From assembly GCF_900172325.1 (NCBI RefSeq), contig NZ_FWFR01000003.1:248001-312000 (forward strand): a DNA stretch of 64,000 nucleotides, written 5' to 3'. Below the pieces are notes generated by a model. That model did no database searches and was not told the DNA's origin. It was given only the letters and a program-made list of their open reading frames with translations. Source of the DNA: Oceanibacterium hippocampi. GTDB lineage: Bacteria; Pseudomonadota; Alphaproteobacteria; Sneathiellales; Sneathiellaceae. The translations under genes were made by a program, and so were the position numbers. The first letter of the stretch is position 1. Each line of letters starts with the position of its first letter. This document shows positions 1-64,000 of this stretch, piece after piece.

Positions 1-113
1 CCTGTGCCCGCGACGCCCGCGCCTTCGAACCGAAAGGGCTCCTGGAACGCATGCTGTTCCTCGGCGTCCTGCGCCGGGCGGCGTTCGATCCGGGCGAACT
101 GCTCAAGACCTGA
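1..113 (+). CDS. C-terminal end of an unidentified protein (partial)
   Basis: An open frame enters from the left edge and ends at the TGA at 111-113. The readable tail is about 36 residues, rich in Leu and Arg, and ends in GELLKT. It is too short to assign to a family. Its codons are GC-rich at the third position like the surrounding genes, and it stops about 90 bases before a TRAP transporter operon on the same strand, so it could be the last gene of a preceding operon. No function is proposed. Confidence 0.5.
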   Translation, partial: CARDARAFEPKGLLERMLFLGVLRRAAFDPGELLKT

Positions 114-204
114 CCGACGCGACACGGCGATTGGCGACTGGCGCCCCGCAACGAACCAAATACGGAATCGATAAACCGATAAGACAACCCCAAGGGAGGG
201 ATCT

Positions 205-1230
205 ATGGCGATGAAAAAGTATCTGCTGCCCGTTCTGTCGGCGATCGGCCTGCTCGGGCTGAGCGGCGCCGCCTCGGCCGAGACGGTTCTGACGGTATCC
301 CGCTGGGTACCCGCCGGGCACCTGATGTCGCACGCGATGCTGGACTGGTGCGGCAAGGTCAAGGACGCGACGAGCGGCCGCGTGTCCTGCGAGATGCTGC
401 CCAAGGGCGTGGCACCGCCGGCCCAGACCTTCGACGCGGTGCGCGACGGCCTGGCCGACATGTCGTTCGGCGTGCATGGCTACACACCCGGCCGCTACAC
501 CCTGACCGGGCTCGCGGAGCTGCCGTTCCTGGGCGAGACGGCGACCGCGACCAGCGTCGCCTACCAGCGCATCTACGAGAAACATCTCGCGAAGTTCGAC
601 GAGCATCGCGGCCTCAAGGTCATCACCGTCTTCACCCATGGCCCGGGGGTGATCTTCAACACCCAGAAGCCGATCGCCACGGTCGCCGACATGCAGGGCC
701 TGAAATTCCGCACCGGCGGCGGGACCATCAACCGGATCTCCAACGCGCTAGGCGCGAACGTCACCCTGAAGCCGGCGACGGAATCCTACGAACTGCTGTC
801 GAGCGGCGTGATGGACGGAGTGTTCTTCCCGAACGAGTCGGTGCGGACGTTCAAATTGGAGAAACTCATCAAATACGCGACGACCTTCCCCGGCGGCCTC
901 TACAACACCAGCTTCGCCTTCGTGATGAATGCCGACACATGGAAGGGCATTCCCGAACAGGACCAGAAGATTATCGACGGCCTGTCCGGTGAAGCGGCGG
1001 CCCGCCTGTTCGGCGGATACTGGGACAAGGGCGACAGCGAAAGCGCCGAGCTGCAGCACGAAGTCGGGATCGAACTCACCCGCGCCGACGAGGCCTTCGT
1101 CGCCGAGGTCAAGGACCTGACGAAGGACATCGAGACCGACTGGATCGAGCGGGCCGGCAAGGCCGGCCTCGAGAACCCGGCCGCCGTGCTGGCGGAGTTC
1201 CGCGCCGATATCGCGAAACTGTCGGACTGA
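205..1230 (+). CDS. dctP: TRAP transporter substrate-binding protein, DctP family
   Basis: This 341-residue protein is the periplasmic solute receptor of a tripartite ATP-independent (TRAP) transporter. It has a Sec signal peptide with likely cleavage after Ala25 (ASA-ET). The DctP-family element around Arg169 (LKFRTGGG) carries the arginine that normally pairs with the substrate carboxylate, so an organic acid ligand is expected. The ATG at 205 is preceded by a GGGAGG ribosome site. It is followed by the small and large permease genes, giving a complete DctPQM set. The ligand cannot be read from sequence, and no regulator is directly adjacent. Confidence 0.9.
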   Translation: MAMKKYLLPVLSAIGLLGLSGAASAETVLTVSRWVPAGHLMSHAMLDWCGKVKDATSGRVSCEMLPKGVAPPAQTFDAVRDGLADMSFGVHGYTPGRYTLTGLAELPFLGETATATSVAYQRIYEKHLAKFDEHRGLKVITVFTHGPGVIFNTQKPIATVADMQGLKFRTGGGTINRISNALGANVTLKPATESYELLSSGVMDGVFFPNESVRTFKLEKLIKYATTFPGGLYNTSFAFVMNADTWKGIPEQDQKIIDGLSGEAAARLFGGYWDKGDSESAELQHEVGIELTRADEAFVAEVKDLTKDIETDWIERAGKAGLENPAAVLAEFRADIAKLSD

Positions 1231-1336
1231 ACGGCGCAGGCGCCGCCCCCACCGGCGACGCCTGCCCTTCCACGCAACGTGATCCCGTCGCACGGGGGTC
1301 TCCGGACCTTCGTGCGACAGCTTTCCGGGAAACGCC

Positions 1337-1807
1337 ATGAACAGGACGACAGACGCGCTCGGCCTCGTCCCTGCGGTCGCGCTCTTCGCGATCATGCTCC
1401 TGACATTCTCCGACGTCGTCGGACGGAAGCTGTTCGGCCACTCCATCACCGGCAGCGTCGAACTGACCGAACTCCTGCAGGTGATCATGGTCTTCGCGAT
1501 CCTGCCGGCGACCTCGCTGCTGGGCGGCCATGTCGTCTTCGACCTGCTCGACCGTGTGCTGTTGGAACGCTTGCAGCGGATCGTCTACCGGCTCTCCAAC
1601 GGGGCAACCGGCCTGGTTTTCGCGGCAGCCGCCTGGGCGGTCTCGCTGCGCGCGGAACGCACCCTCGAATACGGCGACATGACATCGCAGTACGGCATCA
1701 CCCTCTGGCCGTTCCACTACATGATCGCCATCGCACTGTTGCTCACCGCGCTCGCCCACGGTTATCTCGCCGTGACCGGCCGGCGCATAACCCTGGCGCC
1801 GAGGTAA
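1337..1807 (+). CDS. dctQ: TRAP transporter small permease, DctQ family
   Basis: This 156-residue membrane protein has four predicted transmembrane segments, the usual size and topology of a DctQ subunit. It contains the family-typical stretch around FSDVVGRKLFG and a tract ending SVELTELLQVIM. It pairs with the large permease that starts four bases after its stop, so the two are probably translationally coupled. The 106-base gap after dctP is larger than the others in the operon but shows no clear terminator. The ribosome site at its ATG is weak. Confidence 0.88.
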   Translation: MNRTTDALGLVPAVALFAIMLLTFSDVVGRKLFGHSITGSVELTELLQVIMVFAILPATSLLGGHVVFDLLDRVLLERLQRIVYRLSNGATGLVFAAAAWAVSLRAERTLEYGDMTSQYGITLWPFHYMIAIALLLTALAHGYLAVTGRRITLAPR

Positions 1808-1811
1808 TCGC

Positions 1812-3104
1812 ATGATCGAGGGGCTGATCGGCTTCGCCGCCATGGGCATCCTGATGATGCTTCGGCTGCCCATCGCGATCAGCATGGCGGTCGTCGGCTT
1901 CGTCGGGGTCGGCCTGCTGCGCTCGTGGCCCGCCGCGATCTCGACAACGGCGACCGAGATCATCGGGATCTCCTCCTACTCGCTCTCGGTGATCCCGCTG
2001 TTCGTGCTGATGGGCAATTTCATCACCCGCGCCGGCATGTCCCGCGATCTTTACCAGGCGGCCTATTCGCTCATCGGCCATCGCCGTGGTGGCCTCAGCA
2101 TGTCGACGGTCGTTGCCTGCGCCGGCTTCGGCGCCATATGCGGCTCCTCGATCGCGACGGTCGCGACCATGGCCCGTGTCGCGATGCCCGAAATGAAGCG
2201 GTTCAACTACGACCCGGCCTTCGCCGCCGGGTCGATCTGCGCCGGCAGCACGCTCGGCATCCTGATCCCGCCATCGGTGATCCTCGTGATCTACGGCATC
2301 ATGACCGAACAGAGCATCGGCGCGCTGTTCGCGGCCGGCCTGATCCCCGGGATCATCGCGACGCTGTTCTATCTCGGCGCCTGTGTCTTCGTCACCCGGC
2401 GCCAGCCCGGCGCCGGCCCGGCGGGCGAGCGCATCGACTGGCCCGGCCGCATGCGGGCGCTGCGCCATATCTGGGGCGTGCTGCTCCTGTTCGGGATCGT
2501 CATGGGCGGCATGTATGGCGGCCTCTTCACGCCGACCGAGGCGGCCGGCGTCGGGGCCATGGGCGGCTTCCTCTTCGCGCTCGCCCGCCGCACCCTCAGC
2601 GTCGCGGTGATCCGGGACATCCTGATGGAATCCGCGAGGACGACGGCGATGCTGTTCACCATCCTGATCGGCGCCATGATGTTCTCCAACTTTCTGAACT
2701 TCACGTCGCTGCCGTCCGATCTGCGCGATCTGGTGACCTATTTCGACGTGGCGCCGCTGATCGTCGTGGTCGCCATCTGCCTGGTCTACGTGATCCTCGG
2801 AATGGCGATGGAATCGCTCTCGATGATGCTGCTGACGGTGCCGATCTTCTACCCGCTGATCGTCCAGCTCGGGCTCGATCCGATCTGGTTCGGCGTCATC
2901 GTCGTCTGCGTGATCGAGATCAGCCTCATCACGCCGCCAATCGGGCTCAACATCTTCGTACTTTCGAACGAGGTGCCCGACGTCCCGACGCCGATGATCT
3001 GGCGCGGGGTGCTGCCGTTCATCGCGGCCGACATCCTGCGCATGGGGGTGCTGATCGCCTTTCCGGCGATAACCTTGTTCCTGCCGGTCCTGCTTGATCT
3101 GTAG
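1812..3104 (+). CDS. dctM: TRAP transporter large permease, DctM family
   Basis: This 430-residue polytopic inner-membrane protein is the ion-coupled transport subunit of the TRAP system. It is strongly hydrophobic over its whole length, with about 12 segments. It carries DctM landmarks: GSSIATVATM, GSTLGILIPPSVILVIYG, the GGLFTPTEAAG element near the middle, and EISLITPPIGLN near the end. Its length matches the family norm of about 425-435 residues. It closes the dctPQM operon, and a strong GC hairpin follows the stop. Confidence 0.92.
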   Translation: MIEGLIGFAAMGILMMLRLPIAISMAVVGFVGVGLLRSWPAAISTTATEIIGISSYSLSVIPLFVLMGNFITRAGMSRDLYQAAYSLIGHRRGGLSMSTVVACAGFGAICGSSIATVATMARVAMPEMKRFNYDPAFAAGSICAGSTLGILIPPSVILVIYGIMTEQSIGALFAAGLIPGIIATLFYLGACVFVTRRQPGAGPAGERIDWPGRMRALRHIWGVLLLFGIVMGGMYGGLFTPTEAAGVGAMGGFLFALARRTLSVAVIRDILMESARTTAMLFTILIGAMMFSNFLNFTSLPSDLRDLVTYFDVAPLIVVVAICLVYVILGMAMESLSMMLLTVPIFYPLIVQLGLDPIWFGVIVVCVIEISLITPPIGLNIFVLSNEVPDVPTPMIWRGVLPFIAADILRMGVLIAFPAITLFLPVLLDL

Positions 3105-3115
3105 GCCCGGGACGC

Positions 3116-3155
3116 GGCGACCGCACGCGAGCGGGGCAACTCGCGTGCAGTCGCC
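3116..3155. terminator. Hairpin between convergent dctM and isochorismatase-family gene
   Basis: The arms GGCGACcGCACGCGAG and CTCGCGTGCaGTCGCC pair around an eight-base loop, with one internal mismatch. It lies between the stop codons of two convergent genes (3104 and 3166), the place expected for a bidirectional terminator. There is no long U-tract, so intrinsic termination is inferred from position and stem strength only. Confidence 0.6.
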
Positions 3156-3165
3156 GTCCGCTCCC

Positions 3166-3975
3166 CTATGCCGCCCCGATCAGCCGGACCACCTCGTCGG
3201 TGGTCCAGACGGCGTTGGCGATATAGCGGAAGTTCGTCAGCGCGGCGAGATAGCCGTCGCCCTCCGGCAGCATCGCCGCCGCGGTCGCATCCTTCACGAC
3301 GCCAACCTCGAAGCCCTGCTCGATGAGCTCGCGCATGTGCGACTCGGTGCAGAGGTTGGCCGACATGCCGGCCAGGATGACCTTGTCGACACGCTGCTTC
3401 CGCAACTGCAGCGTCAGGTCGTTGGTGTCGTTGCCGTAGACCTTGTGCGGCGAGGTGACGATCGTCTTGCCGTCGTTGATGTAGGGCTTGTACTGCGGCA
3501 TCCAGTCGGCCCCGGAGCCTTCGAAACCGTCCAGACTGAGCGCGCCGGGACGGTCGAACATGCCGATCTTGTGCATCAGCTTTTCCAGCGCGCCCTCGAA
3601 CTTCCAGCCATGGTCGGTCGGGAAATAGTAATGCGGTGAGACCGCGACGGTCATGTTCCGGGCCTTGGCAGCCTTGAAGAGCCGCTCGATGTTACGCACC
3701 GTGTCATTCCGGGTGACGGACGCGCCGACGACCCCCCAGGTAACGCCGTCAGGGCTCAGGAAGTCGACTTGCGGATCGGTGACGACCAGGGCCGTGTGGG
3801 ACAGTTCGATAGTCATGTCGCTCGCCGGCAAGGCCGGTTCCGTAGGCTCCGCATACGGATTGTCCTGGGCCTTCGCGGCGCTTGCGCCGGCAATGGTCGC
3901 TGCCGTCGCGACGGCAGCAACAGCGCCGCCGCGCAGGGCGTCCCGGCGGCTCACGTGGTGATGGTCATCGCACAT
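3166..3975 (-). CDS. Isochorismatase-family cysteine hydrolase, Tat-exported
   Basis: This 269-residue protein belongs to the isochorismatase-like cysteine hydrolases (amidases, nicotinamidase relatives). The catalytic triad is readable: Asp67 in VTDPQVDF, Lys178 in TSPHK, and Cys209 in SANLCTES. The N-terminus carries a twin-arginine signal (SRRDALRGG, Arg10-Arg11) followed by an Ala-rich hydrophobic stretch, so the enzyme is probably exported folded to the periplasm. This is less usual than the cytosolic location of most members. It is divergent from an AraC regulator at 4102, which is its likely regulator. A GGGAG ribosome site precedes the ATG. The substrate is unknown. Confidence 0.85.
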   Translation of the reverse strand: MCDDHHHVSRRDALRGGAVAAVATAATIAGASAAKAQDNPYAEPTEPALPASDMTIELSHTALVVTDPQVDFLSPDGVTWGVVGASVTRNDTVRNIERLFKAAKARNMTVAVSPHYYFPTDHGWKFEGALEKLMHKIGMFDRPGALSLDGFEGSGADWMPQYKPYINDGKTIVTSPHKVYGNDTNDLTLQLRKQRVDKVILAGMSANLCTESHMRELIEQGFEVGVVKDATAAAMLPEGDGYLAALTNFRYIANAVWTTDEVVRLIGAA

Positions 3976-3988
3976 TCTGATCTCCCGT

Positions 3989-4009
3989 TTCGGATTCCGA
4001 TGATCCGAA
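3989..4009. promoter_or_regulatory. Inverted repeat in the isochorismatase/araC divergent promoter region
   Basis: Perfect seven-base arms TTCGGAT and ATCCGAA are separated by seven bases. The repeat sits directly upstream of the ribosome site of the minus-strand hydrolase, in the 126-base divergent intergenic space. It could be an operator or a small hairpin in the mRNA leader. AraC proteins usually bind direct repeats, so assignment to the neighbouring regulator is uncertain. Confidence 0.3.
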
Positions 4010-4101
4010 TGTGCGCAATCGATTGTGCCTTTTGGTCCGGATCTGGTGCCTTTCCGCCAAATTGATTATGCCCGTTCATCCGGCCGGGCGTATCGTCAAG
4101 C

Positions 4102-5019
4102 ATGACCTACGAATATGTTCTCGACAAAATGGACGTCGATACCGAGCCGTTCGCGCTTTGCGAATTGCGCGGAAATTGCGATCTGGGCCTCGGGCGGCGC
4201 CCATCGGCCACGTTGCATTACATTCTTGCCGGACAAGGCGAGATTCGCCTGCCCGGCCAGCAACAGGTTCCGGTTGGCAGGGGATCGCTTGTCCTTGTAC
4301 CCGCGATGCACTCGCACACCCTGCGCAGCTTCGGAGAAGGCGGAGACGTCTTTCCCGTCTGCAATCCAGCCGGGCTCAACCTGGCGCTTCATGCCCGGGA
4401 CAGCAGGGAGCAGAACCGCAACAGTCAGCTTGTCGCCCTCTGCACCCATGTCTCGGTCGGCCTCGGCGGCACCGGCAACCTGATCGACCTGGTGCGCGAA
4501 CCGATCACCGAGAGAACCGCCGCCGACAGCGCGCTTCAGGCGTCGCTGCAGGCCATCATCGGCGAACTTTCACAGCCCGGCCTGGGCAGTCGGGCGATGA
4601 TCCGGGCGCTGCTGCTGCAGTGCATGATCGAGATCCTGCGAAAGCGGCTCTCCGCCGGCGACCCTGCGCTCGCCTGGATGGCAGCGCTCGCGGATCAGGA
4701 TATCTGGAAGGCGCTCGGCCGAATGCTCGATGCCCCGGGGGATGCCCATACGGTCGAATCCCTCGCCCGGGAAGTCGGCATGAGCCGTTCGACCTTCGCG
4801 CTGCGTTTCGCCAACGCCTGTGGCAGCGGCCCGATGGAATTGTTGCGCAGCCTGCGGGTCATGAAAGCCGGGAGCCTGCTCGAGGAAACGAACCTGCCGG
4901 TAAAGCGCGTCGCCGAACGCGTCGGATTCCGCAGTCGCAGCGCCTTTACCCGGATGTTCGAGGGGCATGTCGGGCTGTCGCCGCAGCAGTTCCGCAAGAG
5001 CCGGCGCAACGCACCTTAG
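4102..5019 (+). CDS. AraC-family transcriptional regulator with cupin-like sensor domain
   Basis: This 305-residue regulator has an N-terminal cupin-type domain of the kind found in AraC activators (HYILAGQGEIRLPG, then GSLVLVPAMHSH, roughly residues 10-190). The C-terminal AraC double helix-turn-helix runs roughly from residue 205 to 300. The second-helix signature is clear: VAERVGFRSRSAFTRMFEGHVGLSPQQFRK. The first HTH is seen in SLAREVGMSRSTFALRF. It is divergent from the Tat-exported hydrolase at 3166-3975 with 126 bases between them, the standard layout for a local regulator and its target. Confidence 0.9.
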   Translation: MTYEYVLDKMDVDTEPFALCELRGNCDLGLGRRPSATLHYILAGQGEIRLPGQQQVPVGRGSLVLVPAMHSHTLRSFGEGGDVFPVCNPAGLNLALHARDSREQNRNSQLVALCTHVSVGLGGTGNLIDLVREPITERTAADSALQASLQAIIGELSQPGLGSRAMIRALLLQCMIEILRKRLSAGDPALAWMAALADQDIWKALGRMLDAPGDAHTVESLAREVGMSRSTFALRFANACGSGPMELLRSLRVMKAGSLLEETNLPVKRVAERVGFRSRSAFTRMFEGHVGLSPQQFRKSRRNAP

Positions 5020-5037
5020 CGCGCCGGCCCCGACAGC

Positions 5038-6588
5038 CTAGCCGCCGACGAGGATCCGGACCTCGCGTTTCAGGATCTTGCCGTAGCCGCTCTTGGGCAA
5101 TTCATCGAAGAAATGAACCTCGGTGGGCTTCTTGTAGCTCGCCAGGTTGCCGCGGCACCATTCGACCACGCCGGCCTCGTCCAGTTCGGCCGCCCCCTTG
5201 CGGACGATCGCCGCGACCACCCGCTCGCCCCATTTCCGGTCGGGCAGGCCGAACACCGTCGCCTCCTGGATGGCGGGGTGGCGATAGAGGACCTCCTCGA
5301 TCTCGCGCGGATAGATATTGTGCCCGCCGCTGATGATCATGTCCTTCTTGCGGTCGGTCAGGAACAGGTAGCCGCCCTCGTCGAGATAGCCGATATCGCC
5401 GGTTCGCAGCCAGCCATCTTGCAGCGCAGCACGATTGGCCTCTGGGTTCTTCCAGTATCCGCGCATGACGAGATCGCCGCGCACGACGATTTCGCCCGCC
5501 TCGCCCGGCGGCAACTGGTTGCCATCATTGTCGAATATCCGGACCTTCACGAACAGGCATTCGCGCCCCGCCGATCCGAGCCGGCGCTCGCCCACCTCGT
5601 CCCTGGCGAGATGCTCTTCCCGCGGCAGGCAGGTACAGCCCATCGGCGCCTCACCCTGGGCGAAGCCCTGGACGAAAATCGGGCCGAAGGTGTCCACGGC
5701 CTCCTTCAAGCGATCCACATACATCGGCGCGCCGCCATACATCACCGTATGCAGCGAGGACAGATCGTGTTCCTTGTGGCTCGGATCGTCGAGCATGATC
5801 TGGATGATGGTCGGCACCATGAAGGCCGTGGTCACGCGGTAGCGCTCGACCATCCGGTAGAAGTCGCCCGCGGTGAAGCGGGAGAAGGTCGGGAAGACAT
5901 GTCCGGCCGCCCGCGCCACATGCTGGAACGCCATCAGGCCGTTCGAATGGGACAGCGGCGCAATATAGGCCAGTCGGTCGGACGCCTTGACCGGATTGAA
6001 TTCGATCAGCTGCGTATTGACCATGGTGGTCAGATTCCGGTGACTGAGCATCGCCCCCTTGGGCTTGCCCGTCGTTCCGGAGGTATAGAAGATCCAGGCG
6101 ATATCGTCGGCGTCGACATCCGCGTCCTCGAAACGGTCGGCGCTGCGCGCCAGCAGATCCGCGAAATCGACGATCCGCGGATCGTCGCCGGCCGGACGAT
6201 CGATGGCGATGACGACAAGCCGGTCGGGAAGATCCGGATCGGCCGCCAGCAGACCGTCGAGCAGGCTGGCGCTGACGATGAGCGCCCGGGACTCGGAGTT
6301 CTCGAGCATGTAGCCATGCTCCTGCGGGTGCAGCTTCGGATTCATCGGCACGATGGTCATGCCGGCCCGCAAGGGGGCGAAGAGCGACACCAGTCCGGAC
6401 GGGTTGTTCGCCAGGATCAGGCCGACGTGATCGCCGGGTTTCAGGCCCAGCGAGACCAGTCCATTGGCGAGCCGGCTGACCTGCCGGTCCATCCACGCGT
6501 AACTGTGGGTCGTCTCGCCGTGAAAGATCGCCGGCCGGCTGCCATTCGCAGCCGCGGTCCGCGTCAGAAAATAGCTCAGGTTGTTCAT
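5038..6588 (-). CDS. Acyl-CoA ligase (AMP-binding, class I ANL enzyme)
   Basis: This enzyme activates a carboxylic acid with ATP and CoA through an acyl-adenylate. All core motifs are present: the phosphate loop YTSGTTGKPKG, the adenylate region WLRTGDIGYLDEGG, the hinge DRKKDMIISGGHNIYPREIEE, and the C-terminal catalytic lysine in SGYGKILKRE. I take the ATG at 6588 (MNNLSYF), which gives 516 residues and a family-like start; an ATG seven codons upstream at 6609 is also possible. Neither has a clear ribosome site. It is the last gene of the minus-strand catabolic block, 135 bases after the thiolase. The acid it accepts is unknown. Confidence 0.9.
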   Translation of the reverse strand: MNNLSYFLTRTAAANGSRPAIFHGETTHSYAWMDRQVSRLANGLVSLGLKPGDHVGLILANNPSGLVSLFAPLRAGMTIVPMNPKLHPQEHGYMLENSESRALIVSASLLDGLLAADPDLPDRLVVIAIDRPAGDDPRIVDFADLLARSADRFEDADVDADDIAWIFYTSGTTGKPKGAMLSHRNLTTMVNTQLIEFNPVKASDRLAYIAPLSHSNGLMAFQHVARAAGHVFPTFSRFTAGDFYRMVERYRVTTAFMVPTIIQIMLDDPSHKEHDLSSLHTVMYGGAPMYVDRLKEAVDTFGPIFVQGFAQGEAPMGCTCLPREEHLARDEVGERRLGSAGRECLFVKVRIFDNDGNQLPPGEAGEIVVRGDLVMRGYWKNPEANRAALQDGWLRTGDIGYLDEGGYLFLTDRKKDMIISGGHNIYPREIEEVLYRHPAIQEATVFGLPDRKWGERVVAAIVRKGAAELDEAGVVEWCRGNLASYKKPTEVHFFDELPKSGYGKILKREVRILVGG

Positions 6589-6723
6589 CAGGGGACAATC
6601 CAGATGCAAGAGGGATTCAGGTAACGGGCATGTCGACCGGGCCAGGGGGCGCCACGCTGCCGGGGCCTGTCCGGGGTCTCGATGCCGACAACAGCGACAT
6701 TCACCGAATGGAAGGAACCGCGA

Positions 6724-7914
6724 CTACCGGCGAAGGATCGTGATGGCGGTCGCCGCCGCCTCGTCCGCGACCAGCCCGCCCGAGCTTTGCGCCAGGCCGA
6801 CCCGGGCCTTCTCGACCTGCCGGTCGCCACCGCGTTCCTGCAACTGCCAGACCAGTTCGACAAGCTGTGCGGCGCCCGTGGCAGCCCCCGGATGGCCGCG
6901 TGACAGCAGGCCCCCGGAACTGTTCACCGGGATCCGCCCGCCAAGGGCTGTATCGCCGTCCCGGAGAAGGCGCTTCGCCTCGCCGGCCGGCGCCAGGCCG
7001 ATCTCCTCGATCGCGATCATCTCCGCGACCGCGGATGCATCGTGAACTTCCGCCAGGTCGACGTCTTCGGGGCCGATCGACGCCTCCTCGAAAGCCCGGG
7101 CGGAGGCGCGCGCGAGAACCGGGTCGGCGGTGCCGCGCTGCGGCATGCCGCTTCTGACGACCGAGGCGGCGACTTCGACCAGCGGCAATCCGAAGGTCTT
7201 GCCGGCATTCTCCGAGCAGACCAGGAAGGCCGCCGCACCGTCGGTCAGCGGCGAACACATCAGGGTTCTGAGCGGCTCGGCAACAACCGGGGAGGCAAGT
7301 ACCTCTTCCTCGGTCATCGGCTTGCGATACTGGGCGACGGCGTTCAGGGACGCGTGCTTCCGGTTCTTGACCGCGATACGGGCCAGGTCGCGCTCGGTCG
7401 CGCCGGTATTCTTCAAGTACTCGCGTGCGATGCGGGCGTAGTAATGCTCCATGAAGATCGAGCCGGCCTTGCCGTCACCGTCGAGGGCTTCGGACATCCA
7501 GGCCATTTTCTCGACGTCCATCGCGCCGAACAGGGCACGCATGCTCCGGCGACGATCGGTCGCGTAGAGCTTGTCCATGCCGATGACCATCACCGCCTCG
7601 TACTGGCCGGCCCTGATCGCCTGGGTGGCGAGATGCAGCGCCGAGGGACAGGCCGCGCAGGCATTGTCGATATTGAAAACGGGAACGTCGCAGATACCGC
7701 TCGCCGCAAGGGCAACCTGCCCGGGAACAGCGACCTGCCCGTCGATGTGGCTGGAGAATGCCCGTCCCGCATAGACCGCTTCGATCGCGGACGTCTCGAT
7801 ACCGGTTTCCTCCAGCAGGCTCCCGATTGCCTCGCGGCCGAGATCAGACGCTGTCCGGTCAGGATATTTCCCGAACGGGATCATCGACGCGGCGGCGATG
7901 TATGCCTTGCCCAT
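6724..7914 (-). CDS. Thiolase-family protein (SCP-x/lipid-transfer thiolase type)
   Basis: This 396-residue thiolase-fold enzyme is of the SCP-2/SCP-x type, which cleaves or forms C-C bonds in acyl-CoA thioesters. The nucleophilic cysteine is probably Cys86 in NACAACPSAL, with Cys89 close by. The general-base histidines are in VHDASAVAEM and SRGHPGAATG. Near the C-terminus it has NSSGGLLSRGHP, typical of this subgroup. It starts 12 bases after the upstream ligase stops, so it is in the same operon. Enzymes of this type often work with a DUF35 zinc-ribbon partner, and one is encoded in this operon. Confidence 0.88.
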   Translation of the reverse strand: MGKAYIAAASMIPFGKYPDRTASDLGREAIGSLLEETGIETSAIEAVYAGRAFSSHIDGQVAVPGQVALAASGICDVPVFNIDNACAACPSALHLATQAIRAGQYEAVMVIGMDKLYATDRRRSMRALFGAMDVEKMAWMSEALDGDGKAGSIFMEHYYARIAREYLKNTGATERDLARIAVKNRKHASLNAVAQYRKPMTEEEVLASPVVAEPLRTLMCSPLTDGAAAFLVCSENAGKTFGLPLVEVAASVVRSGMPQRGTADPVLARASARAFEEASIGPEDVDLAEVHDASAVAEMIAIEEIGLAPAGEAKRLLRDGDTALGGRIPVNSSGGLLSRGHPGAATGAAQLVELVWQLQERGGDRQVEKARVGLAQSSGGLVADEAAATAITILRR

Positions 7915-7926
7915 AGTGAATATCCC

Positions 7927-9483
7927 CTAGATCTTGCGGTCTCTGTTTTCCCAGTACTTTTCACGCAACTCGCGCCGCATGATCTTGCCGTAGGCGGTCT
8001 TCGGGAGTTCCGGAAGACGCTCCACCGAGCGCGGACGGCGATCGGGGCTCAACTTCTCGCCACACCAGGAAATGAAGGAGTCGACATCGAAATCGTCACC
8101 GGACCGGGAGACGACCAGGGCGTGAACGCGTTCGCCCCACTTGTCGTCGGGGATCCCGATTGCGATCGCCTCGAGGACTTCCGGATGGGTGTGAATGACC
8201 TCCTCGATCTCGCGGGGATAGACATTGCTGCCCCCGGTGATGATGACGTCCTTCTTGCGGTCGGTGAGATAGAGGAATCCGTCGGCATCCATATGACCGA
8301 TGTCGCCGGTCCGCTGCCACTTGCCGTGCCGGATCTCGCTGGTCGCCGCCTCGTTGTCCAGGTAGCCGACCATCAGATGGTCGCCGCATGTGACCACTTC
8401 GCCGTCGCTGCCGGGCGGCAGCAGCCTGCCCTCGTCATCCATGATCCCGACGCCGCAGAACGAGATCGGCATGCCGGCCGAGCCCAGTCGATGGATCTGC
8501 CCGCTGTCGAGCGCCTCTGCATGCTGCTGCTGGTCGAGATAGGTGAACAACTGAGGCGCTTCCCACTGGCCGTAGCCCTGCAGCAGCACCGGTCCCCATT
8601 CGGCAAGCACCTGGCGGAGATGTTCGACGATCATCGGCGCGCCGCCGTAAACCACGGTCTTCAGCGAGGACTTGTCGGTCTTCCCGTGATCCTCGTGCTG
8701 GAGCAGAAGATGGATCATGGTCGGCGCGAGAAAGGTCGTCGTGACCCGTTGCCGCTCGATCGTCTCCAGCACCTCGGGCGCCGAGAATTTCGGAAGCGCG
8801 ATCTGCCGGGCGCCGCGCAGGAAGTGACTGAGGGCGAGCGCGCCGGAGGCGTGCGACATCGGCGCCGCGTGCAACACGACATCGTCCTGCGAGGCCGAGT
8901 GAAACGGGCCGACCAGATGGTTGCGGATCAGGACCAGCCAGTTCCGCTGGCTCAGAACCACGCCCTTCGGCCGGCCGGTCGTCCCCGACGTGTAGTAGAT
9001 GCTGTGCCAGTCGTCCTCTCCGACCTCGTAGGCCGGAGGGGCGTTCTTCGCACTGGCGATCAGGTCCTCGTAGGACACGGCCCATGACGGCGCATCGCCG
9101 ATGCAGACATATACCTGAACCGAGGTCAGCCGTTCGCGGAGCTGCTCGACAACCGGGGTGAACCGGTCGGAAAAGAACAGCGCCCGGGCCCCGCAATGAT
9201 TGAGCGCATACTCGAAATCGGACGCTTCGTTGCGGGCGTTGAGCAAGGTCCGGACGAAACCGAAGCGCGATGCCAGAAGCTCGATCTCGAGGGTCTCGAT
9301 CGAGTTGAACTGGAGCGAGGCGATGCGGGTGCCGAGCGCAAGGCCGAGACCGAGCAGCCCGGTTCCCAGCCGGTTGACGCGTTCGTCGAGCTGGGCGTAG
9401 CTGCGGACGGTCCGGCCGTCTTCCATGGCCGGGCGGTCGGCAAAGCGGGCGACCGAGTTCTGTATCAGCAGATCGAGATTCAC
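7927..9483 (-). CDS. Acyl-CoA ligase (AMP-binding), second ligase of the operon
   Basis: This 518-residue ANL-family acyl-CoA synthetase has the phosphate loop YTSGTTGRPKG, the TGDIGHMDADGFLY region, the hinge DRKKDVIITGGSNVYPREIEE and the catalytic lysine in KTAYGKIMRREL. I place the start at a GTG at 9483: a GAGGG ribosome site overlaps the stop of the upstream thiolase five bases before it, and the protein then begins (M)NLDLLIQNSVARFADRPA, as in homologues. A longer ATG frame from 9525 exists but lies inside the thiolase gene. Two different ligases in one operon suggest two acid substrates or two activation steps. Confidence 0.9.
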   Translation of the reverse strand: MNLDLLIQNSVARFADRPAMEDGRTVRSYAQLDERVNRLGTGLLGLGLALGTRIASLQFNSIETLEIELLASRFGFVRTLLNARNEASDFEYALNHCGARALFFSDRFTPVVEQLRERLTSVQVYVCIGDAPSWAVSYEDLIASAKNAPPAYEVGEDDWHSIYYTSGTTGRPKGVVLSQRNWLVLIRNHLVGPFHSASQDDVVLHAAPMSHASGALALSHFLRGARQIALPKFSAPEVLETIERQRVTTTFLAPTMIHLLLQHEDHGKTDKSSLKTVVYGGAPMIVEHLRQVLAEWGPVLLQGYGQWEAPQLFTYLDQQQHAEALDSGQIHRLGSAGMPISFCGVGIMDDEGRLLPPGSDGEVVTCGDHLMVGYLDNEAATSEIRHGKWQRTGDIGHMDADGFLYLTDRKKDVIITGGSNVYPREIEEVIHTHPEVLEAIAIGIPDDKWGERVHALVVSRSGDDFDVDSFISWCGEKLSPDRRPRSVERLPELPKTAYGKIMRRELREKYWENRDRKI

Positions 9484-9491
9484 GATCGCCC

Positions 9492-10610
9492 TCACACGCT
9501 CAGAATGTGAATGCAGCTTGACCACATGCCCATGTTCGAGGTCAGGCCGATCCGCGCCCCCTCGACCTGCCGGGCACCGGCTTCGCCGCGCAGCTGGGTC
9601 ACGATTTCGCCGATCTGTCCGAGCCCGGTTGCGCCGAGCGGATGCCCCTTCGCCAGCAACCCGCCGCTCGGGTTCACCGGAATGCGGCCGCCGACCCGGG
9701 TCGATCCGTCGTCAACCAGGCGGCCACCCTCGCCCTCTGCGCAGATGCCGAGTTCCTCGTAGGCCAGCACTTCGGCAACCGAGAAACAGTCGTGAAGCTC
9801 GATCACGTCGAGATCGTCCGGCCCGAGACCGGCGCGTTCATAGACGCCGCGAACGTTGCGGCCGACCATTTCCAGGCTGAAATGGTTGTGCGCCTGCTCA
9901 TCGACGTCGGAGACCAGGCCCGAAGCCAGTAATCGAACGGCACGCGCAGAGCCGTGTTTGGCCAGGTAGTTGTCGGAACAGACAATGACCGCGGCCGCCC
10001 CGTCGGTCGTGGGGCTGCACTGGAACAGGGTGATCGGGTCGGTGATCATCCGCGATCCCAGCACCTCCTCCAGGGTCACAGGCTTCGGATACTGGGCGTT
10101 CGGATTGTGAACCGCATGCGCCCGGTTCTTGACGACGACGTTCGCGAACTGCTCGGCGGTCGTGCCGTATTTCGCCATATGCTCCATCGCCATCAGCGAG
10201 AAGCGCATCGGCAGCACCGTCGTGCCCATCGCCACGTCCGGGCTGTCCTCGGGATGCACGTTCAGAAGAACGCCATGCTGCATCTTCTCGAAACCGACGA
10301 CCGCGACCACGTCGTACTCGCCGGCCCTGACCGCCAGGCTTGCCTCCCGCAAGGCGGTCGAGGCGGCCGCCGAACAGTTTTCGACATTGAGGATGGGAAT
10401 GCCGGACGGGCCGACCTCCTTGGCGACGCGCTGTCCGGCGGCGACGCCCTGATTGACATGCGCCGCGTAGAGCTGCTGCACGTCGCCCCAGCCGATATTG
10501 GCGTCTTCAAGCGCCCGGACGAGCGCCTCGCTGGCCAGTTCCTCGACGGGCTTTCCGGGAAATCGTCCGAACTTGGTGATGCCGACACCAATGACATGCG
10601 CGGTCGTCAT
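9492..10610 (-). CDS. Thiolase-family protein (SCP-x type), DUF35 partner
   Basis: This 372-residue SCP-x-type thiolase has the nucleophile at Cys79 (VENCSAAAS) and the histidine motifs LHDCFSVAEV and AKGHPLGATG. The ATG at 10610 overlaps the TAA of the upstream DUF35 gene by one base (TAATG), so the two are translationally coupled and are likely subunits of one complex. This is how thiolase/DUF35 pairs work in steroid side-chain and related pathways. The open frame continues upstream of 10610 inside the DUF35 gene, but the extension has no thiolase similarity. Confidence 0.9.
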   Translation of the reverse strand: MTTAHVIGVGITKFGRFPGKPVEELASEALVRALEDANIGWGDVQQLYAAHVNQGVAAGQRVAKEVGPSGIPILNVENCSAAASTALREASLAVRAGEYDVVAVVGFEKMQHGVLLNVHPEDSPDVAMGTTVLPMRFSLMAMEHMAKYGTTAEQFANVVVKNRAHAVHNPNAQYPKPVTLEEVLGSRMITDPITLFQCSPTTDGAAAVIVCSDNYLAKHGSARAVRLLASGLVSDVDEQAHNHFSLEMVGRNVRGVYERAGLGPDDLDVIELHDCFSVAEVLAYEELGICAEGEGGRLVDDGSTRVGGRIPVNPSGGLLAKGHPLGATGLGQIGEIVTQLRGEAGARQVEGARIGLTSNMGMWSSCIHILSV

Positions 10611-11095
10611 TATACGCTCCCCTTTGAGGTCGAATCGTCGTCTGTCGCGGGATCGCGGAACGCGTAGGAAAGCACCTCGCCGTGGACGCCGGCGTTCACC
10701 GGCAGCACGGTCGCACAGGAGGCGACACGGTCGCCGGCCTTCCAGTCCGCGTCGGGCTTGCCGATCAGGTGGGTCAGGATCCGCACATGGTTGCCCAGCA
10801 CCACCGTTCCCAGAACATAGGGAACGCCACCCGCATAACCCGGAGGCGCCTGGCGAACGACGGTGAAACTCTCGACCTTTCCGAACCGGTCGAGGGGTAC
10901 TTTCTCGAGATCGGCGCCGTAGCAGCTGACGCAGCGCATCCGCACCGGGAACATGTGCTCGCCACAGTCCCGGCAGCGCGACGCCAGCATCCGCACCCGG
11001 CCGCACGCGTCGGGTTCGGTGAACAGATCCGGTCGGATCGGAATGAGCTTGTCGCCCGGGCAGGCATGCCGGCTCGACGACGCCATACTGGTCAT
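10610..11095 (-). CDS. DUF35 / OB-fold zinc-ribbon protein (thiolase partner)
   Basis: This 161-residue protein has an N-terminal rubredoxin-like zinc ribbon with four cysteines (Cys41, Cys44, Cys55, Cys58) followed by an OB-fold, the DUF35 architecture. Family members bind acyl-CoA and act with SCP-x thiolases or MaoC-type hydratases. It is wedged between gntR and the thiolase with one-base TAATG overlaps on both sides, so its stoichiometry with the thiolase is probably fixed by coupling. A first ATG gives MTSMASSS; a start three codons later is equally possible. Confidence 0.87.
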   Translation of the reverse strand: MTSMASSSRHACPGDKLIPIRPDLFTEPDACGRVRMLASRCRDCGEHMFPVRMRCVSCYGADLEKVPLDRFGKVESFTVVRQAPPGYAGGVPYVLGTVVLGNHVRILTHLIGKPDADWKAGDRVASCATVLPVNAGVHGEVLSYAFRDPATDDDSTSKGSV

Positions 11096-11826
11096 TACGA
11101 AGTTCCCCCGCTTACGAAAGGTCGATTGAGAAACCCGGCCTCACCCGGCTCGACGTTCTGGTCGGAGGTAAGCCGGTTATGGATTTCACGCGCCGATTTG
11201 CGCCAATGGAGATCCAGCAGAAGCCGCACCTGGACCTGGTCGCCCTGGCGGCAGGCTTCAAAAATCTGCCGGTGATCGGCATCCCACCCCGCTACGAGCG
11301 TCGGGTGCAGCGCCGACTGGTTCATGTAGCGCATGAGATTGAGCCGCGCCTCGCGGATGATCCCGAAGGCCCGCTTCCAGCCCGATGCCCGCGTGACGAT
11401 CAGGTGGAAGCACATGTTGTCCTGGTACCATTCGGCCGGATCGGAGACATTTTCCTTCATGCGGGCCAGCAACGCGGCCATTTCATCGAGATCCGCCCGG
11501 GAGAGCAGCGGAACACCGCGCTCCGCCGCCAGCGCCTCGAGGCTTCCCGCGACCGCGACCAGTTCGAGCATGCCTTCCGGATCGAGTTCGCAGACCATGG
11601 CGCTGCGATGGGAGTGCAGTTCGACAAGACCTTCCGCGGAAAGCTGGCGAAGCGCCTCCCTGACCGGAATCCGGCTGACACCAAAACTCTCGGCCAGCTT
11701 GTCCTGCGACAGCTTGCTGCCCGGCGCCATTTCCCCGCGAATGATCCGGCGACGGAGCGCGTCCGCGACCAGATCGACAACGGTTCGGCCCTCGGCAAGG
11801 GGCGTGATCGGTTCCTTGGCGTTCAT
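11095..11826 (-). CDS. GntR-family regulator with FCD domain, head of catabolic operon
   Basis: This 243-residue regulator has a winged helix at about residues 13-80 (KLSQDKLAESFGVSRIPVREALRQL) and a C-terminal all-helical FCD ligand domain. FCD regulators usually repress genes for organic or fatty acid catabolism and release DNA on binding a carboxylate or acyl-CoA. It is the first gene of the operon that continues to the ligase at 5038. A 17-base palindrome overlaps its own -10 box and ends one base before its start codon. The same palindrome occurs upstream of the quinone oxidoreductase and dctP genes, so it likely autoregulates and controls transport too. Confidence 0.9.
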   Translation of the reverse strand: MNAKEPITPLAEGRTVVDLVADALRRRIIRGEMAPGSKLSQDKLAESFGVSRIPVREALRQLSAEGLVELHSHRSAMVCELDPEGMLELVAVAGSLEALAAERGVPLLSRADLDEMAALLARMKENVSDPAEWYQDNMCFHLIVTRASGWKRAFGIIREARLNLMRYMNQSALHPTLVAGWDADHRQIFEACRQGDQVQVRLLLDLHWRKSAREIHNRLTSDQNVEPGEAGFLNRPFVSGGTS

Positions 11827-11827
11827 T

Positions 11828-11844
11828 TTGGATATTGTATCCTA
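11828..11844. promoter_or_regulatory. Predicted GntR operator, copy 1 (autoregulatory)
   Basis: The sequence reads TTGGATATTGTATCCTA: arms TTGGATA and TATCCTA around a three-base centre. The 13-base core GGATA-TTG-TATCC is exactly the reverse complement of the core at 13090-13102. It lies one base upstream of the gntR start codon and covers its predicted -10 box, so binding would block transcription directly. Confidence 0.75.
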
Positions 11845-11861
11845 TCTTTCGGCGACGTCAA
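11834..11861 (-). promoter_or_regulatory. Predicted sigma-70 promoter of the gntR operon
   Basis: Reading the minus strand, TTGACG (11861-11856) is followed after 16 bases by TACAAT (11839-11834). The expected transcription start falls at or within a few bases of the gntR ATG at 11826, so the transcript would have almost no leader. No good ribosome site lies between them. The -10 box is inside the predicted operator. Confidence 0.6.
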
Positions 11862-12062
11862 CGCGCTTGCAGGTTACGACCTCTGCCGGCGCTCGCGTGA
11901 AACCGCGAATTGACAATCGGCTTTACGTTGTCCCGATGGACCCCGCTGCCCGCTTCAGGTTGACAGGATCGACGCAACAAGAGCCCCGGACAATCAAAAC
12001 ATGTGGGGAGACGCGCGCTTGCAGCCGGCCCGGGAAAATCGGCTGGAACTGTCGAGGCAGGG

Positions 12063-13046
12063 TCAGTCCTGTTCAGTCAGAACGATCTTGCCTTTCACCG
12101 AGCGGTTCGCGACCAGGCTCAGCGCCTCGCCGGCCTGCTCGAACAGCATGACAGCGGAGACATGCGGCCTGACCGCGCCGTCGCGATACCATCGCGTCAG
12201 CATGTCCAGGGTTTCGGCGATTCGCTCGGGCCGGTTGAGCAGGCTGAAGGTCCAGCTGCTGCCCATGACTGAACAGGATTTGATCAGTATCCGGCCGGCA
12301 CTGGCGGAGGGAATGCGGCCGCCCGCGAAACCGATGATGACCACCCGCCCCTCGAACGCGACACAGCGCAGGCAGGCATCGAAGGCATCGGCCCCGACCG
12401 GGTCGAAAACCACGTCGACGCCACGGCCGCCGGTCATGTCCTTCACCCGATCGGAAAGATTTTCCTCATTGTAATCAATCAGATATTCCGCGCCGTTGGC
12501 CTTCGCCAGGGCCAGCTTCTCGCTGCTGCCGGCGGCCGCGATCACCGTCGCGCCGAGCTTGCGGCCAATCTGGACCGCTGCCAGTCCGACACCGCCGCCG
12601 GCGCCGGTCACCAGCAGAGTTTCGCCGGCCCGCAAGCCCGCCCGATAGACCAGAGCGATATAGGCCGTCCCGAAGGTGGTCGGGAAGACCGCGCCTTCCG
12701 TGTCGCTCATTTCCTCGGGCAGCTTCATTGCCGCCCCGGCCTTGACGACGACCTCCTGCGCGAAGCCGCCCCATTCGGCGTAGGCGGCGACGCGATCACC
12801 GATCCGGAAGGCGCTGGCCCCGCCCGACCCGACCCGGATCACCTCGCCGGCCACCTCCATTCCCGGCGCGAACGGGAACGGCGGACGGGCATGATAGGTG
12901 CCGCCGATCAGCACGAGGTCCGCGAAATTCACCCCCCATGCCCTGGGCGCCACGACGATCTCGTCCGGGCCCGCTTGCGGGGACGGAAGCTCGGCGAGCC
13001 TGAGCACTTCCGGCCCTCCCCAGCGATCGCATACGATGGCCTTCAT
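12063..13046 (-). CDS. NAD(P)H:quinone oxidoreductase, zinc-independent MDR family
   Basis: This 327-residue medium-chain dehydrogenase/reductase resembles quinone oxidoreductases and enoyl reductases. It has an N-terminal GroES-like domain (FAPGMEVAGEVIRVG) and a Rossmann domain with TGAGGGVGLAAVQIGRKLGA. The zinc ligands of alcohol dehydrogenases are not evident. I chose the ATG at 13046 (MKAIVCDRWGG) because it has a GGGAG site eight bases upstream; an ATG at 13067 would add seven residues. It is divergent from the second dctP gene, with the predicted GntR operator between them. In acyl-CoA pathways such enzymes can reduce enoyl or quinone-like intermediates, but its role here is inferred. 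Confidence 0.87.
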   Translation of the reverse strand: MKAIVCDRWGGPEVLRLAELPSPQAGPDEIVVAPRAWGVNFADLVLIGGTYHARPPFPFAPGMEVAGEVIRVGSGGASAFRIGDRVAAYAEWGGFAQEVVVKAGAAMKLPEEMSDTEGAVFPTTFGTAYIALVYRAGLRAGETLLVTGAGGGVGLAAVQIGRKLGATVIAAAGSSEKLALAKANGAEYLIDYNEENLSDRVKDMTGGRGVDVVFDPVGADAFDACLRCVAFEGRVVIIGFAGGRIPSASAGRILIKSCSVMGSSWTFSLLNRPERIAETLDMLTRWYRDGAVRPHVSAVMLFEQAGEALSLVANRSVKGKIVLTEQD

Positions 13047-13087
13047 CAACGCCACTCCCATTGACATAGGTGGGTCTTCTCAATAAT

Positions 13088-13104
13088 TTGGATACAATAT
13101 CCAA
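13088..13104. promoter_or_regulatory. Predicted GntR operator, copy 2 (oxidoreductase/dctP divergent promoter)
   Basis: TTGGATA-CAA-TATCCAA, perfect seven-base arms around a three-base centre. The core matches the copy at 11828-11844 in reverse complement. It sits 42 bases upstream of the oxidoreductase start and 92 bases upstream of the dctP start, so one bound dimer could control both. Confidence 0.75.
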
Positions 13105-13123
13105 GCTTGCTCGACATTGGCAA
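13094..13123 (-). promoter_or_regulatory. Predicted promoter of the quinone oxidoreductase gene
   Basis: On the minus strand TTGCCA (13123-13118) is followed after 18 bases by TATTGT (13099-13094). The -10 box lies inside the palindromic operator, the same geometry as at the gntR promoter. The boxes are imperfect, so this is a prediction of moderate strength. I could not place an equally good promoter for dctP on the plus strand. Confidence 0.45.
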
Positions 13124-13195
13124 GTTCAACGGAACCGGCGCCCGGTGCACATTGGCGCGTTTTTAAAGCTGAAGACTCTTGGGGGAGGTATCGAG

Positions 13196-14233
13196 ATGCG
13201 TATCCTGAAACTGCTCACGACAGCGGCGTTGGCCGCCCTGGTCGCCACCGGCGCCCAGGCCGAGGACTATCCGAAGCTGAATCTGAAGCTGGCTCATTTC
13301 GTGCCGGCCAATATCATCGGCTCGCAAGTCGATCAGTGGTTTGCCGACGAGGTCGAGAAACGAAGCGGCGGCAACATCAAGATCAAGATCTTCTGGTCCG
13401 AGTCCCTGGGCAAGTCCGGCGAACTCCTTGAACTCGTGCGTTCGGGAGCCATCGACATGGCCGCGGTTTCGCCGGCCTATTTCCCGAACGAACTGCCGCT
13501 GACGGGTGCCACGAACTCGCTGATGATGCAGTTCAAGGACGGGCGTGACGCGCTGCGCGTCACCCAGAGCCTCGTCGACGAGACCGAGGAAATCCAGGAA
13601 GAACTGAAACGGGCCAACGTCTATCCCATCTATTTCCACACGCTGAACACCTACCGGCCCTTCTGCACCTCGCCGATCGAGAGCATCGAGGATTTCCAGG
13701 GCAAGAAGATGCGCTCCTACGGCGAATACATCCCGGTGATGTGGCAGGAACTCGGCGCAACCGGCGTGAATGTCCTCACCAACGAACTGTACGAGGCGCT
13801 GCAGCGCGGCACTCTCGACTGCGCCTTCTACGCGCACGATCTGATCAAGGCGACGAAGCTCTACGAGGTGGCGAAATTCGCCTGGGACGGCGACAACGCC
13901 CTTGGCGCCATTCCGACCTGGCCGATCTGGGTGAACTGGAACACCTGGAACAACGAATGGCCGGCAAACGTCCGTGAGCTGTTCACGACCGTCGGCAAGG
14001 AAGCCATGGCGCGCGACGTCGAGCTTACCACCGCGGCCGAGGCAGACGCGCTCGAATGGATGGTAAAGGAGCAGGGCGTCCAGATCGTCGATTTCAAGGA
14101 CATGGACAAGGTGCATGAGCGCACCACCGACCCCGCCGAACTCTGGATCAAGAAAATGGAAGAGCGCAATCTCGGCGACGTCGCGAAAAAGATGGTCGCC
14201 TACTGGCGCAAGGAAGCCCCGTTCAAAGACTGA
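13196..14233 (+). CDS. dctP: TRAP transporter substrate-binding protein, DctP family (second system)
   Basis: This 345-residue periplasmic receptor has a signal peptide with likely cleavage after Ala22 (AQA-ED) and the conserved substrate arginine at about Arg173 (GKKMRSYGEY). The ATG at 13196 follows a strong GGGGGAGG ribosome site; the frame is open further upstream to 13070 but that part would run through the operator. It leads a dctPQM operon on the plus strand, divergent from the oxidoreductase. The operator shared with the ligase/thiolase operon suggests it imports the acid that this operon degrades. Confidence 0.92.
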   Translation: MRILKLLTTAALAALVATGAQAEDYPKLNLKLAHFVPANIIGSQVDQWFADEVEKRSGGNIKIKIFWSESLGKSGELLELVRSGAIDMAAVSPAYFPNELPLTGATNSLMMQFKDGRDALRVTQSLVDETEEIQEELKRANVYPIYFHTLNTYRPFCTSPIESIEDFQGKKMRSYGEYIPVMWQELGATGVNVLTNELYEALQRGTLDCAFYAHDLIKATKLYEVAKFAWDGDNALGAIPTWPIWVNWNTWNNEWPANVRELFTTVGKEAMARDVELTTAAEADALEWMVKEQGVQIVDFKDMDKVHERTTDPAELWIKKMEERNLGDVAKKMVAYWRKEAPFKD

Positions 14234-14323
14234 ACCCCCGCAACCGCGGCAATTATCCCGCTCGCGATCCGGCAGGGAGGGTTTCGGCTCTCCCTGCCGG
14301 TCTCGCAAGGAAGGAACCCGGTT

Positions 14324-14851
14324 ATGCGCTACGCGTTGGCCTGGATCGACAGAGCGATCGGTCTTCTGGTACGGGCGGCCTTCACGCTGGCATCAATCGC
14401 CATGCTGGCCATCATGGCCATCGGCACGATCGACGTGATCGGCACCTATCTGCTCCACAGCCCGGTGCCAGCCGGGCTTGAACTCCAGGAAGTCCTGCTC
14501 GTCCTCGTCATCTTTCTCGGCCTGGGTCACGCCCAGTCCCGGCGGGAACATATCGAGGTTGATATCATCACATCCATGATGGGAGTCGGGATAAGGCGCT
14601 GGTTCGAGTTGTTCGCGCTGTTCGCCGGCGCCCTCGCCTTCGGCCTGATCGGCTGGCGCGCCTGGGATCTGGCGCTGGCAAGCTGGAAGGTCGGCGAAAC
14701 CGCCAACGCGGTCTTCTCCTTCCCGATCTACCCGAGCAAGTTCCTGGTTGCCGCCGGCGCAAGTGTCGCAGCGCTGGAATGCATGCGGCAAATCGGCCGC
14801 TGGTTTGCCTCGAAGAGCATCCAGGCACCAGACCAGCCGGAAGCGGAGTAA
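14324..14851 (+). CDS. dctQ: TRAP transporter small permease, DctQ family (second system)
   Basis: This 175-residue protein has four hydrophobic segments and the DctQ stretch GLELQEVLLVLVIFLGLGHAQSRREHIEVD, seen here as a loop rich in charged residues after the second helix. It begins 90 bases after dctP and ends six bases before the large permease start, so the permease genes are closely coupled. It has an AAGGAA ribosome site at its ATG. It is similar in size to the first dctQ but not a close copy. Confidence 0.88.
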   Translation: MRYALAWIDRAIGLLVRAAFTLASIAMLAIMAIGTIDVIGTYLLHSPVPAGLELQEVLLVLVIFLGLGHAQSRREHIEVDIITSMMGVGIRRWFELFALFAGALAFGLIGWRAWDLALASWKVGETANAVFSFPIYPSKFLVAAGASVAALECMRQIGRWFASKSIQAPDQPEAE

Positions 14852-14857
14852 TCTCAG

Positions 14858-16168
14858 TTGGACCCTATTCTCGGCGGCGTTCTCACCATCGCGGTGATGC
14901 TTCTCTTCACGGCCATCGGGGTTCCCGTCGGCATCAGCATGGCGGCGGTCGGCTTCGGCGGCATGATCATTTTCTCCGGCATGCCGTTCGCCATGGGAAC
15001 GCTGATGACGCTGCCGTACAGCATCGGCAGCCAGTATGCCTTCATCGTGGTCCCGATGTTCATCCTCATGGGATCGCTGGCGGCGAAGGCCGGCATCACG
15101 GCTGAACTCTACACGGCCGCCTATCGCCTGTTCAGCGCGGTTCGGGGCAGCCTGTACTACGCGACGGTGCTGGCCTCGGCCGCCTTCGGCGCGGTTTCGG
15201 GCTCGACGGTCGTCGCCAGCGCGGTCTTCACCAGGATGGCCCTGCCGGAAATGCTCCGGTTCGGCTACCGCGGCTCGATCGCGGCCGGCTGCATTGCCGC
15301 TGCCGGAACCTTCGCGGCGCTGATTCCGCCCTCGATCAGCATGGTGATCTACGGAATCCTGACCGGTGAATCCATCGGCTCGCTGCTGATGGCCGGACTG
15401 CTGCCGGGAATCGTGACCGCCATTGCCTACGGCATCGGCATCTGGGTCATGCTCCGGATCCGCCCCGAATGGGCACCGCAATCGGTGAAGCGCTTCACCG
15501 CCCCCGAGATCCTGACGAGCTTTCGCGGCCTCTGGCCAGCCATGATCCTCGTGATGATCGTGCTCGGCGGAATCTACAGTGGTGTCATGCCACCGTCAGC
15601 GGCCGGCACCATCGGCGCGGCAGGCGCGCTCGCCATCGGAATCTTCCGCCGGCGTCTGACGACCGCTTCCTTCTGGGACGCCCTGCGCCAGTCGGTTTCG
15701 GTTACCTCGGTGCTGTTCCTGATCATCATCGGCGGCATGCTCTTCACCCGCCTGCTGCTGATGATGGGTTTCGTCGACAGCCTCACCGAACTGGTCACCG
15801 ATGCCGGCATCCACCCGGTCGTGTTCATCATCGCAGTGACGCTCATCTATCTGGTGCTCGGCTGTTTCGTCGACACGGTGTCGATGATGGTGATGACGGT
15901 CCCCTTCCTCTACCCGATCGTCATTTCGCTGGACATGAACCCGATCTGGTTCGGCGTGATCGTCATCAAGCTGATCGAGATATCGGCGATCACCCCGCCG
16001 GTAGGCCTCAACCTTTACGCGGTCCTTGGCTCCGCCGAGAAACGTGTGAGCGCCGCACAGCTGTTCGCCGGCGTCCTGCCCTTCCTGATCATCGAGATGG
16101 TCGTGCTTGCGATCCTCTTCCTGGTGCCGGAACTGTCGCTCTGGCTGCCGGAACTGATGATCGGATAG
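14858..16168 (+). CDS. dctM: TRAP transporter large permease, DctM family (second system)
   Basis: This 436-residue polytopic membrane protein is the ion-coupled transport subunit. DctM landmarks include GAVSGSTVVASAVF, LIPPSISMVIYGILTGES, GVMPPSAAGTIGAAG and EISAITPPVGLNLYAV. The start is a TTG at 14858, with a GGAG site about nine bases upstream; no ATG lies nearby in a position that would keep the first helix. It is about half identical in pattern to the first DctM, so the two systems probably take different acids. Confidence 0.92.
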   Translation: MDPILGGVLTIAVMLLFTAIGVPVGISMAAVGFGGMIIFSGMPFAMGTLMTLPYSIGSQYAFIVVPMFILMGSLAAKAGITAELYTAAYRLFSAVRGSLYYATVLASAAFGAVSGSTVVASAVFTRMALPEMLRFGYRGSIAAGCIAAAGTFAALIPPSISMVIYGILTGESIGSLLMAGLLPGIVTAIAYGIGIWVMLRIRPEWAPQSVKRFTAPEILTSFRGLWPAMILVMIVLGGIYSGVMPPSAAGTIGAAGALAIGIFRRRLTTASFWDALRQSVSVTSVLFLIIIGGMLFTRLLLMMGFVDSLTELVTDAGIHPVVFIIAVTLIYLVLGCFVDTVSMMVMTVPFLYPIVISLDMNPIWFGVIVIKLIEISAITPPVGLNLYAVLGSAEKRVSAAQLFAGVLPFLIIEMVVLAILFLVPELSLWLPELMIG

Positions 16169-16366
16169 TCGAAACCGGGGGACAGCGGGTCGCCGGAGCA
16201 ACCAGAAACGGCAGCGCCCCCGATCGCGCGGCCGCATGCAGGAACAGGCCCCGGCGAGCGGCCGTGGCAAGGCCATCGGCGGCGTAACCATCGAGCCTCC
16301 TTCGCGGGTTGGTGGGGGCGCTCCGATCCACTACAATGAACGGGATTCATCGTAGCGGACATAACA

Positions 16367-17257
16367 ATGGGCTACCGGTTGCCGCCCCTTGCCACGTTGC
16401 GGCTGTTCGAAGCCGCAGCGCGCCACAACAGCTTCAAGCAGGCGGCCGACGAACTCGCCCTGACGCCGAGTGCCGTCAGCCATGGCATCGACAGGCTGGA
16501 GAACTGGCTGGCAATCCGGCTGTTCGAGCGAAACGGACGCAACCTCGCGCTGACTCAGGCCGGTCGTGACTTTCTCCCGCACGTGACCGAGGGCCTGTCG
16601 ATGATCGCGACCGGCGCGCGGCGCATTTCACCGATCGTCGGGGAGCGGCGAATCAATGTCAGTGTCGCCCCGACGTTCGCCCGCCGCTGGCTCATCCCGC
16701 GGCTTGGACGTTTTCGCGCCATGTACCCGGACATCCATTTGCAGATCGACACCAGCCACCGGCAGGCGGTTTTCCCGCTCGACGGCGTCGACGTGGCGAT
16801 CCGGATGGGCGCCGGGCCCTGGCCCATGGCGAGATCGGAGCTGCTGTTTCGGGAAGCCGTGATACCTGTGGCAAGCGCCGACTATCTGCATGGAATCCTG
16901 GCCGGTGACGATTCCATCGATTGGGCCAGGGTCGACCTGATCGGCGTGTCGTCCGTCGAGAACGACTGGCCGACCTGGCTCGAGGCGCACGGGATGGCGA
17001 TGCCCGATGCGCGGCAGCTCCATTTCGACAACATAGACCTTGCCCTTGACGGCGCCGCGCTTGGCCTCGGGGTCGCGCTCTGCCGGCTGCCTCTCTGCCG
17101 GGATGTCCTCGACCGACCCGATATCGCCCCCCTTCCCTTCGCACCGCTACCGATTCCGACCGGCTACTGGATCACGATGCCGGAAGGCCGCGAGCCGCGC
17201 CGCGAAGTCGACGCCTTCCTGCGATGGTTGCGCAAGGAGGCCGGCTCGGCCGTTTGA
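16367..17257 (+). CDS. LysR-family transcriptional regulator, GcvA-like
   Basis: This 296-residue regulator has the LysR winged helix in residues 6-65 (SFKQAADELALTPSAVSHGIDRLENWLAIRLFER). The effector domain contains the GcvA-type run GERRINVSVAPTFARRWLIPRLGRF. It lies 199 bases after the dctM stop and 97 bases before an enoyl-CoA hydratase on the same strand, so it may control the transporter, the hydratase, or neither. A perfect hairpin overlaps its stop codon. Confidence 0.9.
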   Translation: MGYRLPPLATLRLFEAAARHNSFKQAADELALTPSAVSHGIDRLENWLAIRLFERNGRNLALTQAGRDFLPHVTEGLSMIATGARRISPIVGERRINVSVAPTFARRWLIPRLGRFRAMYPDIHLQIDTSHRQAVFPLDGVDVAIRMGAGPWPMARSELLFREAVIPVASADYLHGILAGDDSIDWARVDLIGVSSVENDWPTWLEAHGMAMPDARQLHFDNIDLALDGAALGLGVALCRLPLCRDVLDRPDIAPLPFAPLPIPTGYWITMPEGREPRREVDAFLRWLRKEAGSAV

Positions 17258-17280
17258 GTGAATTCTTGTCACTCAAACGG
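17250..17280. terminator. Perfect hairpin overlapping the lysR stop codon
   Basis: Eleven-base arms CCGTTTGAGTG and CACTCAAACGG enclose a nine-base loop. The TGA stop of the LysR gene lies inside the first arm. There is no U-run directly after it, so it may be a weak terminator or an mRNA 3-prime stabiliser. It separates the regulator from the downstream hydratase gene. Confidence 0.5.
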
Positions 17281-17353
17281 ACTCTTACTCGCTTGCCGGA
17301 AGTCGTGCCGCACATGACCCTGTCGGGACCATTCCTCACAGGAGACGTGACTC

Positions 17354-18145
17354 ATGTCGAATACAGTGCTGTGCAATATCGACGACGGCATCGCCACACT
17401 CACGCTCAACCGGCCCGGAAAGCTCAACGCGATAAGCTACGAACTCGCCGACACGCTGCTCGGGCATCTCGACGATCTGGAGATCGACCCGCTCGTCCGG
17501 GCGATCATCCTGACGGGCGCCGGAGACACGGCTTTCTCGGCCGGCGGCGACATTCACGAGTTCTACGAGAGTGTCAAGCAGGGACCGGTCAGGGCCGTGA
17601 AGGATTTCGTCCGTCGCGGACAGGCCATGACAGCCCGTCTGGAAGCGTTTCCGAAGCCGGTTATCGTCGCGGTGAACGGCCTCGCATACGGCGGCGGATG
17701 CGAGATCACGGAGGCGGCTCACCTGGCTGTCGCAAGCGAGACAAGCCGGTTCGCCAAGCCGGAGATCTGCATCGGGATCCCGCCGACGTTCGGGGGAACC
17801 CAGCGCCTGCCCCGTCTCGCCGGCCGGAAACGGGCGCTGGAACTGCTACTCACCGGCGACCCCTTCGGCCCGGAGCAGGCCCTCGAGATGGGGTTGATCA
17901 ATGCGGTGGTGCCGTCAAGCGACGTCATGAGCACCGCCCGAGCGCTCGCCAAGCGGATCATGCGGCATTCGCCCTTGGCCACGGCGAGTATCATCACCGC
18001 CGTTACACGCGGGCTCAACATGACGATCGCCGAAGGACTTCTGACCGAAAGCGAACAGTTCGCAAAAATGGTGCCCACCAACGACACCCGGGAGGGATTG
18101 GCGGCCTGGATCGAGCGGCGTCCGCCGGCCTACTCCGGGACATGA
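17354..18145 (+). CDS. Enoyl-CoA hydratase/isomerase (crotonase family)
   Basis: This 263-residue crotonase-fold enzyme has the CoA-binding oxyanion element AFSAGGDIHEF and YGGGCEITEAA. Both catalytic glutamates of classical hydratases appear to be present, one in GGGCE and one in KPEICIGIPPTFGGTQRL. It therefore probably adds water across a 2-enoyl-CoA. It could provide the hydration step that the ligase/thiolase operon at 5-11.8 kb lacks. A GGAGACG ribosome site precedes the ATG. Confidence 0.88.
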   Translation: MSNTVLCNIDDGIATLTLNRPGKLNAISYELADTLLGHLDDLEIDPLVRAIILTGAGDTAFSAGGDIHEFYESVKQGPVRAVKDFVRRGQAMTARLEAFPKPVIVAVNGLAYGGGCEITEAAHLAVASETSRFAKPEICIGIPPTFGGTQRLPRLAGRKRALELLLTGDPFGPEQALEMGLINAVVPSSDVMSTARALAKRIMRHSPLATASIITAVTRGLNMTIAEGLLTESEQFAKMVPTNDTREGLAAWIERRPPAYSGT

Positions 18146-18432
18146 AGATTCCGCCCCGGCGTCGACAGCCCCCGCGCCGGTTGCCCGATTGACGGACGGC
18201 GTGCAGGGCCTTTCCGAAAGAGGTCGAGGCGCGGATCGGCTACACGCACTCTTGCCGCCTGTCGCGCCGGGGTTTAGACGGTGAACGGTTGCGTCGCCCG
18301 ACGCCCCGGCGCGAGCGAGCAACGGCAAAAGGCTGGAGTCGGACGACATCTGGCGAACACGTCCGCCGACAAGGCCCGGCTCGGTCGCCCGAAGGGCGCG
18401 ACCTCCTGCAATCGCGATCCGGAATCCCTTCG

Positions 18433-19482
18433 ATGGCTATCAGTTTCAAGCGCGGCATCCCCGACCAGATCGAAACCCTGCATCCGGCCTATTTCGCGCT
18501 CGTCATGGCCACCGGTATCGTCGCGCTGGCGCTGCAACTGCAGCACATCGCCTTCCTGCCGACTTTGCTGTTCTGGCTGAATGCGGTCTTCCTGGTCGTC
18601 CTAGTGGCCGCGACAGGCGTCCGCATCCTGCGCCACACGCAGGCATTCACGGCGGATCTGCGAAGCTACAGCCGCGGGGTCGGTTTCTTCACGATCGTCG
18701 CGGCGCTTGGCGTGTTCGGCAGTCAACTCGAACTGCAGATGGCGGCCGACGGGCTGGCGGTCGTCGTCTGGCTGACCACTGCCCTGCTCTGGCTCGTGAT
18801 GACTTACGGCATATTCGCGATGCTCACCGTCCATCGCGACAAGCCGGGACTGGACGAGGGTCTCAACGGCGGCTGGCTGGTCAGCGTCGTTGCCACACAG
18901 TCGGTCTCGATACTGACCGTTCTGGTGCTGCCCGCCTCGGTTCCTGCGGCGCTGCAAGATCCGCTGATGGTCGTGGCGCTCGCCTTCTGGCTCGGCGGCG
19001 GGGTGCTCTATCTGTGGCTGACGACCATGATTTTCCTCCGCTACACGTTCTTCCGGATGCGGGCCGAGGACCTCACGCCGTCATACTGGATCAACATGGG
19101 CGCGGCGGCGATTTCGACGCTGGCCGGCGCCACGCTCGTGGAACATGCGGCCCTGTCACCGGTCGTCACCGACCTACTGCCCTTCGTGAAGGGCCTGACC
19201 CTCTGCTTCTGGGCCGTGGGAAGCTGGTGGATCCCACTGCTCGTCATCCTCGGGCTGTGGCGTTACCTGCTCCGTGGCGTACCGTTCAGTTATGACCCGC
19301 TGTACTGGGGGGCCGTCTTTCCGTTGGGAATGTATTCCGTCTGCTCCCACCACCTGGCGGACATACTGCACGTCTCCTTCCTGATGTCGCTATCGACCGT
19401 CTTCCTGGTCTTTGCCGTCGCGGCCTGGATCGCGGCCCTTGCCGGGCTGGTCGACAGCCGCCTTGGCTCCGGCAGCCGGTAG
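18433..19482 (+). CDS. TDT-family transporter (SLAC1/TehA-like)
   Basis: This 349-residue membrane protein has about ten transmembrane helices and the TDT/SLAC1 pattern: PAYFALVMATGIVALALQL near the N-terminus, a YGIFAMLTV segment, and WGAVFPLGMYSV near the C-terminus. Families of this fold move anions, C4-dicarboxylates, sulfite or tellurite. I start it at the ATG at 18433 (MAISFKRGIP), since the open upstream extension is Arg-rich and not membrane-like. No regulator is adjacent, so the substrate is not predicted. It converges on the MFS gene. Confidence 0.85.
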   Translation: MAISFKRGIPDQIETLHPAYFALVMATGIVALALQLQHIAFLPTLLFWLNAVFLVVLVAATGVRILRHTQAFTADLRSYSRGVGFFTIVAALGVFGSQLELQMAADGLAVVVWLTTALLWLVMTYGIFAMLTVHRDKPGLDEGLNGGWLVSVVATQSVSILTVLVLPASVPAALQDPLMVVALAFWLGGGVLYLWLTTMIFLRYTFFRMRAEDLTPSYWINMGAAAISTLAGATLVEHAALSPVVTDLLPFVKGLTLCFWAVGSWWIPLLVILGLWRYLLRGVPFSYDPLYWGAVFPLGMYSVCSHHLADILHVSFLMSLSTVFLVFAVAAWIAALAGLVDSRLGSGSR

Positions 19483-19509
19483 ACCGCCGAACGGATTCCC
19501 GGCACGTCG

Positions 19510-19531
19510 CGGGGGGCGTTTCAGCCCCCCG
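19510..19531. terminator. GC hairpin between convergent TDT and MFS genes
   Basis: CGGGGGGC and GCCCCCCG pair around a six-base loop. The hairpin overlaps the stop codon of the minus-strand MFS gene (19521) and lies 28 bases after the plus-strand TDT stop. Its position suggests a shared terminator for both. Confidence 0.5.
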
Positions 19532-20981
19532 ATTCGCGGTGCGCGAATGCCCGGTTTCCGACGGAGACGATCAGTGCCACCGCGACCAGCAATGCCGCGA
19601 CCGCGAAGGTGATCCGCGTGCCGGTGGCGACGGCACCGGGATCCGCGCTGGCCAGGTCGACCGCCGCGGTCGCAAGGGAGAACAGGGCCCCCATCGCCGA
19701 CGCGCCGGTGATCAGCCCGAGATTGCGCGCCAGGTTGAGCATTCCGGAAACAACGCCGCGCCGATCGGCCGGGAGATCCTTCATGACGAGCGTGTTGTTG
19801 GCTGTCTGGAACAGCGCATAGCCCGACGTGATGACGACAAGCGGCGCAACGTAGCCGGCGACCCCTGCCGTCGCCGGCATCGCCGACAAGAGAAGACACC
19901 CGGTCACAATGCCGACGAGCCCGACAACGGTCATGCGCTGCGCGCCGAGGCGATCGGTCAGGCGGCCGGCGGGGATACTGGTCAAGGCTGCGGCAAGCGG
20001 CCCGACCGACATCGCGAGGCCGACGAGCGCCGTATCCAGGCCGAGCGCCAGTGAAAGATGGAACGGCCCGACCACGAGTGTGGCCATCATCACCGTGGAG
20101 ACCATCGCGCTCATGACGAGGCCCGCGCGCAGGACCGGATCGCGGAACAGGGCCGGGCGCACCAGCGGCGACGGCGCTTTCATCTCTGCCCGCACGAAAA
20201 GCCCGGCACCGGCGATCGCGGCCAGCAGCAGGGCGGCGTTGAGCGGGCCGAGGTCGCCGCGCCCCATCGTCATGGCGAGCGCGTAGGCGGCGAGAGCGAA
20301 CGCAAGCAGCAGCGTTCCCCGGTTGTCGAAGGCCGGCCGCACGGCCGCCGCGTCCAATCGATCAACGGGCAGGTGGCGCCATACCACCAGGAACGCCAGT
20401 GCGCCCAGCGGCAGGTTGAAGAGGAAGATGGCAGGCCAGTCGAGCTCCGCGATCAGGATGCCACCGAGCGATGGGCCAAGCGCGGTGCCCACGGCCGACA
20501 TGGCTCCGAGCAACCCCATCGCCCGGCCGGTCCGCGCCTTCGGAACCGTGTCGCCGACGAGCGCCATGGTCAGCGCCAGCATGACCGCGGCCCCGGCGCC
20601 CTGGGCCGCGCGGGCGGCGATCAGCAGCCAGAGGGAAGGCGCGACGCCGCAAAGCCCCGATGCCGCCGTGAACAGGAAGATCCCGGCCAGCAGCAACCGC
20701 CGACGGCCGACGATATCGCCGAGACGGCCGACGCTGACCACCAGTGTGGTGATGGCAAGGAGATAGGCGAGAACGACCCACTGGACATGCTGGAACGCGG
20801 CACCGAAGGCCTCCGCGAAAGTCGGCAGGCCGACATTCGCGATCGAGATGCCGAGCGATGTCAGCAACATCGAGAGCGACAGGCCGGCAAGCGCCCAGCG
20901 CTCCGACCGACCGTTCTTCGCGATACCGTCCGCCGCCCCGCCCGATCCGGCGCGATCGGATTCCGCCATGACTGCTTTCAT
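19521..20981 (-). CDS. MFS multidrug-type efflux transporter (DHA2-like)
   Basis: This 486-residue major facilitator protein has about 14 predicted transmembrane segments. Early motifs GRLGDIVGRRRLLLAG (motif A) and GTALGPSLGGIL (motif C, typical of antiporters) support a drug/proton export role. It is divergent from a LysR regulator at 21126 with 144 bases between the starts, the classic arrangement in which a LysR protein controls an exporter. The start at 20981 could be shortened to the ATG four codons downstream. Confidence 0.87.
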   Translation of the reverse strand: MKAVMAESDRAGSGGAADGIAKNGRSERWALAGLSLSMLLTSLGISIANVGLPTFAEAFGAAFQHVQWVVLAYLLAITTLVVSVGRLGDIVGRRRLLLAGIFLFTAASGLCGVAPSLWLLIAARAAQGAGAAVMLALTMALVGDTVPKARTGRAMGLLGAMSAVGTALGPSLGGILIAELDWPAIFLFNLPLGALAFLVVWRHLPVDRLDAAAVRPAFDNRGTLLLAFALAAYALAMTMGRGDLGPLNAALLLAAIAGAGLFVRAEMKAPSPLVRPALFRDPVLRAGLVMSAMVSTVMMATLVVGPFHLSLALGLDTALVGLAMSVGPLAAALTSIPAGRLTDRLGAQRMTVVGLVGIVTGCLLLSAMPATAGVAGYVAPLVVITSGYALFQTANNTLVMKDLPADRRGVVSGMLNLARNLGLITGASAMGALFSLATAAVDLASADPGAVATGTRITFAVAALLVAVALIVSVGNRAFAHRESGG

Positions 20982-21057
20982 CTGGCACTCCGTTCTTCGA
21001 CGACTCCGGCACTGGAGTCATCGCGAAGCTAGTGCGCGCCATGGCATGGCGGAACGC

Positions 21058-21081
21058 GCATCATTTGCAGTCAATAGATGC
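21058..21081. promoter_or_regulatory. Possible LysR-type binding site between MFS and lysR genes
   Basis: GCATC and GATGC form short inverted arms with a 14-base spacing in the divergent intergenic region, 45 bases before the lysR ATG. This fits the general inverted-repeat form of LysR activator sites, but the arms are only five bases long, so chance is a real possibility. Confidence 0.25.
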
Positions 21082-21125
21082 ATTTCACGCCATATCAAAC
21101 CCGTGCGATGTGATAGGATCGATCC

Positions 21126-22088
21126 ATGTCGAAGCCCGATCTCAACCTGCTCGCCACGCTCGACGTTCTGCTCGCCGAGGGCAGCGTCGCCCGGGCGGCG
21201 GCGCGGTTGCGGCTGAGCCCCTCGGCGATGAGCCGTGCGCTCGCGCGCCTGCGAGAGACGACCGGCGACCCGCTGCTCGTCCGCGCGGGCCGCGGTCTTG
21301 TTCCCACCCCGAGAGCCCTTGAACTCCGGGGGCGGGTCGGCCGCCTCGTCCAGGACGCGGAGGCAGTCCTGCGACCGGCCGAAACGCTTGACCTCGGGCG
21401 GCTTGCGCGAACTTTCACGCTGCGGACTCGCGAGGGTTTCGTCGAGAATTTCGGGCCCGACCTCATCGCCCGCGTCCGCAACGAGGCGGCCGGGGTGCGG
21501 CTCCGCTTCGTGCAGAAGCCCGACAAGGACAGCCGGCTGTTGCGCGACGGCCTCGTCGACCTTGAAACCGGCGTCGTGGGGGACGCGATCAGCCCGGAGA
21601 TCCGCGTTCAGGCACTGTTTCGCGACCGTGTCATCGGCGTTATGCGAGCCGGCCATCCACTGATCGCCGGTGAGATGACGCCGGCGCGCTACGCGGCAAG
21701 CGAGCATATCCTCGTCTCGCGATTGGGACGCGACCGGGGCCCGGTCGACGAGGCCCTCGCGGCGCTCGGGCTGGAACGGAAGATCGTCACCATCGTCGGC
21801 GGCTTCTCGGCCGCGTTGGCGCTCGCACGCGCCTCGGACCTCATCGCCAGCGTTCCCGAGCGCCATACCGGCAACCTGCGGGCAGGCATGCACTCGTTCC
21901 CTCTCCCCGTTGCCACGCCGGACATCACCGTCTCGCTGCTCTGGCATCCCCGGCAGGACGCCGATCCGGCGCATCGCTGGCTGCGCGCTTGCATCCGGGA
22001 GGTCTGCGCGGGATCGTCAGGCCTGCCGGCCCGGGGCCATCCGCATCCGAGATCGGCCGCTCCCGGTGAACCGGTCACCGATGCCTGA
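21126..22088 (+). CDS. LysR-family transcriptional regulator
   Basis: This 320-residue regulator has the LysR HTH in residues 5-65 (LLATLDVLLAEGSVARAAARLRLSPSAMSRALARLRE) and a type 2 periplasmic-binding effector domain. It is divergently transcribed from the MFS exporter at 19521-20981, its likely target. The alpha/beta-hydrolase-OsmC fusion gene starts 53 bases after its stop on the same strand and may be co-transcribed, which would link the regulator to thiol or organic peroxide stress; that link is inference. Confidence 0.9.
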   Translation: MSKPDLNLLATLDVLLAEGSVARAAARLRLSPSAMSRALARLRETTGDPLLVRAGRGLVPTPRALELRGRVGRLVQDAEAVLRPAETLDLGRLARTFTLRTREGFVENFGPDLIARVRNEAAGVRLRFVQKPDKDSRLLRDGLVDLETGVVGDAISPEIRVQALFRDRVIGVMRAGHPLIAGEMTPARYAASEHILVSRLGRDRGPVDEALAALGLERKIVTIVGGFSAALALARASDLIASVPERHTGNLRAGMHSFPLPVATPDITVSLLWHPRQDADPAHRWLRACIREVCAGSSGLPARGHPHPRSAAPGEPVTDA

Positions 22089-22141
22089 CGTTGGTTATTC
22101 CGCCATGCCCCGATCGGCAAAACAGAGAGGAGACCACATCC

Positions 22142-23362
22142 GTGGCAAGCCGAACGTTCGATTTTCACAGCCCGCGCGGCTACCGGCTGTCCGGCCGGAT
22201 CGAGCAGCCGGAAACGACGCCCCGTGGCTGGGCCGTATTCGCCCATTGCTTCACTTGCGGGAAAGAGAGCCATGCGGCGGTCCGGCTGGCCCGCGCCCTC
22301 GCGCAGAACGGCATCGGCGTCCTGCGGTTCGATTTCGCCGGGCTCGGGTCGAGCGACGGCGCCTTTGCCGAGGCGACCTTCGCGGCGGATGTCGACGATC
22401 TCGTCGCCGCCGGAGACGCCATGCACGCGGCGGGGATGACGCCGGCCCTGCTGGTCGGGCACAGCCTCGGCGGCGCCGCGGCACTGGCGGCCGCCGGCAG
22501 GATGAAAAGCATCACCGCCGTGGCCACGATCGCCGCGCCGGCCGATGTCGGCCATGTCCTGAACCACTTCGATCCCGAGAGCCTCGCGAAAATCGAGACG
22601 GACGGCGAGGCCGAGATACAGCTCGCCGGGCGTCCTTTCGTGGTTCGGCAGAGCTTCGTCGACGATGTCCGCGAGCACGACCTGCTGACGCTGATCTCGC
22701 GCCTCCACCGCCCGCTGTTGATTCTCCATGCGCCGCGTGACGAGACGGTCGGGGTCGACAACGCCTCGCGGATATTCCTGGCGGCGAAGCATCCGAAAAG
22801 CTTCGTCTCCCTCGACGGAGCGGACCATCTGCTGACCCGGCGGGCCGATGCCGACTATGCGGCCGCGATGATCACCGCCTGGGCGACCCGTTACCTGCCG
22901 CACCTGCGGGACGATCTCCCCCAGGTCGAGAAAGCGGCGGGGGTGGTGGCGGAAGAAACCGGCAAGGGCCAGTTCCAGCTAGCGATGCGGAGCGGCGCGC
23001 ATCGCTTCCTTGCCGATGAGCCGGAAAGCGTCGGCGGCATGGGAAGCGGGCTGTCGCCTTTCGAGTTCGTCGCCGCCGGCCTCGCCGCGTGCACCACGAT
23101 GACGATGCGGATGTATGCCCGGCGCAAGGGATTTCCGCTGGAGCAGGCACGCACCGAGGTCGTTCACTCCAAACGCAAGGATGAGACGCCGGCGGATCTC
23201 TTCACCCGGACGATCACCCTGGAAGGTCCGCTCGATGACGAGCAGCGGGAAAGGATACTGGCCATCGCCGACCGCTGTCCGGTCGATCTGACCCTCGTGC
23301 GCGGATCGGCGATCGAGACCGTCCTGACGGAGACCGGCGGCGAAGACCCGTCCGGGGATTGA
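22142..23362 (+). CDS. Bifunctional alpha/beta hydrolase-OsmC family protein
   Basis: This 406-residue protein fuses two domains. Residues 1-255 form an alpha/beta hydrolase with the nucleophile Ser108 in VGHSLGG and a late Asp/His pair (APRDETVGVD, DGADHLL). Residues about 270-400 form an OsmC/Ohr domain whose two redox cysteines are Cys317 (AACTTMTMRMYARRKG) and Cys379 (DRCPVDLTLV). OsmC proteins reduce organic hydroperoxides through such a pair. I chose the GTG start at 22142 because AGGAG lies nine bases upstream and the product then starts at the fold; an ATG 51 bases earlier overlaps the end of lysR. The fusion suggests linked ester and peroxide detoxification. Confidence 0.87.
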   Translation: MASRTFDFHSPRGYRLSGRIEQPETTPRGWAVFAHCFTCGKESHAAVRLARALAQNGIGVLRFDFAGLGSSDGAFAEATFAADVDDLVAAGDAMHAAGMTPALLVGHSLGGAAALAAAGRMKSITAVATIAAPADVGHVLNHFDPESLAKIETDGEAEIQLAGRPFVVRQSFVDDVREHDLLTLISRLHRPLLILHAPRDETVGVDNASRIFLAAKHPKSFVSLDGADHLLTRRADADYAAAMITAWATRYLPHLRDDLPQVEKAAGVVAEETGKGQFQLAMRSGAHRFLADEPESVGGMGSGLSPFEFVAAGLAACTTMTMRMYARRKGFPLEQARTEVVHSKRKDETPADLFTRTITLEGPLDDEQRERILAIADRCPVDLTLVRGSAIETVLTETGGEDPSGD

Positions 23363-23410
23363 TCTCCGCCTGTCCCGGACTCGCGGCCCGGCCGCACCGG
23401 GGCCGGTCGG

Positions 23411-23434
23411 CCCGCTCCCCCAAAGGGGAGCGGG
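23411..23434. terminator. Terminator hairpin after groEL
   Basis: Ten-base perfect arms CCCGCTCCCC and GGGGAGCGGG flank a four-base loop. It lies 17 bases beyond the groEL stop and about 50 bases after the stop of the plus-strand fusion gene, so it can serve both convergent transcripts. Confidence 0.7.
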
Positions 23435-23450
23435 ACCACCTGTTGCCGGA

Positions 23451-25447
<1,997 letters not shown>

Positions 25448-25553
25448 ATCGTTCTCCTCAAGGACAAACAGATTTTCGAGAGGTTCCTCCGCACCGGCCC
25501 GGGTGGGCCGGTACGGGGCCGCGCGACCCATGCGGCATCGCGCGCATTGGGAA

Positions 25554-25580
25554 CTAATGACGCGAAATCCGCGTTTCAAG
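25554..25580 (-). promoter_or_regulatory. Predicted RpoH (heat-shock sigma) promoter of groESL
   Basis: On the minus strand a -35 element CTTGAAA starts at 25580 and is followed by CATTAG at 25559-25554; counting from CTTG the spacer is 17 bases. This matches the alphaproteobacterial RpoH pattern CTTG-N17/18-C(C/T)TAT reasonably in the -35 half and loosely in the -10 half. Placement upstream of groES supports it. Confidence 0.5.
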
Positions 25581-25597
25581 AGGGTGAGGGCAAATTT

Positions 25598-25624
25598 TTG
25601 TCACTCGCAGGGGGAGACTGCTAG
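25598..25624. promoter_or_regulatory. Degenerate CIRCE-like inverted repeat upstream of groESL
   Basis: TTGTCACTC, nine bases, then GACTGCTAG. The CIRCE consensus for HrcA is TTAGCACTC-N9-GAGTGCTAA; each arm here matches seven of nine and the spacing is exact. It lies upstream of the predicted -35 box rather than downstream of the start as is usual, so HrcA control is doubtful. Confidence 0.35.
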
Positions 25625-25765
25625 TGCCATGAAATTGCGGCATTATTTCCGGTTCTTCCGCAGCGAATGGCTTGAATTTTTTCGCCTGTCACGCAAGATC
25701 GGTCCGTTGTCGTGCCCGCTTCCGGGCCGGATCGATTGGCTGACGCTTGTGAAAGGAGGCCGCGA

Positions 25766-26044
25766 ATGATCGCGATGGCAAGCCGCGAGTTCCGCATGCA
25801 GATGGAGGGCTACGGCCTGACGACAGCCGAGATCCACTATCACCTGCCGGACCACCCGAGCCTGCTGCAGCTTTATATCTGGCAGGAATACGATCTCGCC
25901 CCGGACTTTCCCGAACTGCGCGGGTTCCTCGATTACTGGACCGAGGCTCTTGAGGGCCCCCTGCATTCGGTCCGCGTTGCCCACCATCGACTGATCCAGC
26001 CGTCAGAATGGCAGGCGGTGGACGGCATCATCGCAATACACTGA
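25766..26044 (+). CDS. usg: Usg family protein
   Basis: This 92-residue protein matches the small Usg family, first noted upstream of the trp genes of Caulobacter and found mainly in alphaproteobacteria. Recognisable stretches are GLTTAEIHYHLPDHPSLLQLYIWQEYDLAPDFP and FLDYWTEALEGPLHSVRVAH. The ATG at 25766 has an AGGAGG ribosome site seven bases upstream. It is divergent from groESL and convergent with a GntR gene. Its molecular function is not known; here it is not next to trp genes. Confidence 0.85.
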   Translation: MIAMASREFRMQMEGYGLTTAEIHYHLPDHPSLLQLYIWQEYDLAPDFPELRGFLDYWTEALEGPLHSVRVAHHRLIQPSEWQAVDGIIAIH

Positions 26045-26067
26045 ACTGCCGATAGCGCGGCTGGCGG

Positions 26068-26754
26068 TCATGGACGGGCCAGCATGACACGCTCGATGGT
26101 TTCGAGGTGGATGCGCATGGCCTCGCTCGCGCCGGCCGGGTCGCGCCGGACAATGGCATCGACGATGATTCCGTGCTGTTCGCAGTGCAGACCGGTGAAT
26201 TCCGAGGCGCCGACACGGCGGTAGGTGCGCTCCCACTCCTGCTGCCACGCCGCGCGCCTCCGCGCGCCCGCGAGATAGTCCAGCAAACCGAGCAGGACCG
26301 GATTGCCCGCGGTTTCCGCGATACCGCGATGAAACCGCGCGTCCGCCTGTTCGCATTCCCCGCGCGATCGGGCGAGTTGTCCCGCTTGCACGAGGCCGCG
26401 CAGGTATCCGATATCGGCGGATGAGGCGGCCCGGGCCGCTTCGGCCGCGACCGGCGGCTCCATCATCAGGCGCGCGCGCATGAGCTGCTGCGGCGACGTC
26501 GCCTGAACCAGAATATTCTCGCGAACGGGGTGGCCGCGCGGACGCGGCCCGCGGAACGTGCCCTGGCCGACGTGGCGCCAGATCTCCCCCGCCTCCTCCA
26601 GCACCGACAGTGCCGTCCGCAAGGTCTGGCGGCTGCAACCGAACCGTGCCGCCAGCTCCCGTTCCGCCGGCAACCGCGCGCCCGGCAGCGGGGCATCCTC
26701 GTCCAGAAGGCGCCGGAGCCCGGCCAGTACCGCCCCCGCATTACTTCGCGTCAT
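26068..26754 (-). CDS. GntR-family regulator with FCD domain
   Basis: This 228-residue regulator has an N-terminal winged helix (RLPAERELAARFGCSRQTLRTALSVLEEAGEIWRHVGQGTF, residues about 25-70) and a helical FCD effector domain containing RARLMMEPPVAAEAARAA and the metal-site type histidines in ARFHRGIAE and HCEQHGIIVDAI. It is divergent from the TauE-type permease with 94 bases between the starts, so it likely regulates uptake or export by that permease. Confidence 0.87.
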   Translation of the reverse strand: MTRSNAGAVLAGLRRLLDEDAPLPGARLPAERELAARFGCSRQTLRTALSVLEEAGEIWRHVGQGTFRGPRPRGHPVRENILVQATSPQQLMRARLMMEPPVAAEAARAASSADIGYLRGLVQAGQLARSRGECEQADARFHRGIAETAGNPVLLGLLDYLAGARRRAAWQQEWERTYRRVGASEFTGLHCEQHGIIVDAIVRRDPAGASEAMRIHLETIERVMLARP

Positions 26755-26780
26755 TTGCCACGTCCCTGCTCAAGGATACG

Positions 26781-26799
26781 GACCAATTTGCAGACCAAT
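26781..26799. promoter_or_regulatory. Tandem GACCAAT repeat in the gntR/TauE divergent promoter
   Basis: GACCAAT occurs twice with a 12-base period (26781-26787 and 26793-26799) in the short divergent intergenic region. A period near one helical turn places both on one DNA face, as expected for a regulator binding site. There are only two copies and no second locus to compare, so support is limited. Confidence 0.3.
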
Positions 26800-26848
26800 A
26801 GCCGGATGTGCAATCCCTCGCGCCGGTTTTCAGGGCTCGGAGGGTTCC

Positions 26849-27595
26849 ATGCTGTCTGTCATCGTTCTCGCGATCGCGGGGCTCTCCGCCGGGGCGCTCA
26901 ATGCCGTGGCAGGCGGCGGCACGTTCCTCTCGTTCCCGGCCCTGGTCTGGGTCGGCGTACCGCCGATCATGGCGAACGCGACGGCGACGCTTTCCGCGCT
27001 GCCGGGCTATATCGGCAGCGCCTGGGCGTACCGCCGCGATCTGCGGAAGAACAGCGTCCCGAGCCTGCGCGCGATCGTCATCACGGCAATCGTCGGCGGC
27101 TTCCTCGGCGCGCTGCTGCTGCTGGTGACCCCGCAGGCGATCTTCTCTGGCATCGTCCCGTGGCTCCTCCTGCTCGCGACCCTCGCCTTTCTCTTCGGCC
27201 CCGCCGTTCTCCGCCGCATGACCCGGAAAGGCACAAGCGTCCCGCTCTGGCCAGCGCTCGGCCTGCTGCTCGCCGTGACGATCTACGGGGGATATTTCAA
27301 CGGTGGCCTCGGGATCATGCTGCTCGCGACCTTCGGGATCATCGGCTTCACGAACCTGCACGAGATGAACGGCCTGAAGAACGCGATTTCGGCCGTCCTG
27401 TCGCTGGTCTCCGTCGCGACCTATATTGCCGCCGGCCTGATCGACTGGCCCTCCGCCCTCATCCTCGGCGTGGCTTCGGCTGTCGGCGGTTATCTCGGGG
27501 CGAAACTGGCGCGGCGTATCACCAACGTCACCGCGCTTCGCGTCTTCATCACCACGGTCGGCTTCGTCATGGCCGCCGCCTTCTTCATGCTGTAG
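26849..27595 (+). CDS. TauE/SafE-family membrane permease (sulfite exporter type)
   Basis: This 248-residue protein has about eight transmembrane segments in two halves, each with the TauE/SafE motif: GLSAGALNAVAGGGTFLSFPAL in the first and GGYFNGGLGIMLLATFGIIG in the second. Members transport sulfite, sulfoacetate or other small anions. The ATG at 26849 has a GGAGGG ribosome site. It is divergent from a GntR/FCD regulator, which suggests a carboxylate-type inducer. Confidence 0.87.
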   Translation: MLSVIVLAIAGLSAGALNAVAGGGTFLSFPALVWVGVPPIMANATATLSALPGYIGSAWAYRRDLRKNSVPSLRAIVITAIVGGFLGALLLLVTPQAIFSGIVPWLLLLATLAFLFGPAVLRRMTRKGTSVPLWPALGLLLAVTIYGGYFNGGLGIMLLATFGIIGFTNLHEMNGLKNAISAVLSLVSVATYIAAGLIDWPSALILGVASAVGGYLGAKLARRITNVTALRVFITTVGFVMAAAFFML

Positions 27596-27804
27596 TCGAG
27601 CGCCCCCTGGCGCCACGATCCGTTGCATCGGTCATGGTCGAAGCCAGTACCGCTCTATCTTTCGTTATTGCGGCGCCGCCAGCTTCACTACTATCGCGCG
27701 GTCGTGGCAAGGTGATGGCCCGTACCGCCCGGCGATGCCGGCTGCATTACCGGGCATCCGGAATCCACAACTCGTTCGCGCGAAACCAGCCAGGGAACCC
27801 AGCA

Positions 27805-28575
<771 letters not shown>

Positions 28576-28692
28576 AACAAGCGACTTCCGGAGGCCAAGG
28601 CTGACGCGTTTGCGGACCCAAGCCGGCCGGTCATGGTCGGCGCGGGAAGGCCGTATCGTTTCGACGAGGCGACGGATGGGCCGACGCCTTCG

Positions 28693-31600
28693 TCAAGCCG
28701 CCTTCAGAACCTCGTCGAGTGCCGTCACCGCGGGCATGAGACGGCCCTTCATCGCCTCGTCACGCAGGCGTTCAATCGTCGCCACCAGTTCCGGGCCGCG
28801 CCCGCCCCGCCCCCACGCCGCCAACGCCCGGCCACGGGCGACCGTGAAATCGGGCCAGGGCAACGGCTGCGCGCGCGTATAGGCCTCGAGCCGGGTCGCG
28901 TAGCGCTCGGCCTCGTCCCATTCGCCGAGCACCAGGGCTTGCTCGACAGCGGATTGACCGAACCAGAAGTGATTGTGCGCGACACAGCCCGCATCGAGAA
29001 TGCTTTCGGCTTCCGCCATCGCTTGCCTGCGCTCGGCAGGATCATCGGTCAGCGCGGCCCCGACCGCGAGCACGGTGGGGCCGATGAACGTCATGCCTAC
29101 CTTGCGCACGACGGCAACGGCCCGCCGCGCGAAGTCGCGCGCTTCGGACATTTGTCCTTCCGCGGCACCGAGGCGCGCCAGCAAGACAAGGGACTGGGCC
29201 TCGAAGTTGCCCGCACTCAGCGTGCGGGCCAGATCAAGGGCCCGCCGCAGGTATTCCCGGGCCTCCCCGAAACGCCCCAGCTCCAGTTCGACGCGCCCCG
29301 CCAGCATAAGCCCGAGCAACTCTGCCCGACGGTGCCGGACCTCGGCCGCCATCTCCACGGATTCCAGCGCATCCTCGAGCGCCTCCGGGAACTCCATGAG
29401 ATAGATCCGGGTCCATCCCACCATGTGCCGGTTCGCGACCTCGATCCGGCGGTATCCGTGCTCTCGACAGAGCTTCACACAGGCGCCGAACTGCTCGAAG
29501 GCGGTCCGCATGTAGCCGCGCAGGTAGTAGGCATCGCCGAGCCCGCCCAGCGCCAGAGCCTCGCCCTTGGTCGAACCGACCTCGCGCGCGAATCCCACGG
29601 CCTTCTCGTGCTCCTCCAGACAGCCATCGATATTGCCGAGCGGGAAGTAGACATTGCCGCGCAGATAGTGGATCAGGCCGCGCTCGGACAACAATCCGTG
29701 TTCGGTTGCCGCGGCTTCCGCCTTGTCGAGGGCTTCCAGGGCTGCTTCCTGGCGGTCGGCGACACGCAGTCCCTTGGCCATTCCGACCCAGGCCCGGCAC
29801 CGCTGCACGTCGTCCTCGGCGGAGTCGCGTGCCGACTCGAACGCGGCGATCGATTCTTCTGTGCTCCCGACATTTCTCAGGGAATCGCCGCGGAGGCACA
29901 TCAGCTCGAACCTGGTTGCCGCGTCATCGACAAGTTCGATGCCACGGCCGGTCAGACTGAGCGCGGTCTCGAAGTGGAGCGCCGCGATCCGCGTCCTTGC
30001 CGCCTCCAGGTAAGCGGCCGCAGCGGCCTTGTCACCGGCGCGATCCAGATGTTCCGCGCGGAGCGCGGGATCCTGCTGGCCGTACCAGGCGGCAGCCGCG
30101 CGGTGCAACGCAACGCGTCGGCTCGTGAGCAGCGAAGCGTAAACGCCCTCCTGCACCAGCGCGTGAGCGAAGAGATAGCCCTCCCTCTCCGGCTTGAACA
30201 GATGGCGCGCGAGCAATTGGTCGCAACGGTAGCTCGGGCTTTCCGTCAGGTGGCGCAAGGCGTCGAGAGAGAATCGCTGGCCGAGGACCGAGGCGGCCTG
30301 CAGCGCTTCCTTGTCGGCCGGTGACAAGCGGTCCATCCGCGCCAGGACGAGGCTCTGGATCGATGCGGGGACGTCGTCACCGCCGCTTTCCTCCTCGGCG
30401 TTGCGCAGCAGCTGTTCGAGGAACAACGGGTTGCCCTCGGCGCGCTCGACGCAACTGAGGGCGAGTTGCGTGCTGGTATCGAAAAACGAGTTCGCAAATA
30501 TAAGCGCATCGTTCCTGCGCAAGGGACCCAGGTCGATGGTCACCAGGGGGCATCCGCCGGTCTGGCCGCGCCACTCCTCGTCCAGTGGATCGCCCTCTAT
30601 GCGAGACGTCATGACCAGCACCGCCGGACATTCGGTGACGGTCGCGGCCATACGCGCCAGATACGTGAGCATCAATGGCGCCGCCCAGTGTACATCCTCG
30701 ACGATCACCGTCACGGGTGCGTCCGCGCTCGCGCGCCGCAACAGGTCGGCGACCAGCTTTCGCTTGCCCTCAATACGCGTCGCATTATCCATGGCGTCAT
30801 AGGTCGCACGAACGTCGACCGGCTGCGGCAGGTACAAGAGATCGTTGAGGAAGACGCGCTGGCCCGACGCCAGCAGTCTGTCGGCGACCGCTGCCTCGGC
30901 GGCCTCCCGGAGCGCTGCCTCGCTGCCACCGGGCGGGATGCGGAGAATGCTGCGGACTATCGAACGGATCGCGTCCTGGCCCTTGCCGACACCGAAATCG
31001 AGCACGAGGCCTCTATGGGTGGCGAAGCCTTGCTCCGCAGCGACCCGCGTGAATTCCTCGACCAGCCGCGATTTGCCGATCCCGGCCTCGCCGCGCACGA
31101 CGATCGCCTGCCCGTTGCCGCTCGCCCGGCAGTTTTCAACGATAGCGGTGAATTGCGCCAGTTCGGCGCCCCGCCCGACGAACGCGATGCGCGCCGATGT
31201 ATCCCCTATCCCGCGCAGCAAGACCACCCGCCACACGCGGACCGGCTTTTCGATGCCCCTCACCGCGACGTCGCCCAGCGAGTCGCATTCGACGTGGCCG
31301 GCGACAGCCTGGCGCAGGGCATCGGAAATCAGCGTCTCGCCGGCCTCGGCCCTTTCCTGCAGGCGGGAAGCGAGGTTTACGGAATCGCCGGTCACCGTGT
31401 ACTCGCGATAGGCATCGCTGCCGGTGCCGCTGGCGACAACCTGGCCGCTGGCGAGGCCGATGTGAGCCTGCAGGGGGCGACCAACCTCGTTCGAGAGCGT
31501 CGCCATCCGCTCGTGAATGTCGAGCGCGACGCGAACCGCGCGCAGCGGGTCGTCGTCGTGGGCGGTCGGCGCGCCGAAGACCGCCATCACATTGTCGCCC

Positions 31601-31989
31601 ATGTGCTTGTCGATCGAGCCGCCGTAGTCGGCGACGATACCGTCAACCACTTCAAAGTAACGGTTGAGCAGCGCGTGGGTCTTCTCCGCGCCGAGTTCAC
31701 TCGATAGCCGGGTGTAACCGGCGATATCGGCAAACAGCACGGTGACCTGGCGGCGTTCGCCGGCGCCAATCGCTGGGGCCGTCGGCCCGTCCGCGAATTT
31801 GTCGTCGCTTTCTGAAAGGGACGCGATGGCCTTGAGGATCGTCTTGCGGTCCATCAGGCGGACAACGCCCAGATCCTTCAGGTCTTCATTGGTCAACTCG
31901 GGCAGCAGGTCAAGGTCGACGCCGTTCGCCGCGAACGCCTCGGCGTATTGCTCAAGCCCGAGTCCCGCCAACCAGTTTCCGACGTTCAC
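28693..31989 (-). CDS. SAM domain-class III adenylate/guanylate cyclase-AAA ATPase-TPR protein
   Basis: This 1098-residue soluble protein has four parts. Residues 4-60 form a SAM domain. Residues about 78-260 form a class III nucleotide cyclase with the two metal-binding aspartates Asp88 (FADIAGYT) and Asp132 (KHMGDNVMAVFG) and the transition-state region VNLASRLQ. Residues about 268-600 form a STAND/AAA-type ATPase with Walker A GEAGIGKS (300-307) and Walker B VTVIVEDVHW. The rest is a TPR-like helical solenoid. This architecture is common in alphaproteobacteria and likely makes cAMP under control of the ATPase/TPR sensor. It is monocistronic. Confidence 0.92.
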   Translation of the reverse strand: MNVGNWLAGLGLEQYAEAFAANGVDLDLLPELTNEDLKDLGVVRLMDRKTILKAIASLSESDDKFADGPTAPAIGAGERRQVTVLFADIAGYTRLSSELGAEKTHALLNRYFEVVDGIVADYGGSIDKHMGDNVMAVFGAPTAHDDDPLRAVRVALDIHERMATLSNEVGRPLQAHIGLASGQVVASGTGSDAYREYTVTGDSVNLASRLQERAEAGETLISDALRQAVAGHVECDSLGDVAVRGIEKPVRVWRVVLLRGIGDTSARIAFVGRGAELAQFTAIVENCRASGNGQAIVVRGEAGIGKSRLVEEFTRVAAEQGFATHRGLVLDFGVGKGQDAIRSIVRSILRIPPGGSEAALREAAEAAVADRLLASGQRVFLNDLLYLPQPVDVRATYDAMDNATRIEGKRKLVADLLRRASADAPVTVIVEDVHWAAPLMLTYLARMAATVTECPAVLVMTSRIEGDPLDEEWRGQTGGCPLVTIDLGPLRRNDALIFANSFFDTSTQLALSCVERAEGNPLFLEQLLRNAEEESGGDDVPASIQSLVLARMDRLSPADKEALQAASVLGQRFSLDALRHLTESPSYRCDQLLARHLFKPEREGYLFAHALVQEGVYASLLTSRRVALHRAAAAWYGQQDPALRAEHLDRAGDKAAAAAYLEAARTRIAALHFETALSLTGRGIELVDDAATRFELMCLRGDSLRNVGSTEESIAAFESARDSAEDDVQRCRAWVGMAKGLRVADRQEAALEALDKAEAAATEHGLLSERGLIHYLRGNVYFPLGNIDGCLEEHEKAVGFAREVGSTKGEALALGGLGDAYYLRGYMRTAFEQFGACVKLCREHGYRRIEVANRHMVGWTRIYLMEFPEALEDALESVEMAAEVRHRRAELLGLMLAGRVELELGRFGEAREYLRRALDLARTLSAGNFEAQSLVLLARLGAAEGQMSEARDFARRAVAVVRKVGMTFIGPTVLAVGAALTDDPAERRQAMAEAESILDAGCVAHNHFWFGQSAVEQALVLGEWDEAERYATRLEAYTRAQPLPWPDFTVARGRALAAWGRGGRGPELVATIERLRDEAMKGRLMPAVTALDEVLKAA

Positions 31990-32334
31990 GATGGCCCGTC
32001 CGTTTCCTGGTTCGACCTTCGCAGCACATTAACATAGTGCGCTAAGTAAAGATCAACCAGAACGATGGAACCGATACGGAAAAGAACCGCGAAGCACCGG
32101 CCCACCAGCCGACACAATTTACGGCGACGAGAACTTCGGAACAACGATTCGTTTTATCACTGCGCCGCGCATGAATACTACGGGCACACCGGAGAAGACG
32201 GCCGCACCCCGGGGCGAACCGGCAGGTTGATTGCCCGGGCGTGCCGGGCTCGCGCGTCACGCATCCGCCATTCCGCCGTTGCCAGGTGGAGGCGCTCCTC
32301 GAAGTCGTCACGGGCGGCGAGGCGATGGTCAGGA
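31990..32334. other. 345-base gap without a convincing gene
   Basis: The left part holds the promoter region of the large cyclase gene. Several short frames cross the rest but none shows a recognisable fold, ribosome site or convincing start. It marks the left border of the mercury resistance genes and may contain remnants from their insertion, though I found no terminal repeats. Confidence 0.5.
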
Positions 32335-32748
32335 TCAGGATGCCAGCGCGTCCAGGACAGGACAGTCCGGAACTTCCTCGCCTGAACACTGCGACGCGGT
32401 TCGCGCCAACACGCTCTCGATGCGTCTGAGATCGGCGATCTTTGCCCGAATGTCCGCCAGATGCAGCTCGGTTCGTTCCTTTACCTCGGCGCAGGTCTGG
32501 GTCCCTCCGTCGACAAGGACAAGAAGACCGCGCAACTCCTCGATGGAGAAGCCGAGTTCGCGACCTCGCAGGATGAAGCCGAGGCGCGCCTGATTGTCCG
32601 GCGCGTAGAGCCTGTGCCCGCTGTCCGACCGCTCAGGTTCGGCCAACAGCCCGATCTTCTCGTAATATCGGATCGTCTCGATATTGCAGCCCGAACGCCT
32701 TGCCAGTTCGCCGCGCTTGATCGCCCCTCTCGCCCTCGTGAACGTCAT
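32335..32748 (-). CDS. merR: Mercuric resistance regulator MerR
   Basis: This 137-residue MerR-family regulator has the winged helix in residues 9-75 (GELARRSGCNIETIRYYEKIGLL) and a dimerisation coiled coil. Three cysteines lie where Hg(II)-binding MerR needs them: Cys86, Cys121 and Cys129. The spacing 35 then 8 is close to the 35 then 9 of Tn501/Tn21 MerR. It is divergent from merT and the operator lies between them. It should repress without Hg(II) and activate the mer operon when bound to it. Confidence 0.93.
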   Translation of the reverse strand: MTFTRARGAIKRGELARRSGCNIETIRYYEKIGLLAEPERSDSGHRLYAPDNQARLGFILRGRELGFSIEELRGLLVLVDGGTQTCAEVKERTELHLADIRAKIADLRRIESVLARTASQCSGEEVPDCPVLDALAS

Positions 32749-32763
32749 CAGCGTGGAATCCCC

Positions 32764-32794
32764 TTGAACCTGTAGTTCCTACAGACCCTATCGT
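32764..32794 (+). promoter_or_regulatory. mer operator-promoter (MerR-type 19-base spacer)
   Basis: A -35 box TTGAAC (32764-32769) and a -10 box TATCGT (32789-32794) are separated by 19 bases, the overlong spacer typical of MerR-activated promoters. In the spacer a perfect dyad CTGTAG-TTC-CTACAG (32770-32784) forms the MerR site. Confidence 0.8.
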
Positions 32795-32837
32795 CTCCCT
32801 AGGTCGAGATCGAGAGCGAAATGGTGAGCGAGCCGAC

Positions 32838-33236
32838 ATGGCCAAGTCTGTGGTGGATATCGAAGGGAGTGGCTCCGGATCGATCGAATCCGGTCAGCGC
32901 AAGGGTTGGCTGGCGGCCGGCGGCGTCATCGGCGCGATCCTTGCGTCGTCCTGCTGCATTGTGCCGCTCGTACTGGTCACCCTCGGCATCTCCGGCGCCT
33001 GGATAGGGAACCTCACCGCGCTGGAGCCGTACAAACCCGTTTTCGCGGTGGTCACGCTGGTCTTCATCGGCCTCGGATTCTGGCATGTCTATTTGAAAGC
33101 CAAGCCGGCTTGTGTCGATGGCTCCTATTGCGCACGTCCGCAATCGGGGCTGATCACCAGATCCGCCCTCTGGATCGCAACGGTTCTGGTCATCCTCTCA
33201 CTCACGATCGATTGGTGGGCCCCGCTATTTTATTAG
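32838..33236 (+). CDS. merT: Mercuric ion transporter MerT
   Basis: This 132-residue inner-membrane protein carries Hg(II) into the cytosol for reduction. It has three transmembrane segments, the vicinal pair Cys39-Cys40 in the first helix (ILASSCCIVPLVLV) and a second cysteine pair in the cytosolic loop (KPACVDGSYC), all hallmarks of MerT. It is the first gene of the mer operon, 44 bases downstream of the -10 box. Confidence 0.95.
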   Translation: MAKSVVDIEGSGSGSIESGQRKGWLAAGGVIGAILASSCCIVPLVLVTLGISGAWIGNLTALEPYKPVFAVVTLVFIGLGFWHVYLKAKPACVDGSYCARPQSGLITRSALWIATVLVILSLTIDWWAPLFY

Positions 33237-33256
33237 CCGCTTTGAAGGAGATACCC

Positions 33257-33589
33257 ATGAAACGACCATTCCGTCTTGCGCTATGCGCCCTCGTGCTGGG
33301 ATCCGCGAGCGTCACGGGCGTTGGTGTCTTCTCGCCGCTCGCCGCCCAATCGGCCGCCGAGCAAGCAGCGAGGGTCGAAACGAAAACGTTCGCTATCGAA
33401 AAGATGACCTGCGCGATGTGTCCGATCACGGTCCGGAAAGCCATAGAGCGTGTTGACGGCGTCCGCTCGGTCGAGGTCGACTTCGACGCCAAGACGGCAA
33501 CCGTCGTCTACGACCCGTCGATCACCCAGGCCGAGGCGATCGCCGCTGCCTCGAGCAATGCCGGCTATCCCGCGTCGGTCAAGGGTTAG
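33257..33589 (+). CDS. merP: Periplasmic mercuric ion-binding protein MerP
   Basis: This 110-residue protein has an N-terminal signal peptide followed by a heavy-metal-associated domain with the metal motif MTCAMCP (Cys52, Cys55). MerP binds Hg(II) in the periplasm and passes it to MerT. The ATG at 33257 has a GAAGGAG ribosome site 20 bases after the merT stop. The mature part is of normal MerP length (about 70 residues plus a short linker). Confidence 0.94.
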   Translation: MKRPFRLALCALVLGSASVTGVGVFSPLAAQSAAEQAARVETKTFAIEKMTCAMCPITVRKAIERVDGVRSVEVDFDAKTATVVYDPSITQAEAIAAASSNAGYPASVKG

Positions 33590-33598
33590 GGTCGGTCG

Positions 33599-33847
33599 AT
33601 GAAGGACGCCACTATCGTCAGAACGGGCATCGTCGGCGCGGCCATCGCGGCCGTCTGCTGCGTCACACCGGTGCTGGTTATTGCCCTCGGTGCCCTGGGC
33701 TTCTCCGCCTGGCTAGGCTGGCTGGATTACGTGCTGTTGCCCGCCCTCGCACTATTCCTCGGCATGACGGCCTACGGCTTGTGGCGGCGGCAACGCGCCA
33801 GGGCCTGTTGCTCGCCTGAATCACGAACGGGCAACGAGGGTCTCTGA
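33599..33847 (+). CDS. merF: Mercury transporter MerF
   Basis: This 82-residue membrane protein has two transmembrane helices, the vicinal pair Cys20-Cys21 (AVCCVTPVLV) and a second pair Cys70-Cys71 near the C-terminus (RACCSPE). These two pairs define MerF, an additional Hg(II) importer. It begins nine bases after merP and ends one base before merA. Confidence 0.9.
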   Translation: MKDATIVRTGIVGAAIAAVCCVTPVLVIALGALGFSAWLGWLDYVLLPALALFLGMTAYGLWRRQRARACCSPESRTGNEGL

Positions 33848-33848
33848 C

Positions 33849-35279
33849 ATGTCCGACTGCTGCATACCCCGCGAGAACCTGGCAAGCGGTTACGATCTTG
33901 CCGTCGTCGGCGCCGGATCAGCCGGTTTCTCCGCGGCGATCACGGCGGCGGAGCAAGGAGCCCGGGTCGCGCTTATCGGCCACGGCACGATTGGCGGCAC
34001 CTGCGTCAATGTCGGTTGCGTACCGTCGAAGACCATGATCCGCGCGGCCGAAGCGCTGCATGGGGCGAACGCCGCACGCCGCTTTCCGGGCCTCGTCGGC
34101 GAGGCCCATGTCGCCGATTGGAAGCAACTGGTTGCCGCGAAGGACGACCTGGTCGGGACACTTCGACAGAGGAAATATATCGACCTTCTGCCGGAATACA
34201 GCGGCGTCGCCTATCTTGAGGGAAGCGTTCGGTTCAATGGCGGCGGCCTTCTTGTGAACGGTGGGGCCGTTGGCGCGGACAAGATCGTCATCGCCACCGG
34301 GTCCTCTCCGGCGCTACCCGACATTCCGGGCATTGGCGACGTCCCGTATCTGACCAGCACGACGGCGCTCGAACTGACCGATCTGCCGCGCTCGCTGCTG
34401 GTCATCGGCGGCGGCTATATCGGCTGTGAGCTGGCGCAGATGTTCGCCCGCGCCGGAACCGAGGTGACGCTCGTCACGCGCTCGCGCCTGGTGCCCGGGG
34501 CGGAGCCGGAGATATCGGGGGCGCTAACCGGATTTCTCCGCGATGAAGGCGTCGTCGTGCGAACGGGTCTCACCTATCGACGGATCGCGGGCACGGACGA
34601 CGGGGTCGTCTTGACTGTCGAGACGAAGGGAGAAAAGGAAACAATTCGAGCCCAGCATGTCCTACTGACGACGGGCCGTACGCCCAATACCAGGGATCTG
34701 GGACTGACCGGGGCGGGCATCGAGCTGACTCCGGAAGGCGGTGTTTCGGTCGATGACCGGATGCGGACGACGAGAGCGGGCGCCTATGCGGCAGGCGACG
34801 TGACGGGACGCGATCAGTTCGTCTACATGGCGGCTTACGGCGCCAAGCTGGCGGCGCTCAACGCGCTGAACGGCGACAGCCTCGTCTACGACAATTCCGC
34901 GATGCCCTGGGTCGTCTTCACCGACCCGCAGATTGCCGGCGCAGGCCTTACCGAGGCAGCAGCCCGGGAAGCAGGCTATGAGACCAAGATCTCCATCGTT
35001 CCCCTCGATCAGGTCCCGCGGGCGCTGGCTGCCCGCGACACGCGGGGGCTCATCAAGCTGGTCGCGGATGCAAAGACCGACCGCCTTCTCGGCGGTCAGA
35101 TCCTAGCGCCGGAAGGCGCCGACAGTATCCAGACCCTGGTCCTCGCGCTCAAGCACGAGATGACGGCGACGGCACTCGGGGCGACAATCTTCCCCTACCT
35201 GACCACGGTTGAGGGGTTGAAGCTGGCGGCACAGAGCTTTGGCAAGGATGTGACCAAGCTCTCCTGCTGTGCGGGATGA
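33849..35279 (+). CDS. merA: Mercuric reductase MerA
   Basis: This 476-residue flavoprotein disulfide reductase reduces Hg(II) to volatile Hg(0) with NADPH. It has the FAD motif GAGSAG, the redox pair CVNVGC (Cys52, Cys57), the NADPH motif GGGYIGCELAQ and the C-terminal cysteine pair in LSCCAG that delivers Hg(II) to the active site. It lacks the N-terminal MerP-like domain of Tn501 MerA and instead starts MSDCC. The last bases overlap the next gene (ATGA). Confidence 0.96.
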   Translation: MSDCCIPRENLASGYDLAVVGAGSAGFSAAITAAEQGARVALIGHGTIGGTCVNVGCVPSKTMIRAAEALHGANAARRFPGLVGEAHVADWKQLVAAKDDLVGTLRQRKYIDLLPEYSGVAYLEGSVRFNGGGLLVNGGAVGADKIVIATGSSPALPDIPGIGDVPYLTSTTALELTDLPRSLLVIGGGYIGCELAQMFARAGTEVTLVTRSRLVPGAEPEISGALTGFLRDEGVVVRTGLTYRRIAGTDDGVVLTVETKGEKETIRAQHVLLTTGRTPNTRDLGLTGAGIELTPEGGVSVDDRMRTTRAGAYAAGDVTGRDQFVYMAAYGAKLAALNALNGDSLVYDNSAMPWVVFTDPQIAGAGLTEAAAREAGYETKISIVPLDQVPRALAARDTRGLIKLVADAKTDRLLGGQILAPEGADSIQTLVLALKHEMTATALGATIFPYLTTVEGLKLAAQSFGKDVTKLSCCAG

Positions 35280-35653
35280 ATGGTGCGCCGCATAGGCCGG
35301 CGGATCTCGTCGGCAGTTTCGCTCCCCTCATGCTCTTCTGGGGCCTGCCGATAGCCGCGATGCTTGCCGCCATCGTCGCGGTCCATCCGCTCAAGACGAT
35401 CGTCTGGGCGACGGCGCTGGTCTGGATGGGGGCTGCCTGCCTGGTCAATGCCAGGCGCTGCGGGCGCACGCATTGCTACTTCACCGGTCCGTTCTTCCTG
35501 TTGATGACGATCCCCGTTCTCCTGCATGGCTATCACGTCTTCTGGCTCGGCACCGACGGGTGGAAATGGCTCGGCATTGCCGTTGGCGTCGGCGGCGGCG
35601 GCCTCTGGTGCCTGACCGAGAAGCTCTGGGGCAGGTTTCTCGGCAACGCGTGA
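35276..35653 (+). CDS. Unknown small membrane protein, last gene of the mer operon
   Basis: This 125-residue protein has about four hydrophobic segments and one conserved-looking motif, NARRCGRTHCYFTGPFFL, with two cysteines near the second/third helix. Its start overlaps the merA stop by four bases (ATGA), which implies translational coupling and membership of the mer operon. It is not MerB, MerC, MerE or MerG by any motif I can see. A role in mercury handling is inferred from position and the CxxxxC arrangement only. Confidence 0.7.
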   Translation: MNGAPHRPADLVGSFAPLMLFWGLPIAAMLAAIVAVHPLKTIVWATALVWMGAACLVNARRCGRTHCYFTGPFFLLMTIPVLLHGYHVFWLGTDGWKWLGIAVGVGGGGLWCLTEKLWGRFLGNA

Positions 35654-35836
35654 AGGGGCCGACCGGCCGATGCCCGGACAGCATGTGCCCGTTCCCGGAA
35701 TGCCGGCAATGATCGGCCGCCGGGATCGATCTTTTGCCCTCCTCCGCGCCCTGACTGCGTTTCGGGAATGCCCATGCCGCGATAATGGGTTATCTCGATA
35801 ACGCGACAGGTTTGCCGGAACGCGTGAGGGAGAAAC

Positions 35837-36712
35837 ATGAGTGCAAGGTTCGAAAGAGTGGGCGCGACCGTCGATCTGCTCGGCGAAAGCCCGTTGTGGG
35901 ATGTCGAAACGGCCGCCTTCTACTGGATCGACACCCGTGGCAGGAAGATTCACCGGCTCGACCCGGAAACCGGCGCATATCGCGACTGGTCGGTACCCGG
36001 GCAGATCGGCAGCATGGCGCTTCGCCGGAACGGCGGCGCCGTGATCGCGCTCGACGGCGGCTTCTGGCGCTTCGACTTCTCCGACGGCTCGGCCGTCCCG
36101 ATCGCCGAACCCGAGGCGGATGACCCGCGCACACGGTTCAATGACGGCAAGGTCGATCGGCGCGGCAGGTTCTTCGCCGGCTCGATGGGCATCAGGATCC
36201 GGGACCCGCTGCTCGGCACGCTCTACCGGCTGGACCCCGACATGTCGGTGCATCCGGTCGAGAGCGATATCGGCGTCTCGAACGGACCTTGCTGGAGCCC
36301 CGACAACAAGGTCTTCTACTTCAACGACACGGAAACGCGCCTGGTGCACGCCTACGATTACGATATCGAGACCGGGAGCCTCGGCAACAAGCGGCTCTTT
36401 GTCGACCTCCGGGAGCATGACGGGGCCGGCGACGGGGCGACGGTCGACCAGGAGGGCAATCTCTGGATCGCGCTGGTCTTCTCCGGCGAGATCGCCTGCT
36501 TCGCACCGGACGGGAAGCTCATCGAACGGATCAGGACGCCCTGCAGGATGCCCTCGAGCGTGATGTTCGGCGGGCGCGATCTCGACGTGCTCTACCTCAC
36601 CTCGATCAGCGATACCGGCATTCGCCAGGCCGACGGCCCGCAGGATGGCGGACTGTTCGCGATAACCGGGCTCGGCGCGAAAGGGCTGCCCGAAGTCAGG
36701 TTCGCGGGGTAG
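35837..36712 (+). CDS. SMP-30/gluconolactonase family lactonase
   Basis: This 291-residue six-bladed beta-propeller hydrolase acts on sugar or related lactones and needs a divalent metal. The metal ligands are visible: Glu near residue 17 in LGESPLWD, Asn in RFNDGKVDRRGRF, Asn in GVSNGPCWSPD, and Asp in GDGATVDQEGNLWIA. Length fits the family. A GAGGGAG site precedes the ATG. It is followed 68 bases later by a VOC-family gene; both may belong to a short operon of unknown role. Confidence 0.9.
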   Translation: MSARFERVGATVDLLGESPLWDVETAAFYWIDTRGRKIHRLDPETGAYRDWSVPGQIGSMALRRNGGAVIALDGGFWRFDFSDGSAVPIAEPEADDPRTRFNDGKVDRRGRFFAGSMGIRIRDPLLGTLYRLDPDMSVHPVESDIGVSNGPCWSPDNKVFYFNDTETRLVHAYDYDIETGSLGNKRLFVDLREHDGAGDGATVDQEGNLWIALVFSGEIACFAPDGKLIERIRTPCRMPSSVMFGGRDLDVLYLTSISDTGIRQADGPQDGGLFAITGLGAKGLPEVRFAG

Positions 36713-36780
36713 CGCCGACCGCCGGGTCGAGGTCGCCCGGCACGACAGGACAGCAAGTCCAGGAAAAGGAGCCAAGTGAC

Positions 36781-37209
36781 ATGGACAAGACCGTCATTCC
36801 GACGCCCTGGCCCGGCCGAATGCCGGCTTCGCGATTCCGGGTCATGCGGCCGACCGCGAATTACGAGGCTGTCCTCGCCTTCTACGAGCAGGGTGTCGGG
36901 CTCGATAGGCTCGGTGAATTCGTCGATCACGACGGATATGACGGCACCATGCTCGGGCTCCCCGCCGAGACTTATCACCTCGAGATCATCCGGACCCCGG
37001 ACGCCGACGCCAATCCCTGCCCGAACAAGGATAACGGGCTGGTCTTCTATATCGACGATCCCGACGCCCTGGCCGAGGTCGTGGCCCGAATCAGGGCGAT
37101 GGGCTATTCGCCGGTATCGGCCCGGAATCCATGGTGGGGCAACCACGGCGCCGTGACGTTCGAGGACCCGGACGGGTGGCCCGTGATCCTGTCACCGTCC
37201 AACAGCTAG
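36781..37209 (+). CDS. VOC-family protein (glyoxalase/dioxygenase superfamily)
   Basis: This 142-residue protein has two beta-alpha-beta-beta-beta units of the vicinal oxygen chelate fold. Recognisable segments are RFRVMRPTANYEAVLAFYEQGVGL at the first unit and GAVTFEDPDGWPVILSPS at the end, typical of YycE-like VOC proteins. Metal ligands cannot be fixed with confidence. It follows the SMP-30 gene and converges on an acyl-CoA synthetase homologue, whose stop is 18 bases away. Confidence 0.83.
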   Translation: MDKTVIPTPWPGRMPASRFRVMRPTANYEAVLAFYEQGVGLDRLGEFVDHDGYDGTMLGLPAETYHLEIIRTPDADANPCPNKDNGLVFYIDDPDALAEVVARIRAMGYSPVSARNPWWGNHGAVTFEDPDGWPVILSPSNS

Positions 37210-37227
37210 CGACATTCACGCGCGGGG

Positions 37228-38709
37228 CTAGTCCAGTACGGCCTTGAGGACTTCCGCCTTCACCACCTTCCCGCCGCTGTTCTTCGGAAACGAGTCCATG
37301 AAGAATACATGCTTCGGATGCTTGTAGCTCGCCAGCTTCACGGCGCATTCCACCCTGATTGCCTCGCGCGTGGCGTCCTCCGACATCCCGGAGGCAAGAA
37401 CCAGCGCGACGCCGACCTCTTCCCCGAACGTGGCGTGCGGCACCGGGAACACGCAGCATTCGGAGACGCCGGCCACTGCCGAGACCACGCGCTCTATTTC
37501 CGCGGGGTAGATGTTCACGCCCCCGCGAATGATGACATCCTTGGACCGGCCCTTCAGGCTGAGAAAACCTTCTTCATCGAGGACGCCCAGGTCGCCGGGA
37601 TAGAAGAAGCCATCGCGGAAGGATTTCGCGGCGGCCTCGTCGTCACGGAAGAACCATTGCGCCACACCGGGGCCGCGATAACGCACGGATCCGGTTTCAC
37701 CCGCCGGAAGCGGCTGGTGATCGTCACCCACGACCTGCAGATCGACACGAAAGGCCGGACGCCCCACCGTGTCGGGGTGATCCACCTGGTCTTCCGGGGC
37801 CAGCACGGAAACGCCGCCGCCCTCGGTCGACGCATAATACTCGTAGTAGTTCCGGGTCAGTCGTTCCCGCACCGCCACCCGCTCGTGAGCATGCAAGGGC
37901 GAACCCGAGGAGATGAGTTGGCGAAGGTGCCTGAACCCGGTCAGCTCTTCATCCGGCAGTTCCAGCAGGCGACGCAGCAGGGTGGGCACCAGGAACAGCG
38001 CCGTTGTCCGGGTTTCTCTCACCGCCCGGGCGAGCTCCTCGATCTTGAATGGCGGCGTGTTGAGGATCAGTGTCGCACCGATGGCGATCTGCGACAGGGT
38101 GAAGGCCCGGCCGCCGCCGAAATAAAGCGGCGTCGCCGTCATGAACCGGTCGTAGCTGGAAAACCCCAGCGACGCCATCTGGCTGACCGTGCGGGCGAAC
38201 ATCTGCTCGTGTGTCAGGAGCGGTCCGGTCGGCCGGCCGGTGGTACCCGACGACAGCGAAACGATCATGTCGGTATCGGTGCCCCGTACAATCGGCGCAT
38301 CGTTCGCCGCGGTCTGCAGACGCCTTTTCCAGTCGCTGTCGACGACGACGACGGGGCACTCGACGATCTCCGCTACCGGTTCGTCGCTGAGTAGAATACG
38401 GGGCTTGAAGAAAGCGACCATGCGGCGCTTCTCGTCAGCCTGCCAGCGGGCATCGACGGGCAGCGTGATCGCGCCGATTCGCGCCAGCGCGAACATGAGC
38501 GCGACATACTCGACCGAATCCCTCATGCCGAGGCCGACGAGATCCCCTTTCTGAACGCCGTCCTCGATCAGGATATTCGACGCGCGCCGGACCAGCGCGG
38601 CAAAGTCAGCGTGGGTAAGGCTTTCACCGCCGTGAATCAGCGCCGGATGGTTGCCGCGGGAGACGGCGGCCTGGTCCAGGGTCTCGGCGTAATTGAATCC
38701 GGAGCTCAT
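37228..38709 (-). CDS. AMP-binding enzyme (acyl-CoA synthetase family) with altered phosphate loop
   Basis: This 493-residue ANL-family protein has the adenylate fold and the hinge region GRSKDVIIRGGVNIYPAEIE with a C-terminal lysine in KNSGGKVVKAE. Two changes stand out: the phosphate loop reads SSGTTGRPTG with Thr in place of the usual Lys, and the late TGD motif reads PGDLG. It may still adenylate a carboxylate but perhaps poorly or with a different partner. I use the ATG at 38709 with a GAGG site; frames open to 38742 also exist. It is divergent from the TAXI receptor gene. Confidence 0.85.
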   Translation of the reverse strand: MSSGFNYAETLDQAAVSRGNHPALIHGGESLTHADFAALVRRASNILIEDGVQKGDLVGLGMRDSVEYVALMFALARIGAITLPVDARWQADEKRRMVAFFKPRILLSDEPVAEIVECPVVVVDSDWKRRLQTAANDAPIVRGTDTDMIVSLSSGTTGRPTGPLLTHEQMFARTVSQMASLGFSSYDRFMTATPLYFGGGRAFTLSQIAIGATLILNTPPFKIEELARAVRETRTTALFLVPTLLRRLLELPDEELTGFRHLRQLISSGSPLHAHERVAVRERLTRNYYEYYASTEGGGVSVLAPEDQVDHPDTVGRPAFRVDLQVVGDDHQPLPAGETGSVRYRGPGVAQWFFRDDEAAAKSFRDGFFYPGDLGVLDEEGFLSLKGRSKDVIIRGGVNIYPAEIERVVSAVAGVSECCVFPVPHATFGEEVGVALVLASGMSEDATREAIRVECAVKLASYKHPKHVFFMDSFPKNSGGKVVKAEVLKAVLD

Positions 38710-38775
38710 CTGCTCATCCTCTGCCATCGATCGCAGCGGCACGCCGCGAAAATCCGGGTTTTCCCAATTGTCTTA

Positions 38776-38803
38776 TTGACATAATCTTCATCTGTCCGAT
38801 TAT
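38776..38803 (+). promoter_or_regulatory. Predicted sigma-70 promoter of the TAXI-TRAP operon
   Basis: TTGACA (38776-38781) and GATTAT (38798-38803) are separated by 16 bases in the AT-rich divergent region upstream of the TAXI receptor gene. The element ATAATC-N11-GATTAT, an inverted repeat overlapping this promoter, could be an operator. No regulator gene is adjacent. Confidence 0.5.
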
Positions 38804-38875
38804 TCAAACACAAAATTGGACTTATCTGTCCTCCGAATGACTTCGCATGGGGGCTGTAACCAGAGGGACCAGGAC

Positions 38876-39844
38876 ATGGGAAAGACACGCTTCATGATTG
38901 CGGCCATCGCGGCGGTGCTGTGCACCAGTGGCGTGGCAAGCGCAGAGACATTCATCCGCATCGGATCGGGGCTTGCCGGTACCTACCCGATCGTCGGCGC
39001 GAAGATGGCCGAGATCATCAACGAGAATGTTGAAGGGGTCACCGCGACCACCGTCGCCGGCGGCACCGAGGCCAACTTTGCCCTGATGTCGCAGGGCGAG
39101 ATCGAGATCGTTCTGACCTATGGCTTCCTGACGCCGCGCGTCCAGGCAGGCAAGGGGTCGCTTGGCGTCGCCACGCCGCAGGCGCGTCACCTGATGACGC
39201 TTTACGGGGCGTATTTTCAGCCCGCCGCCTCCAAGGACAGCGGCCTGACGGCCCTGGCCGATCTGGAAAAGGGCAGCTACCGCATCTGGGGCGCCAATGC
39301 GACGTCGATCTTCTACCCGATGATCGCTTCGGCGCTGGAAGCCAACGGCACGAGCTTCGACAAGGTCAAGGCCGCCGGCGGCACCGTGGACGAGATCGGA
39401 TACTCCGACACCGCGGGCGCGATGCAGGACGGGCGCCTCGACGTGGCGTTCTTCGCCGGCCCGGCGCCCTACAGCCTTCTGATGCAGATCGAGAACAAGC
39501 CCGGTTTCACCCTGCTTGGCTTCGACGAGGCGGCCGGCAAGGCCTACAGGGCCGCTCTTGCCGGCACGCGGATGCGTGAGCTTCCGGCCGGCACCTACGA
39601 GGGGCAGACCGAAGCTGTCATGCTGCCCTACCTGATGAACGAGGCGGTTATCTCGGCCGACGTGCCCGAAGACATCGCCTACAAGATCACCAAGGCGCTC
39701 GTCGAGAACGTCGACAAGTTCCATGAGCTCTTCAAGGGCGCGGAGGAAATCCAGCCGGCGACGATGCGCTCGCTGGCCTCGGTGGAAACGCACCCGGGTG
39801 CCGTCAAGTATTACGAAGAAGCGGGCATCAAGGCCGACGATTGA
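38876..39844 (+). CDS. TAXI-family TRAP transporter solute-binding protein
   Basis: This 322-residue periplasmic receptor belongs to the TAXI group, which is distinct from DctP. It has a signal peptide with likely cleavage after Ala23 (ASA-ET) and the TAXI start IRIGSGLAGTYPIVGAKMAEIIN. The ATG at 38876 follows an AGGG site; the frame opens 60 bases earlier without a leader. It pairs with the fused permease that begins 58 bases after its stop. TAXI systems usually carry glutamate-like or other carboxylated ligands, but the ligand is not readable. Confidence 0.9.
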   Translation: MGKTRFMIAAIAAVLCTSGVASAETFIRIGSGLAGTYPIVGAKMAEIINENVEGVTATTVAGGTEANFALMSQGEIEIVLTYGFLTPRVQAGKGSLGVATPQARHLMTLYGAYFQPAASKDSGLTALADLEKGSYRIWGANATSIFYPMIASALEANGTSFDKVKAAGGTVDEIGYSDTAGAMQDGRLDVAFFAGPAPYSLLMQIENKPGFTLLGFDEAAGKAYRAALAGTRMRELPAGTYEGQTEAVMLPYLMNEAVISADVPEDIAYKITKALVENVDKFHELFKGAEEIQPATMRSLASVETHPGAVKYYEEAGIKADD

Positions 39845-39902
39845 TCCTGGCCGACAGAAGGGAGCGGCGGTGCCGCTCCCTTTCGTTTTTCGAAAGTACG
39901 AC

Positions 39903-42212
39903 ATGTCTTCCTCCCAGCCGAAAAACGCCCTGACGAGCCTGCTCAGGGGGAACGCCGCCGCTAGGATCAACGGCTTTCTCATCCTGTTCATGGCGGTGTT
40001 CTTCACGCTGATGCATCTCTACGCGGCAATCTACGGCGCGCCGCCGACGATGCTGTTTCGGCCGCTGCATCTTTCGCTGGCACTGGTCCTTCTGCTCCTC
40101 ATCCACCCGCTCGGACGGCGCTGGTCCGACCCGTTCAACCGCTGGTCGATCATTGACGGGGCGCTGTTTGTCGGGGCGGTGTGGCTGATCTGGTACTACG
40201 TATCGACGTCGCAGGGCTGGGCACTGCGACAGGTCATCATGTCGAACGTCGATGTCTTCGCCGCGCTGCTGACACTGTTCCTGATCGCCGAGGGCGTGCG
40301 GCGCACGCTGGGGCCGATCCTGCTGATCGTCGCCGGGTCGTTCGTCGTTCATGCGCTTTTCGCCAATTACGCGCCGGGCATCCTGTACGGCCCGCCGGTA
40401 AAGCCGCTGACGCTGCTCCGGGCGCTGGTTCTGGGCGATTCCGGTATCTTCGGTACGCCGCTCGGCGTCATGGCCCAGTATGTCGTGATGTTCATTCTCT
40501 TCGGCAATCTCCTCGCGGTTGTCGGTGTGGGAAACTTCTTTCTGCGCCTGTCATTCTCGCTCTTCGGCCATCGGACGGGCGGACCGGCGAAAGCCGCCGT
40601 CGTTTCATCGGCGATGATGGGCACGCTTTCAGGCAGTGCCATCGGCAACGTCCTGACCACGGGCGCCTTCACCATCCCGCTGATGCGCCAGCTCGGCTAT
40701 CGGCCCGCATTCGCCGGCGGAGCGGAGGCCGCGGCCTCGACTGGCGGGATGATCATGCCGCCAGTGATGGGGGCGATCGCTTTCATCATGGCCGAGTTTC
40801 TCGGAAGGCCCTATTCCGAGATCATCCTGGCCGCCCTGATCCCGGCGCTGCTCTATTTCCTGGTGATCTTCGTTGCCGTTCACTTCGAGGCACTCCGCAC
40901 GGGCCTCCGAACCCTGCCGAAAGATGCGCTGCCGCGCACATGGGAAGTCCTGCGGAAGCAGAGCTACCTGCTTCTCCCGATAGGGCTGATCATCGGCGGC
41001 CTGATGGCGGGTTACTCGATCGTCCTCGTCGCGGTTATCGCCGTGTTCGGGACGATCCTCATCGGCTTCGTGAACCGAAGCACCTGGCCGACGCCCTTGC
41101 GGCTCGCGGAGGCGATCGAACAGACCTCGCGTTCGACGGTCGCGCTTTCGGTGACCGCGGCCGCGGCAGGTGTCATCATCGGCGCGATTTTCTCCACCGG
41201 CCTGAGCTTCCAGATCACCCAGGGTGCCCTGCAGATCGCCGGCGAGCGGCTCTGGCTGTTGCTGATCATGAGCGGCATCGTTGCCATTGTCCTCGGCATG
41301 GGGATGACGGCCTCGGCGGTCTATATCACCATGGTCGCCACCGTCGTCCCGATTCTGCGGGCGATGAACGTGGATGAGCTCGCCGCGCACATGTTCGCGT
41401 TCTACTTCGGAATCGTTTCCAACATCACGCCCCCCGTTGCGCTTGCCGCGTTCGCTGCCGCGCCGCTTGCCAACGCGAACCCCATGGCAACCTCGGTGGC
41501 GGCGGCAAGGCTCGGGATCGCCGCCTTCATCATCCCGGTCATGTTCGTCTATCAACCCGCCCTGCTGATGATCGGAAGCTGGAGCGTGATCCTACAGGCC
41601 TCGGTCACGGCAGCCTTCGGCCTCAGCGCCCTGTCGATTGCCTTTGTCGGCTATTTCTCGGCCCCGATCATTCTGCCGCTGCGCCTTGTCATGATCTTCG
41701 GCGCGGGGATGATGATCATTCCCGAATGGCGGACCGATCTGGGCGGAACCGCGATCGTGTTGCTCACGCTGCTTGCCAGCCGCTTCGTCAAGGCACGACA
41801 GGGCAAGAGCGAGGAACGCGCGAGCGGCTCGCGGAAAAGCGCGATCCGCATGGCTGTGGAACGACTGATCGCCAAACGGGTTGCCAAGGCGGCGTTGGGC
41901 GAAGGAGACGGCGAGGCGAGCGGCCTCGAGGGGCCTCGCAAGCTGGCCGATCTGACGCGCGCGCAGGAAGCGTACGGCGGCATCGCGGCGCATACCAGGT
42001 TTGCCCTCTGGTTCGGCTGGGCCGTCTTCGCGCTGCTGGCCGTCGGGATGCATGTCATGGGCACCTCGCTCATCCAGGCCCGCGACCCGCAGACATGGGT
42101 CTGGCAGATGGCGGCGCTCAGCCTCTTTCTGACGGCCGGCCTCGCTGTCACCTTCTGGCGGTCGGCGCTCACCACCCTTGCTGCGGGCGAACGCGATGGC
42201 GAGCCAGCGTAG
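39903..42212 (+). CDS. TRAP transporter fused permease (4TM-12TM, TAXI type)
   Basis: This 769-residue polytopic membrane protein fuses the small (DctQ-like) and large (DctM-like) permease parts, as is normal for TAXI systems. Core motifs include GTLSGSAIGNVLTTGAFTIP, GGMIMPPVMGAIAFIMAEF, and NITPPVALAAFAAAPLANANP. A hydrophilic linker near residues 630-690 joins two further C-terminal helices. I start at the ATG at 39903 (MSSSQPKN); the open extension upstream runs through the end of the receptor gene. An alpha/beta hydrolase gene follows in 12 bases. Confidence 0.9.
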   Translation: MSSSQPKNALTSLLRGNAAARINGFLILFMAVFFTLMHLYAAIYGAPPTMLFRPLHLSLALVLLLLIHPLGRRWSDPFNRWSIIDGALFVGAVWLIWYYVSTSQGWALRQVIMSNVDVFAALLTLFLIAEGVRRTLGPILLIVAGSFVVHALFANYAPGILYGPPVKPLTLLRALVLGDSGIFGTPLGVMAQYVVMFILFGNLLAVVGVGNFFLRLSFSLFGHRTGGPAKAAVVSSAMMGTLSGSAIGNVLTTGAFTIPLMRQLGYRPAFAGGAEAAASTGGMIMPPVMGAIAFIMAEFLGRPYSEIILAALIPALLYFLVIFVAVHFEALRTGLRTLPKDALPRTWEVLRKQSYLLLPIGLIIGGLMAGYSIVLVAVIAVFGTILIGFVNRSTWPTPLRLAEAIEQTSRSTVALSVTAAAAGVIIGAIFSTGLSFQITQGALQIAGERLWLLLIMSGIVAIVLGMGMTASAVYITMVATVVPILRAMNVDELAAHMFAFYFGIVSNITPPVALAAFAAAPLANANPMATSVAAARLGIAAFIIPVMFVYQPALLMIGSWSVILQASVTAAFGLSALSIAFVGYFSAPIILPLRLVMIFGAGMMIIPEWRTDLGGTAIVLLTLLASRFVKARQGKSEERASGSRKSAIRMAVERLIAKRVAKAALGEGDGEASGLEGPRKLADLTRAQEAYGGIAAHTRFALWFGWAVFALLAVGMHVMGTSLIQARDPQTWVWQMAALSLFLTAGLAVTFWRSALTTLAAGERDGEPA

Positions 42213-42224
42213 AAAGGACCGGCG

Positions 42225-43076
42225 ATGACACGGGAGGATGTGTCGCGACAAGCGGTGATCCGGCGCGGGTTCGTGGACGTGACGGACGGCCAGATCCATT
42301 ACCGCGAGGCAGGATCGCGAGCGGCACCCGCCCTTGTGCTCGTCCACGCCTCGCCCGGGTCCGCCAGGGGGTTCGAACCCCTGATGGCTGCGCTGGCGAA
42401 GGAACGCTGGGTGATCGCGCCCGACACGATGGGAAACGGCGATTCCGCCGGCGCGATGCCCGAGCAGCCCGAGATCCCGTTCTTCGCGGGGCGCCTGCGT
42501 GAGGCACTCGACGGCCTTTCGATAGAGAATTGCGATCTTTACGGCGCCCACACCGGCGGTTCAATCGCGGCACAGCTAGCCATCGATGCTCCGCATTTCG
42601 TGCGGAAGCTGGCGCTCGACGGAATCGGCCTCTATCCGGAATCGCTCCAGGCGGAAATCCTCGAACGCTATGCGCCGGAGCTGCAGGCCGATCTGCATGG
42701 TTCGCACCTGAACTGGATCTGGCATTTCGTGCGCGATACCTACATGTTCTGGCCGTGGTACGCGACCGACGCGGCCCATGCCCGCAAGGTGGGTCTGCCC
42801 GCACCGGAAACATTGCATGACAAGGTGGTCGACGTGGCCAAGGCCTACCGCACCTACCACCTCTCCTATCGCGCGGCCTTTCGCTTCGACAAGCGTCGGG
42901 AGTTCGCCCGGATTGCCGTGCCCACTCTCGCGGCCTGTGCGGAAGGCGACATGCTCGCCCAATGGCACGACGAATATGCCGCCCTCATTCCCGGCTCGGT
43001 CAAGGCGACGATCCCCTCGGTCTACGCGAGCCCCGGAGCCGCGGCGGAGGCGTTGCTGGCATTCTTCCGGTCATGA
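42225..43076 (+). CDS. Alpha/beta hydrolase
   Basis: This 283-residue hydrolase has an oxyanion turn in LVHASPGSARGFEP and a nucleophile elbow region around LYGAHTGGSIAAQLA, where the usual Ser of GxSxG is replaced by Thr (GAHTGG). The acid and late histidine are not certain. It is the last gene of the TAXI-TRAP operon, 12 bases after the permease, so it probably acts on the imported compound. A substrate with an ester, lactone or C-C bond is possible. Confidence 0.8.
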   Translation: MTREDVSRQAVIRRGFVDVTDGQIHYREAGSRAAPALVLVHASPGSARGFEPLMAALAKERWVIAPDTMGNGDSAGAMPEQPEIPFFAGRLREALDGLSIENCDLYGAHTGGSIAAQLAIDAPHFVRKLALDGIGLYPESLQAEILERYAPELQADLHGSHLNWIWHFVRDTYMFWPWYATDAAHARKVGLPAPETLHDKVVDVAKAYRTYHLSYRAAFRFDKRREFARIAVPTLAACAEGDMLAQWHDEYAALIPGSVKATIPSVYASPGAAAEALLAFFRS

Positions 43077-43088
43077 GGCGCAACTGAA

Positions 43089-43116
43089 AAAGGCCCCGGG
43101 TGAAACCGGGGCCTTT
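43089..43116. terminator. Bidirectional intrinsic terminator
   Basis: AAAGGCCCCGG and CCGGGGCCTTT form a perfect 11-base stem around GTGAAA. A-rich bases precede it and T-rich bases follow on each strand, so it can stop both the plus-strand hydrolase transcript and the minus-strand amidohydrolase transcript. Confidence 0.85.
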
Positions 43117-43134
43117 CGGGTGACAAGGACGATG

Positions 43135-43998
43135 TCAGTCGTCCAGGCCATACAGCCTGATCGCGTTGTCGCGGAGGAATTTCCGCTTCGCGCCGTCGGG
43201 AATGCCCAGGTCTTCGACCTCTCTCCGGGTGCGCTCGAAATCGAGCACGGGAAAATCCGTCCCGAAGAGAACCTTGTCCTGTCCGAATGACTTGATGTAA
43301 TGGACCATCGAGTCGGGCCAGTATTTCGGCGAATGGGCATCCAGCCCGATAAAGACATTCTTGTGCTTCCAGGCCATCGCGATCATCTCGTCGGTCCACG
43401 GAATGCCCACATGAATGCCGATCAGCTTCAGTTCCGGGAAATCGCAGGCCACGTCGTCCAGCGTGATCGGGCGGCCGACGCTCCGGCGCGGGTAGGTCGG
43501 ATCGTAGATCATCGACTGCCCGACCTGGAGCTGGATCGGAACATCCAGCTCGACGCACTTGGCATAGAATGGATAGTAGCGGGCGTGGTTCGGCGCCAGC
43601 TCGAACCAGTGCGGATAGGAATGCGCGCCGATGAAGCCGAGTTCCTTCACCGCATATTCCAGCTCGCGCACGCCGGCCATGCCCTCGGTCGGGTCAACGC
43701 CCGCAAGTCCGTAGAAGCGGTCGGGATGGGCCTCGACCGCGCGGGCGACCATTTCCAGCGGGATCCGATAGCAGGCGGCCGGGCCGACAGGGCCGTTCTT
43801 GGCGGCGATCAGGAAGGACTTCTCGATACCCGCCGCGTCCATCCGGCGCAGCATTTCTTCCAGCGATACGCCCGCCATGGTGTCATCGCTGACCTTCATC
43901 TTGCCCTGATAGAACTGCTTGCGGCTGGCCGGGCGCAGCGCCTCCACCTCGTCGGTGAACAGGTTCACCACGGTATCGATTGCCTTGACGTCATTCAT
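43135..43998 (-). CDS. Amidohydrolase-2 family protein (ACMSD-like TIM barrel)
   Basis: This 287-residue TIM-barrel protein belongs to the amidohydrolase_2 group, which includes decarboxylases and hydrolases of aromatic or cyclic acids. Late ligands are present: His residues in GAHSYPHWFEL and GIHVGIPW, and Asp in FGTDFPVLDF. The first-strand HxH motif is replaced by DTVVNLF, so metal binding may differ from the family norm. It starts 18 bases after an acyl-CoA dehydrogenase gene and ends before a strong terminator, closing the long minus-strand gene row. Confidence 0.83.
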   Translation of the reverse strand: MNDVKAIDTVVNLFTDEVEALRPASRKQFYQGKMKVSDDTMAGVSLEEMLRRMDAAGIEKSFLIAAKNGPVGPAACYRIPLEMVARAVEAHPDRFYGLAGVDPTEGMAGVRELEYAVKELGFIGAHSYPHWFELAPNHARYYPFYAKCVELDVPIQLQVGQSMIYDPTYPRRSVGRPITLDDVACDFPELKLIGIHVGIPWTDEMIAMAWKHKNVFIGLDAHSPKYWPDSMVHYIKSFGQDKVLFGTDFPVLDFERTRREVEDLGIPDGAKRKFLRDNAIRLYGLDD

Positions 43999-44016
43999 GA
44001 CGATTCTCCTGAACTG

Positions 44017-45177
44017 TCAGAGCCCCAGCTCTTTTGCGATGATATCTCGTTGAATTTCGTTCGATCCCTCGCCGAAGGAATACAGGCGGGCATCGCGCCA
44101 GTAGCGCTGCATCGCGCTTTCGGCGGCGTACCCGGCGCTGGCGAGAATCTGCATGCCATGCTCCGTGACGAACTGCAGGCTTTCGGTCGCCTGGACCTTC
44201 GCCTGGGAGGCAAGGCGCCTGGTATCGCGATCCTGCGAGATCAGCCACGCGAGATTGCGGACCACGAGTCTGGTCGCATCGACCCGCATCTGCATATCCG
44301 CGATCCGGTGACGGATGACCTGGAACTTGCCGATCGGCCGTCCGAACTGCTGGCGCTCGCGGGCATGGGAAATGGCCAGGTCGACGGCCGCCTGCGCGCA
44401 GCCCGTTACCGTGGCCGCCATGCTGGCGCGGGAATAATGCAGGGTGGACATGAGATGCCCGAACCCGCGGCCCTCCTCGCCCATCAGCGCGCTGTCGGGC
44501 ACGAATACGCCATCCAGGGCGATTTCCCAGCTTGGCATGCAGTTATTGCCGACCTTGGGTATCGGCGTCATCGCGATGCCGTCCTGGCCGCGCGGCACCA
44601 GCAGCATCGAGATACCCTTGGGCCCTTCGCTTCCCGGATCGGTGCGCGCGGCGATCAGCAGGTAGTCGGCTCCGTCCGCGTCGCTGATCCAGGTTTTCGA
44701 GCCGTCGATCACCCAGCCGCCATCGGTGCGGACGGCACGGGTGCGGATAGCCCCCGCATCGCTACCGGCCTGGCTTTCCGTCAATGCCAGGGCAATGAGA
44801 CATCTGCCTTCGACGATACGGGGAAGCAGATCGGCCTTCTGCGCGTCCGAGCCGTAGCGCAACAGCGACATCGCGCCAAAGCCGACAACCCGGTTGAAGA
44901 TCGAGCCCACGGCATAGGCGTGGTAGGCGAGGCGTTCCTGAACGAGCGAGACCGTGTACCAGTCGAGCGCGGTACCGCCGTAGGCCTCCGGGATGGGCAG
45001 ACCGAAAAATCCTGCCTCGCCCATCAATGGCAGCAGGTCGTAAGGGGGAACATGACCTTCGTCGCGACGGCGCGCCTCCTCGGGCGGCATGTGCCGGGCC
45101 ATGAACTTGTCCACGGTATCGAGGATCAGCGTCTGCCTTTCGTCCGTGTCGAACTGCTGCATGATGGTTCGTCCCAT
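44017..45177 (-). CDS. Acyl-CoA dehydrogenase
   Basis: This 386-residue FAD enzyme oxidises an acyl-CoA to a 2-enoyl-CoA, passing electrons to electron transfer flavoprotein. Signatures are ALTESQAGSDAGAIRTRA (FAD/substrate region) and the C-terminal FGEGSNEIQRDIIAKEL, whose first Glu is the usual catalytic base position. The start could be the ATG at 45177 or five codons later at 45162 (MQQFDTDE); neither has a strong ribosome site. It lies 204 bases downstream of the lyase gene and just upstream of the amidohydrolase. Confidence 0.9.
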   Translation of the reverse strand: MGRTIMQQFDTDERQTLILDTVDKFMARHMPPEEARRRDEGHVPPYDLLPLMGEAGFFGLPIPEAYGGTALDWYTVSLVQERLAYHAYAVGSIFNRVVGFGAMSLLRYGSDAQKADLLPRIVEGRCLIALALTESQAGSDAGAIRTRAVRTDGGWVIDGSKTWISDADGADYLLIAARTDPGSEGPKGISMLLVPRGQDGIAMTPIPKVGNNCMPSWEIALDGVFVPDSALMGEEGRGFGHLMSTLHYSRASMAATVTGCAQAAVDLAISHARERQQFGRPIGKFQVIRHRIADMQMRVDATRLVVRNLAWLISQDRDTRRLASQAKVQATESLQFVTEHGMQILASAGYAAESAMQRYWRDARLYSFGEGSNEIQRDIIAKELGL

Positions 45178-45381
45178 TCATCGATCTGCCTGATCTCGCC
45201 CGGAAATCAGGATCCCGCGTCGCTGTCGTCAGACCACGAGACCGGTACCTTCTCGTGCGGCGCCATGGCGGCATGAAGCACGTGTCCAATTACCGTCAGC
45301 AGGATGCCGATCGCGACTTGCTGGCCGGGTGACGGAATCGCGCCGACTGGGAGCCGGTTGCCGGACAGCCCGCGCAACCTG

Positions 45382-46251
45382 TCATTCCGAGTTCTGCCCG
45401 TCGTAGCGCTGCCCGAGAGCGAGCATGCCAGGGGTGCCGATCCGTTGGTTGAGGCCATCGAAATCAAACATTCGCGCCTTGAACGGGGTGTTTGAGCCGT
45501 TGGCGCGCAGGCTGGCGTAATAGTCTTCCGCCGTGCGGGCCAACGCCCGGACGATCCCGCCCGGAAAGATCACGATGCTGAAGCCGAGATCCTGCAGGTC
45601 GCTCGCCGTCCGGATCGGCGTGGCGCCGCCTTCGACCATATTCGCAAGCAGCGGAATGCGGCCCTTGAACGTGGCGGCAACGCGCGTGAGTTCGTCGCTG
45701 GAGCGCGGCGCTTCGATGAACAGGATGTCCGCGCCCGCACTGACATAGGCTTCGGCCCGCTCGAGGGCGGCGGCGAAACCTTCCACCTGAATGGCGTCCG
45801 TGCGTGCGATTATCAGGGTGTCATCGCTATTCCGCGCGTCGGCCATGGCGGCGATCTTGCCCGCCATCTCCGACGCGGGGATCAGGGACTTGTCCGCCAG
45901 ATGCCCGCAGCGCTTGGGATAGGACTGGTCTTCGAGCTGCACGGCGGAAGCCCCGGCACGTTCGTAGAGCCGGATGGTACGCTGGGCGTTCAGGGCGTTG
46001 CCGAAGCCGGTGTCCGCATCGATTATGACCGGCAGTTTCACCCGATCCCTTACCAGGGCCATCGTTTCGGCCATCTCGGTGACCGAGGTGAGCCCGATAT
46101 CCGGGCGACCGAGCCGCGTGTAGGCGACCGCCGCACCGGAGAGATAGAGCGCCTCGAACCCGGCCTGCTCCGCCAAGGTTGCCGTAAGGCCGTCATAAAC
46201 GCCGGGCGCGATGAGGATCTCGGAAGACTTGAGGCGGGTGCGCAGGTTCAT
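45382..46251 (-). CDS. Isocitrate lyase/PEP mutase superfamily lyase (methylisocitrate/dimethylmalate lyase type)
   Basis: This 289-residue enzyme has the C-C lyase signature KRCGH at residues 113-117, with catalytic Cys115, and the metal-binding acidic run VIIDADTGFGN and VQLEDQ. Presence of the cysteine argues for a lyase such as 2-methylisocitrate lyase, oxaloacetate hydrolase-type or 2,3-dimethylmalate lyase rather than a phosphonate mutase. No methylcitrate synthase (prpC) is nearby. The ATG at 46251 overlaps the TGA of the upstream isochorismatase-like gene (ATGA). It is the fourth gene of the hyuB-hyuA operon. Confidence 0.87.
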   Translation of the reverse strand: MNLRTRLKSSEILIAPGVYDGLTATLAEQAGFEALYLSGAAVAYTRLGRPDIGLTSVTEMAETMALVRDRVKLPVIIDADTGFGNALNAQRTIRLYERAGASAVQLEDQSYPKRCGHLADKSLIPASEMAGKIAAMADARNSDDTLIIARTDAIQVEGFAAALERAEAYVSAGADILFIEAPRSSDELTRVAATFKGRIPLLANMVEGGATPIRTASDLQDLGFSIVIFPGGIVRALARTAEDYYASLRANGSNTPFKARMFDFDGLNQRIGTPGMLALGQRYDGQNSE

Positions 46252-46874
46252 GCCGAGCCCCCCAGCAGCGCGATTGTTTCCGCGCATGTCATGACATTCG
46301 TGACCGAATCGAGCGAGACCAGCGTGGCCTCGTGCGTTTCCTGCTTGAAGGCCGCGCAACCGTCCGAAAGCAGGATCGTCTCGATGTTGCGCAGGTGGGC
46401 GTCGCGCATCGTGCTGGCAACACCGCCGTTGGTCACAATTCCGCCCACGATCAGCATATCGATACCCAGTGCGCGCAGGATGTATTCCAGTCTTGTCTGG
46501 TAAAAGGCGGAATAGGCCACTTTCTCGACCGTGTAATCCGCCGGCGCCAACGTCGCCACCAGCGAGTGCCCGAAGCTGCCGGGTGCGAAATCGCCGGTCG
46601 TCAGAAAGGGACGGAGCTCCCTGAGATGCGGCGCGATGAGCGGCACCCCGCCCGGCCCCGGCACGAGGGTGAACTGGGCCGAGATATAGATCCCCCCTTT
46701 GGCGCGGAGCGCGTCACGCACCGGGGCGATCCGCTCGGGAAGCGCCCCGATGGCCGGGGCGGATTGTCCGGCGCGTCCATAGGCGCCCTCAGGGTGAAGG
46801 AAATCGTTCTGAAGATCGATGGTCAGAAGCGCGGCGCGCCTGGGGTCGATCGAGATGCGGTGCCCCATGTTCAA
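46248..46874 (-). CDS. Isochorismatase-fold hydrolase lacking the catalytic cysteine
   Basis: This 208-residue protein has the isochorismatase fold with Asp20 (TIDLQNDF) and Lys118 (VEKVAYSAF). The cysteine that defines the amidase members is replaced: the segment reads GGIVTNGGVAST, with Gly151 at the Cys position. True isochorismatases (EntB, PhzD) also lack this cysteine and hydrolyse a vinyl ether, so it may act on an enol ether or be a non-amidase variant. It is joined to hyuA upstream and to the lyase gene downstream by ATGA overlaps, so it belongs to the same pathway. Confidence 0.85.
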   Translation of the reverse strand: MNMGHRISIDPRRAALLTIDLQNDFLHPEGAYGRAGQSAPAIGALPERIAPVRDALRAKGGIYISAQFTLVPGPGGVPLIAPHLRELRPFLTTGDFAPGSFGHSLVATLAPADYTVEKVAYSAFYQTRLEYILRALGIDMLIVGGIVTNGGVASTMRDAHLRNIETILLSDGCAAFKQETHEATLVSLDSVTNVMTCAETIALLGGSA

Positions 46875-48952
46875 GCCCCCTGTCGCGTGATGATCGTGTT
46901 GCCGAAGCGGTCAACGGTGCCGGTCAGGCCCGGATCGATCAACACGGTGGTGTCAGGTTGCTCGAGTATGGCGGGGCCGTGAATCGCCGCGCCAACCGGC
47001 AGATCGAGACGGTTGTAGATCGCCGTCTCGTGCCAGTTGTCGCCGAAATACACCTTTCGCGTGGCCTTGCGAGCGCCTTCGACCGTTCCTGTCGTTTCCG
47101 GCGCGAGCGTGCTCAGGTCGAATTTCGGCCTGCGCCCGGTGACCGCGCTGCGCAGGTTCATGACCCGGCGCACGCCGTTCGGCAGCACCCGCCCGTATGC
47201 GGCGCGATAGGCCTTGTCGAACGCATCCGCGACTTCCGCGCGGGTCGGCGGAACCACCTTGCCGTTCTCGACAGACACGTCGAGAGGGACCGCAACGGTA
47301 TGCGTCTGGCCGACATAGGACATGTCGAGCTCGAAGGTGGTGCCGCGAGACAGGAACCGCGTATGGGCGGCGTCCAGCATCTCGTGACCGTCCTCCATGT
47401 GGCGTTGCATGAAACCCGCCAGCGCCGCCTCGTCGAGATCGGCGACGAACGCGTTTATCGTTTGCACGAAGTCCTGCCGCATGTCGGCGATGACGCAGCC
47501 CATGGCAGAAGTCACGCCCGGGTAGCGCGGCACGATGGCGCGCCCAAGACCGACCTCGTCAAGCAACGCACCGGAATGCAGCGCGCCACCGCCGCCGAAC
47601 GGCATGAAAGCGAACCGTTTCGGGTCGAACCCGCGCTCGATGCTGACGAGTCGAATGGCGCCGGCCATGCGGCTGTTGGCAACCTTCAGGATCGCCGCCG
47701 CCGCCTGCAGGGTGGAAAGGCCCAGAGGCCGGCCGACATGCTCGTCGATCGCCCGGGCCGCGGCATCCACATCGAGGCGCTCGAGCTTGCCGCCGATAGG
47801 GTTATCCGGATCTATTCTGCCGAGAACGACATTCGCATCCGTGACAGTGGGCCGGGTGTTGCCCATTCCGTAGGCGACCGGACCAGGGTCCGATCCGGCA
47901 CTTTCGGGCCCGATCATCAGCATCCCGCCCTTGTCGACCCACGCGATCGAGCCGCCCCCCGCGCCGATCGTGGTGATCTCGATCATTGGCAAGCGCACGA
48001 CCATGCCGAAGTCGACCGACGTCTCCGGCGTGAGCATCGACTCGCCGTTCGCAATGAGCGAGACGTCGAAACTCGTGCCGCCCATGTCGCCGGTAATCAC
48101 ATCGGGAAAGCCCGCGGTCTGCGCGATATAGGCAGCCGCGATCACCCCTGCCGCGGGACCGGAAAGCGCCGTCCGCACGGGCAGGCGACAGGCATTCTCG
48201 ACCGTCATGACCCCGCCGTTCGATTGAACGATCAGGAACTCGCCGTCGAAGCCGCCCCCTTCCAGCGCCGATTCAAGCCGGTCGAGGTAGCCCGATACCT
48301 CGGGTTGCAAATAGGCGTTCAGAGCCGTTGTCGAGAAGCGTTCGAACTCGCGAATCTCGGGCAGGATCTCGTGCGAGGCCGAAACGTGCGGGTTCGGCCA
48401 GATCTCGCGAACGGCCGCCGCGGCGGCCCGCTCGTTCTCCGGGTTCGCATAACTGTTGGCAAAGGTCACGGCCACTGCCAAGCAGCCCTCGGCAACCAGT
48501 TTGCGCGCGGCATCCCGTACCGCCTGCAGATCGACAGGGGTCCGGATCGTTCCGTCCGCAAGCGTGCGCTCCGGCACCTCCAGTCGCAGGTTGCGGGGCA
48601 CGACGGGCTTGAAATCGCCACGCAGCCCCCAGGTGGCGGGGCGATCCCTGCGGCGCATTTCCAGGACATCGCGCAGGCCCTCGGTCGTGATCAGGCCTAT
48701 CCGCGCGCCCTTGCGCTCGAGCAACGCGTTGGTCCCCGCCGTCGTGCCATGAACGACCACGGAAACCGTGGAAAGGGCGGATACCTGTCGGCCGATGCCC
48801 TCGAGGAAGCCCGCCGATTGATCCGGCCGCGTGGTGGGAACCTTGGCGACAGTGGCCGTGCCGGTCATTTCGTCGAGCACGAAAATGTCCGTGAAGGTAC
48901 CGCCCACGTCGACGCCGATCATCCGGCCGGCCTGTGTTTCGTGGTTACTCAT
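46871..48952 (-). CDS. hyuA: Hydantoinase/oxoprolinase family protein, HyuA-type subunit
   Basis: This 693-residue protein is the ATP-binding subunit of the HyuA/HyuB family (N-methylhydantoinase, 5-oxoprolinase, caprolactamase, acetone/acetophenone carboxylase relatives). It has the actin-like phosphate element MIGVDVGGTFTDIFVLD near the N-terminus and a second, GDMGGTSFDVSLI, in the middle. Most members hydrolyse a cyclic amide or imide with ATP. The ATG at 48952 overlaps the hyuB stop (ATGA); the frame is open 69 codons further but that part lies inside hyuB. The substrate is unknown. Confidence 0.92.
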   Translation of the reverse strand: MSNHETQAGRMIGVDVGGTFTDIFVLDEMTGTATVAKVPTTRPDQSAGFLEGIGRQVSALSTVSVVVHGTTAGTNALLERKGARIGLITTEGLRDVLEMRRRDRPATWGLRGDFKPVVPRNLRLEVPERTLADGTIRTPVDLQAVRDAARKLVAEGCLAVAVTFANSYANPENERAAAAAVREIWPNPHVSASHEILPEIREFERFSTTALNAYLQPEVSGYLDRLESALEGGGFDGEFLIVQSNGGVMTVENACRLPVRTALSGPAAGVIAAAYIAQTAGFPDVITGDMGGTSFDVSLIANGESMLTPETSVDFGMVVRLPMIEITTIGAGGGSIAWVDKGGMLMIGPESAGSDPGPVAYGMGNTRPTVTDANVVLGRIDPDNPIGGKLERLDVDAAARAIDEHVGRPLGLSTLQAAAAILKVANSRMAGAIRLVSIERGFDPKRFAFMPFGGGGALHSGALLDEVGLGRAIVPRYPGVTSAMGCVIADMRQDFVQTINAFVADLDEAALAGFMQRHMEDGHEMLDAAHTRFLSRGTTFELDMSYVGQTHTVAVPLDVSVENGKVVPPTRAEVADAFDKAYRAAYGRVLPNGVRRVMNLRSAVTGRRPKFDLSTLAPETTGTVEGARKATRKVYFGDNWHETAIYNRLDLPVGAAIHGPAILEQPDTTVLIDPGLTGTVDRFGNTIITRQGA

Positions 48953-50652
48953 CCTCGCGGCCCTCTCCATGCACTGCCGTACTGCGTGTCGGCTTCCTCG
49001 GCGCTCAGAAGCCCGAACGCGACATCTTGCGCCACGGCCTCCGCCGCGCGTTCCCCGGCCCGACCATAGCCGCCGCCGCCCGGTGTCTCGAGCCGGACGA
49101 CCTGTCCCTGTCGCAGCCTGATGCCGTGCATCTTGGAAGTGAGCGGCGGCGTGTGCCAACCGTCATCCTGCTCGTAAGTGAAGACGTTGAGCGCAGCCTC
49201 GCCGCCGCCCGTCACGCCCTTGGGCGCAAAGCGACCGCGTTCACCGAAGAGAAAGACCTCCGCGCCATTCTCCTCCAGTATCTCGATCTCGTAGATCGCC
49301 CCCATGCCGCCACGGTTCTTGCCGGCTCCCGCGCTGCCGGGCCGCAGGGCCCATTGGCGGAAAAGCACCGGATAGGCGGCCTCGAGGATTTCCATGGGCG
49401 GGATCGTGGCGGTCGAGATCGGCGCATTGCCGTGGCTCAACCCATCCCCTTCCGGCGAGCCGCCATGGCCGCCGCCATAGAAACTGAACATGACCCAGGG
49501 CTTCCCGTTGCTGCGCCGCCCGGCGATCGAGAGCGCATTGATCGTGCCATAGGCGTTGGCAACGATCCGGTCCGGAGCAACCCCTGAAGCGGCGGAGAAA
49601 ATGACGTCGATCATCCGGAGGATGGTTTCCGTATAGCCCCCGACAGGCGCCGGAAAGTCAGCCGCGAGGAGTGAGCCTTCGGGAATGCGAACGTCGATCG
49701 GACGCATCACGCCCGCGTTGGCGGGCAGGTTCGGAAAGATATGCTTGATCGCCACATAGGCCGTGGCGACGGCGGTCGGAAACGCGATATTGACCGGCCC
49801 CGCACAACGCGGCGCGGTGCCCTCGAAATCGAGCACCATCGTGTCGCCGCTGATCTCGAGCGCGACCTTGATCGGCAGGGCGCTGTCGCTCACCCCGTCG
49901 TTGTCGAGGTAGTCGACGGCTTCCCATCGCCCATCGGGCAACGCGGAAAGCTCGGCGCGCATCAAGGTTTCCGCCCTGTCGCCAAGCGCCTCCAGCGCGG
50001 CGCTCACGGTTCCCGCGCCGTATTCCCCCAGCAATTCATCCATCCGGCGAACACCGAGGTCGAGCGCGCCGAGTTGCCCGTTCAGATCCCCTTCCGCAGA
50101 TTGCGGAAGCCGGGTATTGCGCATCAGGATGTCGATGATGTCGGTATTGACCTCACCGGCCCGCGCAAGACGGACAGGCGGCAGTATGAAGGCCTCCTGG
50201 AACGCGTCCGTCGCGGACGGATTGTAGTTTCCGGGTACCGCGCCGCCCAGATCGTGCCAGTGGCCGACGGAGGCGAGGAAACAGAACAGTTCACCCTCGT
50301 AGAAATAGGGGCGGACGAGCCGCATATCGGACAGGTGGGTGCCTCCGATATGGGCGTCGTTGAAGATGAAGATGTCGCCATCGTTCAGTTCGCCGAGTTC
50401 CGCCGCCTTGTCGATCACGGCCTTCACGGCGAATGACATGACGCCTACGAAGATCGGCAGTCCGGATTTTCCCTGCACCAGCGTATTGCCGCTTTGCGCG
50501 TGGTAGAGCCCATGCGAGGCGTCATGTGCTTCGGCGATGATCGGGTTGAAGGCGGCCCGGAACAGCGTCGCATCCATCTCGTCCGCGATCTGCTCCATCC
50601 GGCCGGACAGGACGGCAAGGGTGATCGGGTCGATGTCCGCACTCTTTTTCAT
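48949..50652 (-). CDS. hyuB: Hydantoinase/oxoprolinase family protein, HyuB-type subunit
   Basis: This 567-residue subunit pairs with HyuA to form the active cyclic-amide hydrolase. Typical features are the start ITLAVLSGRMEQIADEMDATLFRAAFNPII, the metal-binding run FNDAHIGGTHLSDM with adjacent histidines, and the C-terminal glycine-rich GGGGYGRAGER. Its length is normal for HyuB. It is the first gene of the minus-strand operon and starts 245 bases from the divergent gntR gene, with a perfect inverted repeat between them. Confidence 0.92.
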   Translation of the reverse strand: MKKSADIDPITLAVLSGRMEQIADEMDATLFRAAFNPIIAEAHDASHGLYHAQSGNTLVQGKSGLPIFVGVMSFAVKAVIDKAAELGELNDGDIFIFNDAHIGGTHLSDMRLVRPYFYEGELFCFLASVGHWHDLGGAVPGNYNPSATDAFQEAFILPPVRLARAGEVNTDIIDILMRNTRLPQSAEGDLNGQLGALDLGVRRMDELLGEYGAGTVSAALEALGDRAETLMRAELSALPDGRWEAVDYLDNDGVSDSALPIKVALEISGDTMVLDFEGTAPRCAGPVNIAFPTAVATAYVAIKHIFPNLPANAGVMRPIDVRIPEGSLLAADFPAPVGGYTETILRMIDVIFSAASGVAPDRIVANAYGTINALSIAGRRSNGKPWVMFSFYGGGHGGSPEGDGLSHGNAPISTATIPPMEILEAAYPVLFRQWALRPGSAGAGKNRGGMGAIYEIEILEENGAEVFLFGERGRFAPKGVTGGGEAALNVFTYEQDDGWHTPPLTSKMHGIRLRQGQVVRLETPGGGGYGRAGERAAEAVAQDVAFGLLSAEEADTQYGSAWRGPRG

Positions 50653-50745
50653 GTCGCAGCCTTTGCTTCAGCAGATTTCCCGCCCATCGGAACGCAGCGC
50701 GGCGTCCGGATATTTCATCGGACGAATCGCAGGGCCTTGCCAACG

Positions 50746-50765
50746 TTGTATTGTCATTAATACAA
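50746..50765. promoter_or_regulatory. Predicted GntR/HutC operator in the hyuB/gntR divergent region
   Basis: TTGTATT, six bases, AATACAA: perfect seven-base inverted arms in an AT-rich stretch within a GC-rich region. It lies 94 bases from the hyuB start and 133 bases from the gntR start. The TGTAT/ATACA half-sites fit the general HutC-subfamily pattern, so the adjacent regulator is the natural ligand. Confidence 0.65.
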
Positions 50766-50897
50766 ATAAAGGACTATGAAAAGGGCAATCCTGCGTCTCT
50801 GGAAACGTTCGAAACTTGTGCATGAGCGATGCCTTGCTATCCTGCGCCAACTGGATGCGCCGTTTGCGTTCCGATGCGAGAAGAGGAGTGCGATAGA

Positions 50898-51704
50898 ATG
50901 AGCGGTGGCGCCAACCTTCCGGAAGGAGGCAAAGCCCGAAGGGTCTACCTGCTGCTGCGTGATGCATTGCAGAACGGCGCCTATGTTGCCGGAGCAAGTC
51001 TGCCCGGAGAGCAACGCCTGGCGGAGACCTATAGCGTCTCGCGAGCGACGGTGCGCCGTGCGCTCGACGCGCTCGCTGCTGACGGGATGGTCGACAAGCG
51101 CACCGGCAGCGGCAGCACGGTCCGCGCTCCGGCAAACGCCGCTTCCACGGTCTCGGCGGATTTTTCCACCCTGATTCCGCAACTGACGCTGATGGGCCAA
51201 TCGACGACCGCGCGCCTCCTGTCCTTTGCGTATGGACCGGCCCCGGAAGGGGTGGCCTCCGCGATGGGACTGCCCGGGGGCGAACGGGTTCAAACCGCGG
51301 TCCGTGTCCGCCTCTTCGACGGCAAGCCGCTCTCATATCTGACGACCTACGTGCCGGAAAGTATCGCCCGGAACTACACCGAGGCAGATCTTGCGACCAC
51401 GCCGCTTTATCGGCTCCTGGAGCGGTCCGGTGTCAAGGTGGACACCGCGCATCAATCCGTTACGGCCACCCTCGCCTCGCCCGACGTGGCGGAGGCACTG
51501 GACGTATCGGCCGGCTCTCCCCTGCTGTCGCTGCGCCGCGTCGTGCGCGACAAGGATGGCCGCGGCGTCGAGTATCTGTGGGCGCTTTACCTCGCCGACG
51601 TGTTTCGCCTGGAAATGAACCTGAGCCGGGTCGCACAGGGAAGCGAGCGGCATTGGGCTCCGGTGATCGGCGGCCGCGCGAACGGGGAGACGACGATCCA
51701 ATGA
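50898..51704 (+). CDS. GntR-family regulator, HutC subfamily (UTRA domain)
   Basis: This 268-residue regulator has a winged helix in residues about 12-75 (LPGEQRLAETYSVSRATVRRALDALAADGMV) and a UTRA effector domain (RLLSFAYGPAPEGVASAMGL through SPLLSLRRVVRDKDGRGVEYL). The ATG at 50898 has a GAGGAG ribosome site. Its TGA overlaps the start of the leuC-like gene (ATGA), so regulator and hydratase are one operon, divergent from hyuBA. This links both arms to one inducer. Confidence 0.9.
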   Translation: MSGGANLPEGGKARRVYLLLRDALQNGAYVAGASLPGEQRLAETYSVSRATVRRALDALAADGMVDKRTGSGSTVRAPANAASTVSADFSTLIPQLTLMGQSTTARLLSFAYGPAPEGVASAMGLPGGERVQTAVRVRLFDGKPLSYLTTYVPESIARNYTEADLATTPLYRLLERSGVKVDTAHQSVTATLASPDVAEALDVSAGSPLLSLRRVVRDKDGRGVEYLWALYLADVFRLEMNLSRVAQGSERHWAPVIGGRANGETTIQ

Positions 51705-53116
51705 CCTCTGTCCCGACAACGCCGCGCACGCTCTTCGCGAAGCTCTGGGATGCGCATGAAATCCTGCAACGCGATGACGGCGCGTCCCTGCTATGGGTCG
51801 ACCGGCATCTGGTCCACGAGGGGTCGCACCATGCCTTCGCCAAGCTGGCGGAGCGTGGCCTGCCTGTCGCCGAGCCCGCACTGACCACCGGTGTTGTGGA
51901 TCACTATGCGCCGACGCGCCGCCGAAGCGATATCACGAACCCCGATATCGCCCGCATGATCCGCACGCTGGAGGCGAACACGGCAAGGCATGGCATCCGC
52001 TGTTTCAACTTGCGCGATCCGCGGCAGGGGATCGTCCATGTTTGCGGGCCGGAACAGGGCCTGACACTCCCGGGCCTGCTTATCAATTGCGGGGACAGCC
52101 ACACGTCGACGCACGGCGCCTTCGGCGCACTGGCCTTCGGCATTGGCGCGACCGAAGTGGCGCACGTACTGGCCACACAGACGATCTGGCAGAAGCGCCC
52201 GCGGACGATGCGGATTGAAGTCACGGGCCGGCTTGGCCCCGGTGTGTCGGCGAAGGACGTTGCGCTGTCGTGGATCAGCAAACTCGGCGCCGACGGCGCA
52301 CGTGGCCATGCCATCGAATATGCCGGACCGGTGGTCGAGGCGCTCTCGATGGAAGGGCGGATGACGCTCTGCAATCTCTCCATCGAGGGTGGTGCGCGCT
52401 GCGGCATGGTGGCTCCGGATGCGGTCACCTTCGACTACCTCAAGGGCCGCCCCTATGCGCCCGAAGGCGCGGATTGGGATCGCGCCGTGGAAGACTGGAG
52501 AGCGTTTGCCAGTGATGGGGACGCGGAGTTCGATCGCACCGAGAGTCTCGATGGCAGCCAGATCGCGCCGACCCTGACCTGGGGCACCAGCCCGGAAGAG
52601 GCATTGCCGATCACCGAGGCCGTACCGGATCCGTCGCGCCTGCAAGGTCTCCGCGCCGATCAGGTCAGAGCCGCCCTGGATTACATGGGGCTGACGCCGG
52701 GGCGCCCCCTCGCCGGCACGCCGATCGACCAGGTGTTCATCGGCTCCTGCACCAACGGAAGAATCGAGGATCTACGCCTTGCGGCCGCCGTTCTCGCAGG
52801 GCGGAAGGCGAAGGTACCGGGCATCGTTTCCCCCGGTTCCACCCTGATCAGGCTTCAGGCCGAGCAAGAGGGGCTGGACCGGATTTTCACCGACGCGGGC
52901 CTCGAATGGGTCGAGTCCGGCTGTTCGATGTGCGTCGGGATGAATGGCGATCTCGTCGCCCCGGGGAAGCGCTGCGCCTCATCGACGAACCGGAACTTCA
53001 AGGGGCGACAGGGGCGCGGCGCCCGGACCCACCTGATGAGTCCGGCGATGGTCGCCGCGGCGGCCGTGGCCGGCGAACTGACGGACGTACGGCCGATGCT
53101 GGAAGGGCGGACCTGA
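51701..53116 (+). CDS. leuC: Aconitase-family hydratase large subunit (LeuC-like)
   Basis: This 471-residue protein is a 3-isopropylmalate dehydratase-type large subunit. The 4Fe-4S ligands are Cys350 (FIGSCTNGR), Cys408 and Cys411 (SGCSMCVGMN), and the substrate/cluster run GDSHTSTHGAFGALAFGIGATEVAHVLATQ is intact. It overlaps gntR and is followed by the small subunit in one base. Being in a regulated operon with no other leucine genes, it may hydrate a substituted maleate (dimethylmaleate, citraconate) rather than serve leucine synthesis. That reassignment is inference. Confidence 0.9.
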   Translation: MTSVPTTPRTLFAKLWDAHEILQRDDGASLLWVDRHLVHEGSHHAFAKLAERGLPVAEPALTTGVVDHYAPTRRRSDITNPDIARMIRTLEANTARHGIRCFNLRDPRQGIVHVCGPEQGLTLPGLLINCGDSHTSTHGAFGALAFGIGATEVAHVLATQTIWQKRPRTMRIEVTGRLGPGVSAKDVALSWISKLGADGARGHAIEYAGPVVEALSMEGRMTLCNLSIEGGARCGMVAPDAVTFDYLKGRPYAPEGADWDRAVEDWRAFASDGDAEFDRTESLDGSQIAPTLTWGTSPEEALPITEAVPDPSRLQGLRADQVRAALDYMGLTPGRPLAGTPIDQVFIGSCTNGRIEDLRLAAAVLAGRKAKVPGIVSPGSTLIRLQAEQEGLDRIFTDAGLEWVESGCSMCVGMNGDLVAPGKRCASSTNRNFKGRQGRGARTHLMSPAMVAAAAVAGELTDVRPMLEGRT

Positions 53117-53117
53117 G

Positions 53118-53732
53118 ATGGCGGGCTGGAGCAGACTTGACGGGCTGGCCGTGGCGCTGGCGCAGGACAATATCGACACCGATCAACTGATCCCCGCGCG
53201 TTTCATGTCGGTCCCTCGCAAGGATGGCTACGGGGACTATCTGCTGCATGACCAGCGCTTCGATGCCGACGGTACGCCACGGGCCGACATGCCGCTCAAC
53301 CGGCATCCGAAGGCCGAAATCCTGGTCACGCGGCGGAACTTCGGCACGGGCTCGTCGCGCGAGGCCGCGGTCTACGCCCTGGTCGACTTCGGCATCCGCG
53401 CCGTGCTGGCGCCAAGTTTCGGAGACATCTTCGCCTCGAATGCCGTCAACAACGGCCTCCTGCCGGCGCGCGTACCGGAACAGATCATCGACGCACTGAT
53501 TTCGCGGATCGGCGCCGATACGGCGACGCTGTCGATCGATCTGGAAAACTGTGACATCCGGACGCCCGACTCGCGGATTTCCTTCGAACTCGATCCGGTG
53601 TGGCGCCTGAAACTCATGAACGGCTGGGATGACATCGATCTGACGTCCCGGCATCGCGACGCGATTGCCGCGTTTCGCGCGCGCCGCGAGGAAAAGACGC
53701 CTTACGTGATGCTGCGCGACGATCATGCCTGA
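53118..53732 (+). CDS. leuD: Aconitase-family hydratase small subunit (LeuD-like)
   Basis: This 204-residue swivelling domain partners the LeuC-like protein. Key tracts are QDNIDTDQLIPARFM near the N-terminus and FGTGSSREAAVYALVDFGIRAVLAPSFGDIFASNAVNNGLLPARV, the substrate-binding loop and Ser/Arg region. The start lies one base after the large subunit stop, as in leuCD and dmdAB operons. The substrate-specificity loop at DGYGDYLLHDQRF is the first place to compare with known 2,3-dimethylmalate and isopropylmalate enzymes. Confidence 0.9.
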   Translation: MAGWSRLDGLAVALAQDNIDTDQLIPARFMSVPRKDGYGDYLLHDQRFDADGTPRADMPLNRHPKAEILVTRRNFGTGSSREAAVYALVDFGIRAVLAPSFGDIFASNAVNNGLLPARVPEQIIDALISRIGADTATLSIDLENCDIRTPDSRISFELDPVWRLKLMNGWDDIDLTSRHRDAIAAFRARREEKTPYVMLRDDHA

Positions 53733-53761
53733 GAGCCCGCGGATCGACCCCTGACGGTCTT

Positions 53762-54556
53762 CTAGCTCCGCTCTTCCACGACCGGCTGCCAGATGACGTT
53801 CTTCGTTCGATCGCCGCGGGTGAGCTCCTGGGAATACTCATACATGTCGGGTCTGTAGAGCGCCTCCAGATATTCGACGGGGGCCCCTGAAACGTCCCGC
53901 ACAAGCCGTTTCACGCAAAGCAGCGCCGAGCCCAGATTGACATCGAGAAGTTGCGCCGTTCGATGATCGGCAAGCCGCGCGGAAATCGCCTGTGATGCCC
54001 GGTCGATCTTCCGCCCCTGCTCTTCCAGCAGCATCAGGAGGGGTTTCTCCTCCAACTCGGCGGAACTGAAATTGCTGCCGATCTCCTTCGGCACGAAGGT
54101 CGTGAGGTGCGAGAAAGGAACGTTCTTGTAAGAGCGAACCCGCAGCGCTCTCTGAACCTTCTCGCCCTCGGGTAGTTCCAGCAGCTGCCGGATGTCGTCA
54201 GGCGGCAGGATGTAGGAGAACTCGATCAATCGCGCTTTCGTGCGCAGGCCCATCGCGACGAGATTGTCGAAAATGCCATTGAGACCGGAATGCAGCGCCT
54301 TGGTGGACTTGGGTTTGTTGAGCGGAAACGTACCGCGCCCGCGGGAGCGGGTAATCAGTCCTTCGCTTTGCAGGCGGTCGAGTGCCCGGCGAACGGTAAT
54401 GCGCGAGACCCCGAACATCTCCGTGAAGTCGGGCTCGGACGGCATGGGTTGATTTACCGGATACTCGCCATCCTCGATGTGCTGCCGGAGAATCAGATAA
54501 ACCTGGTGGTGAAGAGGCGTGATTTCATCCTGATCCAGCTTCGTTCGTCTCGGCAC
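53762..54556 (-). CDS. GntR-family regulator, HutC subfamily (UTRA domain)
   Basis: This 264-residue regulator has a winged helix (PSEPDFTEMFGVSRITVRRALDRLQSEGLI, about residues 35-75) and a UTRA domain ending in GAPVEYLEALYRPDMYEYSQEL. I prefer the GTG at 54556 because AGAGGGA lies seven bases upstream and the product begins PRRTKLDQDEITPLHHQVY; an ATG at 54604 adds 16 residues without a ribosome site. It converges on the leuD-like gene and is 214 bases from the end of the liv operon, so its target is unclear. Confidence 0.87.
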   Translation of the reverse strand: MPRRTKLDQDEITPLHHQVYLILRQHIEDGEYPVNQPMPSEPDFTEMFGVSRITVRRALDRLQSEGLITRSRGRGTFPLNKPKSTKALHSGLNGIFDNLVAMGLRTKARLIEFSYILPPDDIRQLLELPEGEKVQRALRVRSYKNVPFSHLTTFVPKEIGSNFSSAELEEKPLLMLLEEQGRKIDRASQAISARLADHRTAQLLDVNLGSALLCVKRLVRDVSGAPVEYLEALYRPDMYEYSQELTRGDRTKNVIWQPVVEERS

Positions 54557-54770
54557 TGAAAATTCCCTCTCCAGATCAGGCGCACTCCGGGCACACCTCG
54601 TCATATGTCACGCACAAGTTACAACGGTCGGCGGAGCAGTTTAAGCACCGAAAGCCGCGCGCTTTCCTGTCAATCGTCACTGGCCACCGGGCTCGATGGA
54701 TCGTCCGCGTGACCGGGCCTCGTTCTCCATGCCTGGCCGACCCCTTCGGCCGCGAGTAGCGGCAGCAGGT

Positions 54771-55472
54771 TCAAAGCCCCAGGTAGGACCGCTTGAGGTC
54801 AGGATTGTCGAGCAGTTCGTCGGCTGGTCCGCTCAGCGTAATAAGCCCATTCTCGATGACGTAGGCGCGATTGGCCAGCGCCAGCGACTCCATAACGTTC
54901 TGCTCGACGAGCAGGATCGAAAGGCCTTCCTCGTGCAACCGGCGGATCAGCCCGAACATCTCCTCGACCAGCAACGGGGATAGGCCAAGTGACGGCTCGT
55001 CGAGGATCAACAGCCGCGGCTCTGCCATCATCGCGCGGCCAATGGCCAGCATCTGCTGCTCGCCGCCGGACAGGGTGCCGGCGTGCTGGGTGAAGCGCTC
55101 GCCGAGGCGGGGGAAGACCGCGACCACGCCATCGAGGTTACGCTTCCGGTTGGCGCGCCCGCGGCGGTAGCCGCCGAGCAACAGGTTGTCCCGCACGGTC
55201 ATGTTGGGAAAGACCCGCCGCCCTTCAGGCACCTGGATCACGCCCCGTTCGACAATGCGTTCGCTCGGCGCGCCGCAGATGTCCTCGCCGTCGAAACGGA
55301 TGGCGCCGCCGAAAGGCGGAAACAGGCCCGAGATAGTGTTGTTGAGTGTCGACTTGCCGGCACCGTTGGAGCCGAGGATCGCGACGATCTCGTCGTCACC
55401 GACGTCGAGGTCAACCCCGTGCAACACCTCGACGGCACCATATCCGGCTCGCAGATCGCGCACCTCAAGCAC
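54771..55472 (-). CDS. livF: Branched-chain amino acid-type ABC transporter ATPase, LivF
   Basis: This 233-residue ABC ATPase has Walker A GSNGAGKST, signature LSGGEQQMLAIGRAMM and Walker B LLILDEPSLGL, with the LivF C-terminus. The start is a GTG at 55472 with a GGAGG site five bases upstream, overlapping the livG stop by eight bases. The open frame runs further upstream inside livG. It is the last gene of the livKHMGF operon. Confidence 0.93.
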   Translation of the reverse strand: MLEVRDLRAGYGAVEVLHGVDLDVGDDEIVAILGSNGAGKSTLNNTISGLFPPFGGAIRFDGEDICGAPSERIVERGVIQVPEGRRVFPNMTVRDNLLLGGYRRGRANRKRNLDGVVAVFPRLGERFTQHAGTLSGGEQQMLAIGRAMMAEPRLLILDEPSLGLSPLLVEEMFGLIRRLHEEGLSILLVEQNVMESLALANRAYVIENGLITLSGPADELLDNPDLKRSYLGL

Positions 55473-56208
55473 GCTTTCCTCCCGCAGCGAGCCGCTCGCT
55501 GGCGCCGTGCCCGAGGTAGGCTTCGATAACGCGCGGATCCTCGGCCATCGCCCGCGGCGGGCCGTCGGCAATGATTGCACCGTTGTTGAGGACATAGGTG
55601 TGATCGGACAGGCTCATCACCGCCTGCATGACGTGCTCAATCAGCAAGATGGTGACGCCCGATTCCCGGATGCCCCGCACGACGCGAACGATGTCCTCAA
55701 CTTCGGTGGCGTTGAGGCCGGCCATGACCTCGTCGAGCAGAAGCAGGCTCGGTCCGGTCGCGAGCGCCCGGGCCAGCTCGAGCCGCTTGCGCCCGGCGAC
55801 CGTCAGGTCCGCTGCCGGCTGGTCGATCTGACGCATCATGCCGACACGCTCGGCAACCTCGGCTGCACGATCAAGCGCCTGGCGGCGGCTGGCAAGCCGG
55901 GCGTGGGCGCCCACCGCGATGTTCTCGCGGACGGTCAGGTTGGCGAACGGCTGAACGACCTGGAAGGTGCGGACCAGACCGCGCCGGCAGATCGCATGCG
56001 GCGCCAGCGCGGTGATATCGCTGCCCTTGAACATGACGCTGCCGCCATCGGGCTTGAGAAAGCCGGCGATCGTGGCAAACAGCGTCGTCTTGCCGGCGCC
56101 GTTCGGGCCGATCAGCGAGACGATGCGCCCCTCGGGCACCGTCAAGCCGGCCCCGTTCACGGCGGTAAGACCGCCAAAGCGCTTGGTGATGCCGCGCACC
56201 TCAAGCAT
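55465..56208 (-). CDS. livG: Branched-chain amino acid-type ABC transporter ATPase, LivG
   Basis: This 247-residue ABC ATPase has Walker A GPNGAGKTT, a LivG-type signature DLTVAGRKRLELARAL, and Walker B LLLLDEVMAGL. The VAGRK form in place of LSGGQ is common in LivG proteins. Its start overlaps the livM stop by eight bases and its end overlaps livF. It energises import together with LivF. Confidence 0.93.
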   Translation of the reverse strand: MLEVRGITKRFGGLTAVNGAGLTVPEGRIVSLIGPNGAGKTTLFATIAGFLKPDGGSVMFKGSDITALAPHAICRRGLVRTFQVVQPFANLTVRENIAVGAHARLASRRQALDRAAEVAERVGMMRQIDQPAADLTVAGRKRLELARALATGPSLLLLDEVMAGLNATEVEDIVRVVRGIRESGVTILLIEHVMQAVMSLSDHTYVLNNGAIIADGPPRAMAEDPRVIEAYLGHGASERLAAGGKRA

Positions 56209-57196
56209 GTTCGGCGCTCCGCGCGGGCCTGGCGCGCCGGCGCAGCAGGCCCATCAGGCCGCTCGGCAGAAACGCCAGCATCAAGACCAGCAGGATGCCG
56301 TAGATCACGAGGTCGAGCCCGGGATGGTCGATCCCGGCTGCCGCCGTCAGGGCCTTGGTCAATTCGCCGACGCCGTGCAGCACGATCGAGCCGAGCAACG
56401 GGCCGAATATCGTGCCCATGCCGCCGATGATCGGCGCGACCAGCGCCTCGACCGACTTGCCGGGCCCGAAGGCAATGAAGGGGTCCATGAGCAGGAACTT
56501 CTGGACATAGAACACGCCGGCGCTGGCGGTCAGCGCGGCGGAGATGCAGATCGCCCGCATCTTGACGGCGAAGGCATCGATACCCAGCGCCTCGGCCGCG
56601 TCCTCGTTCTCGCGCACCGCCATCAGTTGGGCTCCGAAGCGCGAATGTTCGATCCACCAGGCAACGAGCAGCGCGACGACGGTTAGCGCGAGAATCATGT
56701 AGTAGTAGCCGACGCCGCTCGCGAACTGCAGCATCGTGATCGCCTGATCGGGATCGCGATTGAGCCTGAGGTAGATGCCCTGGCCGCCTTCGGTGATCTC
56801 TATCGAGGTCGCCAGCACCCGGAAGGCCTCGGCGAAGGCAAGCGTGATCAGCGCGAAATAGGAGCCGCGCAGGCCGTAGCGAAAGCTCAGATAGCCGATG
56901 AAGGCGCCGACCAGGACGCCCGCGAGAACGGCTGGCGTGATCGCCAGCCACGGGTTCCAGCCGTACTGGGTCTGCAGGATCGCCTGCACGTAGGCGCCGG
57001 TGCCGAAGAACACCGCGTGGCCAAACGACAATTGCCCGCCATAGCCGCCGAGGATGTTCCATCCCTGACCGAGGACCCCGACGAACAGGGTCAGGATCAG
57101 GAAGTCCATCCAGAAGCCGGAGGTCACGACCAGCGGCATCGCCAGCATCGCGGCGAGCGCGCCGAGCGCGACGGCGGTGCGTTGGCCGGCCCTCAT
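56201..57196 (-). CDS. livM: ABC transporter permease, LivM
   Basis: This 331-residue membrane protein has about ten hydrophobic segments and the LivM landmarks NILGGYGGQLSFGHAVFFGTGAY, YFALITLAFAEAFR, and a late GGMGTIFGPLLGSI loop. The ATG at 57196 overlaps the livH stop (ATGA). The frame stays open 133 codons upstream, but that region is the livH gene. Together with LivH it forms the membrane channel of a Liv-type importer. Confidence 0.92.
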   Translation of the reverse strand: MRAGQRTAVALGALAAMLAMPLVVTSGFWMDFLILTLFVGVLGQGWNILGGYGGQLSFGHAVFFGTGAYVQAILQTQYGWNPWLAITPAVLAGVLVGAFIGYLSFRYGLRGSYFALITLAFAEAFRVLATSIEITEGGQGIYLRLNRDPDQAITMLQFASGVGYYYMILALTVVALLVAWWIEHSRFGAQLMAVRENEDAAEALGIDAFAVKMRAICISAALTASAGVFYVQKFLLMDPFIAFGPGKSVEALVAPIIGGMGTIFGPLLGSIVLHGVGELTKALTAAAGIDHPGLDLVIYGILLVLMLAFLPSGLMGLLRRRARPARSAEHA

Positions 57197-58092
57197 CGCA
57201 GCTTTTCCCCGAACAGGCCGCTCGGCCGCAGTAGCAGGATCAGGATGAAGATCAACGAGATGGTGATCTGCCCCAGGCTCTCGCCGAGGAACAATCCGCC
57301 GACCGACTCGGCGATTCCGATGATGAAACCGCCGACCAGCGCGCCGACGAAACTGCCCATGCCGCCCAGGACAACGACGGTAAAGGCGATCAGCACGAAG
57401 GTGTAGCCGATCCGCGGCGAGATCGCGAAACGCGGCGCCAACAGGGCCGCCGCGGCGCCGACGCAGGCCGTGCCGATGCCGAAGCTCAGCGCGAAGATGT
57501 GCTCGACATTGATGCCCACGAGGCGCGCGCCCTGGCGCTCTTTCGCGACCGCGCGGATCGCCCGGCCGGTGTCGCTGGCCGACATGAACATCCACAGCGT
57601 CGCGGTGATCAACAGCGCCGCGCCGAACGCGGCCATCTGCGTGACGAGAAGGTACGTCACGCCCAGGTCGATACCGGCCAGTTCGTAGGGAACGCGGATA
57701 TTGCGTTCATTCGCGGTAAAGAAGAACAGCGCCAGATTCTCGATGACGATCGAGACGCCGAGCGTGACCAGCAGGGTGATCTCGTCGCGGCCGTGACTGG
57801 TCTTGCCGATGACATAGCGCTGCAGCCCGTAACCGAACAGGAAAGCCGCCACCAGGATGACCGGCATTGCCATGTAGGGGTCGACGCCGACAATCTGGTT
57901 CAGGAAGAAGACGCCGTACATGGCCAGCATGAGCAGCGTGCCATGGGCGAAATTGATGATATGCAGGACGCCGTAGATGAGCGTGAGACCGAGCGCAACG
58001 AGCGCATAGACGGCCCCCGTCATGGTGCCGTTGATGATCGACGCGAGAATGATCCCGCAGCCGTGCCCGGTCAGATTGGCGCAGGCATCCAT
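57193..58092 (-). CDS. livH: ABC transporter permease, LivH
   Basis: This 299-residue permease has eight or nine hydrophobic segments and the LivH start IINGTMTGAVYALVALGLTLIYGVLHIINFAHG. The coupling motif AVAKERQGARLVGIN, with the conserved EAA-type loop, and the late GGMGSFVGALVGGFIIGI are present. It begins 79 bases after the substrate-binding gene. The first ATG at 58092 adds a short hydrophilic leader that could be trimmed. Confidence 0.92.
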   Translation of the reverse strand: MDACANLTGHGCGIILASIINGTMTGAVYALVALGLTLIYGVLHIINFAHGTLLMLAMYGVFFLNQIVGVDPYMAMPVILVAAFLFGYGLQRYVIGKTSHGRDEITLLVTLGVSIVIENLALFFFTANERNIRVPYELAGIDLGVTYLLVTQMAAFGAALLITATLWMFMSASDTGRAIRAVAKERQGARLVGINVEHIFALSFGIGTACVGAAAALLAPRFAISPRIGYTFVLIAFTVVVLGGMGSFVGALVGGFIIGIAESVGGLFLGESLGQITISLIFILILLLRPSGLFGEKLR

Positions 58093-58171
58093 GGTCAGTT
58101 CATGTGCTGGCGGCCGGGGCGCGGCGGAAGCGGCACCGCGCCGCCTCCGCCGCCATGCGTCGTTGCGCGTC

Positions 58172-59398
58172 TCACGCCGGGCGCGGGAAGACCGCCTTGG
58201 ACGTCGCGTAATCGGCTGGCGCGATGACCTCGATCTCCTGGCCCTGATACTGCAGGTTCAGGGGCTGCGCGCCCTGATTCTGGCCATTGACGAACTTTGT
58301 CGGGCCATAGGGCATGATGTGATCGCTCCAGTTGCTGGCGGCCAGCGCATCGATGATCTTCTTGCGGTCGGCGGATGCGGCCTGCTCCATCGCGTCGGCC
58401 ACCAGCTTGACCGCGCTGTAGGCAAGGAAGACCTCGTAGGTGAAGTGCACGCCGGCGGCCTCGCTGATCTTGCGAAGCGCCATGGCCCCCGCGCTCTTCG
58501 GATTATACCAGTGATTGCAGTCCATGATGTACTGGCAGGCCTCCGGGTACTCCGCGAGGAACTTGTAGGACGAGCCGCTGCCGCCGAGCACCGAGTAGAT
58601 GCCCTTCGGTTGTACGCGCTGCTGCTGCATGGTGCGCACCAGAAGCTCGTACTCGTTCGGATAGCTGGACGGGATCACGACATCCGGATTGGCCGACTTG
58701 ATCTGCAGCACGATGTTGCTGAAGTCGCGATGCGGTGTCGGATGCCCCACCTTCGTTACCGAGAAGCCGGCCGCGGTCAGGCCCTCCTCGAGCAAGGCAG
58801 CCGTGCCGCCGCCGAACGGCGTCGAATCCTCATGCACGATCATGATCGATTTGACCGGCTTGCCCGCAGCATCGTTCATGGCGATGAAGCGCTCGACGCC
58901 GACCTTGGTGATGACGCCGTAGCCCGGCCCGAAGCGGAACACGTTGTCGAGCCCGCGTTCCACGATCTTGTCGGTGACGCCGACGTCGACGACGTGCGGG
59001 ATGCCGTATTTCGCCGCGACCTGCGTCGTCGACATGCTGATGCCGCTGGCATAGGCGCCGACGATGCACGACACGCCGGCTTCATTGAACTTCTCGACCT
59101 CGGACGCGCCGATTTCCGGTTTCGACTGTGCGTCGCCGAGCACCGCTTCGAGCTGTGCCCCACCGAGCGACTTGATGCCGCCGGAGGCGTTGATCTCCTT
59201 GATCGCCTCCACGGCACCGAACCGGCACTGCGTACCGTTGAACTGCAAGAATCCTGTCACCGGATGTACCAGGCCGATCTTTACCGGCGCGGCCTGTGCC
59301 CGCAGAACGCCGGGGAAACCGACGATACCCGCCGCCGCTGCCGAGCCGGCCACGAACCCCCGTCGCGTAATCTGGTACGTCTTTCGCTTCTCAGTCAT
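58172..59398 (-). CDS. ABC transporter substrate-binding protein, LivK-like, with twin-arginine leader
   Basis: This 408-residue type I periplasmic-binding protein serves the Liv-type importer encoded downstream. The N-terminus has a twin-arginine type leader (ITRRGFVAGS) followed by an Ala-rich hydrophobic stretch and an AQA cleavage site. Mature features include KIGLVHPVTGFLQFNG, the fold core IVGAYASGIS, and a hinge around PSSYPNEYELLVRTMQQ. Similar receptors bind amino acids, amides, urea or aromatic acids. Given the neighbouring ligase/thiolase operon, a carboxylate ligand is plausible but unproven. Confidence 0.9.
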   Translation of the reverse strand: MTEKRKTYQITRRGFVAGSAAAAGIVGFPGVLRAQAAPVKIGLVHPVTGFLQFNGTQCRFGAVEAIKEINASGGIKSLGGAQLEAVLGDAQSKPEIGASEVEKFNEAGVSCIVGAYASGISMSTTQVAAKYGIPHVVDVGVTDKIVERGLDNVFRFGPGYGVITKVGVERFIAMNDAAGKPVKSIMIVHEDSTPFGGGTAALLEEGLTAAGFSVTKVGHPTPHRDFSNIVLQIKSANPDVVIPSSYPNEYELLVRTMQQQRVQPKGIYSVLGGSGSSYKFLAEYPEACQYIMDCNHWYNPKSAGAMALRKISEAAGVHFTYEVFLAYSAVKLVADAMEQAASADRKKIIDALAASNWSDHIMPYGPTKFVNGQNQGAQPLNLQYQGQEIEVIAPADYATSKAVFPRPA

Positions 59399-59685
59399 CT
59401 CCGCCTCCCATCTTGCACGATAGAACCATTTTATTCTGCTTGTCTGCAGTGAGTCCTCGTCGATCGGATTCTATGCTCGCGACCTCCAACCAGACTTTGT
59501 GTCGTCAGGCGCCAGCAATTGCCCGGCCGATGGCGGCCGGTGATGTGCGCGCCCGACCGGCCGGCCCGGTCGCAGCCATCCCGCGCAACCCTTCAACGGA
59601 CGTATGGACTGGCGGGGTCGGGATGTCATGGCGCCAGCGAGCGCCGCGGCCGCGCTCACGCAGGGCCAGCCTGTTGGCGGCCGGC

Positions 59686-59934
59686 TCACCGAGCTCCCGC
59701 CGCGGGACATGCCGCATAGGTCACCGGTAATCGCCTTTCGCCCGGCGGAAACGGGGCATTCCGTTTCCCGCCGACGGCGATCGCATTGCGCAGAACCGCG
59801 CGGATCTGATGAGGGAGGGGGGGCGGCAGGCCAGCGTCGATCCGGATCTCCCGACCCGTCTCACCACGCATAGCCTGCGCGAGCGCTGGACTCATGGTTC
59901 CCCATTTTGGCGACGGCGACCGCGTCACGCCCAA
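59686..59934 (-). pseudogene. Possible remnant of a GntR-type winged-helix gene
   Basis: A minus-strand frame reads LPHQIRAVLRNAIAVG followed by PFPPGERRLP, which resembles the start of a GntR/MocR winged helix (QI..LR.AI..G....PG.RLP), then loses similarity and stops. Other frames downstream contain fragments such as RRELGEP. This could be a frameshifted regulator remnant or a chance likeness. The rest of the 59399-59930 gap shows no convincing gene. Confidence 0.25.
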
Positions 59935-59966
59935 TTGATATAATGATATATTTACATGTCAATTGG
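59931..59966. promoter_or_regulatory. AT-rich palindrome with embedded promoter-like boxes
   Basis: Perfect eight-base arms CCAATTGA and TCAATTGG flank a 20-base core that is almost entirely A and T, in strong contrast to its surroundings. On the minus strand a consensus TTGACA lies at 59962-59957, with TATCAA 16 bases further on. It points toward the possible regulator remnant and, about 530 bases on, the liv operon. The 59967-60140 stretch to its right holds no gene. Confidence 0.55.
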
Positions 59967-60140
59967 AGCCTCGCGAGTCATTTCTGGAAGAGGAAAAATG
60001 ACATGCCGATGGGCGCCGGGACCGTCATTGACGGTTACGGTGAAGGGGCACCCGAGGCCGACGGGGATCCTGTCCGGTCACCAGGCGCGATCACAGGGCG
60101 GTATCGCGGGCGACGGACGAACCGCGCGAGCCACAGCCTG

Positions 60141-61208
60141 TCAGGGCAGAATACGCATCCGCCGCAACTCGCCCAGGACCTGCAAAAAGGCCTGTTCGCT
60201 GTCCACCGCAGCGGAAAAACCGAACCGACGGGCCTTGATCGTCGAGGAGATGTCGTCCCAGGTGGCGGCGAGCAGTCCGTCGAGATAGGACCACGAGACG
60301 AGTTGCGCCATGGCCGCCGGCCGCAAGCCATGCTTCCGCACCACACCGTCCCAGACCGCCGCCTTGTCGGCCATCATCTCGGCGAGCGGAATCTGCTGCA
60401 CCGGCCCAACTTCCATCCCGAAAAAATCGGCGATCCGGGGCCACAGATCCTGCCAGCGAAAGACGTCGCCGTTGGTGATGTTGAAGCTTTCTCCGGTACA
60501 AGTCGGCGTCGTGGCAACCCATTCCATCGCCTCGGCGAGCAGGGTCGCCGTGACCCCTTGCGAGATCTTGGCGTAACTCGCCGGCGGGCCGGGAAAGCGC
60601 AGCGGCAGGTCGAGTGCTCTCGATATCGCCGCATAAACCCCAATTGCCGTGACGAGGCTGTTGCCGGTTCCGCCGTTGTGACCCCAGACCGTGTGCGGCC
60701 GCAGGGTCGAGAAGGTCCAGGTCTTGCCACGCTGACGGCTGGCGATGACGTCATACTGGGAATGATAGAAATTCGGCGACATGTGTCGCGGGTCGGTTTC
60801 CCGCGCCGGCAATCGATAGGGTCCGAGGTGGCTGCCGTACCATTTCGTGCCGTGAACCAGGCAGACATGCCGCAAGTCCGCCGCCACTGGCTCGAGGACA
60901 TCGAGAAGATTCGTCAATGCGGCGAGGTTCGCGTCTGCCTCCTCGGCAGGCGTCCCGCCGGGTAGCCGGGTGGTGAGGAAGACATGGCTCACGGACGCGA
61001 ACTGCTGTCGCTGCGCATCCAGTTTCGCCCGGTCGAGGAGATCGACCGCGACGAAACCGTCGGCCGGCACATTTGCCGGCTCGTTGCGGGACAGTCCGAT
61101 CGTGCGCCAACCGGCGCTCGCCGTCAGGCGATGAAGCAGGGTCCAGCCGACGACACCCGTCGCGCCGACCACCAGCGCCGTTCGGTTCGTACTGCTATTG
61201 TCCGCCAT
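60141..61208 (-). CDS. PRISE-type short-chain dehydrogenase (progesterone 5-beta-reductase/iridoid synthase-like)
   Basis: This 355-residue NAD(P)-binding protein has the Rossmann motif VGATGVVGWTLLHRL and the paired catalytic residues of the PRISE group: Lys in HGTKWYGSH and Tyr in SPNFYHSQYDVI. PRISE enzymes reduce the C=C bond of activated enones and enals. The ATG at 61208 overlaps the upstream ligase by 14 bases; the longer open frame upstream lies inside that ligase. It is the last gene of the thiolase-DUF35-ligase operon, so it may reduce an unsaturated intermediate or product there. Confidence 0.87.
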   Translation of the reverse strand: MADNSSTNRTALVVGATGVVGWTLLHRLTASAGWRTIGLSRNEPANVPADGFVAVDLLDRAKLDAQRQQFASVSHVFLTTRLPGGTPAEEADANLAALTNLLDVLEPVAADLRHVCLVHGTKWYGSHLGPYRLPARETDPRHMSPNFYHSQYDVIASRQRGKTWTFSTLRPHTVWGHNGGTGNSLVTAIGVYAAISRALDLPLRFPGPPASYAKISQGVTATLLAEAMEWVATTPTCTGESFNITNGDVFRWQDLWPRIADFFGMEVGPVQQIPLAEMMADKAAVWDGVVRKHGLRPAAMAQLVSWSYLDGLLAATWDDISSTIKARRFGFSAAVDSEQAFLQVLGELRRMRILP

Positions 61209-62853
61209 CGGCTTTCGCGGCCCCCTGCTTGCGCTGTCGCATGTCGAAACAGCCCGGCCGCATAGTCGGGTCCTCGCCCGGCCCGACGATCGCCGATTTC
61301 TGGAGCTTCTGCGTCGACGTCGTGGGCAGCGAATCCAGGAACAGCACCCATCCCGGCGCCTTGAAATAGGCGAGCCGGGCCAGCGCCAGGTCGACGATCT
61401 CCATCGCCAGCGCCGCGTCACCGGAACGCTCCGGCACGGTGACGACACAGGCCATCACCTCTTCCTGCCGCAGGTCGTCAGGCACCGGGATACAGGCCAC
61501 CTGCCGGACATGCTCATGCTGCGCCAGGCAGGATTCCACCTCCGCGGCGGCAATGTTCTGGCCGCTGCGGCGGATCATGTGTTTCTTCCGGTCGACGAAG
61601 GTGTAACTGCCGTCGACTTCGCGCCGGACGATGTCGCCGGTATGGAACCAGCCGTCGCGCCAGGCCTCGGCGGTTGCTTCCGGGTCGCGGAAGTATTCCC
61701 GGAACAGGCCGCGCCTGGGGTCGGGACCGGCGCGCCTGACACACAATTCCCCGGGCATTGACGGATCCACTTCGTCGCCCCGGTCATCGATGAGCGCGAT
61801 CTCCATTCCGCGCAGCGGCCGGCCAATGCTGCGCCGCCCCTCGGATCGCGGTTCGACATTGGCGGCGGTCGAGATCGCGACCTCGGACATTCCCCAGACC
61901 TCGACGAGCGGCATGCCGAAACGGGACTCGAACGTCCGTTGCTGATCGGGGTCGATCCCGGCGCCGACGCCGAAGCGGACGTGATGCCGGCGTTCATCCG
62001 GATCGAACGGGGCGGCCAGCGTCACCGGCGGGATCAGGCCGAGATAGTGCAGGATGGTCGCGCCGGTTTCGCGGAGATCCCGCCACCAGCTTTTCGGACG
62101 GAAGCGATCCGGGAAGATCATGCAGTTCGCCGACATGATCATCGCCATGTTCGAGATGGCGAAGCTGTTGGCGTAGAACATCGGCAACGGGTTGAACAGG
62201 CGTTCCTGCCCGAACCGGACAGTCATCAGGCCGCCCGCCGTCAGATAGCGTTCGGCGGCAAAGTAGAAATACTCGTTCGGAATGACGCAGCCTTTCGGCA
62301 TCCCGGTCGTTCCCGAGGTGTAGAGGATGGCCGCCGTGGTCTCGCGCCCGGGCGCCTCGCCGGTGCCGGGCCGACGAGCGGCCGGAATCTCCGGATCATC
62401 GCCCTCGCAGACGGCGATGGCCGGTTGCACGTCCAGGGTCGCCACGGCCCCAGTCAACGTACGCAGGCGCGAGGGGAGCGCGACCACGAGATCGACCTCG
62501 GCATGGCCGAGAACGAAACGCAGGTCGTCCTGCCGGTAATCCGGGTTGAGCGGCAGGACGCAGACGCCGAGCCCGTTGAGCGCCAGCATATGCACCAGGA
62601 TGTCGGGCCGGTTGTCGAGCAGAAGGGCGATCCGGTGACCCGTCGTGAAACCGGCGGCCGCATAAAGCGCCTGGAGCCGCTTCACCGAGGCCGCCACCTC
62701 GCGGTAAGACCATTCCGCGCCGCCCGGCAGATAGTCGCGATCGGCCCGGGCCGGGACGGCGATGCAGGCACCTTCGGGGTTGGCCGCCGTGGCGGCCATG
62801 AAGGCGTCACAGGCTGTGGATAGGTCTGTCCGCGCCCAGATCTCGGCGTTCAT
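61195..62853 (-). CDS. Acyl-CoA ligase (crotonobetaine/carnitine-CoA ligase-like ANL enzyme)
   Basis: This 552-residue ANL enzyme has the phosphate loop YTSGTTGMPKG, the late GWFHTGDIVRREVDGSYTF region, and the hinge DRKKHMIRRSGQNIAAAEVESCL, which resembles CaiC-type ligases. The usual C-terminal lysine lies in TSTQKLQKSAI. Its ATG overlaps the TGA of the DUF35 gene by one base (TGATG). It would activate the acid handled by this operon; the substrate is unknown. Confidence 0.9.
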   Translation of the reverse strand: MNAEIWARTDLSTACDAFMAATAANPEGACIAVPARADRDYLPGGAEWSYREVAASVKRLQALYAAAGFTTGHRIALLLDNRPDILVHMLALNGLGVCVLPLNPDYRQDDLRFVLGHAEVDLVVALPSRLRTLTGAVATLDVQPAIAVCEGDDPEIPAARRPGTGEAPGRETTAAILYTSGTTGMPKGCVIPNEYFYFAAERYLTAGGLMTVRFGQERLFNPLPMFYANSFAISNMAMIMSANCMIFPDRFRPKSWWRDLRETGATILHYLGLIPPVTLAAPFDPDERRHHVRFGVGAGIDPDQQRTFESRFGMPLVEVWGMSEVAISTAANVEPRSEGRRSIGRPLRGMEIALIDDRGDEVDPSMPGELCVRRAGPDPRRGLFREYFRDPEATAEAWRDGWFHTGDIVRREVDGSYTFVDRKKHMIRRSGQNIAAAEVESCLAQHEHVRQVACIPVPDDLRQEEVMACVVTVPERSGDAALAMEIVDLALARLAYFKAPGWVLFLDSLPTTSTQKLQKSAIVGPGEDPTMRPGCFDMRQRKQGAAKADGGQ

Positions 62854-63272
62854 CAGGCCCGATCCACCGCCCTGGCCGGACGGAAGGTCACCAGCGGATG
62901 CGGATCGTTGCTGGCCGCGAACACCGGTTCCAGTTCCATCCCGATATGAACCGCCTCCGCGTCCGCGCCCGTCAGGTTGGTCACGAACCTGACGCCCGGC
63001 GCATCATCGAATTCAACCAGCCCGACCATGTAGGGAAGGCGATCCGCGAAGGCGGGATCGAAGGCATGGCGGACCACCGTCCAGCTGAACAGGGTGCCGT
63101 TGCGCCGCACCTGGCCCCAGCCGATCTTCTCGCTGCGGCAATGCGGACAGCGCTTCATCGGATACCAGTGAAAGCGGCCGCAGGATTCGCATTTCGGGAA
63201 GCGCAGTTCGCCCTGCCGGGCGTAATCGTAGAAATGCTCGAACTCGGGCGCGAAACTCTGTTGTTCCTTCAT
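62853..63272 (-). CDS. DUF35 / OB-fold zinc-ribbon protein (thiolase partner, second copy)
   Basis: This 139-residue protein has four zinc-ribbon cysteines (Cys28, Cys31, Cys42, Cys45) in FPKCESCGRFHWYPMKRCPHC followed by an OB-fold. It is about 20 residues shorter at the N-terminus than the copy at 10610-11095 and only distantly similar. It starts five bases after the thiolase stop and overlaps the ligase start, so it is likely a subunit of that thiolase complex. The ATG at 63272 fits the family start. Confidence 0.88.
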   Translation of the reverse strand: MKEQQSFAPEFEHFYDYARQGELRFPKCESCGRFHWYPMKRCPHCRSEKIGWGQVRRNGTLFSWTVVRHAFDPAFADRLPYMVGLVEFDDAPGVRFVTNLTGADAEAVHIGMELEPVFAASNDPHPLVTFRPARAVDRA

Positions 63273-63277
63273 GATCG

Positions 63278-64000
63278 TCACCCTCGTCCCAGCATCAGCA
63301 CGCCGTATTCGGGAACCGAGAGCCCGCTCACCAGGCCGATGCTGGCGTCCTTGACCTGTGCATCGCCGCACTCGCCTCGCAATTGCCGGACCGCTTCCAC
63401 GACATGTTCGATGCCGAGCCGGTAGCTGTAGGACAACATGCCGCCATGGGTGTTGACCGGCAGCCCGTCGTCGATCCCGATTCCCTTCTCGCGGATGAAG
63501 GCTGCCGCCTCGCCCTTGCCGCAGAAGCCGATATCCTCGATCTGCATGAGGCATGAGATCGTGAAGCAGTCATAGATCTCGGCGAAGTCGACATCATCGA
63601 GGGTCACACCCGCTCGCTGCTGGGCACGGCGCGACGCCTCGGCGACCGAGGGAAGATGCAGCATCGCCGGCTTCTGCGTGAAGACATCGTCGCCGGTAAT
63701 GGGTTCGGCGGCGTAGCCGACACCCAGGACCTCGACCGGCCGCTTCCGGCAATCGCGCGCCCGATCCGCGCTCGTCATGACGTAAGCGCCCACGCCGTCC
63801 GAGATCAGGCAGCAATCGGAAATCCGCAGCGGATCGGAAATCATCCGGCTGGCAAAATAATCGTCATAGCTGAGCGGCCGTTTCGCCTGTCCGCCGCCAT
63901 GGCGCATCGCATTGTCGCGCTGGGTGACGGCGATGGTCGCCAGATCGCGCTCGTCGAGCCCGTATTCATGCATGTAGCGCCTGGCCCAGAGCGCGAAATA
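63278..64000 (-). CDS. Thiolase-family protein (SCP-x type), N-terminus beyond window
   Basis: The last 241 or so residues of an SCP-x-type thiolase are present and continue past the right edge: codons before the internal ATG at 63973 read YFALWARRYM in frame. The C-terminal part has IYDCFTISCLMQIEDIGF and NTHGGMLSYSYRLGIEHVVEAV. The usual GHP histidine motif is replaced by the SYSYRLG region, so this copy may lack normal thiolase chemistry. The active-site cysteine lies in the missing part. It is the first visible gene of the operon. Confidence 0.85.
   Translation of the reverse strand, partial: YFALWARRYMHEYGLDERDLATIAVTQRDNAMRHGGGQAKRPLSYDDYFASRMISDPLRISDCCLISDGVGAYVMTSADRARDCRKRPVEVLGVGYAAEPITGDDVFTQKPAMLHLPSVAEASRRAQQRAGVTLDDVDFAEIYDCFTISCLMQIEDIGFCGKGEAAAFIREKGIGIDDGLPVNTHGGMLSYSYRLGIEHVVEAVRQLRGECGDAQVKDASIGLVSGLSVPEYGVLMLGRG

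Follow-up and report, generated by a model that had tools for sequence, protein, structure and literature searches.

How Hg(II) passes from the membrane carriers to the mercury(II) reductase MerA without being released is, as far as we are aware, still a question in the mer field. The described proteins closest in kind to the one reported here are those of the MerT, MerF, MerC and MerE families (PF02411, PF11431, PF03203, PF05052), which are small, hydrophobic, Cys-bearing and encoded in mer operons; a cysteine pair in the first helix is needed by MerT and MerE, and mercurial transport by MerE depends on Cys and His residues (accessible text of PMC5715351), and MerC has four predicted spans (accessible text of PMC3466566). 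Optional accessory mer genes have also been listed, among them one named orfY (available portion of PMC5067307), and rhizobial mer operons contain mercury-induced hypothetical genes (excerpted text of PMC11227200).

Within the stretch of DNA analyzed here (64,000 nucleotides, hereafter the window) lies a mer operon in the order merR|merT-merP-merF-merA-X, with merR divergent. The merR-family regulator gene (32335..32748, - strand) scores above the cut-offs of PF09278 and PF00376, and its best NCBIfam match, TIGR02051 MerR, reaches 119 bits, below the cut-off of 151. Between merR and merT, a putative MerR-controlled promoter (32764..32794, + strand) can be read from the sequence as TTGAAC and TATCGT separated by a 19-bp spacer that contains the dyad CTGTAG/CTACAG; a 19-bp spacer is the rule for proteobacterial MerR promoters (accessible part of PMC1526738), and a sigma-70 scan of positions 32300-36000 that allowed 16-18-bp spacers only returned 0 sites. 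On the + strand there follow merT (32838..33236; PF02411, 106 bits against a cut-off of 32.9), a merP-like gene for a periplasmic HMA protein (33257..33589; PF00403 above cut-off, TIGR02052 at 86 bits below its cut-off of 92.6), merF (33599..33847; PF11431 and NF033565, both above cut-off) and merA (33849..35279, 476 aa; TIGR02053, 524 bits against a cut-off of 454), and no HMA domain was found at the N-terminus of this MerA among its Pfam matches. X itself, identified by its open frame, its cysteine motif and an AlphaFold model, is a four-helix membrane protein of 125 aa (35276..35653, + strand), exactly the frame of the original prediction. It initiates at ATG, and the four-base overlap with merA that had been claimed is read at the junction GGGATGAATGG, where the X start and the merA stop share ATGA. 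X is apparently the final gene of the operon, since the next gene on its 3' side, after a gap of 183 bases, is one for an SMP-30/gluconolactonase. X was the sole match in the source genome (E ≤ 0.001). A gene for a signaling protein with SAM, guanylate cyclase, AAA_16 and TPR parts (28693-31989) adjoins merR.

Long open frames like X are frequent in the GC-rich DNA of the window, so the length of this one is uninformative. The existence of relatives and their low dN/dS nevertheless argue that the X frame is more than chance: aligned relatives share 31-59% identity, and dN/dS falls at 0.11-0.32 in 10 of 11 pairs, the eleventh (L035/L036) giving 0.84 from very few differences. X has no match in Pfam or NCBIfam at E ≤ 1, no PHROGs family at E ≤ 0.01 and no match among PDB sequences at E ≤ 1, and 25 relatives searched against Pfam and NCBIfam at E ≤ 10 have no common family, none occurring in more than 4 of the 25; the weak matches of X and these relatives in the Pfam, NCBIfam and PHROGs scans are scattered over TspO, DUF3784, DUF6962 and others. 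Foldseek with the X model found no match in PDB or BFVD at E ≤ 0.001, and a VIA-align comparison over 288 chains returned mostly generic helical bundles, with a best Z of 8.6 in the range that the tool rates uninformative for bundles. In all ten annotated plasmid records examined, X is labeled "hypothetical protein". None of the titles and abstract openings listed in searches of the open PMC literature describes the family, nor do the accessible parts of PMC7765201, PMC7760498 and PMC5895735, and two mer gene surveys mention no such gene in their accessible text (PMC3466566 and PMC8261052).

The view of X as undescribed thus stands insofar as no curated family matches it, and is open to one exception, the optional mer gene orfY (PMC5067307, in its available portion), which could be X. 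The locus L041 has the order merRTPCA-X-merD-merE, in which the relative of X follows merA and precedes a merD-like gene. We take the gene beyond X there to be merD from its sequence; Pfam gives it as MerR family. orfY is known from Tn5041-type operons and, like X, is an optional gene in Gram-negative mer operons. X or a relative may equal orfY.

The original prediction had drawn attention to two cysteines in RCGRTHC and had likened them to the cysteine pairs of MerT, MerC and MerF. RCGRTHC is indeed present (residues 61-67), but the conserved unit is larger: a Cys3-His cluster spanning codons 55-67 (35438..35476, + strand) with the motif CxxNAxxCxRxHC, which has three cysteines (C55, C62 and C67, the first of them overlooked) and also holds N58, A59, R64 and H66. 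C55, C62, H66 and C67 occur in 28/28 representatives (<80% identity), among which G52, N58, A59, R64 and P72 are likewise invariant. The motif is kept in 49 of 50 distinct full-length sequences, the sole exception being L134/L153, in which C62 is replaced by serine; it is missing in 5 of 57 distinct matches, namely L134/L153, three copies that are truncated or carry stops, and L136/L155, which we set aside as a distant cousin.

The comparison with the known transporters fared less well. Unlike MerT, MerC, MerF and MerE, X has no conserved cysteine pair in its first helix (window columns 15-36), where any Cys occurs in 9 of 54 distinct sequences, two occur in one, and the window protein is without Cys; the cysteines and the histidine of its motif gather instead at the junction of helices 2 and 3. 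Histidines are shared with MerE, and four spans with MerC. No HMM of the MerT, MerF, MerC or MerE families matches X; for PF02411 (MerT) this holds at E ≤ 1 for X and at E ≤ 10 for the family matches of 25 members. Profile-profile comparison (hhalign) likewise gave no relationship to MerT, MerF or MerC: X against MerC (PF03203) reached a probability of 1.7 over 29 columns, against a MerC-MerT control that itself reaches only 66.7, the MerF-MerT control being unclean because the MerF set probably included MerT sequences. By the tests run, X is placed outside the MerT, MerC and MerF families.

The AlphaFold model of X (pLDDT 89.8, pTM 0.81) predicts helices at residues 15-34, 37-62, 65-85 and 95-118, in line with the hydrophobic membrane protein that had been expected. 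In this model C55 lies about two turns into helix 2 and shares a helix face with C62, and H66 and C67 start helix 3. Mean Lys+Arg counts per sequence across the 28 representatives are 2.4 at the N-terminal end, 0.7 in loop 1-2, 3.1 in loop 2-3 (the loop that carries Cys), 0.5 in loop 3-4 and 2.5 at the C-terminal end. At two loci (L148, L149) X is fused, in a single open frame, behind a DF family (seleno)protein (NF049942); the model of the L148 fusion (pLDDT 89.8, pTM 0.72) joins an alpha/beta domain to four helices, and its DF part, predicted to be thioredoxin-like, starts with a strand rather than a signal helix and runs into helix 1 of X. Among the first 50 of 633 Foldseek matches to this fusion, most are thioredoxins and selenoprotein-W-like proteins, with probabilities up to 1.0 and no E-value below 0.001. 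From the positive-inside pattern of Lys and Arg and the N-terminal thioredoxin-like fusion, we infer that both ends of X and its Cys/His loop face the cytoplasm.

X is uncommon. It occurs in 7 of 385 genomes of Alphaproteobacteria (E ≤ 1e-5), in 9 of 369 genomes of the class of G634 (E ≤ 1e-8), in 12 of 148 genomes of a third phylum, that of G747, whose record is titled Candidatus Eremiobacterota (E ≤ 1e-6, one of the 12 being the distant cousin), and in 69 of 72,556 plasmid records. Across the window's own phylum, 5 of 398 genomes gave matches, one of them the source genome and two (G734/G736) rejected as weak matches within longer proteins. In the reverse direction, X accompanies merA at only 2 of the 28 loci sampled in Alphaproteobacteria (those above cut-off from 289 genomes, searched 1.5 kb to each side of merA, locus L092 being shorter), one of them the window. 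X is therefore a minority accessory, merA works without it, and the idea that it belongs to every mer operon was rejected. Broken or truncated copies of X next to open merA frames (L004, L015, L016, L020-L022) say the same. In three of these, from Pseudoruegeria, Pseudooceanicola and Rhodovulum (L020-L022), X ends at the same point, about codon 41, beside an open merA, and a break point common to three genera points to a shared site of insertion or recombination.

Whether homologs of X adjoin mer genes can be answered largely in the affirmative. A search of genome contigs with X alone placed MerA (≥40% identity) beside it in 15 of 21 loci, and merA was present in 11/11 plasmid records examined (11 of the 69, some near-identical to each other). 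We clustered 101 X entries at 80% identity into 40 clusters, excluding entries shorter than 70 model columns (L016 and L020-L022, all merA-linked) and keeping L015. X is recurrently encoded in mer operons: merA at ≥40% identity lies within 6 kb in 14 of the 40 clusters, and within 80 bp in 12 of those 14. A further 7 have merR and a gene for a GDCCVxC domain (seleno)protein (NF041374) without MerA (merB in one), 6 have a DF-family gene (two of them fused to X), and 1 has merR/merT only, so that 28/40 clusters have at least one such neighbor within 6 kb and 12 have none; three of the loci with none (L012, L064, L147) extend less than 700 bases on one side. The damaged L015 is counted among the 14 clusters with MerA and the distant cousin L155 among the 6 with DF; leaving both out gives 13, 7, 5, 1 and 12 of 38. 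The suggestion of an accessory mercury protein thus finds support in genomics, in a form not specific to merA, with 14 clusters in which GDCCVxC, DF or merR/merT genes adjoin X without merA and 12 lacking any of these neighbors.

A merF or merC match accompanies X in 11 of the 14 merA-linked clusters, so X does not replace these transporters. Nor does it replace the N-terminal metal-binding domain of MerA, a possibility we rejected since the MerA next to X lacks this domain in the window but starts with a GMTC metal-binding stretch at L037, L041, L062, L063 and L065.

Gene orders in the clusters without merA include merR | merT-merP-GDCCVxC-X (L045), merR-X-GDCCVxC (L047) and merR | GDCCVxC-X-merB (L070, with MerB at L070:6715-7386 by PF03243, E 5e-19, and no merA match in the 15-kb locus); L014 has merR, merT, merP, GDCCVxC and X with a MerA-like flavoprotein at only 30% identity. 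In L145 and L153, both from the third phylum, X is accompanied by a MerT-like and a DF-family gene, all preceded by an ArsR- or MerR-type regulator. The GDCCVxC and DF proteins examined are Cys-bearing, lack the helices and motif of X, and are not homologous to it. Among 7 alphaproteobacterial genomes with X, GDCCVxC occurs in 6 (G296, G097, G122, G238, G003 and G617, and not G000; the X-bearing G206 lies outside this count), compared with 26 of 142 genomes in a sample of that class that includes four of the seven; in G296 and G097, X has no mercury neighbor. Across 24 X genomes, GDCCVxC is present in 8, and in 0/11 of those from the third phylum. On a 38-sequence tree of X, 8 changes of the MerA label are required, with well-supported branches forcing at least 5; the label is only weakly clustered (10.9 changes on average after shuffling, and a value as low as that observed in 17/500 shuffles), and MerA-linked and GDCCVxC-linked sequences are sisters twice, as L038/L048 (support 100/96) and L045/L138 (100/99). 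By this tree X has moved between MerA-type and GDCCVxC-type clusters, and a function that relies solely on MerA is therefore not expected; the forced changes and sister pairs imply a role that fits both partners.

We hypothesize, tentatively and on genomic grounds, that X is an accessory inner-membrane mercury protein, a thiol acceptor at the cytoplasmic face that hands mercury to MerA or to small thiol proteins. X would have four membrane spans and cytoplasmic N- and C-termini, and the Cys3-His cluster, placed where helices 2 and 3 reach the cytoplasm, would form a soft-metal acceptor site; this would take Hg(II) or an organomercurial that arrives via MerT/MerF or is dissolved in the membrane and would pass it, on contact, to a soluble thiol partner, which would be MerA in the window and a GDCCVxC or DF-family thioredoxin-like protein elsewhere. 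X has a nearly fixed Cys cluster predicted on the cytoplasmic side, and its gene overlaps a merA whose product lacks a metal-binding domain at the N-terminus, which makes X a direct candidate for the carrier-to-MerA step. Several observations weigh against the hypothesis: few merA loci carry X, damaged copies lie next to open merA frames, 12 of 40 clusters show none of the neighbors sought, L134/L153 has lost C62, GDCCVxC is missing from 16 of 24 X genomes, and Foldseek matched no solved or viral structure at E ≤ 0.001. The main alternative is that X is a carrier, transporting Hg(II) or organomercurials through the inner membrane like MerC or MerE, via C55 in helix 2 and the cytoplasmic C62, H66 and C67. 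Four helices and conserved Cys and His fit such a role, MerE too requiring both residues (PMC5715351, accessible text), as do the position of X between merP and merA at L062 and L063 and beside merB at L070; yet the missing first-helix pair, the merF or merC match already at hand in those 11 clusters and the lack of profile similarity to MerC, MerT and MerF make a carrier rather unlikely. The acceptor and hand-off role is favored because X lacks that pair, has a Cys3-His site predicted on the cytoplasmic side and adjoins genes for a reductase or a small thiol/selenol protein.

The (seleno)protein families of NCBIfam that partner X in 13 clusters, the ArsR-type regulator at the head of L145 and the 12 clusters without a mer neighbor could also reflect a broader chemistry of soft metals, metalloids or selenium and thiols from which mer operons borrow X, but the regulators and transporters near X are mostly of MerR and MerT type, MerB appears once and the window operon is plainly mer, and we regard this as improbable. 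We give still less credence to an unrelated membrane protein that merely rides mer transposons and plasmids. The 69 plasmid records, a Tn3-family transposase gene less than 1 kb from X in L035 and L036 and the damaged copies would suit it, but mer-type linkage recurs in Alphaproteobacteria, Gammaproteobacteria and the third phylum with the forced label changes noted above, the Cys3-His motif is nearly fixed and 10 of 11 pairs are under purifying selection. A broader and more doubtful proposal would make X an unrecognized membrane hub whose single Cys3-His acceptor delivers Hg(II) or organomercury to interchangeable cytosolic partners (MerA, the GDCCVxC protein or a thioredoxin-fold DF (seleno)protein, at times fused to X), and the merA-less merR-(merT-merP)-GDCCVxC/DF-X clusters a second, overlooked type of mercury system in which small thiols or selenols would trap the mercury and no reduction would take place. 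The presence of X in these clusters offers a handle on the role of orphan GDCCVxC and DF (seleno)proteins.

Several X loci hold further genes of interest. In the Tn3-type mer element of L035, the X stop is overlapped by a gene (L035:6369-6935) whose product, a membrane protein of 188 aa, contains two vicinal cysteines (LLCCTPLLP) and matches neither Pfam at E ≤ 0.01 nor NCBIfam at E ≤ 0.001; similar genes occur in L036, L049 and L065. At the Roseovarius locus L040, two small hypothetical genes without a Pfam match at E ≤ 0.001 lie between merT and merF (L040:2118-2739). A second, glutathione-reductase-like flavoprotein flanks merA or X there (L040:3134-4483), at L034:6409-7755 and at other marine alphaproteobacterial loci; such genes are sometimes named MerK (PMC11227200, in its excerpted text).
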